In this document: in pieces, positions 1 to 37,001 of the stretch
Numbering within the stretch: the first letter of the stretch is position 1
Layout of the letters: every line of letters starts with the position of its first letter
DNA from: Roseospira navarrensis
GTDB taxonomy: Bacteria; Pseudomonadota; Alphaproteobacteria; Rhodospirillales; Rhodospirillaceae
NCBI RefSeq assembly: GCF_009601025.1
Contig: NZ_WIVE01000042.1
Coordinates: 1 to 37,001, forward strand
Length of the DNA stretch: 37,001 bases
Direction: 5' to 3'
Notes under the pieces: generated by a model
The model's input: only the letters and a program-made list of their open reading frames with translations
Database searches by the model: none
What the model was told of the DNA's origin: nothing
Program-made: the position numbers and the translations under genes

Positions 1-72
1 CTCCTGGGCATCGCCACCACCAAAGGCCCAATCTCCTACGATATGTTGATCGCGCCGGAAGCAAAGGGATAA
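1..72 (+). mobile_element. 3' end of an IS1595/ISXO2-like transposase gene (left copy, partial)
   Basis: The first 24 codons read as the C-terminal tail of a transposase, ending in APEAKG and a TAA at 70-72. The window starts inside the gene. The family is taken from the right-hand copy (36849-37001), whose longer tail carries the KHLQAYLDEFVFRFNRR-type segment of IS1595/ISXO2-like transposases. Bases 37-77 are identical, in inverted orientation, to 36844-36884. Upstream of that the two copies differ at several bases, so they are related elements rather than one identical copy. The element ends at or just after base 77, where similarity stops. No terminal repeat or target duplication can be shown from one end. 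Confidence 0.8.
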
Positions 73-893
73 GCCTTATTTACGATTTCGTCGGCATAAG
101 AGAAGCTGAATCTGTTTTCTATTTTTTTTAAAATACTCCTGGGGTTTGCGCAGAGTTCTTCAAAGCAAATTAAAAACACCCGGTCTGGCGCCTTCTTTTT
201 GACCTCCAAGGCCAACTCGAGGATGCGCGTGGTTGTAAAGGCAATACGGATTTCATCCGACTCTTCTAATACTTTCTCGTGTCCTGGCAGAAAGACATTT
301 CCATAAAATCCACTTGGATAGCCTTGGAAGTGCGGGTCATAGCTCGGATCCCGCCAGCGCCGCAGGATTGAGCGCCAAACGGCGCGCGGGTCCCGGACGA
401 CAATGACATGGCGCGCCTCGGGAAAGACCCTATCAATAATTTCAGTCATCAGGACATAGGTCGGCATCTTGTCCAGCGGCGGCTTGGGTTGGTGACTCCG
501 AGCCCAAGGCAATGCCGCGCCTGCGCGCGCATAACGTCGCCGCACTTCCTCCGTGTCAAGTTTCCCGCAGTCCTTGAGAGTCAGCGGTGCGTGCATTTCC
601 CACTCCCCCGGCCGTTCCCAGGGAAGTCCGACGCCTGACCAATAATGAAGGATTCCTTCGATCGGTTTGAGTGAGCCCGTGCTGGGTTTCGAGCCGTAGG
701 TCGGATCAAATAGACCCTTCTTTCGGTCACCATACGTGCCAGTATATGAGAAGGCGCCTGAGAGAGCGAAAACGTCAAGGACGACATGAGTGCCGCTCTC
801 CCCGTTTCCCGAAATGAATACGGGGGCCTGAAGGTCAGCAACCTGCTTCCTCATGGGCTGCGAAAGCTTGAAAAGATAACTCTTAAGGTTCAT
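36..893 (-). CDS. Sulfotransferase-like protein, C-terminus truncated by IS insertion
   Basis: Predicted 285-residue sulfotransferase, which would move sulfate from PAPS to a sugar hydroxyl of the glycan made by the upstream operon. A 5'-phosphosulfate loop of the type GNGESGTH lies near residues 28-36, and the 3'-phosphate signature VVRDPRAVWRSI lies further on. The ATG at 893 has GAGGA seven to eight bases upstream and is preferred over an in-frame start at 953. The last 13 codons (bases 36-77) are the reverse strand of the neighbouring insertion sequence, so the native C-terminus is missing. The family usually continues a few dozen residues beyond the last recognisable motif (FEELCANPRSILKKI). 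The gene is clearly more AT-rich than all its neighbours, which suggests recent transfer. It is the last gene of the minus-strand operon, 93 bp after the glycosyltransferase. It is probably inactive or impaired. The acceptor is unknown. Confidence 0.75.
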   Translation of the reverse strand: MNLKSYLFKLSQPMRKQVADLQAPVFISGNGESGTHVVLDVFALSGAFSYTGTYGDRKKGLFDPTYGSKPSTGSLKPIEGILHYWSGVGLPWERPGEWEMHAPLTLKDCGKLDTEEVRRRYARAGAALPWARSHQPKPPLDKMPTYVLMTEIIDRVFPEARHVIVVRDPRAVWRSILRRWRDPSYDPHFQGYPSGFYGNVFLPGHEKVLEESDEIRIAFTTTRILELALEVKKKAPDRVFLICFEELCANPRSILKKIENRFSFSYADEIVNKAYPFASGAINIS

Positions 894-986
894 GCCAATC
901 CTCGACCGAATCGATAGAGGTGTGCTCAGTCGGCAGGGGGCGGCCTTGGCCATTTCGGATCAGCACCCAAGCCTGCCCAGACTGCT

Positions 987-2267
987 TCAGAGGGCGCTCG
1001 AAATGTCGTCCGCGATGACCCGCGCGACTCGCGCCGGAGAAAACACGGTGTCGAGCATGGCCGCGCCGTTGCGCCCGATCATGCGGCGCAGGACGGCGTC
1101 CCGGGCCAGATCGGCGACCAGCCCGGCGACCTCGGCCGGGGTCTCGCCGAGCATGGCGTTGCGGCCGTGCTCGATCTCCGGCATGGCCTCGCGGCTGTCG
1201 CCGAAGCCCACCACCGCCGCCCCCAGCGACCAGGCGTGCAGGAAGCGGGTATGACCGACCTTGAACTTCTGGCTGTTGTTGGCGACCAGGAAGACCGGCG
1301 CCGACAGCATCTCGGCGTCCAGGTCCTCGACGAAGCCCCGGATCCTGATGTGCGGGTCCCGCAGGTGCGGCGCGACCGCCGGATGCGGCTGGCCGCCGCC
1401 GAACAGGTGGATCTCGAACCCGCCGTCCCCCAGCAGGCGCTTGAGTTCGGGCAGGATCTCGCAGCCCAGGGTGAGCAGGCCGTAACTGTTGCCGGTGGCG
1501 AACAGGTTGCCGACGTTGCCGACGATCTTGACGGGCGCGGTCTGCTCGCGGGCGTCACGCTCGGCCTCCCAGTCCTGGCGGACGGCGGCCGGCCACATAT
1601 TCTGCAGGTAGACGGCCTTGATCCCCGCCGCGCGGTAGTCGGCGGCGTCGTTGGCGGCCACGTTCCACATCCGGTCCAGCCGTCGCACGACCCGCATGTG
1701 CGCGCTCTTGGTGATCTGGCGCCGGATCGTGTTGCGGGCGCTGGCAAGGGCGGAGCGTCCGTGCAGGCGTTCGGCCAGGTCCAGGCGGGCGTCCAGCACC
1801 TTGTGGTCGGGGTTGCCCGCATAGCTGAAGCGGCGTGGCACCGGCAGGGTGCTGACAAGGTTGGTGGCGGTCTCCGACCACAGGGTGAGGGCCGCATCCG
1901 GCCGCCGGTCGCCGAGCGCGCGCATCAGCGCCGGGCCGCCGTCGATGCCCGTCAGCATGCGTTCGGGGCGGCCGCGCAGGGCGCACATCAGGCGTTTGGC
2001 CGGGCCACGGGCGCCGGCGGACGTGGCGGGGACGATCACGGGCTCCAGGAACTCCACGCCCAGCGCGCGCAGGGCCTCGATCTCCGTCTGGGCCGCCGCC
2101 GGGATCGCCGCGACTTCCGGCCCGACGAAGGCATAGGTGATCCGGAAGGCGCCGGACCGAGCCAGCTCGTGCGTGATCTCGTGGCTGATGACGTTGGCCG
2201 CCTCGCGGTTGGCGACGACATGGGGCCAGACGCCCGAGGCGATCAGCAGGTGCGGTCGTTGTGTCAT
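987..2267 (-). CDS. Glycosyltransferase, GT-B fold (group 1/GT4-like)
   Basis: A 426-residue predicted cytoplasmic glycosyltransferase that would add a sugar to the lipid-linked repeat unit. The C-terminal half has the GT-B donor-side layout: a glycine-rich strand-turn (EIHLFGGGQPHP), a segment reading IRIRGFVEDLDAEML, then HTRFLHAWSLGAAVVGF followed by an acidic residue and HGRNAMLGETPAEVAGLV, the usual place for nucleotide-sugar contacts. The N-terminus (LLIASGVWPHVVANREAANV) fits the acceptor-side Rossmann domain. The ATG at 2267 has only a weak ribosome-binding site. It lies 23 bp after the flippase gene. This is the only clear glycosyltransferase in the window, so others needed for the repeat unit must lie elsewhere. 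The linkage and donor cannot be read from sequence. Confidence 0.7.
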   Translation of the reverse strand: MTQRPHLLIASGVWPHVVANREAANVISHEITHELARSGAFRITYAFVGPEVAAIPAAAQTEIEALRALGVEFLEPVIVPATSAGARGPAKRLMCALRGRPERMLTGIDGGPALMRALGDRRPDAALTLWSETATNLVSTLPVPRRFSYAGNPDHKVLDARLDLAERLHGRSALASARNTIRRQITKSAHMRVVRRLDRMWNVAANDAADYRAAGIKAVYLQNMWPAAVRQDWEAERDAREQTAPVKIVGNVGNLFATGNSYGLLTLGCEILPELKRLLGDGGFEIHLFGGGQPHPAVAPHLRDPHIRIRGFVEDLDAEMLSAPVFLVANNSQKFKVGHTRFLHAWSLGAAVVGFGDSREAMPEIEHGRNAMLGETPAEVAGLVADLARDAVLRRMIGRNGAAMLDTVFSPARVARVIADDISSAL

Positions 2268-2290
2268 GGCGAGGCTCTGCTCTGGAAAGG

Positions 2291-3787
2291 CTAGGGGGCC
2301 GAGGACGGCGCGGCTGGCTGTGCCCGTTCACGGAAGGCGACGAACTGGCGCAGGTTGTGGCGCAGCAGCACCGCGCCGACAGCGGCGATCGCCGCCAGAA
2401 CGAGCGCGCGCTCCACCAGCCCGGGGGCGGCCAGATCGGCCCAGAGGTAGGCCGCCACGCTCAGCGCCAGCCCCACCGCCAGATGGGCCTCGCGCAGGGG
2501 CAGGGGCGCCACACGCCGGGCCCAGACGACGATGATCGCGCGCTGGATCAGCGATTGCAGCACCAGCGCCCCGGCCACGGCGATGGCCCCGAGGACCGGG
2601 ACGGCGGCCACCATCGCCGCGATGGCCACCGCGATGCTGATCGTCAGCGCGTGGGACACCTTCGCCCCCTGAAGCCGCGCGATCAGCAGATACTGTTCGC
2701 GGATGCCCAGCGTCTGCAGCAGCAGCGCGAGCAGCAGAAGGAAGGCCAGCGGGGTCGCCTCGACGAACTTGCCGTTGGTCAGCAGGCCGATGACGTCCCG
2801 GCCGAACAGCGCGAAGCCGATGCAGCCCAGCGCGATGCCGCTTTGTGCGAGCTGCCACGTCGCCAGCGACGTCTTGAACGGCGGGTCCGGTTCCGCCGCC
2901 TCGCGCAGGGCCAGGGGATGGATGGCGAGGGTAATGGACTTCAGGCCCCGCATGGCCAGATTGCGATACAACTGGGCGTGGGCGAACAGGCCCAACTCGC
3001 CCACGCCGACCCATGCGCCGATATAGCTGCGCTCGAACAGGGACCGCCCGACCTCCGCCATGCGCGCGCCGCCGAGCGCCAGGGCGGACCGGCGCATGTC
3101 CGCGAACCAGGATCGCTCGATCCGGATCCGGACTTGCCGCCGCAGCGCGAACACACTGAACGCCAGCAGCGCCACCTGTCCGGCCGCGTAGCCCAGGAAC
3201 AGGGCCAGGTGCGGCCACGGCACCACGTACAGGAACCACAGCGTGGTCAGGCCGTTCACCACCGACTGCCCCACCGTGCCCGCGGCGAAGGTGATCGCGC
3301 GGCCCCGCAGGATCAGCACGTCCGTGCAGACCATCCACGGCACCGCCAGGGCGGTGGCGACGATGGCGATCTGAAGGCCGGCCATGCCGCCCGGCGTCAG
3401 GTCGAACAGCAGCGGGGCCACGGCGTAGGTGAGGGGCGCCAGCAGGAGCACGCCCACGAGGCCCGCCGCCGCCGCCGCCACCAGGGCCGTGCTGACGAGC
3501 CCGGCGGCGCGCGCCCCCGTGGCGCTCGGCAGGAACTCCTGCAGCACGTAGCCGGGGGCGGCCTGCGCCAGCCCCGTGACCAGCCCGGCCAGGCCCACCG
3601 CAAGGGCGAGGGCGCCGTACTCGTCCGGCCCGATGATCCGGGTGGCCAGTGGAATGACCGCCAGGGCCACGGCCGTGCTGAGCAGGCTGGCCCCAAGATA
3701 AACCACGGATTGCGAGGCTAGTCGCGCCACAGGCGCCCCCCGGTCTCTGCGGACGGGCTGGTGGTCATCGGGCGTCCCCGACCGCAT
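2291..3787 (-). CDS. Wzx-type polysaccharide flippase (MOP superfamily)
   Basis: A 498-residue very hydrophobic protein with about 12-14 predicted membrane helices separated by short basic loops, starting with SQSVVYLGASLLSTAVALAV and the RIIGPDEYGALALA segment typical of polysaccharide_synt/MOP transporters. It would flip the undecaprenyl-linked repeat unit across the inner membrane. The ATG at 3787 overlaps the upstream methyltransferase gene by 23 bp. An in-frame GTG at 3730 (VARLASQ) gives a protein beginning just before the first helix and is an equally good start. Its position between modifying enzymes and a glycosyltransferase fits a Wzx/Wzy-dependent pathway. No Wzy polymerase or chain-length regulator is visible in the window. 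Confidence 0.85.
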   Translation of the reverse strand: MRSGTPDDHQPVRRDRGAPVARLASQSVVYLGASLLSTAVALAVIPLATRIIGPDEYGALALAVGLAGLVTGLAQAAPGYVLQEFLPSATGARAAGLVSTALVAAAAAGLVGVLLLAPLTYAVAPLLFDLTPGGMAGLQIAIVATALAVPWMVCTDVLILRGRAITFAAGTVGQSVVNGLTTLWFLYVVPWPHLALFLGYAAGQVALLAFSVFALRRQVRIRIERSWFADMRRSALALGGARMAEVGRSLFERSYIGAWVGVGELGLFAHAQLYRNLAMRGLKSITLAIHPLALREAAEPDPPFKTSLATWQLAQSGIALGCIGFALFGRDVIGLLTNGKFVEATPLAFLLLLALLLQTLGIREQYLLIARLQGAKVSHALTISIAVAIAAMVAAVPVLGAIAVAGALVLQSLIQRAIIVVWARRVAPLPLREAHLAVGLALSVAAYLWADLAAPGLVERALVLAAIAAVGAVLLRHNLRQFVAFRERAQPAAPSSAP

Positions 3788-4583
3788 TGTCTACTGCCGC
3801 CTCCCCGTCGCCCGGGTGGATGCAGATGAACGCCTGCTGCATGCTGTTGCCGATGAACGGCTCAAAGCGCAGCGCCGGGTGACGCTCGCGGAATTCGCGC
3901 CACGCGCGCCGTTCACCCCGGTCCGGGTCGCCGTGGAAGCAGTTCCAGTCGTCGAACACGATGATGGTGCCCGTCTGCAGGAAGTCCTTGCAGAACTCCA
4001 GGACGGGCACGGTCGAGGCGTACAGGTCGCAGTCCACATAGATGACGGCGGCCCGGGTGGGCAGCAATTCCGTCTTCAGGGCCGGTGTCAGGCTGGCGTC
4101 GTAGAAGCCCTTGACCGTGCGCAGCCGGTCCCGGGGGATGCCGTGGCGCACGCAGATCTCGGTGAACCGGCGTTCCTCGGTCTTCAGCTTGCCCTCTTCC
4201 CAGACGTCCTGTTCGTCGATGGTGTCGATCTTCGGCAGGCCCTCGAAGGAATCGAAGGCGATGTACGACCAGTCCAAAAGGTGGTGGAAGCTGTCCCAGG
4301 CCATTCGCATGGTGTTGGCCTCGTGCGAGCCGAACTCCATGTAATAGCCGTCAATGGGCCGGTTGGTGTGGGCGAACTGGGCGATGCCCATGAACAGCCG
4401 CCGGCGGTCGTCATGCTGGAACGCCGTATAGGAATCCCGGATCCACTTCTGCCGGGCCGACAGAAGCGGCGAGTTGACGACACCCGATCCGAACCGGAAC
4501 AGCTTTTTCACCGGCGCCGGGGCCTGCTGATACACGGGGTACAGCGTTGTGCGCACCCTGTCCTGCCAACTCGTCATGGCCAC
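3765..4583 (-). CDS. TylF/MycF-family SAM-dependent methyltransferase
   Basis: A 272-residue class I methyltransferase of the macrocin O-methyltransferase (TylF) family. Visible family features are GYYMEFGSHEANTMRMA (SAM loop), AFDSFEGLP, AAVIYVDCDLYAST and IIVFDDWN, which supply the acidic residues that bind metal and SAM in this family. It probably O-methylates a sugar of the surface glycan. A GTG at 4583 has GAGGA six bases upstream. The ATG at 4577 makes an ATGA overlap with the upstream oxidoreductase but leaves the ribosome-binding site 12 bases away, so the GTG is slightly favoured. It is translationally coupled to both neighbours. The substrate is inferred from context only. Confidence 0.85.
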   Translation of the reverse strand: MAMTSWQDRVRTTLYPVYQQAPAPVKKLFRFGSGVVNSPLLSARQKWIRDSYTAFQHDDRRRLFMGIAQFAHTNRPIDGYYMEFGSHEANTMRMAWDSFHHLLDWSYIAFDSFEGLPKIDTIDEQDVWEEGKLKTEERRFTEICVRHGIPRDRLRTVKGFYDASLTPALKTELLPTRAAVIYVDCDLYASTVPVLEFCKDFLQTGTIIVFDDWNCFHGDPDRGERRAWREFRERHPALRFEPFIGNSMQQAFICIHPGDGEAAVDNAVGDAR

Positions 4584-5656
4584 GTTCCATCCTCAGTCTG
4601 GCTCACGGTCCGGTCGTGTGCGGCACTGTCCTGCACGGCCGCGATGAGATGTTGCACCCGAAGGCCCTCGGCGAACCCGGGCACGAGACCCGCCGCATCG
4701 GGGCCGCGCACCGCCGCCACGAAGCGTTCGGCCAGCGCCCGCACCGGCGGGATGCGGCCGTCGCCCTCGCTCTCGGCCGGGTCGTGCATCTGTTCGTCCG
4801 CCAGCACCCCGGCGCCCGTCAGGGAAAATCCGCGCATGTAGTCCGGCGTCGGGTTGTCCAGGACCAGCGACCCCTCCGCCCCCACCACGTGCCACAGGTG
4901 GCGGTGCAGGCCGGGGTTGGCGTTGCCCACGACCGCCGACAGCGTGCCGCCGTTCGCGAAGGTAAGCCGCACCTCGGCCAGATCGTCGGCGGACGAGCCG
5001 GCCTCCGGCGCGGCCGTCGCCGTCAGATGCGCCTGGATCCGGCAGACCGGCCCGAACAGCCATTCGGCCAGATACAGCAGGTGGCTGGCCAACAGGGTCA
5101 TTACGCCGCCCTCGTCCTGCCCGGTCTTCCAGTTGGACAGGCCCTTGCGCAGCGCATAGGACTCCACCAGCCAGGTGACCTGGACGTGACGCAACCGGCC
5201 CAGGCGGCCGGTCCGCACCAGATCGTGCAGGCGCCCGAAGGCCGGCAGCATGGCGAACTGGAAGTCCACCGCCGTCGGGATACCTCGCGCGGCCTCCGCC
5301 AGCCGCTGCGCGGTGGCCACGTCCGGGCCAAGCGGTTTTTCGCAGAACACCGCGCAGCCCGCCTCCAGGGCCGGCAGAACCGCCGCCGCCACGGCGCGCG
5401 GCGGGACGGCGATGGTGACGATGTCCGGCGCCAGGGCCAACAGGTCCCTGATCCCGGCCACGCCCCGGGGTACACCCATCCGGTCGGCCGCGGCCTGCGC
5501 TTTGACAGCGTCCCGCCCGGCCAGTCCGACCACCTCCACGCCGGGCAGGCTGGCGAAGGCCGGCACGTGCGCCGCCGCGCCAAACCCCAGGCCCAGCGTG
5601 GCCACGCGCAACGTCCGACTCCCTGACACGCCGCGACCGGCCCGGACTGGCGTCAT
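4574..5656 (-). CDS. Gfo/Idh/MocA-family NAD(P)-dependent oxidoreductase
   Basis: A 360-residue oxidoreductase with an N-terminal Rossmann fold (RVATLGLGFGAAAHVPAF near residue 15), the family's dinucleotide/catalytic EKPL motif in AVFCEKPLGPDVATAQ, and a C-terminal domain that carries the active-site histidine region (GGVMTLLASHLLYLAEWLFG). Members oxidise or reduce sugars, often the 3-position of nucleotide-linked hexoses. The ATG at 5656 forms an ATGA overlap with the stop of the C-methyltransferase gene, so it is preferred over longer in-frame starts, one of which lies 93 bases upstream. Together with the neighbouring C-methyltransferase and SDR it suggests a modified keto- or deoxysugar branch. 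The exact reaction is unknown. Confidence 0.85.
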   Translation of the reverse strand: MTPVRAGRGVSGSRTLRVATLGLGFGAAAHVPAFASLPGVEVVGLAGRDAVKAQAAADRMGVPRGVAGIRDLLALAPDIVTIAVPPRAVAAAVLPALEAGCAVFCEKPLGPDVATAQRLAEAARGIPTAVDFQFAMLPAFGRLHDLVRTGRLGRLRHVQVTWLVESYALRKGLSNWKTGQDEGGVMTLLASHLLYLAEWLFGPVCRIQAHLTATAAPEAGSSADDLAEVRLTFANGGTLSAVVGNANPGLHRHLWHVVGAEGSLVLDNPTPDYMRGFSLTGAGVLADEQMHDPAESEGDGRIPPVRALAERFVAAVRGPDAAGLVPGFAEGLRVQHLIAAVQDSAAHDRTVSQTEDGTWP

Positions 5657-6900
5657 TCGATGATCCGGGGCGTGGGCAGCGGCGCGATGAAGCGACCGCG
5701 ATAGCCCTTCCTGCGCAGCACCTCGGCCAGTTCGTCGGCGATGTGCCACGACAGCAGCAGGGCATAGTCCGGCTGTTCATCGAACAGCATGGCCTCGTCC
5801 ACCACGGGGATGCGGGTTCCGGGAATGTACTTGTTCAGCTTGTGGGAGCTGGAGACCTCCAGCACCGCCTCGACCATGCCGTCATCCAGGCCGGTGTAGG
5901 CGATCAGCGTGCTGGCGCGCGACGGCGCGCCGATGCCCACGATGCGCACACCGGGCTTGCGGATGTCGTTGAGCAGGGCATACAGCTCGACCTTGGAGCG
6001 CACGACGGCCTCGCGGAAGGTCTGCAGGGCGCTGCCGTCCGTGATCCCGGCCGCCGCTTCGTCGGCCAGCCGCTCGGCGACCGAGGGGCGCACGTCGTAT
6101 GTGCCCGGGCGCGCGGCATAGACCCGGATCGAGCCGCCGTGGGTCGGGATGCGCTTGACGTGGAACACCTCCAGGCCGTGATCGCCCAGCAGGCGCATCA
6201 ACGAGCCGAGCGCGTAGTAGCGCAGGTGCTCGTGGTAGATCGTGTCGTACTGCACGGTCTGAACCAGATCGAGCAGGTAGTGGGATTCCGAGACGAACAC
6301 GCCGTCCGGGGCCAGCAGATCGACAATGCCGGCGGTCACCTCGTGCGGCTGGGCGATGTGCGCGAACACGTTGGCCGCAGTCACCAGCTTGGCCGTGCCG
6401 TGGCTTTCGGCGACACGGGCGGCGGTCTCGCGCCCGAAATAGGCGGTCAGCGTCTCGATGCCGTTGCGGCGGGCGACGTCGCCGGCCTGCGAGGGCTCGA
6501 TGCCGAGCACACGGTTGCCCGCCGTGTGGAAGTTGGCCAGAAGGGTGCCGTCGTTGGAGCCGACATCGATCACCAGGTCATCGGCCGACAGGCCCAGGAT
6601 GTCCTGTGCCTCCGCCTGCAGGTCGGCGAAGTTGCGGCTGAGGATCTTCGTCGTGCCGCTGAGGTACGGATAGGAGTGCGGGAACAGCACCTCCGCCGAA
6701 ACCTCCTGGCCGATCTGGACCAGCCCGCAGTCGCCGCAGCGCAGCAGTTCCAGTGGAAAGGCCGGCTGCTCGTCGGCGCGCTCGCCCAGCGGCGGCATGG
6801 TGTTCACCGGGGGCACGTAGCCCAGGAACAGCAGCGAAGCCAGATCGGCCGAGCCGCAGATCTGGCAGGCCGTGATTGGATGCGAATGGCTGGCGGTCAT
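5653..6900 (-). CDS. NovU/TylCIII-type sugar C-methyltransferase
   Basis: A 415-residue class I SAM methyltransferase of the family that C-methylates keto-sugar nucleotides. In order: an N-terminal zinc-binding region (CQICGS near residue 12 and CGDCGL near residue 55), a Rossmann SAM domain with VIDVGSNDGTLL, the family's catalytic-region stretch SESHYLLDLV and YDTIYHEHLRYY with conserved Tyr, His and Glu, and the C-terminal C-methyltransferase domain (VGIGAPSRASTLIAY). Length is normal for the family. It starts at the ATG at 6900, 20 bp after the SDR gene, and overlaps the oxidoreductase start by four bases. Branched-chain deoxysugars usually need both this type of enzyme and a 4,6-dehydratase. 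No clear dehydratase of that kind is present here. Confidence 0.88.
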   Translation of the reverse strand: MTASHSHPITACQICGSADLASLLFLGYVPPVNTMPPLGERADEQPAFPLELLRCGDCGLVQIGQEVSAEVLFPHSYPYLSGTTKILSRNFADLQAEAQDILGLSADDLVIDVGSNDGTLLANFHTAGNRVLGIEPSQAGDVARRNGIETLTAYFGRETAARVAESHGTAKLVTAANVFAHIAQPHEVTAGIVDLLAPDGVFVSESHYLLDLVQTVQYDTIYHEHLRYYALGSLMRLLGDHGLEVFHVKRIPTHGGSIRVYAARPGTYDVRPSVAERLADEAAAGITDGSALQTFREAVVRSKVELYALLNDIRKPGVRIVGIGAPSRASTLIAYTGLDDGMVEAVLEVSSSHKLNKYIPGTRIPVVDEAMLFDEQPDYALLLSWHIADELAEVLRRKGYRGRFIAPLPTPRIIE

Positions 6901-6920
6901 GGCTCTGTCGGTCCCATCAA

Positions 6921-7910
6921 TCAGGCGGAAGAGGAGCGGAGGTCCTGGTGGTCACGGTACCATTGGACCACCGGCGGCAGGCCCTGGGCGAGCGGCACGG
7001 ACGGCGTGAACCCGAGGGCGCGGAGCTTGGCGATGTCCGGGCAGCGGCGCCGCGTCTCGCCGGCGGGGGCCGGACGAGACCGCAGGTCGGGCTCGCGCCC
7101 GAACACGGCGAACACCTGCCGGGTCAGGTCGGCGATCCGGACCTCGTCCGGGTTGCCGATGTGATAGACGTTGCGGGGCTCGCCCTTGCGGATCGCCACC
7201 AGCAGGCCGTCGGTGAAATCGTCCACATGGATGAAGGCCCGGGTCTGCTGGCCGTCGCCGTGAATCTCGAACGGCACCGGCCCGTCGTCCGGGGCGGCCG
7301 CGATGGCCTGCATGGCGCGGCTGGTGATCTCCGGAATGACATGCTCCCAGCCCATGTCCGGGCCGTACACGTTGTGCGGGCGGAACACGATGGTTCGCGT
7401 CGGGCCCTCCAGCGCGTAGTTCAGCGCGATCAGCTCGCTGGCCAGCTTGCTGCCACCGTAGGAATAGCGGGTATTGAGCACGTCCGGCACGACCAGGGGC
7501 ACGTCTTCCGGTGTCGGAATCTGCTGCGGCGACTGGTACGCCTCGGAGCTGGACGCCACCACCAGATCGTCCACGCCGTGGGCGCGGCAGGCATCGATGA
7601 CGTTCAGGATGCCGCGCACCGCCACGTCGATGACCAGTTCGGGCTGTTCGTAGAAGAAGCGGGTGCCGTTCACGGCGCTCATATGCACCACGCGGTCCAC
7701 GCCGGCGGTTGCGGCCTTGACGGCCTCGGGGTCGCGGATGTCCGCCACCACAAGATCGATCGCGTCGGCGGCATCGCCCAGTCGGCGGGGCCGCCCGCGC
7801 CAGTTGTTGTCGAGAACGCGGACCCGCTCGCCGTCGGCGACGAGGCGGCGCACGAGAGCGGCACCGAGAAAGCCGGTCCCGCCGGTCACCAGAGTCAGGG
7901 GTGTAGACAT
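6921..7910 (-). CDS. Extended SDR: nucleotide-sugar epimerase/dehydratase
   Basis: A 329-residue extended short-chain dehydrogenase. The NAD-binding motif TGGTGFLG is at residues 9-16, the catalytic serine region is ASSSEAY near 120, and YGGSK (Tyr151, Lys155) is the catalytic pair. RPHNVYGPDMGWE is the sugar-nucleotide contact segment typical of the UDP-glucose 4-epimerase/GDP-mannose 4,6-dehydratase branch. The ATG at 7910 has GAGG five to six bases upstream. It is 21 bp downstream of the nucleotide-sugar dehydrogenase and 20 bp upstream of the C-methyltransferase. It may form the keto or epimerised sugar that the methyltransferase uses, but substrate specificity cannot be assigned from motifs. 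Confidence 0.85.
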   Translation of the reverse strand: MSTPLTLVTGGTGFLGAALVRRLVADGERVRVLDNNWRGRPRRLGDAADAIDLVVADIRDPEAVKAATAGVDRVVHMSAVNGTRFFYEQPELVIDVAVRGILNVIDACRAHGVDDLVVASSSEAYQSPQQIPTPEDVPLVVPDVLNTRYSYGGSKLASELIALNYALEGPTRTIVFRPHNVYGPDMGWEHVIPEITSRAMQAIAAAPDDGPVPFEIHGDGQQTRAFIHVDDFTDGLLVAIRKGEPRNVYHIGNPDEVRIADLTRQVFAVFGREPDLRSRPAPAGETRRRCPDIAKLRALGFTPSVPLAQGLPPVVQWYRDHQDLRSSSA

Positions 7911-7931
7911 GAAAGCCTCGAACAGAGAACG

Positions 7932-9287
7932 TCAGGCGGTTGTGGGGCGGACGGCGCCGTGGCTGCCCAGGGCGAAGTAGGCGCATCCCGGGGCGAGGCA
8001 CAGTTCGCGGCCGTCAAACCCGTTCCAGTAGTCGTAGATCAGCCCCGGGCGGGCCATCGTGTGGCTCAGGGTCTCGATCGGCATGGCCGAGAAATCCGGA
8101 TGATTGTTGGCGATCACCACCAGGTGCGCGCCGTTCATGGCATCCGCCAAGGTCCCGGTCGGGGCCAGTCCCATCGCCTGGATGCCGGCGGCCGGGACGA
8201 CCGAGTCATAGCCCCGGTATTCGGCGTCGGGGAAGTGCCCGCGCAGGGCGGCCAGGATCGGCCGGGCCATGGTGCCGCGCAGGTCGTCGGTGGCCGGCCG
8301 CCCCTTGAAGGCAAGACCCATCAGCGCGATGACCGGGCGCTCGGGGAACCCACCCAGCGCGCGAGCGGTGCCGGCCAGGAAGTCCATGGTCTCCTGCGGC
8401 TGGCGCTCGTTCAGGCGGCGGGCGGTCAGGGTGATGTCCGGCGCGATGCCGTAGCGCTCCAGGCCCTCGGCCAGGATGTAGGGATCCTTCTCCAGGCAGG
8501 GGCCGCCCACCGGGCCGGGCATCGGCAGGTTGGTGCGTGGATAGCCCAGCTTGCCGGCGGCGATCACCTCGCGGGCGCTGACGCCGATGGCGTCGCAGAC
8601 ACGGGCGACCTCGTTGGCGTAGGCGAACTGCACGTCGCGCTGGGCGTTGTCCACCAGCTTGATCATCTCGGCCGTCTCGGGGTCGCGCACGCGCACGATG
8701 GTGGGGGTGACGAACTGGAACAACTGCGCGGCGCGGATGGTGGCCGCCATGGTGCTGCCGCCGACGATCTGCGGCAGCGCGCGCAGTTCCTGGAGGGCCA
8801 CGCCTTCCAGGGTGCGTTCCGGGCAGAACGCCAGATCGAAGGGCACACCCGCCGTCTCCAGGATGGGCACGGCCACGGCGCGCGTGGTGCCCAGGCGCAC
8901 GGTGGAGCGCAGAAGCACCAGGGCGTTCTCCGGCATGGCCGCGGCCACCTCGCCGGTTGCGCGCTCGATCATGTCCAGACGAGCCCGGCCGTCGGGACCC
9001 AGCGGTGTGCCCACCGTGATGATGAACACGCGGGAGCGGTGATCGTCCGGGATGGCCGTCTCGACCCGCAGCGTCCCCCGGTCGAGCACCCGGCGAAGCT
9101 GGTCCTCCAGCCCCGGTTCGTGGAAGTGCGGCCGGCCCTGGCGCAGGCCCTCGACGACCTCGGGCCGGACCTCAACGCCCAGCACGTCAAAGCCGATATC
9201 GGCCATGGTCGCGGCCAGGGTGAGCCCGACATAGCCGAGACCCAGGATGCAGATCGAACGGTCAGGAAAACTCTCGGGCACCAGCAT
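7932..9287 (-). CDS. Nucleotide-sugar dehydrogenase (UDP-glucose/UDP-HexNAc 6-dehydrogenase family)
   Basis: A 451-residue NAD-dependent four-electron dehydrogenase producing a uronic acid nucleotide. GLGYVG (residues 16-21) starts the NAD domain. FCPERTLEG and GGPCLEKDPYIL, with the thiohemiacetal cysteine at about residue 264, mark the active site, and the C-terminal UDP-binding domain begins around FKGRPATDDLRG. The ERT-EG form and the PCLEKDPY form of the cysteine loop are closer to the WecC/WbpO/TviB HexNAc-type enzymes than to the UDP-glucose type. The ATG at 9287 is used. A TTG at 9296 would overlap the Nudix stop in a TTGA arrangement and is possible. Together with the WbpP-like epimerase upstream it could give a GalNAc-type uronic acid. 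Confidence 0.88.
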   Translation of the reverse strand: MLVPESFPDRSICILGLGYVGLTLAATMADIGFDVLGVEVRPEVVEGLRQGRPHFHEPGLEDQLRRVLDRGTLRVETAIPDDHRSRVFIITVGTPLGPDGRARLDMIERATGEVAAAMPENALVLLRSTVRLGTTRAVAVPILETAGVPFDLAFCPERTLEGVALQELRALPQIVGGSTMAATIRAAQLFQFVTPTIVRVRDPETAEMIKLVDNAQRDVQFAYANEVARVCDAIGVSAREVIAAGKLGYPRTNLPMPGPVGGPCLEKDPYILAEGLERYGIAPDITLTARRLNERQPQETMDFLAGTARALGGFPERPVIALMGLAFKGRPATDDLRGTMARPILAALRGHFPDAEYRGYDSVVPAAGIQAMGLAPTGTLADAMNGAHLVVIANNHPDFSAMPIETLSHTMARPGLIYDYWNGFDGRELCLAPGCAYFALGSHGAVRPTTA

Positions 9288-9292
9288 GGGGG

Positions 9293-9865
9293 TCAACGCC
9301 TCGGAAGAAGGCCACGGGTGAGGGCGAGCCCCACCAGGGCGACGTGGGACGCCAGGGCGAGTTCGCCGCGCCCGACAAGCTGCATGAAGTCATCCAGGTC
9401 CAGGGGGTCCGCCAGCACGCCCTCCTCGGGCTGCCAGTCGGGCACGGGGCGCAGCGAGTCGCTCCAGAAGCCATGCAGCCGCGCACTCAGGCGGCCGGTA
9501 TCGGCGTACATGGCGCCCAGCGGCACGATGCGGTCGGCGGAGAAGCCGCTTTCCTCCTCCAGTTCGCGCCGCGCGCAGTCCTCCGGGGTCTCGCCGGGTT
9601 CCAGCAGGCCGGCGGGCAGTTCCAGCGACCAGGCCTGCACGGCCGGGCGGTACTGCCGCACCAGCGGGACGCGGCCGTCGGGCGTCAGCGCCAGAATGGC
9701 GACGTAGTCGGCCGTCCGCATGGAATGGAACGTGCGCGGTTCCGCCGCCGGGGCGTCCTGGATGCGGGTCTCGATCAACTCCGTCCACGGCGACAGGCGA
9801 TCGCTGCGGCACGACACCACGCGGGGAAAGGCCGGTGCGTCCATGGTGTCCTGTCCCCCGGTCAT
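9293..9865 (-). CDS. Nudix hydrolase (ADP-ribose/nucleotide-sugar pyrophosphatase-like)
   Basis: A 190-residue Nudix enzyme. The Nudix box runs from Gly86 through Glu92 to RELEEESGF at 100-108, with all metal-binding glutamates present. QYRPAVQAWSLELPAG just before it is characteristic of ADP-ribose and sugar-nucleotide pyrophosphatases (NudF/ADPRase branch). It would cleave a nucleoside diphosphate sugar to nucleoside monophosphate and sugar phosphate. It overlaps the upstream cytidylyltransferase gene through ATGA at 9862-9865 and is followed five bases later by the dehydrogenase, so it is firmly part of the operon. A Nudix hydrolase is an uncommon member of a glycan cluster. It may hydrolyse a pathway nucleotide or simply be a housecleaning enzyme. 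Confidence 0.88.
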   Translation of the reverse strand: MTGGQDTMDAPAFPRVVSCRSDRLSPWTELIETRIQDAPAAEPRTFHSMRTADYVAILALTPDGRVPLVRQYRPAVQAWSLELPAGLLEPGETPEDCARRELEEESGFSADRIVPLGAMYADTGRLSARLHGFWSDSLRPVPDWQPEEGVLADPLDLDDFMQLVGRGELALASHVALVGLALTRGLLPRR

Positions 9866-10587
9866 CCCGATGCCGCCCCGTCCGCACCGCCAGAGTCCGC
9901 GCGCCCCGATTCCGCGTGCGCGAGCATCGCTTCGGCGAGGGCGAAGTCCAGCGGTGTGTTGATGTCCACGGCCTCGGCCTCGTCCACCACCACGGCCAGC
10001 CAGTCGTCGCAGACCAGCGAGCCGGTGGCCCGCAGGAAGTCCGTCCGGGCGACATAGACGGTGCTGCTTTCGATGTGGAACGCCTGCCGGTCCTGACGGC
10101 GCCGGGGCGCGCCGGGCACCAGCGGCCGGAACATACCGTCGGCGACGCGGCCGATGTTGGCGCGGCTTTCGGTCACGGTCATCAGCGAGCGGCCGTCATG
10201 GGCAACGATGTGGTCCATGCAGGCGGCGATGGTCGCGGGCCGGCGGAAGGGCGAGGTGGGTTCCAGCACCATGACGTAGTCGAAGGCCTCGCCGGCGGCC
10301 TCCAGCGTGTCCAGGGCGTGCAGCAGCGCCCATTCGGTCGGCGCGGTGTCCGTCGCCAGGTCGGCCGGCCGGTGCACCACGCGCCCGTCGTATTGCGCGG
10401 CGGTGGCGGCGATCGTCTCGTCGTCCGTCGAGACCACCACGGCATCCAGCGCCGGCACCGCCGCCGCCTGCGCCAGCGTATGCGCCAGCAGCGGCCGCCC
10501 GCCCAGCGAGCGGATGTTCTTGCCGGGCACCGACTTGGAGCCGCCGCGCGCCGGGACGACCGCCAGAAAGCGTTTCCCGTCAATCAC
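9862..10587 (-). CDS. neuA: Acylneuraminate (nonulosonate) cytidylyltransferase
   Basis: A 241-residue CMP-nonulosonate synthase that activates a sialic/legionaminic-type acid with CTP. The N-terminal nucleotide-binding loop ARGGSKSVPGKN is at residues 13-24. LEPTSPFRR and the HIESSTVYV segment, then AVDINTPLDFALAEAML at the C-terminus, are family landmarks. The start is a GTG at 10587 behind a G-rich stretch, and no nearby ATG is available. It is 48 bp downstream of an SDR and overlaps the Nudix gene by four bases. With NeuC and NeuB encoded upstream it completes activation of the sugar acid. Whether the product is CMP-Neu5Ac or CMP-legionaminic acid is open, because NeuA and LegF cannot be separated on these motifs alone. 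Confidence 0.88.
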   Translation of the reverse strand: MIDGKRFLAVVPARGGSKSVPGKNIRSLGGRPLLAHTLAQAAAVPALDAVVVSTDDETIAATAAQYDGRVVHRPADLATDTAPTEWALLHALDTLEAAGEAFDYVMVLEPTSPFRRPATIAACMDHIVAHDGRSLMTVTESRANIGRVADGMFRPLVPGAPRRRQDRQAFHIESSTVYVARTDFLRATGSLVCDDWLAVVVDEAEAVDINTPLDFALAEAMLAHAESGRADSGGADGAASG

Positions 10588-10635
10588 GGTCCGCCCCCGT
10601 TCCGGTGGGCCGAAAGGTGTCTTGCATCGCCACGG

Positions 10636-11625
10636 TCACGTCTCGGACCAGTTCGTCCAGTTGTCGTGAATGACGCTGTCGGCGATGCGGCGGATGCCCT
10701 CCTCCAGCGTCACCTTCGGCGCGAAGCCGAGGTCCTTCACCGCCAGACTGTTGTCGCAGTAGCGGATGAGGATTTCCCGTTCCGGCGCGCGGTCGGAGCT
10801 TTCCAGGGGCACGTAATCCACGGACAGGCCGGAGTCTGGCTTGAGGGTGGCGATGACCTTCCGGGCGGCTTCGGTCAGCGTGAAGACCTCGCGCGAGTTG
10901 CCGATGTTGAAGACCCGGTTGCGGGCCACCGGGTTTTCCAGGATGGCCCGCACCCCCTCGACCGAATCCTGCACATGGCAGAAGGAGCGGACCTGCGAGC
11001 CGTCGCCGTAGACCTGGGGGTTCTTGCCCTCCAGGACCCGCTTGACGAACCGGGACACCACGAACTGGGCGACCTGGCCTTCACCGTAGGTGTTGAAGAA
11101 GCGGACGATGGTGTAGTCGATGGACGGATGAAGCTGGTGATAGCCCTTGGTCAGTTCCTCCGCCGCCAGCTTGGAGACGGCGTAGACCGTCTTGCCTTTC
11201 GTCTCCACGCCTTCATGGACCGGATTGGATGTGGGCTCGCCGTACACCTCGGAGGACGACGCCAGCACGAAATGTCCGATGCCGTTCTGGACGCAGGCGT
11301 TCAGCACGTTTTCGGTGCCGTTGACGTTGATGTCCATGCACAGCAGCCGGTTTTCCTCGGTGCGGCGCACCCCCAGCATGGCCGCCAGATGGACGACGGC
11401 GGTGCAGCCCTTCGCGGCCAGGGTGACCGACCAGCGGTCCATGATGGTGCCGACCTGAATGGCCACGTCGCCACGCGCCTGAAGGTCCTCAATCTCCTTC
11501 TGGCGCCGGGCGAACTGCTCGCCCAGGTCGAACAGGGTCAGGGCATAGCCATGATCCACGAGGTGACGCGCCAGCGTCAGGCCGATCAGGCCGCTGCCGC
11601 CAGTGATGAAGATCCGTTCGGTCAT
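10636..11625 (-). CDS. Extended SDR: NAD-dependent nucleotide-sugar epimerase/dehydratase
   Basis: A 329-residue extended SDR with TGGSGLIG (residues 8-15), ASSSEVYGEP near 122, catalytic YAVSK (Tyr148, Lys152), RFFNTYGEGQ, and the C-terminal sugar-binding SFCHVQDSVEGV. The pattern resembles UDP-glucose 4-epimerase or UDP-glucuronate decarboxylase-type enzymes. Starts at the ATG at 11625. It is separated from the upstream WbpP-like gene by 228 bp that hold a long inverted repeat, and is followed 48 bp later by neuA. It could supply a sugar nucleotide for the glycan or, less likely, serve as the 4,6-dehydratase of a legionaminic pathway. The substrate is undetermined. Confidence 0.85.
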   Translation of the reverse strand: MTERIFITGGSGLIGLTLARHLVDHGYALTLFDLGEQFARRQKEIEDLQARGDVAIQVGTIMDRWSVTLAAKGCTAVVHLAAMLGVRRTEENRLLCMDINVNGTENVLNACVQNGIGHFVLASSSEVYGEPTSNPVHEGVETKGKTVYAVSKLAAEELTKGYHQLHPSIDYTIVRFFNTYGEGQVAQFVVSRFVKRVLEGKNPQVYGDGSQVRSFCHVQDSVEGVRAILENPVARNRVFNIGNSREVFTLTEAARKVIATLKPDSGLSVDYVPLESSDRAPEREILIRYCDNSLAVKDLGFAPKVTLEEGIRRIADSVIHDNWTNWSET

Positions 11626-11732
11626 GGACGGTCAGGCCTTTGCGTTCAGCATTGAGAAATCATACCAGCGGCCGATGAGTTTGACTCAACCCACCCTGGG
11701 CACCCCACAGCGGGCACCCAAACGTTTAGGAA

Positions 11733-11753
11733 TGGCACCGCGAAGCGGTGCCA
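11733..11753. repeat. Short perfect hairpin (9-bp stem)
   Basis: TGGCACCGC and GCGGTGCCA pair perfectly around a GAA loop. It lies between two genes of the polysaccharide operon, immediately left of the long inverted repeat at 11762-11831. No T-run follows on either strand, so it does not look like a simple terminator. Confidence 0.8.
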
Positions 11754-11761
11754 GGGCGGCA

Positions 11762-11831
11762 CCGGCCCTCTCCCCCACCCGGCCACCCACAGGATACTCG
11801 CGTTGGGTGGCCGGGTGGGGGAGAGGGCCGG
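11762..11831. repeat. Perfect 28-bp inverted repeat inside the polysaccharide operon
   Basis: Bases 11762-11789 and 11804-11831 are exact reverse complements, separated by a 14-base loop. The arms are very GC-rich (runs such as GGTGGGGGAGAGGG) and no T-run follows. The element fills most of the 228-bp space between the WbpP-like epimerase and the next SDR, which otherwise contains no gene. It looks like a dispersed palindromic (REP/MITE-like) insertion. In the transcript it would form a very stable stem that could protect 3' ends or attenuate transcription of downstream genes. Confidence 0.95.
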
Positions 11832-11853
11832 CCACGGACTCCAACGGTCATCG

Positions 11854-12894
11854 TCAGATGCCGTTGGGATCAGAGGCACCAAGCAGCGCCAGACCGTATT
11901 CCTCGGTCAGCATGCGCCGCAGGCCCTGTTCCAGGTCCACGGCGGCGCTGAACCCCAGAGCGGTGGCCGCGCCGCGGGTGTCGGCGTACGAATGCAGGAT
12001 CTCGCCGGCCCGCCAGGGGCGGTGGTCGGGGTCCGGGCGCTCAGGGAGCCGGCCCGCTTCCACCAGCAGGCCGCTGAGCACGGTGTAGAGCGTGTCCAGC
12101 CGGGTTGCAACGCCGGTGGCCACGTTGTACACGCCGCCCGCCTGCGCCGGCCCCGCCTCGGCGGCGGCCAGGATGGCGTCGCACACGTTGGCGACGTGGA
12201 CGAAATCCCGCGTGGCGCTGCCGTCGCCGAACAGGATGGCCTGGTCGCCCTTCAGCAGGCGCTCGGTCCAGCGCGGGATGACCGCCGCGTAGCCGCCGCT
12301 GGGATCCTGCCAGGCCCCGAACACGTTGAAGAACCGCAGACCGATCATGGTCAGGTCCGGGTTCAGGACCGAAAAGCCGCCGGCATAGGCCTCGTTGGCC
12401 AGCTTGCTCGCGGCATAGGGGCTCATGGGGCGAGTTTCGGCCGTCTCCGGCAGCGGCAGCGCGGGGTTGTCGCCGTAGACGGCGCAACTGGAGGCATACA
12501 CCAGATGCGACACCCCGGCCTGTCCGGCCGCGCGGGCCACCCGCATGAAGCCGGTGGTGTTGATCTCGTGGGTTTCCTCCGGCCGGTCGATGGACCGGAT
12601 CACCGCCACCTGCGCCGCCAGATGCGCCACCGCATCGCACCCCGCGATGGCCCGCTCCAGGGTCGCGGGGTCGAGCATGTCGCCCTCGATGAAGTGGAAG
12701 CGGTCGCCGCAGACCCGCTCCAGCCGCTCGATGTTGGCGCGCCGGCCGGAAAAGAAGTTGTCGAGGCCGACGACCGTGTCGCCGCGCTCGGCGAGGGTGC
12801 GGGCCAGGGTGCTGCCGATGAATCCGGCGGCCCCGGTCACCAGCCAGCGGCGCGGCCGGGTCGGGGCGGCGTCGGCGGGGAGGGTAGGCGACAT
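11854..12894 (-). CDS. UDP-N-acetylglucosamine 4-epimerase, WbpP-like
   Basis: A 346-residue extended SDR that closely follows the WbpP/WbgU pattern: TGAAGFIG (20-27), VVGLDNFFSGRRANI, ASSCAVYGDNPALPLPE, catalytic YAASK (Tyr150, Lys154), GLRFFNVFGAWQDPSGGYAA, and RDFVHVANVCDA. These enzymes interconvert UDP-GlcNAc/UDP-GalNAc or their uronic acids. The ATG at 12894 has GGAG six bases upstream. A TTG at 12900 is possible but lacks that spacing. With the downstream nucleotide-sugar dehydrogenase it matches the WbpO/WbpP pair that makes UDP-GalNAcA. It is 70 bp downstream of neuC. The epimerase branch is well supported, but the preferred substrate is inferred. Confidence 0.88.
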   Translation of the reverse strand: MSPTLPADAAPTRPRRWLVTGAAGFIGSTLARTLAERGDTVVGLDNFFSGRRANIERLERVCGDRFHFIEGDMLDPATLERAIAGCDAVAHLAAQVAVIRSIDRPEETHEINTTGFMRVARAAGQAGVSHLVYASSCAVYGDNPALPLPETAETRPMSPYAASKLANEAYAGGFSVLNPDLTMIGLRFFNVFGAWQDPSGGYAAVIPRWTERLLKGDQAILFGDGSATRDFVHVANVCDAILAAAEAGPAQAGGVYNVATGVATRLDTLYTVLSGLLVEAGRLPERPDPDHRPWRAGEILHSYADTRGAATALGFSAAVDLEQGLRRMLTEEYGLALLGASDPNGI

Positions 12895-12964
12895 GGTCAA
12901 CTCCGCGCGCGGCCGCGCCCGGCGGTCCTCCCGGGGGAGGCGCAGCCGCCGGACGGTCGGCCGC

Positions 12965-14113
12965 TCAGAACGTGGTTTCCTTGTCCATCAGACGGCGGTC
13001 GATGGTCAGGTCGCGCAGGATGGCGCAGATACGGGGCCCGGACTGGCCGTCCCCGTAGGGATTGACGGCCCCGTCGCAGGCCCGGCGGAACGCCGCGTCG
13101 GTCAGCGCGGTGCCGATGGCGGCCCGCACGGCGTCCTGGGTGGTGTCGCAGTTCAGGATATTGCTCGCCTGCGGGCGGCCGCGCTGGCGGTTGCCGATGT
13201 TGACCACCGGCACGCGGAACGAGGGCGCTTCCAGGATGCCGCTCGACGAGTTCCCGACCAGCGCCGCCGCGTTGTAGAGCAACTGGAAGTACGTGTCGCG
13301 CTCCAGGTTGGCGACGGCGGTAATGGCCGGGTGGGCCTTGTAGGTCTCGATGACGCGGACGATCTCGCCGTAGCCCAGATCGCTGTTGGGATAGATCCAG
13401 ATCACCGGCAGCCCGCTGTCCAGGCAGGCATCCAGCGTGGCCTTCATCTGGGCGCCGGCGTCCTCGCGCTCCGCCATCACGGGGTGCTGGACCAGCAGCA
13501 GATAGGGCCGCGACAGGTCGATGGCGCGGCCGTCGATCTCCACGGCATCGGCCGAGAAGTCGCGGTTGATGTCGTCCAACTGCGGGGCGCCGGTGTTGTG
13601 GATGCGGAAGTCCTGCTCACCCAGGTTCCGCAGCCGCTGCGCGCTGTCCTCGCACGAGGCGAAATGCACATGGGCCAGCTTGGCGATGGCGTAGCGCGCG
13701 GCGTCGTCGATGTGGCCGGACTTGTCGCCGGCCTGGATGTGGGCGACCGGCAAGCCCATGTAGGCCGCCGTCACGCACAGGGTCAGGGTCTCCGCGCGGT
13801 CGCCCGACAACAGCACGACGTCGGGCGCCAGCCGCTCCATGGCGTCGGCGAAACCGGCCATGGCCGTTCCCATGGCCTTCGACCAGGCGCCGGCTCCGCC
13901 GCCGTCCGGCGCCAGGGGCACTTCGGCATCGACGGGAAAGCCGTCGGTGCGGATCAGGTCCACGCTGTTGCCCATGTCCGGCATCAGGTGCATCCCCGTG
14001 ACCAGGGTCAGGCACTCCAACTCCGGCACGGACCGCATCGCCCGCATGACGTTGCGCGAATAGCCGTAGGTGGCCCGCGATTCCAGGGTGACGAGGATGC
14101 GCCGCTTGCTCAT
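12965..14113 (-). CDS. neuC: Hydrolysing UDP-N-acetylhexosamine 2-epimerase (NeuC/LegG family)
   Basis: A 382-residue GT-B-like epimerase that hydrolyses UDP-HexNAc and epimerises C2 to give ManNAc (NeuC) or the 6-deoxy diacetamido analogue (LegG). Visible signatures: LLSGDRAETL, VAHIQAGDKSGHIDDAARYAIAKLAH, VQHPVMAERED, and the C-terminal LVGNSSSGILEAPSFRVPVVN with GNRQRGRPQ. The ATG at 14113 overlaps the stop of neuB by four bases (ATGA) and begins MSKRRILVTLES, as expected for the first strand. Immediate coupling to neuB supports the nonulosonic acid role. The usual glycine in the IQGGE segment is replaced (IQAGD), so substrate preference may differ from classical NeuC. Confidence 0.9.
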   Translation of the reverse strand: MSKRRILVTLESRATYGYSRNVMRAMRSVPELECLTLVTGMHLMPDMGNSVDLIRTDGFPVDAEVPLAPDGGGAGAWSKAMGTAMAGFADAMERLAPDVVLLSGDRAETLTLCVTAAYMGLPVAHIQAGDKSGHIDDAARYAIAKLAHVHFASCEDSAQRLRNLGEQDFRIHNTGAPQLDDINRDFSADAVEIDGRAIDLSRPYLLLVQHPVMAEREDAGAQMKATLDACLDSGLPVIWIYPNSDLGYGEIVRVIETYKAHPAITAVANLERDTYFQLLYNAAALVGNSSSGILEAPSFRVPVVNIGNRQRGRPQASNILNCDTTQDAVRAAIGTALTDAAFRRACDGAVNPYGDGQSGPRICAILRDLTIDRRLMDKETTF

Positions 14114-15150
14114 CGGCCGATGTCCGCCCACAGGACCTGGCGATCCGGACCGATGTCGGCGGCGGCGGTCTGGCCGATGACGGCCTCCAGGTCCTTAGCC
14201 GGGATCACCCCCGGGCCGGGGCTGGGCCGCTTGACCGACACCATGTCGGCGGTGATGGTCGCGCCCTTGGCGATGGGCTTGACCGACACCACGCTTTCGC
14301 GCGCCCAGGCGACGATTTCCTTCTCCTCGGGGAAGATGGTTCGCTCGGCCCCCCGGGCTTCCCAGACGGCGCGGGCGCCGCGCGCCAGCTCGCGCAGCTC
14401 GTCCGGCTCGATGGAGGACTTGTGGTCCGGGCCGGGCAGGGTGCGGTCCAGCGAGAAGTGCTTCTCGATGATGCAGGCCCCCAGCGCCACCGCGCCCAGC
14501 GACGTGTAGATGCCGATGCTGTGGTCCGAGAGCCCGATGGGCACGCCGTAGCGCTCGGCGTAGATCGGGATGACCCCCAGGTTGACGCGGTCATAGGGGC
14601 AGGGATAGGCCGACACGCAGTGCGTCAGCGCGAACGGGGTGCCGGTGGCGCGCAGCACCGCGACCGTCTCGTCCACTTCGCCCAATTCGGTCATGCCGGT
14701 CGAGACGATCATCGGCTTGCCCTTGCCGGCGATGTGGCGCTGAAGGGGATGGTTGGTGCACTCCCCGGACCCGACCTTGTAGGCGGGCACGCCGATCTGG
14801 GTCGCCAGCAGGTCGGCGGAGGCGGCCGAGAACGGGGTGCACAGGTAGTCGATGCCGATGTGCTCGCACAGCGCCTTGAGTTCCAGGTGCTCGGCGATGC
14901 TCAGGTTGGTGCGGTCCAGCGTGTCGTACAGCGGATCGTCGAAGTTGGCCGACTGCGGGGCATCGCGGAGCATCTCGTCGTCCAGCACGTGAAGCTGGAA
15001 CTTGATCGCGTCGGCACCGGCGGCGCGGGCGTGGAACACCATCTCGCGCGCGATGCGGATGTCGCCTTCGTGATTGATGCAGGCTTCCGCGATCACGTAG
15101 GGGGGATGATCGGGGCCCACGCGGCGCCCGTTGATCTCGAAATCGGCCAT
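14110..15150 (-). CDS. neuB: Nonulosonic (sialic/legionaminic) acid synthase, NeuB family
   Basis: A 346-residue synthase that condenses phosphoenolpyruvate with a ManNAc-type sugar. The TIM barrel carries YVIAEACINHEGD, GADAIKFQ, KVGSGECTN, STGMTELGE, GLSDHS (216-221) and EKHFSLDR (239-246), all family positions for PEP, metal and sugar binding. A C-terminal SAF (antifreeze-like) domain follows from about 285 (VKPIAKGATITADMV to the end). The ATG at 15150 has AGGG about ten bases upstream and gives the usual family length. Longer in-frame starts add a non-conserved tail. It is the first enzyme gene of the nonulosonate block. Neu5Ac, legionaminic or related acids are all possible products. 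Confidence 0.92.
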   Translation of the reverse strand: MADFEINGRRVGPDHPPYVIAEACINHEGDIRIAREMVFHARAAGADAIKFQLHVLDDEMLRDAPQSANFDDPLYDTLDRTNLSIAEHLELKALCEHIGIDYLCTPFSAASADLLATQIGVPAYKVGSGECTNHPLQRHIAGKGKPMIVSTGMTELGEVDETVAVLRATGTPFALTHCVSAYPCPYDRVNLGVIPIYAERYGVPIGLSDHSIGIYTSLGAVALGACIIEKHFSLDRTLPGPDHKSSIEPDELRELARGARAVWEARGAERTIFPEEKEIVAWARESVVSVKPIAKGATITADMVSVKRPSPGPGVIPAKDLEAVIGQTAAADIGPDRQVLWADIGR

Positions 15151-15274
15151 CTCGGTTATCCCTGAAAGGTCGTTGGTCTGCACGGGGCGCGCCGTCCCGC
15201 TCGACGCCCGCGATGAGCGCGGCGCAAGGATGCCAAGGGTCCCCGGCGGACGCAAGCCGCCCGCCCGGGCGCCG

Positions 15275-16441
15275 TCAGGCGCCCGACGCCGAGGCGGGCG
15301 CGCGGGGCTCCCCGGTCTCGTGGGTCGAGACGAACTCGCCTGAGGACGGCGTTGTGATGTGGTAGGCCGCCCGCGTGACGGGCCCGACGGAGTCCGCCAG
15401 CAGCCGTTCGGCCTCGGCGGAGGTCATGGCCGGGATCTCGTCGTCCAGCTTGCCGCCGTCCAGCCGCACGATGTCGTAGACCTGCGAAAACGGGGTGGCG
15501 AGATACTGGAAAGGCCCGCCGCGCGGGCCCACCAGCAGGCCGCCGTTGCCCTTGAAGCGGTCCTGCCGCTTGGCGTTCAGGCTGTGGCCGATCAGCATCT
15601 CGTCGCCGCGGCCGGCCACGCCGCGCACCACGTATCCCAGGTCGCTGTCGGTGGGCAACTGGGGCGTGCGTCCGATGTACAGGTTGCCGCCGCCCCGCAG
15701 GTCCCGCGCCTTCTTGGACCCGAAGGTGTCCGAGAAGACCAGCCCCTGCGATGTGGGCACGATGTCGTGGACCCCCCGGTTGGGGAACCCGGCCGTGACC
15801 ACGTCCGTGCCGTCCATGAACCCCAGCAGGGAGCCGATATGCCCGCCGTTGTGGGTTGTGAACCAGAGGACATCCCCGGCGGCATAGACGCTGTTCAGGT
15901 GGTTCTGGTCGGCGCTGATGGGAAAGCCCGAGGCATCCGTGATCGGGTACAGGCTCGTTTTCAGGGCACCCGAGTCCGCATCGACGAGATCGACGCTGTT
16001 CTTCCTGGTGTTCGCGACGTAGATCGTCCGGTTCCGCACGTAGATCTGATGGATGCGGTCGGAGTGGTACTTGGTTTCCAACTGGTAGACGACCCGCATG
16101 GGGTCCAGGCGGATGCCGTCGGGCGTGTCGTGAAACGCCCCCGCGACGATGAGGGACCAGTTGGCGAGATTGACGGAGGCATACAGAGTGCCGTCCTCCA
16201 CCCCCACGCCGAAGGTGCCGAAGGGCAGCACGGGCGACAGCCCCGCGCGCGTGGCGAGGTAGATGCCCCGGTCCGTGGAGACGAAATAGCGGCCCCGGAG
16301 GCCGCGCAGCGCCTCTGCGGGCGTCCCGGATCCGGGGACCTTCGGCCGCCGCAGGAACCCGCGCAGGCGCCACAGGTCGCGGGCCCCACCGGCGGCGTCC
16401 TTCAGGTGTGATGCCGCGAGGCGCAACAGGGGCGTGGTCAT
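15275..16441 (-). CDS. Predicted beta-propeller-like protein of unknown function
   Basis: A 388-residue protein that I do not assign to a family. The body consists of repeated four-strand-like blocks with alternating hydrophobic residues (GRYFVSTDRGIYLATR, GTLYASVNLANWSLIV, RTIYVANTRKNSVDLVD, DVLWFTTHNGGHIGSL, GGGNLYIGR), which looks like a six- or seven-bladed propeller. There is no signal peptide or membrane helix. The ATG at 16441 begins MTTPLLRLAASHL. A longer reading from 16603 would only translate a dispersed repeat. It is the third gene of the operon, between the antiterminator and neuB, with 311 and 124 bp spacers. A role in glycan binding or assembly is a guess from position. Confidence 0.7.
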   Translation of the reverse strand: MTTPLLRLAASHLKDAAGGARDLWRLRGFLRRPKVPGSGTPAEALRGLRGRYFVSTDRGIYLATRAGLSPVLPFGTFGVGVEDGTLYASVNLANWSLIVAGAFHDTPDGIRLDPMRVVYQLETKYHSDRIHQIYVRNRTIYVANTRKNSVDLVDADSGALKTSLYPITDASGFPISADQNHLNSVYAAGDVLWFTTHNGGHIGSLLGFMDGTDVVTAGFPNRGVHDIVPTSQGLVFSDTFGSKKARDLRGGGNLYIGRTPQLPTDSDLGYVVRGVAGRGDEMLIGHSLNAKRQDRFKGNGGLLVGPRGGPFQYLATPFSQVYDIVRLDGGKLDDEIPAMTSAEAERLLADSVGPVTRAAYHITTPSSGEFVSTHETGEPRAPASASGA

Positions 16442-16511
16442 GGGGTCAACATCGCTTTCAGGAACCAGACTCTCGGTGATGGGGCGGCCTGTGATGGGGC
16501 GGCGGGCCTTG

Positions 16512-16604
16512 TGCCGGGCGGGAGTTGCAGTCCCGGCCGGACCGTTTTCATCCCCATCCTTGGGCGAAGCTGTCCGGACTGGGCTGCAAGCCCCGTCCGG
16601 CATG
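16512..16604. repeat. Dispersed two-hairpin intergenic repeat, copy A
   Basis: This 93-bp block matches 24778-24871 at roughly nine bases in ten, with one single-base indel. Each copy holds two hairpins: a first around GGGAGTTGCA and a second around GGGCTGCAAGCCCC, joined by a TTTTCATCCCCATCC-like linker. It fills much of the 311-bp spacer between the antiterminator and the propeller gene. It translates to a spurious peptide starting MPDGACSPVRT on the minus strand, which should not be read as gene sequence. Confidence 0.9.
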
Positions 16605-16613
16605 CAGATACCT

Positions 16614-16652
16614 AGTCCGTTGCATCGCCTCCGCCGCTTCGTCGGCCGGGAT
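16614..16652. repeat. Partial copy of a second dispersed repeat (CATCGCCTCCGCCGC type)
   Basis: The core TGCATCGCCTCCGCCGCTTC matches 18018-18090 and 27704-27777, but the copy diverges after about 40 bases. A further hairpin, TCCGGGTG-AACCG-CACCCGGA, follows at 16674-16694. Together with copy A it makes up the 16442-16752 spacer, where no gene is seen. Confidence 0.75.
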
Positions 16653-16752
16653 CACTCGTCCACGCTACCGCACTCCGGGTGAACCGCACCCGGAGGCCAT
16701 ACGCTCAAGCTCTCGCATCCCCGCCCGCGCGCCGAAACGCCGGGCGCCCGGC

Positions 16753-17253
16753 TTACCCGGCCTGCCGGATGCCGGTGTGATGCGTGGTCACGCGGACCGT
16801 GCGGCCCAGCAGATCGAGCAGCACCGTGACCCGATCCGCGTCCGCCATGGTCTCGAAGCGGGCCACCAGATCCCGGAAGGGTCCGTCCTCGATCACCACG
16901 TGTTCACCGGGATGGAAGGTCGGGGCGGGAGGCGGTCCGTCTCCCGCCTCGGACTCCCGCACCATCAGGGCTTCGACCAGCCCGTCCGGCAGCGGTGCGG
17001 GCCGCTCGCCCCATCCGATCAAAGATTGGACCCCGACCGTCCCGTTGATTGCATGCCATGGCTGGCGGTCCACGTCCAGCGACGTGAACAGATAGCGCGG
17101 AAACAGGGGCCGAAGGACGGTCTCGACCCGGCGGGCGTGCCGGCGCGTCCGCGCCAGACGGGGGCAGTACACCTCGTATCCCTGGCGACGCAGGTGGAAG
17201 GTGGCCTTGTCCTCGGCCCGGGCCTGGGTATGGACGGCGTACCAGCGTTTCAT
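16753..17253 (-). CDS. rfaH: RfaH/NusG-paralogue transcription antiterminator
   Basis: A 166-residue NusG-family protein. The NGN domain starts MKRWYAVHTQARAEDKA, with the LRRQGYEVYCPR and RPLFPRYLF segments that mark specialised NusG paralogues such as RfaH. A KOW domain follows from about residue 115 (HPGEHVVIEDGPFRDLVARF). It would bind RNA polymerase at the start of a long operon and suppress pausing and termination. The ATG at 17253 follows the stop of the winged-helix gene after a single base. It is the second gene of the 17-kb minus-strand polysaccharide operon, so the operon itself is its likely target. I did not find an obvious ops-like recruitment sequence. Confidence 0.88.
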   Translation of the reverse strand: MKRWYAVHTQARAEDKATFHLRRQGYEVYCPRLARTRRHARRVETVLRPLFPRYLFTSLDVDRQPWHAINGTVGVQSLIGWGERPAPLPDGLVEALMVRESEAGDGPPPAPTFHPGEHVVIEDGPFRDLVARFETMADADRVTVLLDLLGRTVRVTTHHTGIRQAG

Positions 17254-17254
17254 G

Positions 17255-17959
17255 TCATGGGCCCGCGCGGTCCGATCCATCGTCAAACGGGGGCGGGTCC
17301 GGCAGCTCCGACGCCTCGGGCGGGCGCAGGAAGGCGGGCGCCAGCAGTCGGTCGGGCGCCAGGCCGGCGGATTCGGCCGTTGCCCGCCGGGTCGCCGCAT
17401 CCAGCATCGTCGTCAGCAGGAGGGCATCCAGCGTCCGCCCGTCGGCCAGATCCCGCGCCGCCGCGACATCGGCCACCACCGGGACGCCGGACCTTGTCTG
17501 TCCGGCCTGCTCCGGCACGATCAGGGCGACCGGCTGGATCCCCGCCTCCTGGGCGCCCATCAGCGCGAGATCGGCCATCTCGCCCGGGCCCAGAATGGCA
17601 AGGCGCGTCCAGCCCTGGCGCTGGCAGGTGGCGGCCTCGGTCGCGAAGGCATCCCGTGTCTCGCGCACGACGTGCAGCGAATGTTCGATGAACTGCAGGG
17701 TCAGGCGGGACTTCTCGGCGAATCCCTGGGGCGTGAGGTAATAGGCATAGCGCCGCGCCGGCGCCGTGCTCACCTTGACCAGCCCCTTGGCCACGGCGCG
17801 CCGCAGCACCGCGTTGGTCAGGCCCAGCGCGATGCCCATGCGGGTGGCAAGGCCGCGCTGAGTCTGACGCGGGTCGGACTCGATGGCCCTCAGAAGGTCG
17901 AGGGTGACATCATCGGTGGCGATCGGCCCATCGGAGGCCTGGGGGCAGTCCATGTTCAT
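17255..17959 (-). CDS. Winged-helix regulator of the polysaccharide operon
   Basis: A 234-residue protein with a MarR-like winged helix at about residues 20-80 (RQTQRGLATRMGIALGLTNAVLRRAVAKGLV, then a basic wing YAYYLTPQGFAEKSRLT). A second domain resembling a Rossmann/CoA-binding fold follows from about 115 (RLAILGPGEMADLALMGAQEAGIQPVALIV). Proteins of this two-domain type sit beside NusG-like antiterminators in polysaccharide loci of several alphaproteobacteria. It is the first gene of the minus-strand operon and probably controls it in response to a small ligand. The ATG at 17959 lies only a few bases after the proposed -10 box, so translation may be leaderless. No ribosome-binding site is visible. 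Confidence 0.8.
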   Translation of the reverse strand: MNMDCPQASDGPIATDDVTLDLLRAIESDPRQTQRGLATRMGIALGLTNAVLRRAVAKGLVKVSTAPARRYAYYLTPQGFAEKSRLTLQFIEHSLHVVRETRDAFATEAATCQRQGWTRLAILGPGEMADLALMGAQEAGIQPVALIVPEQAGQTRSGVPVVADVAAARDLADGRTLDALLLTTMLDAATRRATAESAGLAPDRLLAPAFLRPPEASELPDPPPFDDGSDRAGP

Positions 17960-17968
17960 GAGATGAAC
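17954..17968. promoter_or_regulatory. Palindrome over the operon start codon (candidate operator)
   Basis: GTTCAT-GAG-ATGAAC is a perfect 6-3-6 inverted repeat covering the ATG of the winged-helix gene and touching the proposed -10 box. Its position would suit autorepression by that regulator. A short palindrome can arise by chance, so this is a hypothesis. Confidence 0.4.
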
Positions 17969-17996
17969 GTTTACGGCACGGCGCCCGCCATGTCAA
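17968..17996 (-). promoter_or_regulatory. Candidate sigma-70-type promoter of the polysaccharide operon
   Basis: On the minus strand a perfect TTGACA (17996-17991) is followed after 17 bases by TAAACG (17973-17968), a poor but well-spaced -10. Transcription would begin near 17961, two or three bases from the ATG at 17959, implying a leaderless message. The consensus -35 and exact spacing support it. The weak -10 limits confidence. Confidence 0.45.
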
Positions 17997-18017
17997 AAGT
18001 GGAACGACCACTCTGAT

Positions 18018-18090
18018 CGATCGGCGAGGATCCGGACGCATCCGGTCCATCGCCTCCGCCGCGTCGCGGCGCCGGCCCGGGCGGGCCGGA
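18018..18090. repeat. Dispersed repeat, full copy upstream of manB
   Basis: This block aligns with 27704-27777 across about 75 bases. The shared core is CATCGCCTCCGCCGC, followed by the GCCGC-GTC-GCGGC hairpin and CCGGCCC-GGGC-GGGCCGG. In the other copy the loop of the last hairpin is AGTC while the stem is kept. Both full copies sit 20-30 bases upstream of a gene start. Confidence 0.85.
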
Positions 18091-18112
18091 ATCAACCAAG
18101 GACCGGCCCTTC

Positions 18113-19513
18113 ATGCACGTCTTCCACCCCAGTATTCTGCGCCGCTATGACATCCGGGGCATTGTCGGCGAGACCCTGTCAGAGGCCGACGCCCGCGCCA
18201 TCGGGCGCGCCTTCGCCACCCAGGCGGCGGCCGTGGACGCCAGTCCGTCGGTCGCGGTCGGGTTCGATGGCCGCCTGTCCTCACCGGCCCTGGAGGCCGC
18301 ATTGGTGGAGGGCCTGAGCGATGCCGGCGCGTCGGCGGTGCGGGTCGGCCTCGGTCCGACGCCGATGGCCTACTTCGCCCATGCCCACCTGAAGACCACG
18401 GGCATGATCCAGGTGACGGGCTCGCACAATCCGCCCGACCACAACGGCTTCAAGATGATGCTGGCGGGCAAGCCCTTCTTCGGCGGCGATATTGAACGTC
18501 TGGGGGCCATTGCCGCCGACGGCGCCTGGGCCGACGGACAGGGGTCCCGGCGGGACGAGGATGTCTCCGACGCCTATCTGGCCGCGCTGGACGGCGGGTT
18601 TACGCCGGGCGGCCGGCCGCTGTCGGTGGTCTGGGACCCGGGCAACGGCGCCGCCGGGGTCCTGACGGAACGCCTGATCGCCCGCCTGCCGGGCCGCCAT
18701 GCCGTCATCAACGCCGCCATCGACGGGCGCTTCCCGAACCACCACCCGGACCCGACCGATCCCGCCACCCTGCGTCAGCTTCAGGCGGCGGTGGCCGAGC
18801 AGGGGGCCGACCTGGGCATCGCCTTCGACGGCGACGGCGACCGGCTCGGCGTGATCGACGGCCGGGGGCGCATCCTGTGGGGCGACCAGTACCTTCTGTT
18901 GCTGGCGCGCGAGGTGCTGGAGGCCCACCCCGGCGCGCCGATCCTGGCCGACGTCAAGGCCAGCCAGACCCTGTTCGATGAGATCGCCGCCATGGGCGGC
19001 AAGCCGGTCATCACCGCCACCGGCCATTCGCTCATCAAGACCCGCATGGCCGAGCTGGGCGCGCCCCTGGCCGGCGAGATGAGCGGCCATGTCTTCTTCG
19101 CGGATCGGTATTACGGCTTCGACGATGCGCTGTATGCGGCCGTCCGGCTGCTGTCCGTGGTGGCCCGGCTGCCGGGCACGCTGGCGGACTGGTTCGACAC
19201 CATCCCGCGTCCCCTCAACACGCCCGAACTGCGCATCGACTGCCCGGACGAGAAAAAAGCGGCCGTGGTGGACGGCGTGCGCGCCCGGCTGAAGGCCGCC
19301 GGCGCCGAGGTGTCCGAGGTGGACGGCGTGCGCGTTTCCCGCGATGGCGGGTGGTGGCTGCTGCGGGCCTCCAACACCCAGGCCGTGCTGGTGGCCCGGG
19401 CCGAGGCGCCCGACCAGGCCGCCCTCGGCGCTCTGGTGGACGAGATCGCGGCCCAGGTCAGCCGCGAGGGTCTGGACCCGGCCGCGCTGCGGGCCGCGGC
19501 CGGGCTCTCGTAG
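18113..19513 (+). CDS. manB: Phosphomannomutase/phosphoglucomutase
   Basis: A 466-residue alpha-D-phosphohexomutase that converts mannose-6-P to mannose-1-P (and probably glucose phosphates). The catalytic phosphoserine loop is TGSHNPP, with Ser104. The more usual second residue is alanine. The metal loop is DGDGDR (residues 239-244), the sugar-binding loop is GEMSGHVFF, and the C-terminal phosphate-binding region contains LRASNTQ. AAGGA lies ten bases before the ATG at 18113. It is transcribed away from the polysaccharide operon, and the bifunctional manC gene follows after 67 bp, so the two form a GDP-mannose module. Whether it also serves as the cell's phosphoglucomutase cannot be told. 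Confidence 0.92.
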   Translation: MHVFHPSILRRYDIRGIVGETLSEADARAIGRAFATQAAAVDASPSVAVGFDGRLSSPALEAALVEGLSDAGASAVRVGLGPTPMAYFAHAHLKTTGMIQVTGSHNPPDHNGFKMMLAGKPFFGGDIERLGAIAADGAWADGQGSRRDEDVSDAYLAALDGGFTPGGRPLSVVWDPGNGAAGVLTERLIARLPGRHAVINAAIDGRFPNHHPDPTDPATLRQLQAAVAEQGADLGIAFDGDGDRLGVIDGRGRILWGDQYLLLLAREVLEAHPGAPILADVKASQTLFDEIAAMGGKPVITATGHSLIKTRMAELGAPLAGEMSGHVFFADRYYGFDDALYAAVRLLSVVARLPGTLADWFDTIPRPLNTPELRIDCPDEKKAAVVDGVRARLKAAGAEVSEVDGVRVSRDGGWWLLRASNTQAVLVARAEAPDQAALGALVDEIAAQVSREGLDPAALRAAAGLS

Positions 19514-19580
19514 GTCCGCACCGGCCCCGGTCCGGCCCAAGGTCTTCCCAAACGGCAAAAAAAAAGCAGGATCCCGCCCC

Positions 19581-21056
19581 ATGACCTCTCCGACGTCCGC
19601 CGAGCGCCCGCTGATCCCCGTCGTGCTGTCCGGAGGGTCCGGGACCCGCCTGTGGCCGCTGTCACGCGCCGGCTATCCCAAGCAGTTCCTGCCGCTGGCC
19701 GGGGGCGCGCACTCGCTGATCCAGCAGACGGTGGCGCGGGTGAGCGGACCCGGCTTCGCCGCGCCCCTGATCGTCTGCAACGACGAGCACCGCTTCCTTG
19801 TGGCCGAGCAGATGCGCGCCATCCGATGCGAGCCCGAGGCGATCATCCTGGAGCCGGTGGGCCGCAACACCGCGCCGGCGGTGGCGGTCGCGGCCCTGCG
19901 CGCGCTGGCGGCGGCCGAAAGCGGGGCCGACGCGCTGCTTCTGGTGCTGCCCTCCGACCATGTCATCCAGGACGTCGCGGCCTTCCACGCCGCGCTGACG
20001 GTGGGGCGACAGGCCGCCGAGGCCGGCCGGCTGGTGACCTTCGGCATCACGCCCACCGCGCCGGAGACGGGGTACGGCTACATCCAGGCCGAGGCGCCGC
20101 TGCCCGGGGCGGATGGCGCGTTCGCGCTGCACCGATTCGTGGAAAAGCCCGACGAGGAGACGGCGCGCGGCTATGTGGCGGACGGGTCCTATTCCTGGAA
20201 CAGCGGCATCTTCCTGCTGTCGGCGCGGGCCTATCTGGACGAGCTGGAGGCCCACGCGCCCGCCATCCTGGCGGCGGCCCGGGCCGCGCTGGAGGGCGCG
20301 GCGTCCGACCTCACGTTCCTGCGTCTGGATGCCACGGCCTTTGCCACCGCGCCGTCGGACTCCATCGACTACGCCGTCATGGAGCACACGCGCCGGGGCG
20401 CCGTGGTGCCGGTGGACATGGGGTGGAGCGACCTGGGCGCCTGGTCGTCGCTGTGGGACCTGGGCGAGAAGGACGCCCACGGCAACGTCAGCCGGGGCGA
20501 CGTGATCCTGGAGGACACCGCGTCGAGCTACGTTCAGTCCGAGGCCGGGCTGGTCGCCGTCAGCGGGCTGTCGGACGTGATCGTCATCGCCACCGACGAT
20601 GCCGTGCTGGTCTGTCCGCGCCACGGGGCGCAGGGCGTCAAGCAGGTGGTGGACCGCCTCAAGGCCGCCGGCCGCCAGGAATTCAGCCTGCACACCACCG
20701 TGCACCGGCCCTGGGGCAGCTATCGCGGGGTGGATGCGGGCGAGCGCTATCAGGTCAAGCGCATCGTGGTGCACCCGGGCGAGCGGCTGTCGCTGCAGAT
20801 GCACTACCACCGCGCCGAGCACTGGATCGTCGTCCATGGGATGGCGCGGGTGACGCGCGGCGAGGAAACCGTCCTGCTGGGCGAGAACGAATCGACCTTC
20901 ATCCGCCCCGGGCAGGTCCACCAGTTGGAGAACCCGGGCAAGGTCCCCCTGCACCTGATCGAGGTGCAGTCGGGCACCTATCTGGGCGAGGACGACATCG
21001 TGCGGCTGGAGGATCGGTACGGCCGCGTTTCCAGCGGAACCGGCGCCGCATCCTGA
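19581..21056 (+). CDS. manC: Bifunctional mannose-1-P guanylyltransferase / mannose-6-P isomerase
   Basis: A 491-residue type II PMI/GMP enzyme (AlgA/XanB/ManC family). The N-terminal nucleotidyltransferase has VLSGGSGTRLWPLSR at about 15-29, KQFLPL, the FVEKPD loop and the WNSGIFL segment. The C-terminal cupin, from about 375, carries HRPWGSYRGVD, RLSLQMHYHRAEHWIVV with the metal-binding histidines, and FIRPGQVHQLENPG. It makes GDP-mannose from mannose phosphates. The ATG at 19581 (MTSPTSAERP) directly precedes the first strand. Longer in-frame readings run into manB. It ends 25 bp from the convergent SDR, with no clear terminator between them. Confidence 0.94.
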   Translation: MTSPTSAERPLIPVVLSGGSGTRLWPLSRAGYPKQFLPLAGGAHSLIQQTVARVSGPGFAAPLIVCNDEHRFLVAEQMRAIRCEPEAIILEPVGRNTAPAVAVAALRALAAAESGADALLLVLPSDHVIQDVAAFHAALTVGRQAAEAGRLVTFGITPTAPETGYGYIQAEAPLPGADGAFALHRFVEKPDEETARGYVADGSYSWNSGIFLLSARAYLDELEAHAPAILAAARAALEGAASDLTFLRLDATAFATAPSDSIDYAVMEHTRRGAVVPVDMGWSDLGAWSSLWDLGEKDAHGNVSRGDVILEDTASSYVQSEAGLVAVSGLSDVIVIATDDAVLVCPRHGAQGVKQVVDRLKAAGRQEFSLHTTVHRPWGSYRGVDAGERYQVKRIVVHPGERLSLQMHYHRAEHWIVVHGMARVTRGEETVLLGENESTFIRPGQVHQLENPGKVPLHLIEVQSGTYLGEDDIVRLEDRYGRVSSGTGAAS

Positions 21057-21081
21057 CGGGGTGGTGTCACGAGGAGCGGGG

Positions 21082-22047
21082 TCACGAGGAAGGGGGCTCG
21101 CCCGCCAGCATGCGCGCCAGTCCCTCGTCCAGGGTCAGCGGCGGGGTCCATCCCAGGTCCCGGCGGATGGGCGCGTCGTCGATCCGGAACGAGCCGAACA
21201 GGCGGTCGGCGACACCCCCCTTGCCCAGCACGCGCAGTCCCAGCGTCAACACGCCCGGCGGCACCGGCACCAGACGCGCGGGCCGGCCCTGCAGGCGGCG
21301 GATGCGGCGGATCAACTCGGCGGTGGAGACATCCTCGCCGTCGCGCACCAGATAGCTGCGGCCGGCCGCCGCCGGGGCGTCCAGGGCGACCGCGATGGCG
21401 TCCGCCAGGGTGTCCAGCGCGATCAGGCTGCGGGCGTTGCGCACCGCCCCGAAGGGCAGGGGCCACGGCGTGTCGCACAGCCGCGCCAGGGCGGCGGCAT
21501 TGGCGCGCACGCCCGGGCCGTACACCAGCGGCGGGCGGAGGATGGTGACCGGCAGGCCGGTGCGAGACTCGACCCCGCGCAGGGCGGTTTCGGCCGTCGC
21601 CTTGGAGCGACCGTAGGCGTCCTCGGGCGTCAGCGGATCGTCCGCCGTATAGACCGTATCCGCGCCGCCCTCGCCGTGAACCTTGGCCGTGCTGACGAAC
21701 ACCATCCGGCGCAGGCCGCGCGCGGCGGCCGCCTCGGCGAGTCGTTCCGTGGCGGTCACGTTCACGCGGTGGAAGGCGTCGGCATCGGCCGGAGTCGGGC
21801 GCATCACGTGCACCCTGGCGGCCAGATGAACGACGGCGTCCACGCCCTCCAGGGCGTCGGGGGCGGCGGGGGCGTCCGCAAGGTCCCCGATCGGCCGGAC
21901 CTCAACCCCGTCCGGCAACCCCTGGGGGTCGGGGCCGCGCGTCAGGGCCACCACGGGCCGGCCGGCGGTCAGCAGGCGTCGGCACAGGGCGCGGCCGATG
22001 AAGCCGGTCGCTCCGGTGACGGCGACAGCGCGGCGAGGGTCTCCCAT
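21082..22047 (-). CDS. Extended SDR, UDP-sugar 4-reductase/epimerase (WbpV/WreQ-like)
   Basis: A 321-residue NAD(P)-dependent SDR with TGATGFIG (11-18), HLAARVHVM, FVSTAKVHGEGG, catalytic YGRSK (Tyr145, Lys149), ILRPPLVYGPGVRANAAAL and SLIALDTLADAI. This combination is characteristic of the O-antigen SDR subgroup that includes WbpV and WreQ, which reduce the 4-keto group to give UDP-QuiNAc. The gene starts at the ATG at 22047 (MGDPRRAVAVTG). Longer starts add a non-conserved stretch. It converges on manC. A WbpL-type initiating glycosyl-1-phosphate transferase often accompanies this family but is not in the window. Confidence 0.85.
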   Translation of the reverse strand: MGDPRRAVAVTGATGFIGRALCRRLLTAGRPVVALTRGPDPQGLPDGVEVRPIGDLADAPAAPDALEGVDAVVHLAARVHVMRPTPADADAFHRVNVTATERLAEAAAARGLRRMVFVSTAKVHGEGGADTVYTADDPLTPEDAYGRSKATAETALRGVESRTGLPVTILRPPLVYGPGVRANAAALARLCDTPWPLPFGAVRNARSLIALDTLADAIAVALDAPAAAGRSYLVRDGEDVSTAELIRRIRRLQGRPARLVPVPPGVLTLGLRVLGKGGVADRLFGSFRIDDAPIRRDLGWTPPLTLDEGLARMLAGEPPSS

Positions 22048-22244
22048 GGGACGGGCTCCAGGACTGAGCGAGGCGGGCAGGCGGGCGGGGCCGGCACGAC
22101 CGCTGACGTGTCTCGTCAGACGCCGTTGGTGCAACCGCCGGGCCGCGCATTCTGCGGACCCTGGAGGAGGGGCGTCAACGGCGTGCAGCAATTCTCAGGA
22201 TGGAGGGAGAGCCCCGGTTGCGGCCGGTGCCGGCCTGTTCTCCG

Positions 22245-22366
22245 CCTCCCCCCTTCGGGGGGAGGTTGGGAGGGGGGCGCGTTCATGTCCGCGCGGCCCC
22301 CACTTGCCGCATCAACCCCACGGGCTTTTTCAACCCCACCCCAGCCCTCCCCTATCCAGGGGAGGG
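22245..22366. repeat. GC-rich hairpin pair in the 22048-22622 spacer
   Basis: Two perfect hairpins bound this stretch: CCTCCCCCC-TTC-GGGGGGAGG at 22245-22265 and CCCTCCCC-TATCCA-GGGGAGGG at 22345-22366. The intervening purine/pyrimidine-biased sequence resembles palindromic repeats common in alphaproteobacterial spacers. The rest of the 575-bp gap has no recognisable gene. Its right end is AT-rich and holds the promoter-like sites listed separately. Confidence 0.7.
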
Positions 22367-22470
22367 AGTTCGGGTCGCGCCTGGACCTCCCGGCAGGACC
22401 CTTCGGAGGCAGCGCGGCCACAAATGAGAACGGCTGAACGGCGTGCGACCGCCAGGGAAACGCCTACATT

Positions 22471-22524
22471 TTGACATGGATGCAGTTCAATTTTTGCATA
22501 TTGCAGTTGTATGCACTTTAAAAT
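22471..22524 (+). promoter_or_regulatory. AT-rich promoter region with TGCATA inverted repeat upstream of the diguanylate cyclase
   Basis: The block holds a perfect TTGACA at 22471-22476, an inverted repeat TGCATA-9-TATGCA at 22495-22515, and TAAAAT at 22519-22524, a five-of-six -10 match. The two promoter elements are too far apart (42 bases) to be one promoter. Either TAAAAT acts with a degenerate -35, or TTGACA acts with a weak -10 inside the palindrome. The palindrome is a candidate operator. Confidence 0.45.
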
Positions 22525-22622
22525 AGCGTCTGGGGGCTGGTTCGGTGGTTCCGTTGGCGCAAGCACAACTTTTGGGGATGCGCCTCTGTGATCTCCCACA
22601 TTGCGAAAGGCTGACAGTCCCC

Positions 22623-24668
22623 ATGTCCGGTGCGCCGCCCTTCACCGATCCCAGCCGTGGACTGGCCGCCGCGCCCGTCCTGGAGGCGCTGTTCCATCAA
22701 AACGCGTGTCCGGTGGCGTTTGTCGGGGCCGATCTGGTCATGATCCGGGCCAACGAGACGTTCGCCGCGTTTCTCGGACGGCCCGCCGAGACCCTGGCCG
22801 GGCAGCGCGTGGATGCGCTCGGCCTGCCGGACAGCCTGCTGTGGATGATGGACGAGACGGTCGACGCCGGGCGTCCGGCCGACCTGGCCGACGTCCCCAT
22901 CGGCGCGGCGGGCGGGGAGTCGCCGCGCAGCGCTGCCGTGTGCACCCTTCGGCTGGAGCCGGTGCGCGACGGTGAGGGGCGCTGTTGCGGCGTGCTCCTT
23001 CTGGGGACGGACGTGACGACTCGCCGCCGAACCGCCCGGGCGCTGGCCGAGAAGGAGGCGGAATACCGCCTGTTGGCGGAACAGCAGTCGGCCCTGATGG
23101 TCAAGATCGATGCCGAGGGCCGGTTCCTCTACGTCAACCCGGCCTACTGCGAGACCTTCGGGCGCACGTCGGACGAGCTGATCGGTCAGACCTTCATGCC
23201 GCTGGTGCACGAGGAGGACCGGGCCGCCACGGCCGCGGCCATGGCGCGGCTGGTCGATCCGCCCCACAGCGTCCACCTGGAGCAGCGCGCCTGGACCGTC
23301 CACGGCTGGCGCTGGCTGGCGTGGCAGGACACCGCTCTGGTGGACGAGGCCGGCCGGATTCAGGCCATCATCGGCGTGGCCCACGACATCACTGAGCAGC
23401 GCACGGCGCGGGCGCGCGAGCAGCAGAGCCTGGAGAACCTGCGGGCGTTCTTCACGCTGTCCCAGGACCTGTTGCTGGTGGTGGATGGGCGCGGACGGGT
23501 GCGGGAGATGAACGACGCCGTGACCGACCGTCTGGGGTGGCGGCGCGCCGACCTGCTCGGCCGGTCCGTGTTCCGCCTGCTGGCCCGCCGCAGCCGCGCC
23601 GACGGCCGTGCGCGCATCCGCGCCATTGCCTCGGGCCGGGCGCGCAGCGTGCAGTTCCTGCTGCGCCACCGGGAGGGCGCGCCGGTGCTGGTGGAAACCC
23701 GGGTGGTGGCCGGCACGTGGGACGATGCGCCCGCACTGTTCACCTCCAGCCGGGACCTGTCCGAGCTGTCCCTGCTGCGCGAAAAGTTCGAGCGGGTGTT
23801 CCTGGACAACGCCACCCTGATGGCGATCACCGATCCCCAGACGGGCCGGTTCCTGGATGTCAACAATGCGTTCCTGCGCCTGCTCGACATGGACCGCGCG
23901 GACGTCATCGGACGCACCACGGTCGAGCTGGGGTTCTTCCCGAACGCGGAAGGCCGCCTGGAAATTCTGCGCGACGCAGATGACCGCGCCCGCACCCATC
24001 CGATCGAGATGGGCGTCAAGCTGCCCGACGGGCGCAACATGATCTGCGAATGGACGACGGCGCTCATCACCAGCGGCGGCACGTCCTACCGCCTGACCAT
24101 GCTCAACGACATCTCGCGCCAGCATGAGCTTCTGGTGGAACTGGAATACCAGGCCAACCACGATTCGCTGACCGGGGCCGTCAACCGCCAGCGGGGCGCG
24201 CGGCATCTGGATCATGAGGTGTTGCGCAGCCGGCGGCAGGGCGCGCCGCTGTCGGTCATCCTGGCGGATGTGGATCACTTCAAGGGGATCAACGACCGCC
24301 ACGGGCACGGCGTCGGAGACCGGGTGCTGCAGGAGATCGTGCGCGTGCTCACCGATCGTCTGCGGGAGACCGACATCCTGGCCCGGTGGGGCGGCGAGGA
24401 GTTCGTGATTCTGCTGCCCGATACCGACCGGGACGGCGCGGTGCGCCTGGCGGAGGCGCTGCGGGCAGGGGTGGAGAGTGCGGCGTTCGCGACCGGCGAT
24501 CGTGTGACCCTGAGCCTTGGCGCCGCCCTGCTGCAGGATGGGGAGACCGCCGAAAGCGTGATCGACCGGGCCGACCGGGCGCTGTACCAGGCCAAGCGGG
24601 GCGGCCGGAACCGCGTCGAGGTGGACGGCCAGCCGGTCCATGAGGCGTGTCCCGAGGGCCAGTCCTGA
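22623..24668 (+). CDS. Diguanylate cyclase with N-terminal PAS array
   Basis: A 681-residue sensor that would make cyclic di-GMP from two GTP. There are about four PAS/PAC segments: 15-135, 140-255 (GRFLYVNPAYCETFGRTSDELIG), 270-380 (GRVREMNDAVTDRLGWRRADLLG) and 390-500 (GRFLDVNNAFLRLLDMDRADVIG). A GGDEF domain follows, starting ANHDSLTGAVNR. The active-site motif is GGEEF at 590-594, and RETD exactly five residues before it is an intact inhibitory I-site. There is no membrane helix, so it is cytoplasmic. The ATG at 22623 (MSGAPPF) is chosen. Two further in-frame starts lie upstream and the ribosome-binding sites are weak for all. No phosphodiesterase domain is present. Its position beside glycan genes is suggestive only. 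Confidence 0.92.
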   Translation: MSGAPPFTDPSRGLAAAPVLEALFHQNACPVAFVGADLVMIRANETFAAFLGRPAETLAGQRVDALGLPDSLLWMMDETVDAGRPADLADVPIGAAGGESPRSAAVCTLRLEPVRDGEGRCCGVLLLGTDVTTRRRTARALAEKEAEYRLLAEQQSALMVKIDAEGRFLYVNPAYCETFGRTSDELIGQTFMPLVHEEDRAATAAAMARLVDPPHSVHLEQRAWTVHGWRWLAWQDTALVDEAGRIQAIIGVAHDITEQRTARAREQQSLENLRAFFTLSQDLLLVVDGRGRVREMNDAVTDRLGWRRADLLGRSVFRLLARRSRADGRARIRAIASGRARSVQFLLRHREGAPVLVETRVVAGTWDDAPALFTSSRDLSELSLLREKFERVFLDNATLMAITDPQTGRFLDVNNAFLRLLDMDRADVIGRTTVELGFFPNAEGRLEILRDADDRARTHPIEMGVKLPDGRNMICEWTTALITSGGTSYRLTMLNDISRQHELLVELEYQANHDSLTGAVNRQRGARHLDHEVLRSRRQGAPLSVILADVDHFKGINDRHGHGVGDRVLQEIVRVLTDRLRETDILARWGGEEFVILLPDTDRDGAVRLAEALRAGVESAAFATGDRVTLSLGAALLQDGETAESVIDRADRALYQAKRGGRNRVEVDGQPVHEACPEGQS

Positions 24669-24777
24669 ACCCGCGGCATGTGACGAGGACGGGCAGACGG
24701 GATGTTCGATCCGGAAGGGGGCGAAGGGGGCCTTGTCCTTCACGCGATGTCTTGTTTCGGGCTGATGTCGTTTGTAA

Positions 24778-24871
24778 TGCCGGGCGGGAGTTGCACTCCC
24801 GCCCGGAGCGCTTTCATCCCCATCCATTGGGCGAAACGGTCCGGACGGGGCTGCAAGCCCCGTCCGGCATG
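24778..24871. repeat. Dispersed two-hairpin intergenic repeat, copy B
   Basis: This is the second copy of the block at 16512-16604. Here both stems are perfect: CCGGGCGGGAGT-TGC-ACTCCCGCCCGG and CCGGACGGGGCT-TGCA-AGCCCCGTCCGG. It lies about 110 bp after the diguanylate cyclase stop and could act as its 3'-end structure. The differences between copies fall partly in the stems, so copy A folds less perfectly. Confidence 0.92.
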
Positions 24872-24940
24872 AAGAAGGCCGTTCTTAGCGCTTGGGTCCG
24901 ATGCCGGCGCCGCGACGAGCCGGTGAGCGCCCGTGTCTCG

Positions 24941-24968
24941 TATAATTGATATTGCGAATTATTCGCAA
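24941..24968 (+). promoter_or_regulatory. Consensus -10 box with Fur-like palindromic operator
   Basis: TATAAT at 24941-24946 is a perfect -10. TTGCGAAT-T-ATTCGCAA at 24952-24968 is a perfect 8-1-8 palindrome centred about 14 bases downstream, the position where a repressor would cover the transcription start. The 7-1-7 form with an AAT-N-ATT core is what Fur-family sites look like. No good -35 is seen 17 bases upstream. The surrounding sequence is GC-rich, so this AT-rich patch stands out. Confidence 0.6.
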
Positions 24969-25122
24969 GTGACGTACCGTCGCGCGGGTCAGGGCTGGTG
25001 CGGCCCCGGTCTCGCGGCGCCTGTCTGTGCGCCAACCGGCCTGCCGCGCCGGTCCGGGTCGCGAAACCTTGACCACCTTCCGGCGGCCGGGCCCGTCTCC
25101 CCCGCCCGGTCGCCGGTTTTTT
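24953..25122 (+). ncRNA. Candidate iron-responsive small RNA
   Basis: A transcript starting near 24953 from the promoter with the Fur-like site would run about 170 nt to a strong terminator at 25080-25122. It would fold into GGCGC/GCGCC at 25016-25033 and ACCGGC/GCCGGT at 25035-25053. It then leaves an unpaired segment, 25054-25079, containing ACCTTGACCACCTT, which is complementary to AGG-rich ribosome-binding sites. The terminator hairpin follows. No reading frame with a ribosome-binding site is obvious inside it. The layout is that of a trans-acting sRNA of the RyhB/PrrF functional class, without claiming homology. The alternative is an attenuated leader for the gene at 25168. Confidence 0.5.
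25080..25122 (+). terminator. Rho-independent terminator
   Basis: CCGGCGGCCGGGC (25080-25092) pairs with GCCCGGTCGCCGG (25104-25116) over 13 base pairs, one of them a G-U wobble, with an 11-base loop and six T directly after the stem. It stands 45 bases before the start codon at 25168 and about 410 bases after the diguanylate cyclase stop, so it most naturally ends a separate short transcript. Confidence 0.85.
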
Positions 25123-25167
25123 CAACCCGCGCCGAGGCCGCGCCCCAAGATCACAGAGATCCCCGCC

Positions 25168-25686
25168 ATGTCCCGGACCGTGATTCCCTTTCCCGCCGGC
25201 CCTGTCGCGGCGGGGTCCCCTGGTGAAACCCTGCTGGAGGCCGCGCGCACGTGGCGGCGGTTCCCCGGCTGCCCCGCGCCGTTTCCCGATGGGGTGGTGC
25301 GCCAGCTCGGCGCCGCCGGCCTGCTGGGCGCGTTGATGCCGCTCGATGCGTTGATGGTGGTGCTGGCCGCGCGGGGTCCGGCGGCCCGGCCCCTGGCCCT
25401 GGGCTCGGTGGGCACCCCGGCCGACACCCAGGACGCCCGCCTGCTCGCCGGGGCGCTCGCCCAGGCGGTGCGGGACGGCGCCGCCGGCGACGAGGCCGTG
25501 GAGCGGCTCGCCCGTCGCCTGGACCTCGCCGGTCCGGCCCTGCTGGACAGGGCCCTGCGGCGACTGGGCCGGGCGGTCCGTCCGCGGGTCGCGCGGGGGG
25601 CCTGGCCCGAGGCCGGACGCGGCCTGCCGGTGGATGTGGTCGAGGACATCGGGACGGAGACGGCGCCGCCCCACGCCGCGGAGTGA
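25168..25686 (+). CDS. Hypothetical protein, 172 residues
   Basis: I recognise no family. The predicted protein begins MSRTVIPFPAGPVAAG, is alanine-, leucine- and arginine-rich, and has alternating helical stretches (ARLLAGALAQAVRDGA, AVERLARRLDLAGPALLDRALRRLGRA). It lacks a signal peptide, cysteines or recognisable catalytic motifs. A hydrophobic segment, LGAAGLLGALMPLDALMVVLAA, lies near residues 48-69 and might be a membrane helix or a buried helix. The ATG at 25168 has only a weak AGAG upstream, and the codon use resembles neighbouring genes. It lies 45 bp downstream of a strong terminator, so either it has its own promoter there or its expression depends on readthrough. It could be a small helical cytoplasmic protein. 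Confidence 0.6.
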   Translation: MSRTVIPFPAGPVAAGSPGETLLEAARTWRRFPGCPAPFPDGVVRQLGAAGLLGALMPLDALMVVLAARGPAARPLALGSVGTPADTQDARLLAGALAQAVRDGAAGDEAVERLARRLDLAGPALLDRALRRLGRAVRPRVARGAWPEAGRGLPVDVVEDIGTETAPPHAAE

Positions 25687-25737
25687 GTCCGGGCTCCGAA
25701 CCCGGATGACAGGGGTGTCATGGGTCGAGTCACCGCC

Positions 25738-25884
25738 CGAGATCCTTCGCCGCCGATGGCGGCTCAGGATGACGCATTTCAATTTTAGGGGGTGATCCTG
25801 AGGGAGCCCCCGCGACCATCGGTGCGATGGTCGCGCGCCTTTGCGGCGACGCGACGCGTCGCCGGGGGCGACCGAAGGATCTCG
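25738..25884. repeat. Palindrome-rich intergenic element with 12-bp terminal inverted repeats
   Basis: CGAGATCCTTCG at 25738-25749 and CGAAGGATCTCG at 25873-25884 are exact inverted ends. Inside are GGCTCAGGAT against ATCCTGA, a perfect CGCGACCATCG-GTG-CGATGGTCGCG hairpin (25811-25835), and GGCGACGC-GAC-GCGTCGCC. The GATCCTTCG...CTCAGGATGAC wording is typical of mobile palindromic repeats in alphaproteobacterial spacers. The whole 25687-26068 gap holds no gene that I can support. Confidence 0.8.
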
Positions 25885-26068
25885 TGAGGTGGGGTCCCCT
25901 TCCACCGTGTCACGGAACGGCAATCCCAGTGCGGAGCCCTGGCGGAGTGAGTCCGGGGCTTGAACCTGCGCTTTTCATCAGGCACCATCTCGGGAACGAA
26001 ATGAAGACCGGGAGGCGTGGGCCTGCGCGGCGGTCGCGTCCGGGGGAGAGCGAGGGGGAGGCCGAGCC

Positions 26069-27661
26069 ATGCACCCGACCCGTAGGTCCGTCCTTGCCCG
26101 CAGTGGCGCCGCCGCCGTGGCGGCCCTGACCGGGTTCCCCGCCATCCTGCCCCGCGCCGCCCTCGGCAACACGACCTGGGGCGAGGTGCCGTCCGGCCTG
26201 ATGCCGGCGGGCTTCACGCCCAGCCGAATCCTGGAGATCCACTGCTACGGCGCGCCGTCGATCTGGGAGAATTTCTGGGTGCGCGGGCCGTCGTCCAATC
26301 CCGACTGGCGCGGCTTCGACGCCGAGATGGCGGCCACGGACTGGCTCTGTCCCGCCACCGCATCGGAGCGCCCCACCTCGGAAGGCGTGGTCTCGTTCGG
26401 TCAGGACAGCCTGGGCAACGACATCTTCTGGGGACCGGCGACCCGGCCCCTTTGGGACTCCGGGATCATGGACCGCACCCGCATGGTGGTGCAGAAGCAC
26501 GACTCGCCCGCGATTCCGATCCACGAGGCCGCCATTCCCTACGCCATCACCGGCTCGCGTCTGGGCACGCCGCGGCACGCCGGCATGGGCGCGGCCTTCC
26601 AGCATCGCGGCATGACGCTGGACCCGGGCCGGACCATCCCCCATGCCTATGTGCTCTCGCCCAACAACATCGCCCAGTTCGGCATGACGGACACGGCGGC
26701 GCTGGCCACCGGCACGCATCCCGGCGGATCACGACCGCTGATGGTCAAGATCGGCGGCGCCAGCGACCTGGAGGCGCGGCTCTCCCGCCCCGGCCTGTCG
26801 CCCGCGCGCGACGACCTGCTGGACGCCCTGCGCGGGCAGTACCGCGACCGCCTGCGCCGGCATGGCGCCATGGTGCCGCCGGTGCGCTCGGCCCAGTTCA
26901 CCGCCTACGATGCCGCCGTGGAGTCGCTCTATAACGCGCCGGGGCTGGTGAGCCTGTTCTCGGGCGGGGTGCTGGACGTGGACACCATGCCCTATTGCCT
27001 GAAGCAGGCCGGCGACGCCGACCCCGCCGATGTGGCGAACCGCCCGGCCACGGCCATCGATCTGGCCCGCCGCCTGCTGACCGATCCGGGCAACCCCGCG
27101 CGGCACGTGCTGATCGCCGACGGCGGCGTGGAGAAGATCGCCGGCGGCAGCCAGCCACCCTATGACACCCACGCGAGCGTGGTCAGTTCGGCCTTCGAGC
27201 AGGTGCGGGCCACCAACGCCAACCTGTTCAACATGCTCTATCACCTGTCCCAGGCCATCGATCCCACCGGCACCGATCCGACGCGGATCAACCTGGATGA
27301 CACCATGATCGTCATCAACGCCGAGTTCGGCCGCACGCCCCGGCGCACCAGTTACCAGGGCAACGACCGGGGCCGCGAGCACTGGCCGGCGGGCTATGTG
27401 GCGATCCTGATCGGCGGCCCGATCACGAGCCGCGCGATCGTCGGCGGCATGACCAGCAACCCGGGCGACAGCTCGGACGGCACGGCGCCCGACGGCGCCT
27501 GGTACAAGCCGACCGACATCCGGGGCACCCTGCTGATGGCCGGCGGCGTCTGGCCGTTCGAAAGCGAGCTGTTCGGCACGCTGGACTTCGGGCCGCAAGT
27601 GAACATCGGCAGCGAGACCGGCAACGCCCAGACCATCGCCACCGATATCCTCGGGCTTTGA
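26069..27661 (+). CDS. Tat-exported DUF1501 family protein
   Basis: A 530-residue DUF1501 protein, a branch of the alkaline phosphatase/sulfatase-like superfamily with unknown substrate. The N-terminus TRRSVLARSGAAAVAALTGFPAI is a twin-arginine signal (Arg5-Arg6) with a cleavage region near residue 33, so the folded protein is exported. The late motif VINAEFGRTPRR matches the EFGRTP box of the family, and HWPAGYVAILIGGPI and a GTLLMAGG segment follow as usual. DUF1501 genes normally pair with DUF1549/DUF1553- or DUF1800-type genes, and the next gene fits that habit. The ATG at 26069 follows a purine-rich GGGGGAGGCC stretch. Length is in the family's range. Confidence 0.88.
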   Translation: MHPTRRSVLARSGAAAVAALTGFPAILPRAALGNTTWGEVPSGLMPAGFTPSRILEIHCYGAPSIWENFWVRGPSSNPDWRGFDAEMAATDWLCPATASERPTSEGVVSFGQDSLGNDIFWGPATRPLWDSGIMDRTRMVVQKHDSPAIPIHEAAIPYAITGSRLGTPRHAGMGAAFQHRGMTLDPGRTIPHAYVLSPNNIAQFGMTDTAALATGTHPGGSRPLMVKIGGASDLEARLSRPGLSPARDDLLDALRGQYRDRLRRHGAMVPPVRSAQFTAYDAAVESLYNAPGLVSLFSGGVLDVDTMPYCLKQAGDADPADVANRPATAIDLARRLLTDPGNPARHVLIADGGVEKIAGGSQPPYDTHASVVSSAFEQVRATNANLFNMLYHLSQAIDPTGTDPTRINLDDTMIVINAEFGRTPRRTSYQGNDRGREHWPAGYVAILIGGPITSRAIVGGMTSNPGDSSDGTAPDGAWYKPTDIRGTLLMAGGVWPFESELFGTLDFGPQVNIGSETGNAQTIATDILGL

Positions 27662-27703
27662 GCCGCCGGACCCAGCCCGCCCGGCTGTCCGCCCTGCTTT
27701 TCC

Positions 27704-27777
27704 TGATCGGCGATGACCCGGACTCGTCCGTTTCATCGCCTCCGCCGCTTCGCGGCGCCGGCCCAGTCGGGCCGGTA
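27704..27777. repeat. Dispersed repeat, full copy upstream of the ankyrin-tailed gene
   Basis: Aligned with 18018-18090, it keeps the CATCGCCTCCGCCGC core, GCCGC-TTC-GCGGC and CCGGCCC-AGTC-GGGCCGG. It fills the 142-bp space between the DUF1501 gene and the next start. The conserved stems with changed loops suggest the hairpins matter for the element's spread or function. Confidence 0.85.
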
Positions 27778-27803
27778 TTAGACCGCACGACACGGGGGCC
27801 ACG

Positions 27804-30800
27804 ATGTCGCAGATCGCTCCTTCGACCCACCGCCGTCCGGCTCTCCTGGCCGCGGTGTTCCTGCTGGGGCTGGCCCTCGGCCTCGGCCTGCCGACATCCT
27901 CGGCGCAGGCTCAGGCGGCGGCCTTCCCCGAGCCGATCCCCGACGACAACGGCGACTATGCCTTCGCGCGCGAGGTCGTGCCCCTGCTGCTGGGCCGCAA
28001 GCCGCGCGGTGCTCTGGAGGTCAAGCTGCTCGGCGACATCGCCGCGCTGGAAGGGCGCGCCGCGATGGTCAAGATGCTGACCCGCCGCGAGGAGTTCTAT
28101 ATCCACTGGTCGCGGCTGTTGCTCGACAACCTTCAGGTCCAGCGCGCCGGGCAGCGGCGGCAGGCCAGTGCGTGCTTCGCCGAGCCCATGCGGCGGACAT
28201 CGGACGGCACACCCGTGTTCGACGGCGGATCGCTGGCCCGCTTCATCGCTGCGCAGGATCCGGCCACCGCCAGCGAGCCCGTGGGCGGCGACGGCTTCAA
28301 CATGGCCGACGTGATCCTCTCCGCGTTGCAGGAAGACGACCTGTCGGTGGTCATGCGGGCCCATCTGTTCTCCATGGCGATGGCCCGAGGTCGGTTCACC
28401 TCGCCGGAACGGGCCCGCGCCACCGTGGGCACCACCTTCACCCACGTCTACCTGACCCGTTCCATCGGCTGCCTGGCCTGCCACAACGAGACCTTTTCCG
28501 TCACCGGCCCGGGCTCGGGCTGGGACCGGCTGTACGCGCCGCCCATCAACCTGTCGGGCGCCCTGTTCGGGGCGGCGAGCGGCGGCATGCCGACCAACAC
28601 CTTCAACCTGTTCCGCTCCGATCAGGCGGAGACCGGCGGCACCGGGCTGCGCCCCTGGAACATCGACGCCAGTTGCGTGACCGACCAGCAGGCCAGCGAC
28701 CGGGTGGGCTATCGCGCCCTGTCGCCCAACGGCGGGGCCGGGGTCGCCTTCGCCGGGCTATCGGGCGACGACCTCGGCGTGGTCGCGCTGGAGGACACGC
28801 TGCGCCAGGGCATCGAGAGCTACCGAACGGACGGCCTGCTGCTGACGCCCTCGGGCGGGGATGCCCCGCCCATGCCCGATGACGCGGCGGTGGCCTTCGC
28901 CTATCAGGTCGCCATGACCGTCGTGGACCATGTGTGGGAGGACCTGACCGGCGAGCGCCTGACCATCGCGCTGTACTTCCCGCGCAACGAGGCCCAGCGC
29001 GATGCCCTGTGGAACCTGACCGAAAACGTGTTTCTGGCCGACGACTGGTCCCTGAGCAGCCTGCTCGCCACCGTGCTGACCAGCGGCTACACCAACCGGC
29101 GCGCGCCCGACAACACGGTGAACGACACCTATGTGCTGCCCATGATCCTGGATCCGTGGGTGGCCAAGGACCCGCGCCTGCCCGATTCGGCCTTCGACGA
29201 TCCCAATGACCCGCGCCTGTTCCACAACGGGCAGGGCGAGGTGATCCACCGGCACGCGCCGCTGACCCTGCTCACCATGGTGTCGCGGGCGCTGGACTGG
29301 CCGGATCCGAACCCGTACGGCGGCTCCGGGTATCCCTCGTCGTCGTTCATGCGGGATATCGGCCAGTTCTGGTCCCAGGATCGCACCGGCACACGGGGTG
29401 TCGATTTCCAGTCCCTGCTGGCGTGGGAGGCCACCCTCGGCACCTGCGAGAAACCGCCCGGGGTCTCCACCGACTGGATCGACCGCCTGATGGACGCCAT
29501 CGCGGTCTATGACGCCGAGAACCCCTATCGGCCGTTGATCCTGGAAGACGTCATCCTGACCCTGAAGGACTGGGTGATCCAGCAAGGGTGGATCGAGGAC
29601 ACGGCCGCGCAGGACACGGGACTGGCGGAGATCGCGGCCCTGAGCGCCGTGTTCAGCGCGGACACCAGCCTGACCGTGCCGATGACCGCGCCCACCACCC
29701 TGTTCACGCCCGCCGACCTGGAGGGCAAGCTGCGCGAGGTCTGCGGCGCATTGCTGCAGTCGCCGCAGTTCATGCTGACCGGCATTTCCGCGGCCCGCCC
29801 GCTGGAGATTCCGCGCCTGCGGGTCTGCAACGAGCCCGACGATTGCTCGTACCAGGAGATGTGCGAGAGCTACGCCGACACCCTCGCCGACGCCAGCCGC
29901 TACATCGACTGCCTGGAGGACGACGTCGTGCCCGGCAGCGGCCCGGGTGTGGCGGACCGGGGCGATCCGTGCCGCGTGACGGTGTCCGTCGGGGGCCATC
30001 AAGTGCTTCGGGTGCTGAACATCTGCGAGTTTGTGCCGAATCCGCTCATCGAGTGCCTGCGGGGCGACCTGCCGGGGCTGGGCGGCGGCGGCGTGCCGGG
30101 TCCGATCCGCCTGGGCAACGACTGCCGGCCGGACATTCCCCGCTGCGATCCGCGCTGTTCCATCGGGGCGCAGGCGGGCGGCGGTCTGCCCGGGTTGGAG
30201 GGCGGCCCCAGGGATGGCCCCGGGGGCCTGCTGGGCGGCGGCGAACTGGGCCTGCCCTGCTGCGGCGGCGGGGGCATGCGGCCCTTCGACCGCCTGGATC
30301 CGGAGACCCTGCTCGGCTGGCTGGAGGGCGCCGAGATCCTGACCGCGCGCGGGGCCGGCATCCTGCCGCGCGGCAAGGACGTGGTGCTGCCGCTGGAGCC
30401 CGGCACGCGCCTGTCCTTCGGCGATATCCTCGTGCTGCCGCCCGAGGCCACCGTGGAGGCGCGGGGTCCGGCGGGCCGGGTCGTGCTGGGCGGGGCCGGT
30501 GGTGGCCCCGAGGGGATGCGGCCGGGCCTGCGGCCCAAGGACCTGTCGCTGCTGGACGCCGTCCGGCGTGGCGACGGTCCGGCGGTCACGGCCCTCCTGA
30601 AGGACGGCGCCAACCCCCTGAGCGTGGACCGCGAGGGCCGCACGGCCCTGACCATCGCCGCCGAGCGCCGCGACACCCGCATCCTGCGCGAGTTGCTGCA
30701 GCGCGGAACGTCGATCGGCCGGCCGGATGCCCGGGGGCTGACCGCGTTCGAGGCGGCGCGCCTCGCCCGCAATCCCGAGGCCGCCCGCCTGCTGGAGCGC

Positions 30801-31106
30801 CGCGGCGCGATCGCGGAGCGGTTCGAGCGGGAGCGCCCCGGCAAGGGTGTGCCGCCGACCCTGCTGATGGTCACCGGCCCGTCCGCCGTCAAGGCGCCGC
30901 CGGTGCGCGACCGACGCCTGATGACCACGGGGCAGGCGCGCCTGCGGCTGGCCGAGGGCGCCTATCGGGTCAAGCCGCCCTCGCTCGACGCCCGCATGGG
31001 TCTGCTGAAGGAATACGGCTGGATGGGCCCGAGCCTGACGGGCGAGCAGGCGGAGCGCCTGAACCAGACCCTGCAGCGCCTGGGGCCCAGCGACGGGGTG
31101 TATTGA
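27804..31106 (+). CDS. Large exported DUF1549-like protein with CXXCH motif and ankyrin repeats
   Basis: A 1100-residue protein with a classic signal peptide at about 10-37 (RRPALLAAVFLLGLALGLGL, cleavage after AQA). The region 45-700 resembles DUF1549/DUF1553-type proteins: WSRLLLDNLQVQR, then a single c-type heme motif CLACH (Cys223, Cys226, His227), a WNLTENVFLADDWSLSSLLA segment and LLQSPQFMLTG near 660. Residues 690-840 form a cysteine-rich, then glycine/proline-rich linker with many CX3-9C spacings. Residues 914-1005 are about three ankyrin repeats (LLDAVRRGDGPAVTALLKDG, DREGRTALTIAAERRDTRIL, DARGLTAFEAARLARNPEAA). It follows the DUF1501 gene by 142 bp. It is probably a periplasmic or surface redox/binding protein, but function is unknown. 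The ankyrin fusion is unusual. Confidence 0.8.
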   Translation: MSQIAPSTHRRPALLAAVFLLGLALGLGLPTSSAQAQAAAFPEPIPDDNGDYAFAREVVPLLLGRKPRGALEVKLLGDIAALEGRAAMVKMLTRREEFYIHWSRLLLDNLQVQRAGQRRQASACFAEPMRRTSDGTPVFDGGSLARFIAAQDPATASEPVGGDGFNMADVILSALQEDDLSVVMRAHLFSMAMARGRFTSPERARATVGTTFTHVYLTRSIGCLACHNETFSVTGPGSGWDRLYAPPINLSGALFGAASGGMPTNTFNLFRSDQAETGGTGLRPWNIDASCVTDQQASDRVGYRALSPNGGAGVAFAGLSGDDLGVVALEDTLRQGIESYRTDGLLLTPSGGDAPPMPDDAAVAFAYQVAMTVVDHVWEDLTGERLTIALYFPRNEAQRDALWNLTENVFLADDWSLSSLLATVLTSGYTNRRAPDNTVNDTYVLPMILDPWVAKDPRLPDSAFDDPNDPRLFHNGQGEVIHRHAPLTLLTMVSRALDWPDPNPYGGSGYPSSSFMRDIGQFWSQDRTGTRGVDFQSLLAWEATLGTCEKPPGVSTDWIDRLMDAIAVYDAENPYRPLILEDVILTLKDWVIQQGWIEDTAAQDTGLAEIAALSAVFSADTSLTVPMTAPTTLFTPADLEGKLREVCGALLQSPQFMLTGISAARPLEIPRLRVCNEPDDCSYQEMCESYADTLADASRYIDCLEDDVVPGSGPGVADRGDPCRVTVSVGGHQVLRVLNICEFVPNPLIECLRGDLPGLGGGGVPGPIRLGNDCRPDIPRCDPRCSIGAQAGGGLPGLEGGPRDGPGGLLGGGELGLPCCGGGGMRPFDRLDPETLLGWLEGAEILTARGAGILPRGKDVVLPLEPGTRLSFGDILVLPPEATVEARGPAGRVVLGGAGGGPEGMRPGLRPKDLSLLDAVRRGDGPAVTALLKDGANPLSVDREGRTALTIAAERRDTRILRELLQRGTSIGRPDARGLTAFEAARLARNPEAARLLERRGAIAERFERERPGKGVPPTLLMVTGPSAVKAPPVRDRRLMTTGQARLRLAEGAYRVKPPSLDARMGLLKEYGWMGPSLTGEQAERLNQTLQRLGPSDGVY

Positions 31107-31157
31107 GGCCGACTCGGGCGTCGGCCTCGCCGGCGGCGTTCACCCCCGGCACACCAG

Positions 31158-31190
31158 AAACCCGGCCGCTTCGAACGACGGCCGGGTTTT
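31158..31190. terminator. Bidirectional Rho-independent terminator
   Basis: AAACCCGGCCG (31158-31168) and CGGCCGGGTTT (31179-31189) are exact complements around a ten-base loop, with T on the right and A on the left. It sits between the convergent genes ending at 31106 and 31223 and should serve both. Confidence 0.88.
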
Positions 31191-31222
31191 CTGCACAGGC
31201 AAAGAAGACGGACGGTCGCGGA

Positions 31223-31531
31223 TCAGGCCGCGGCCTTGGCCCACAGGGCGTCGAACGGCAGCGGCTCGTACAGGCGGCCCAGGGCGTCGGCCAGCACGTC
31301 GCGGCGCACCCCGAGGACCATCGCCCAGCGGCCCATTTCGTGCGCGGGCAGGCGGATGTGTCCGGCTTCCACGTCGGCGACGAAGGCTTCGGTCACGCTC
31401 AGCAGTTGCTCGGCCAGTTCGGTCCGGGTGATCTCGCGCCCCTGGCGGAGCTGGCGGAGATAGGTCCCCCCGGCACGCAGGTTCGCCCGCGCCTCCGGGG
31501 TCAACAAAACGCCCTCAACGGTCATGCCCAC
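31223..31531 (-). CDS. Small XRE-type helix-turn-helix protein
   Basis: A 102-residue protein whose middle, YLRQLRQGREITRTELAEQLLSVTEAFVADVEAGHIRLP, follows the XRE/Cro helix-turn-helix pattern, with ITRTELAEQL as the first helices and VEAGHIRLP as the usual exit. The GTG at 31531 has AGGAGG eight bases upstream and is preferred. An ATG at 31525, two codons later, is the alternative, and longer readings are not supported. The tail ALGRLYEPLPFDALWA is a short helical extension. No antitoxin-like partner toxin is adjacent. It probably regulates its own or nearby genes. The target is unknown. Confidence 0.75.
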   Translation of the reverse strand: MGMTVEGVLLTPEARANLRAGGTYLRQLRQGREITRTELAEQLLSVTEAFVADVEAGHIRLPAHEMGRWAMVLGVRRDVLADALGRLYEPLPFDALWAKAAA

Positions 31532-31778
31532 GGTATCATCCTCCTCGGCGTCTCTCGCAAGTGTGCGGCGGGCCCGGCACGGCCTCGGCGGATGAGGCCG
31601 CGTGCGGGGCGCGCCCCGCCCAGGGTCCGGCATCAACGGGCCGGCCGCGGGCGAACGCATGAACAGGCCGGACACGCACGCGCGCCGGCCGAATACTGAA
31701 CCCCGACAGTCAACATGGCGAACCGTGGGGATGATCATCTGTAACGTGGAACCGAAGCCTAACGGACGGGCGGGCCGG

Positions 31779-31796
31779 ATGTCACCGAACTGTCAT
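31779..31796 (+). promoter_or_regulatory. Pho-box-like direct repeat in the 31532-32055 spacer
   Basis: ATGTCAC-CGAA-CTGTCAT has two 7-base units with an 11-base period, as in PhoB sites. The 524-bp spacer also has a TTGACA at 31905-31910 and a CCGCAA/TTGCGG hairpin at 31914-31930, but no convincing -10 or gene. The assignment is weak, and the site could serve either divergent neighbour. Confidence 0.3.
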
Positions 31797-32055
31797 GCAT
31801 AGCTGACATGCAGCCGAAACATCCTGGGCCCGGAGCCATCCGGGTCCGGAGACGGTCCGCCGGTCCCCAAAACGACCGGCCGACGTCAAAAATCTGACAG
31901 AAATTTGACAAGCCCGCAATTCTTTTGCGGATGCGAAAAAGGGTCTATGCCGTTCGGCGGAGACGCTGTGCGAACCACCATGGGCGGACACGTGACCGGA
32001 TCTGTCATTGCTGCGCGGCACGATATCCGGGTCGTTGTTGATCCGGAGATGTCCG

Positions 32056-32481
32056 ATGCCCCCGCTTTCCGTCTCCCGCCGCCGCCTTTTCGAAGGCGCG
32101 GCCTCTTTCGGTCTTGGCGCCGTCGTGCCGGCGCCCGCCGTGGCCTCGATCGTCCCCGGCGCCCCGCCCCGCTGGTTGCCCCTGATCGAAACCCACGTGG
32201 CCGGCACCGCCTATTACGAGGCGGCCCGGGTCCGGGACAGCCTGCATCCGGGGGACGCCCTGGTGCTGAAGCGCGAGCCGTCCAACCCGCACGATGCCCG
32301 CGCCATCGAGGTCTTCACGGCCCAGGGTGTGAAGCTCGGCTACGTACCCCGGGTCCGCAACCCGCCGTTCGCGGCCCTGATGGACGACGGCCAGGCGCTG
32401 CGGGCCACGGTGGCGGCCGTGCATCCGCCGGGCTGGAACGCGATCCGGTTCACCATCGCGCTGCGGGTGCCAGCGGGGTGA
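32056..32481 (+). CDS. HIRAN-domain protein with Tat-like signal sequence
   Basis: A 141-residue protein. The N-terminus SRRRLFEGAASFGLGAVVPA has arginines followed by a moderately hydrophobic stretch and resembles a twin-arginine signal. Residues about 45-125 are a HIRAN domain: THVAGTAYYEAARV, LHPGDALVLKREPSNPHDARAIEVF, GVKLGYVPRVRNPPFAALMDDG. HIRAN domains bind DNA ends in helicase-linked proteins, but small stand-alone versions in bacteria have no settled role. The ATG at 32056 has GGAG eight bases upstream. It ends 17 bp from the convergent nitrilase gene. Export of such a domain would be unexpected, so the signal should be tested. Confidence 0.82.
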   Translation: MPPLSVSRRRLFEGAASFGLGAVVPAPAVASIVPGAPPRWLPLIETHVAGTAYYEAARVRDSLHPGDALVLKREPSNPHDARAIEVFTAQGVKLGYVPRVRNPPFAALMDDGQALRATVAAVHPPGWNAIRFTIALRVPAG

Positions 32482-32498
32482 GGGGTGGGCGCGTCGCA

Positions 32499-33353
32499 TT
32501 AAGGTCCCTGGAACGTCCGGTCGTGGGTCAGGGCGGGGATGCGGCGGCGCGCCTCGGCCACCTGGGCGGGGTCGATGGTGACGTGCAGGATCTCGAAATC
32601 CGCCTCGCCCGCGTCGGCCAGCACCTGCCCCCAGGGATCGACCACCAGCGCATGGCCATAGGTGCGCCGGTCGTGGGGATGCACGCCGCACTGCGCCGAG
32701 GCCAGGACATAACTTCCGGTCTCGATGGCGCGGGCGCGCAACAGCACGTGCCAGTGCGCCTCGCCCGTCGGCACGGTGAACGCGGCCGGCACCGAGAGCA
32801 CCTCGGCCCCCGCCTGAGCCAGGGCGCGGTGCAGGTACGGGAACCGCACATCGTAGCACACGGTCAGGCCGAGCCGGGTCCACGGCAGATCGGCCACCAC
32901 GGCGCGGTCGCCGGGCTGGAAGGTGTCCGACTCGCGATAGCTTTCCGACTCGCTCAGGTCCACGTCGAACATGTGGATCTTGTCGTAACGGGCGGCCACC
33001 GACCCGTCCGGGGCGATCAGGAAGGCCCGGTTGGCGGCCCGGCCGTCGTCCATCAGGATGCCCAGCGTGCCGGCGTTGATCCAGGCGCCCGTTTCCCGCG
33101 CCACGTCGCGGAAGGCGGCCAGCGCCGGGTGGTCCGGCTCCCGCCGGGCCTGACGCAACACGTTGTCGCGGCCGAGCTCCATCATGGCCACGTTCTCGGG
33201 CAGCATGACGATCTCGGCCCCGCCGGCGCGCGCGCGGCGGACGGCATCCAGGGCGCGCCAGATGTTGTGGTCCATGTCGTTGCCGGCGTTGACCTGCACC
33301 ACGGCGGCGCGGAACGGGCGGCGGTCGGCGAACTGCCCCGGGGCGGCCATCAT
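32499..33353 (-). CDS. Carbon-nitrogen hydrolase (Nit1/Nit2-like amidase)
   Basis: A 284-residue nitrilase-superfamily amidase with the complete catalytic triad: Glu53 in MLPENVAM, Lys125 in RYDKIHMFDVDL, and Cys166 in TVCYDVRFPYLHRAL. The KIHMFDVDL and CYDVRFP forms are those of the Nit branch, whose members act on deaminated glutathione or omega-amides of keto acids. The gene overlaps glutaredoxin 3 at 33350-33353 in ATGA style and is co-transcribed with it, which agrees with a glutathione-linked role. This grxC-nitrilase pair is common in alphaproteobacteria. A second ATG at 33350 is an alternative start. Confidence 0.9.
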   Translation of the reverse strand: MMAAPGQFADRRPFRAAVVQVNAGNDMDHNIWRALDAVRRARAGGAEIVMLPENVAMMELGRDNVLRQARREPDHPALAAFRDVARETGAWINAGTLGILMDDGRAANRAFLIAPDGSVAARYDKIHMFDVDLSESESYRESDTFQPGDRAVVADLPWTRLGLTVCYDVRFPYLHRALAQAGAEVLSVPAAFTVPTGEAHWHVLLRARAIETGSYVLASAQCGVHPHDRRTYGHALVVDPWGQVLADAGEADFEILHVTIDPAQVAEARRRIPALTHDRTFQGP

Positions 33354-33616
33354 GAGGCCTGCGCGCGCAGCATGGGATCCAGGCCGCCCTGGCCGTCCAG
33401 CGCATACAACTCGTCGCAGCCGCCGATGTGCCGGCCGTCGATGAAGATTTGCGGCACGGTGCGGGCGCCGCCGGCGCGATCGACCATTTCGGCGCGCTTG
33501 CCCGGGTTCAGCATCACGTTGTGCTCGGTATAGGCCGCCCCCTTGCGCTGCAGAAGCTGCTTGGCGCGGTGGCAGAACGGGCAGATGGGGGTGGTGTACA
33601 GTTCCACGTGGGCCAT
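33350..33616 (-). CDS. grxC: Glutaredoxin 3
   Basis: An 88-residue dithiol glutaredoxin with the active site CPFC (Cys12, Cys15), the TVPQIFIDGRHIGGCDEL region that binds glutathione (cis-Pro after Val), and normal length for GrxC. It reduces protein disulfides and glutathione mixed disulfides in the cytoplasm. It starts at the ATG at 33616 and is followed by an overlapping nitrilase gene. The 177-bp divergent space to the next gene contains no clear promoter that I can call. Confidence 0.93.
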   Translation of the reverse strand: MAHVELYTTPICPFCHRAKQLLQRKGAAYTEHNVMLNPGKRAEMVDRAGGARTVPQIFIDGRHIGGCDELYALDGQGGLDPMLRAQAS

Positions 33617-33793
33617 GGCGGTCTCTCGTCGGTCAGAGGACGGAACGGTGTGCTCCGCATGTTGGCGGTCGGGGCCGACGGGTCAAGCGATCGGGCGGAC
33701 GCAACCGGATCGGCGGATTTCATTCCCGGCCCGACTAGGGTACCATGCCACCGTCGCAGAAGCGCGCAGTCCGCAGCAGGGAGGCCCTCGGTC

Positions 33794-35812
33794 GTGAAAC
33801 TGCCTGGCATATCCAAGGGGCGCCGGACGGGTCGGTCCAGGGACCCGCTGGGCGATCCGTTCGCGGTGCCATCGGGGGGCGTTGATCCGCTGGACGACGA
33901 CGACGCACCGCCCCCGGGCTACGACCCCGATCTGGCCATTCCGCGCACCCCGCCGCCGACCCGCCCCGACGTGGACCTGGACATCGACGACGCCCTGGGC
34001 GGACCCGACCACGGCGCGGGCAAGGCCCCGAGCGCGATCGCCCGTCTGTTCGGCGCGGGCCGCGGGGCCCGGGGGGGCAGCGGCGACGACCCGTTGTCCG
34101 GCCTCACCGACATCGACGGCGCCCCGCTGCGCGCCCGCGCGGGCGGCCGCCGGGGCCTGATCGCGGCGGCGGTGGCGCTCGCCGTGGCGGGCGGCGGGTA
34201 CGGCCTGTACGCGGCCGGCGTGTTCGGCGGCGGCGCATCCGCGCCGGAGTCGGTCCCCATGGCCGCGACCGATGCGCCGGACGAGAGCGGGGCGATCTAT
34301 GTCGAGCCCGGCCGGGTGCTGATGACTCTGCCGCCCCTGACCGAACCCGCGCCCGTGATGGCCGACGCCACCGCCGCCACCGACCGTTCGGCCGCGCGCC
34401 GCCCCTGGCTCAACGGGGGCAGCCAGGCCGAGGGGCAGGCTCCGGGGCAGGTTCAGGACCAGCCGGCCGGACAGAGCGCGCCGGCTCCGGACGAGGCCGC
34501 TCAGGCGCAGGCCGACACCGCGCCGGACGCGGCGCCCGCAACCCCGGCGGCCGCCGAGGCCGCGCCGGATCCCGGCCCCGAGACGCAGACGGCGGACGCC
34601 GGCCCGGCGGTGCCGACCATGGATCTGTCGGAGCCTCCCGCCGCAACCATGGACCCGTCGCCCGCCGACCCGTCGCCCACCGACCCATCGCCCGCCGACC
34701 CGATGTCCGACACCATGGCCGACGAGGACGGCACCGGGGAAACCCCCGCGCGGGAGGGGGTCCGCGCCCGCGTCGATCTGGCCGCGCCGGACCTCGACCT
34801 GCCGGACGTCCCGGGCGTGCTGCCCGTGCCGGACGGCGTGCGCTCGCCCGCCGAGCCGGACACGCCCAACCGCCTGAACGGCGCGCCGCCGGTGCCGTCC
34901 TACGCCCTGATCCCCGTGGCGGCGGGGACCAAGGGCAATCCGCTGCGCCCGGCCCCGGTGCCCGCGCTGCAGACCAGCGGGCCCTACGGCATGATGCCCC
35001 GCATCGGCGAGGACGGCACGCTGCCCTGGCAGGTCTACGCCGCGCCCGACCCCGCGCCGGGCGACCGCCCGGCGGTGGCGATCGTGGTCAAGGGCCTGGG
35101 CATGATGGCCGACGCGCTGGAGGCCGCCGCCACCAAGCTGCCGCCCGAGGTCACGCTGTCGTTCTCGCCCTACACGCCGGAGCTGAGCGACCGCATGGTG
35201 ATCGCCCGCCGGTCCGGTCACGAAACCATGATCGACCTGCCCATGGAGCGGGAGTCGTTCCCCGCCAACGACCCTGGGCCGCTCGGCCTGCTGACCATGC
35301 TGCCGCCGCCGGAGACCCTGGACCGCATGCAGCAACTGATGGCCCAGGCCAACGGCTATGTCGGCGTGCTGGCGGACGGCGATGGCCGGTTTGCGGCCTC
35401 GCCCGAGAACATGGAGGTGGTGCTCAAGGCTCTGCGCCAGTCCGGGCTGCTGTACGTCCATCAGGGCTCCACCCGGTCGCTGGCCGCCAATCTGCGGTCC
35501 CTGCCGGCGCTGACCGCCGTGGATGTGGTGGTGGACCGGCGCGGCTTCGCCGAAAGCATCGAGGCCCGGCTGGACTACCTCACCCGGCTCGCCCAGGCGC
35601 GCGGCACGGCGGTGGGCGTGATGCGGGCCTCGCCGCTGGGGTTCACCAAGCTGCGGGAGTGGATCGAAACCCTGGAGGCGGCGGGCGTGGCCCTGGTGCC
35701 CGTCTCGGCCGTGGTGCGCCGCTCCGGCGGCGCGGCGGCGCCCGAGGGCCCGGCGACCCCGCCCCCGACCCGCGAGTCCAGCGCCGAACACGGAGCGGCC
35801 GACCATGGCTGA
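33794..35812 (+). CDS. Divergent polysaccharide deacetylase family protein (YibQ-like)
   Basis: A 672-residue membrane-anchored protein. A cytoplasmic acidic/proline-rich N-terminus (1-118) precedes one helix at about 121-143 ([22 protein letters not shown]). A long Ala/Pro/Asp-rich linker to about 400 follows. The deacetylase domain is at 423-650 ([76 protein letters not shown]). Members of this family lack most metal ligands of true deacetylases. Note VKGLG where IDDLG is more usual. The GTG at 33794 has GGAGG nine bases upstream. It overlaps rppH by eight bases, the usual order in the class, though the EnvC/CtpA genes that often precede it are absent here. The role is cell-envelope related, activity unknown. 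Confidence 0.85.
34652..34696 (+). repeat. Three 15-bp tandem repeats inside the YibQ-like gene
   Basis: GACCCGTCGCCCGCC occurs three times with one to two changes, encoding DPSP(A/T) repeats in the linker. Length is a multiple of three, so copy-number change would keep the frame and only alter linker length. Confidence 0.85.
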
Positions 35813-36317
35813 CGGAGCCCCGAACACGGAGGGCCGCTACCGGCGCGGCGTCGGCGTCATGCTGGTGAATGCCGACGGGCTGGTCTTCGTCGCCCAGCGC
35901 ATCGACTTCAAAAGCGACGCCTGGCAGATGCCCCAGGGGGGCATCGACAAGGGCGAGGACCCGCTGGCGACCGCCCGCCGCGAGCTGGAAGAAGAGACCG
36001 GCATTCCGCCCCACCTGACCGAGGTCCTCGCCGAGACGGACGGCTGGCTGCGCTACGACCTGCCGGAGGATCTGCGCGCCAAGCTGTGGCGCGGGCGCTT
36101 CCGGGGCCAGGAGCAGAAGTGGTACCTCATGCGCTTCCTGGGCCGGGATGAGGACGTCAACCTGGAGACGGAGCACCCCGAGTTCTCCGCCTGGCAGTGG
36201 GTGCCGCCGGCGCGCACGATGGACCTGATCGTGCCCTTCAAGCGCACCCTGTACGGTCTGGTCCTGGAGGCGTTCGGCCCGACTCTCGCCCGCCTGCGCG
36301 CGGATGCCGACGCCTGA
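35805..36317 (+). CDS. rppH: RNA pyrophosphohydrolase RppH
   Basis: A 170-residue Nudix protein that removes pyrophosphate from 5'-triphosphate mRNA and so starts 5'-end-dependent decay. The Nudix box begins at Gly45 and ends RELEEETGI (59-67). [11 protein letters not shown], the WQMPQGGID segment and [13 protein letters not shown] are RppH-specific. The ATG at 35805 lies inside the end of the YibQ-like gene and gives an eight-base overlap. The stop overlaps the next gene by 14 bases. Length and motifs are typical of alphaproteobacterial RppH. Confidence 0.93.
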
Positions 36318-36771
36318 CGGCGCGCGTCCCCTTGTGATCGGTGTCGGCCAGCCGGACCGGGGCGACGACGCGCTGGGGCTTGCGGCGCTGGCGCGGCTGG
36401 AGGGCGAGGCCTGGGGCGGCGTGGACCGGGTGGCCCACCACGGCGAGGGCCTGGGCCTGATCGCGCTGTGGGAGGACCGGGCGCGCGTCGTGCTGCTGGA
36501 CGCCATGGACGCGGGCAAACCGCCCGGCGCCCTGTTGCGTTTTACCCCTGACAGCGGCCCCCTGATGGCCCGGGCGTTCCGCACGTCGTCCCATGCCTTC
36601 GGCGTGGCGGAGGCGGTGGAGACGGCCCGCGTGCTCGGCCGCCTGCCGGCCTCGCTTGTGCTGCTGGGGGTGCAGGGCGCGGCCTGGGACCTGGGCGCGC
36701 CGCTGTCCGCCCCGGTGGCGAATGCTCTGCCGGGGCTGATTGACGAGGTAAAGCGGGCTTTGGCGCTGTAG
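36304..36771 (+). CDS. Hydrogenase maturation protease (HyaD/HycI family)
   Basis: A 155-residue aspartic-type endopeptidase that would clip the C-terminus of a [NiFe]-hydrogenase large subunit after nickel insertion. The family start [13 protein letters not shown] carries the first acidic nickel ligand (in GDD). [15 protein letters not shown] carries the second, and [21 protein letters not shown] the histidine. [16 protein letters not shown] near the C-terminus is also typical. It overlaps rppH by 14 bases, with the ATG at 36304. No hydrogenase subunits or hyp genes are in the window. The downstream 77 bp are AT-rich and end at the right-hand insertion sequence, so partner genes may have been separated by it. 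Confidence 0.85.
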
Positions 36772-36848
36772 CCGAACGCCCTACGTGAAAAAAAGTATTA
36801 AATGTCAGCGTTCTGTTGCAGCAGAGTATATAAAATGCTCCAAAAGGC

Positions 36849-37001
36849 TTATCCCTTTGCTTCCGGCGCGATCAACATATCGTAGGTGATGGGTCCTTTG
36901 GTGGTGACGGTGCCCAGTAGGGATCGAAAGGCTGCGTGCCGGGTGCGGCGGCGGTTGAAGCGGAAGACGAACTCATCGAGGTAGGCTTGCAGATGCTTGC
37001 G
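36849..37001 (-). mobile_element. 3' end of an IS1595/ISXO2-like transposase gene (right copy, partial)
   Basis: Fifty codons of the C-terminal part of a transposase read on the minus strand, including KHLQAYLDEFVFRFNRR and ending APEAKG with the stop at 36849-36851. This segment is diagnostic of the IS1595/ISXO2-like DDE family. Identity with the left copy covers 41 bp (36844-36884 against 37-77), and the copies differ by several bases further into the gene. Both gene ends point inward. Beyond 36844 towards the left the sequences diverge, which sets the approximate element border. The AT-rich 36772-36843 includes TTCTGTTGCAGCAG, but I cannot confirm it as a terminal repeat. Confidence 0.85.

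Follow-up and report, generated by a model that had tools for sequence, protein, structure and literature searches.

A candidate Fur-repressed small RNA encoded in a gene leader of Roseospira navarrensis and its close relatives

Between a PAS-GGDEF gene (22545-24668) and the gene P0001 (25168-25686) of the purple bacterium Roseospira navarrensis lies a stretch that, judging from its sequence, probably holds an RNA gene switched on at low iron. We think it rather likely that this RNA belongs to a family of Fur-repressed sRNAs that are encoded in leaders and probably act in trans. The window, that is, the whole stretch of DNA analysed (37,001 nucleotides), is the entire contig C134 of a 4.43-Mb genome in 197 contigs. 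A sequence-only reading of it had proposed an unlabelled iron-regulated sRNA at this place. Comparison bears out the operator, the promoter spacing, the terminator and a conserved, covarying RNA behind an iron-type operator, which four genomes of a single genus carry at six homologous loci in all; the transcript, the binding of Fur and the response to iron are what we infer from this arrangement. Of the traits of the Fur-controlled sRNA class, a Fur-type operator at the promoter can be read directly in the letters; of a discrete short transcript, the letters show the terminator and the conservation. The features of the locus are listed below.

24941-24946, plus strand: TATAAT named in the sequence-only reading, not conserved there and probably not the -10 element
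24952-24968, no strand assigned: Fur-type operator TTGCGAATTATTCGCAA, a perfect 8-1-8 palindrome
24952-24957, plus strand: -35 element TTGCGA, the first part of the operator, from ten aligned promoters
24975-24980, plus strand: -10 element TACCGT, with TA at the same offset in 10 of 10 aligned promoters
24988-25122, plus strand: predicted RNA of about 135 nt, its start deduced from the -10 element
24992-25055, plus strand: 5' hairpin, longer in the window than in the other five copies, with a stem that covaries in those five
25060-25081, plus strand: linker CGCGAAACCTTGACCACCTTCC, partly unpaired, a candidate pairing seed conserved across copies
25080-25122, plus strand: intrinsic terminator, a 13-pair stem (25080-25116) plus T6 (25117-25122), from the fold and a shuffle test
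25168-25686, plus strand: P0001, 172 aa, starting 45 nt past the T run, with no Pfam or NCBIfam match

The perfect 17-bp palindrome singled out in the sequence-only reading is indeed present at 24952-24968, and the 17-mer with at most 3 mismatches occurs once in the window, where 0.01 occurrences would be expected. Perfect 8-1-8 palindromes of any sequence number 2 in the window against a mean of 2.1 in 60 shuffles, which is not above chance. Across the six genomes of the genus, the operator with at most 2 mismatches is found at 17 sites in five of them, and a reversed control pattern, searched in the same way in all six, gives zero sites. The boxes of Roseospira marina contig C32 and of a Rhodospira MAG lie outside this 2-mismatch limit.

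The position of the operator within the promoter was taken from ten promoters aligned on the box. This set is of our own choosing and comprises the promoters of the six RNA loci together with those of four P0001 homologues from outside the genus. The two Rhodospira trueperi copies in it are near duplicates; in one genome (G012) there were two candidate sites, and the one used has the lower score; and six promoters, those of R. marina C32, of the MAG and of the four homologues from outside, score just 11 or 12 of 16 to the box. In the alignment the palindrome begins with the -35 element (TTGCGA in 8/10), and a TA-initial -10 element follows at a spacing of 17 bp. TA stands at offset 23 from the box start in all ten promoters, the next highest count at another offset being 5, and the mean match to TATAAT at this offset is 4.2 of 6, as against 3.2 at the next best. 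The operator most likely covers the -35 element and the spacer; because of this placement, with the -10 element at 24975-24980, the RNA would start near 24988. The sequence-only reading, which put the palindrome over the expected start, misread the promoter. The perfect TATAAT that had been named as the promoter does exist at 24941-24946; as a -10 element it was rejected, being not conserved at that place, and a single TATAAT in the window, against 0.29 expected, is not above chance; TTGCGA-17 bp-TACCGT takes its role. The MAG box also has an upstream TATAAT, but at another distance. A block of the form YGTCYCRYA...TGMTA stands directly before TTGCGA in four of the six RNA promoters (24922-24951 in the window and the same place in L019, L032 and L028), and is perhaps a second regulatory site.

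The region 24953-25124 folds with a z-score of -4.28, and equal stability was reached in 1 of 200 shuffles. Two small hairpins had been described in the RNA; both fall in promoter DNA before the likely start, and that account missed the large hairpin at 24992-25055. The two ACCTT motifs reported with them do lie within 25060-25081, in a stretch said to be unpaired that is better described as a C-rich linker, just partly unpaired (54-76% on average). The 13-bp stem and six T were placed correctly, at 25080-25116 and 25117-25122. The window has one stem of at least 10 pairs followed by at least five T, and 60 shuffles gave none; a simple terminator scan with a loop limit of 8 reports nothing at 25080-25122, whose loop is longer. 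We rejected a leader peptide or small protein, as the short frames share no common peptide except in the two near-identical R. trueperi copies. No Rfam family reaches its gathering score anywhere in the window, and at E<=5 the six loci yield just six below-cut-off matches, the best at E 1.4; identity with RyhB, PrrF or another Rfam family was rejected for want of a covariance-model match.

When 60 related genomes were searched at the DNA level, six of them, counting the window's own, had matches. The congeners G004 and G005 match over linker and terminator; a match in G031 was set aside because it covers terminator-like sequence only, and first matches in G029 and G046 were left out of the locus reading. 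Five further copies were found upstream of P0001 homologues and around box matches, two in Rhodospira trueperi ATCC 700224, two in Roseospira marina DSM 15113 (G004) and one in the Rhodospira MAG. The six copies occupy four of the six genomes of the genus, and the genomes G001 and G003 have neither RNA copies nor P0001. The conserved unit consists of the box, 17 bp, the -10 element, the 5' hairpin, the linker (CGYGAAACC or close, then C-rich), the terminator and T4 to T7, and the predicted RNA is 95-135 nt long across the copies. Over the other five copies, pairing in the two stems amounts to 94.8% and drops to 31-50% when the stems are slid; 5 of 23 pairs have changed on both sides, and the covariation score was equalled in 1 of 500 shuffles. 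A covariance model, a check proposed together with the sequence-only reading, was built without the window and finds it at 44.8 bits, the next match in the window scoring 11.6; this recovery is partly dependent, as similarity to the window had first brought up two of the five sequences in the model.

Within the family, 17 of 73 genomes match the model at E<=0.1. When 28 family-wide matches were opened, the six copies had an upstream box of 11-16 of 16, and the other 22 reached at most 10. In the order (297 genomes), six genomes from other families match at E<=0.001, the best at 39.5 bits, and a box at the promoter position is absent in all six. Since a box-less match outside the family scores this high, the model score alone is not decisive. 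A wider spread was rejected, just the six copies having a box upstream and the six matches in other families being taken as chance. Among 15 loci opened around the box, a scan found a terminator within 300 nt solely at the three RNA loci.

In all six copies a same-strand gene lies 3' of the RNA, which is therefore also a leader. The window and R. marina C32 have P0001 in this position; the remaining four copies have a gene for a small membrane protein with a weak likeness to DUF4405. The gaps from T run to start codon are 25, 45, 53, 54, 61 and 164 nt, so that in most copies expression of the downstream gene must come from read-through or from a very short promoter. P0001 defines an unnamed protein family, with homologues in 8 of the 60 genomes when the window's own is counted: four within the genus and four outside. 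Because the four outside the genus stand close behind a Fur-type box (L035, L036, L037, L038), there without the RNA, P0001 is probably an iron-stress protein. The MAG P0001 has no box of at least 11 within 900 nt. Pfam and NCBIfam searches with eight aligned homologues gave one weak match (HMBD, E 0.032), and at the search sensitivity used no relatives were found in viral contigs or named genomes. Homologues of the small membrane protein occur in four genomes beyond the genus, and the 500 nt upstream of them contain no box of at least 11.

The neighbours of the box, named by Pfam, bear on its regulator. Fifteen of the 17 sites were opened as loci; of the remaining two, one belongs to the second R. 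trueperi RNA copy, covered by L032, and one lies 0.6 kb away from the ExbB-type site. Iron-uptake or iron-response genes adjoin the box at 5 of the 15: it precedes feoB at two sites, by 619 and 646 nt, and is found once each with a flavodoxin gene and a divergent periplasmic binding protein gene, with a TonB receptor gene and an AraC-type gene, and with a MotA/ExbB-type gene. Three of the 15 are RNA loci. The box precedes an ArsP_2 exporter at two and a DUF4198 protein at one, and four have no clear iron neighbour, namely L016, where Pfam gave no match, L026, with an epimerase-type gene, and L021 and L025, which the Pfam search left out. At L022 and L023, in two genomes, a 10TM ArsP_2 putative heavy-metal exporter stands directly behind the Fur-type box.

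Fur is the likely binder of this box, and control of the same RNA by Irr or another member of the Fur family seems to us improbable. The genome does encode Irr above its cut-offs, plus a weak third family member, whereas its Fur-like protein, which scores 130 bits to Pfam FUR, does not reach the cut-offs of the NCBIfam Fur models. The known Irr box, however, appears to differ from the box here, which counts against Irr control. Rhodospirillales are moreover described, in the available part of the source, as having kept Fur as the global iron regulator (PMC3751524). Far less credible still is the reading that hairpins and palindrome arose by chance in GC-rich DNA: 8-1-8 palindromes of any sequence are to be expected and box-less model matches occur elsewhere at up to 39.5 bits, yet the comparison contradicts it, as box, fixed spacing, linker and terminator recur jointly in six loci with covariation.

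With sufficient iron, Fur would sit on the palindrome, over the -35 element and spacer, and block the promoter; when iron is short, the promoter would fire near 24988. Most polymerase would then stop at 25117-25122 and free an RNA made up of 5' hairpin, C-rich linker and terminator hairpin, some would read through the terminator and supply the next gene's protein, and the freed RNA would probably pair with mRNAs via its linker. A possible but doubtful alternative is that the RNA acts in cis only, as a leader whose terminator dampens an iron-regulated downstream gene and whose freed product is functionless. Such a leader would suit the same-strand gene in six of six copies, at most 61 nt from the T run in five, as well as the four P0001 homologues outside the genus that stand close behind a box without the RNA. 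It sits poorly with the structure, since no competing antiterminator was found in any of the six copies and forbidding the terminator costs 27-35 kcal/mol, with the same RNA preceding two unrelated genes, and with a linker conserved beyond the terminator's needs. In one R. trueperi copy (L032), P0001 from 2748 is broken by in-frame stops, and the RNA and the small gene upstream are intact, which we counted for the sRNA reading.

For an sRNA acting through its linker, pairing with the start regions of iron-protein genes had been suggested as a check. Against the starts of sodB, sdhC, leuC and acnA in four species (acnA not scored in the MAG), the linker did no better than against control starts. 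The best of 23 linker-gene scores ranked at 0.14 (sodB with one R. marina linker) and the rest at 0.30 or worse, relative to control starts (n = 62, 30, 28 and 13) that were picked by a composition rule and are hence noisy. Because this four-gene test gave no signal, action in trans is something we continue to infer. A near-perfect complement as target (at most 3 mismatches in 22) was rejected as well: besides the RNA, the sole match is the linker's own sequence, rather than a complement, in a gene, which we take to be a fasciclin-domain gene.

Gamma- and betaproteobacteria and Firmicutes are known to have Fur-controlled sRNAs that spare iron. Like the window RNA, RyhB, PrrF and NrrF combine a Fur-type promoter box with an intrinsic terminator (PMC3751524; PMC11005374); unlike that class, the window RNA is without an Rfam match and doubles as a gene leader. 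FsrA of Bacillus and IsrR of Staphylococcus are described, in the available excerpts, as Fur-controlled with C-rich pairing regions, those of FsrA reportedly binding Shine-Dalgarno sequences (PMC9410917). The C-rich linker resembles these seeds, although both sRNAs belong to a different phylum with no homology shown to the window RNA, for which target pairing is unsupported. Among alphaproteobacteria, RusT of Caulobacter crescentus is an iron-starvation sRNA of 118 nt; as far as the published features in the accessible text go, it is set apart by its control under NtrYX rather than Fur, its four stem-loops and its position between lolA and xth (PMC11005374). Also in Caulobacter, CC0682-sRNA1-CC0681-sRNA2 is an iron- and Fur-repressed operon in which the authors speculate on two sRNAs among small genes, just a large transcript having been detected there according to the available part of the paper (PMC3751524). 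Among the matches listed in the open-licence literature, we found no report of a Fur-controlled sRNA in Rhodospirillales, and the available excerpts of three papers contain no such sRNA and no comparable box sequence (PMC7685610; PMC3251581; PMC9368920). The family appears to be new and undescribed, of a known kind, with a leader-linked layout. With its operator, its linker and its homologues from named type strains, the candidate allows the question to be put to the test in phototrophic Rhodospirillales, and the leader layout common to the copies would let one promoter give both sRNA and mRNA.

The wider surroundings of the copies differ. The R. marina C32 copy lies just after feoB, and one R. 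trueperi copy is near hutX and hutW. The other R. trueperi copy and that on R. marina C9 face a divergent small gene with a gene for a metal P-type ATPase behind it, and the copy in the MAG is divergent to a similar small gene. These divergent small-gene regions are L031 4617-7499, L045 3364-6501 and L034 1655-2101 (minus strand), and the ATPase present at two of them has a weak HMA_2 match; a small gene and P-type ATPase divergent to the RNA may resemble the layout of ferrosome (fez) loci. No recognised iron gene lies near the copy in the window, which counts against the iron reading. Between its GGDEF gene and the box, two near-perfect GC-rich hairpins could be read by eye at about 24779-24868, with arms of about 10-11 bp, loops around TGCA and no T runs. 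On the other side, 26069-31106 encodes a DUF1501 protein and then an 1100-aa protein with C-terminal ankyrin repeats.
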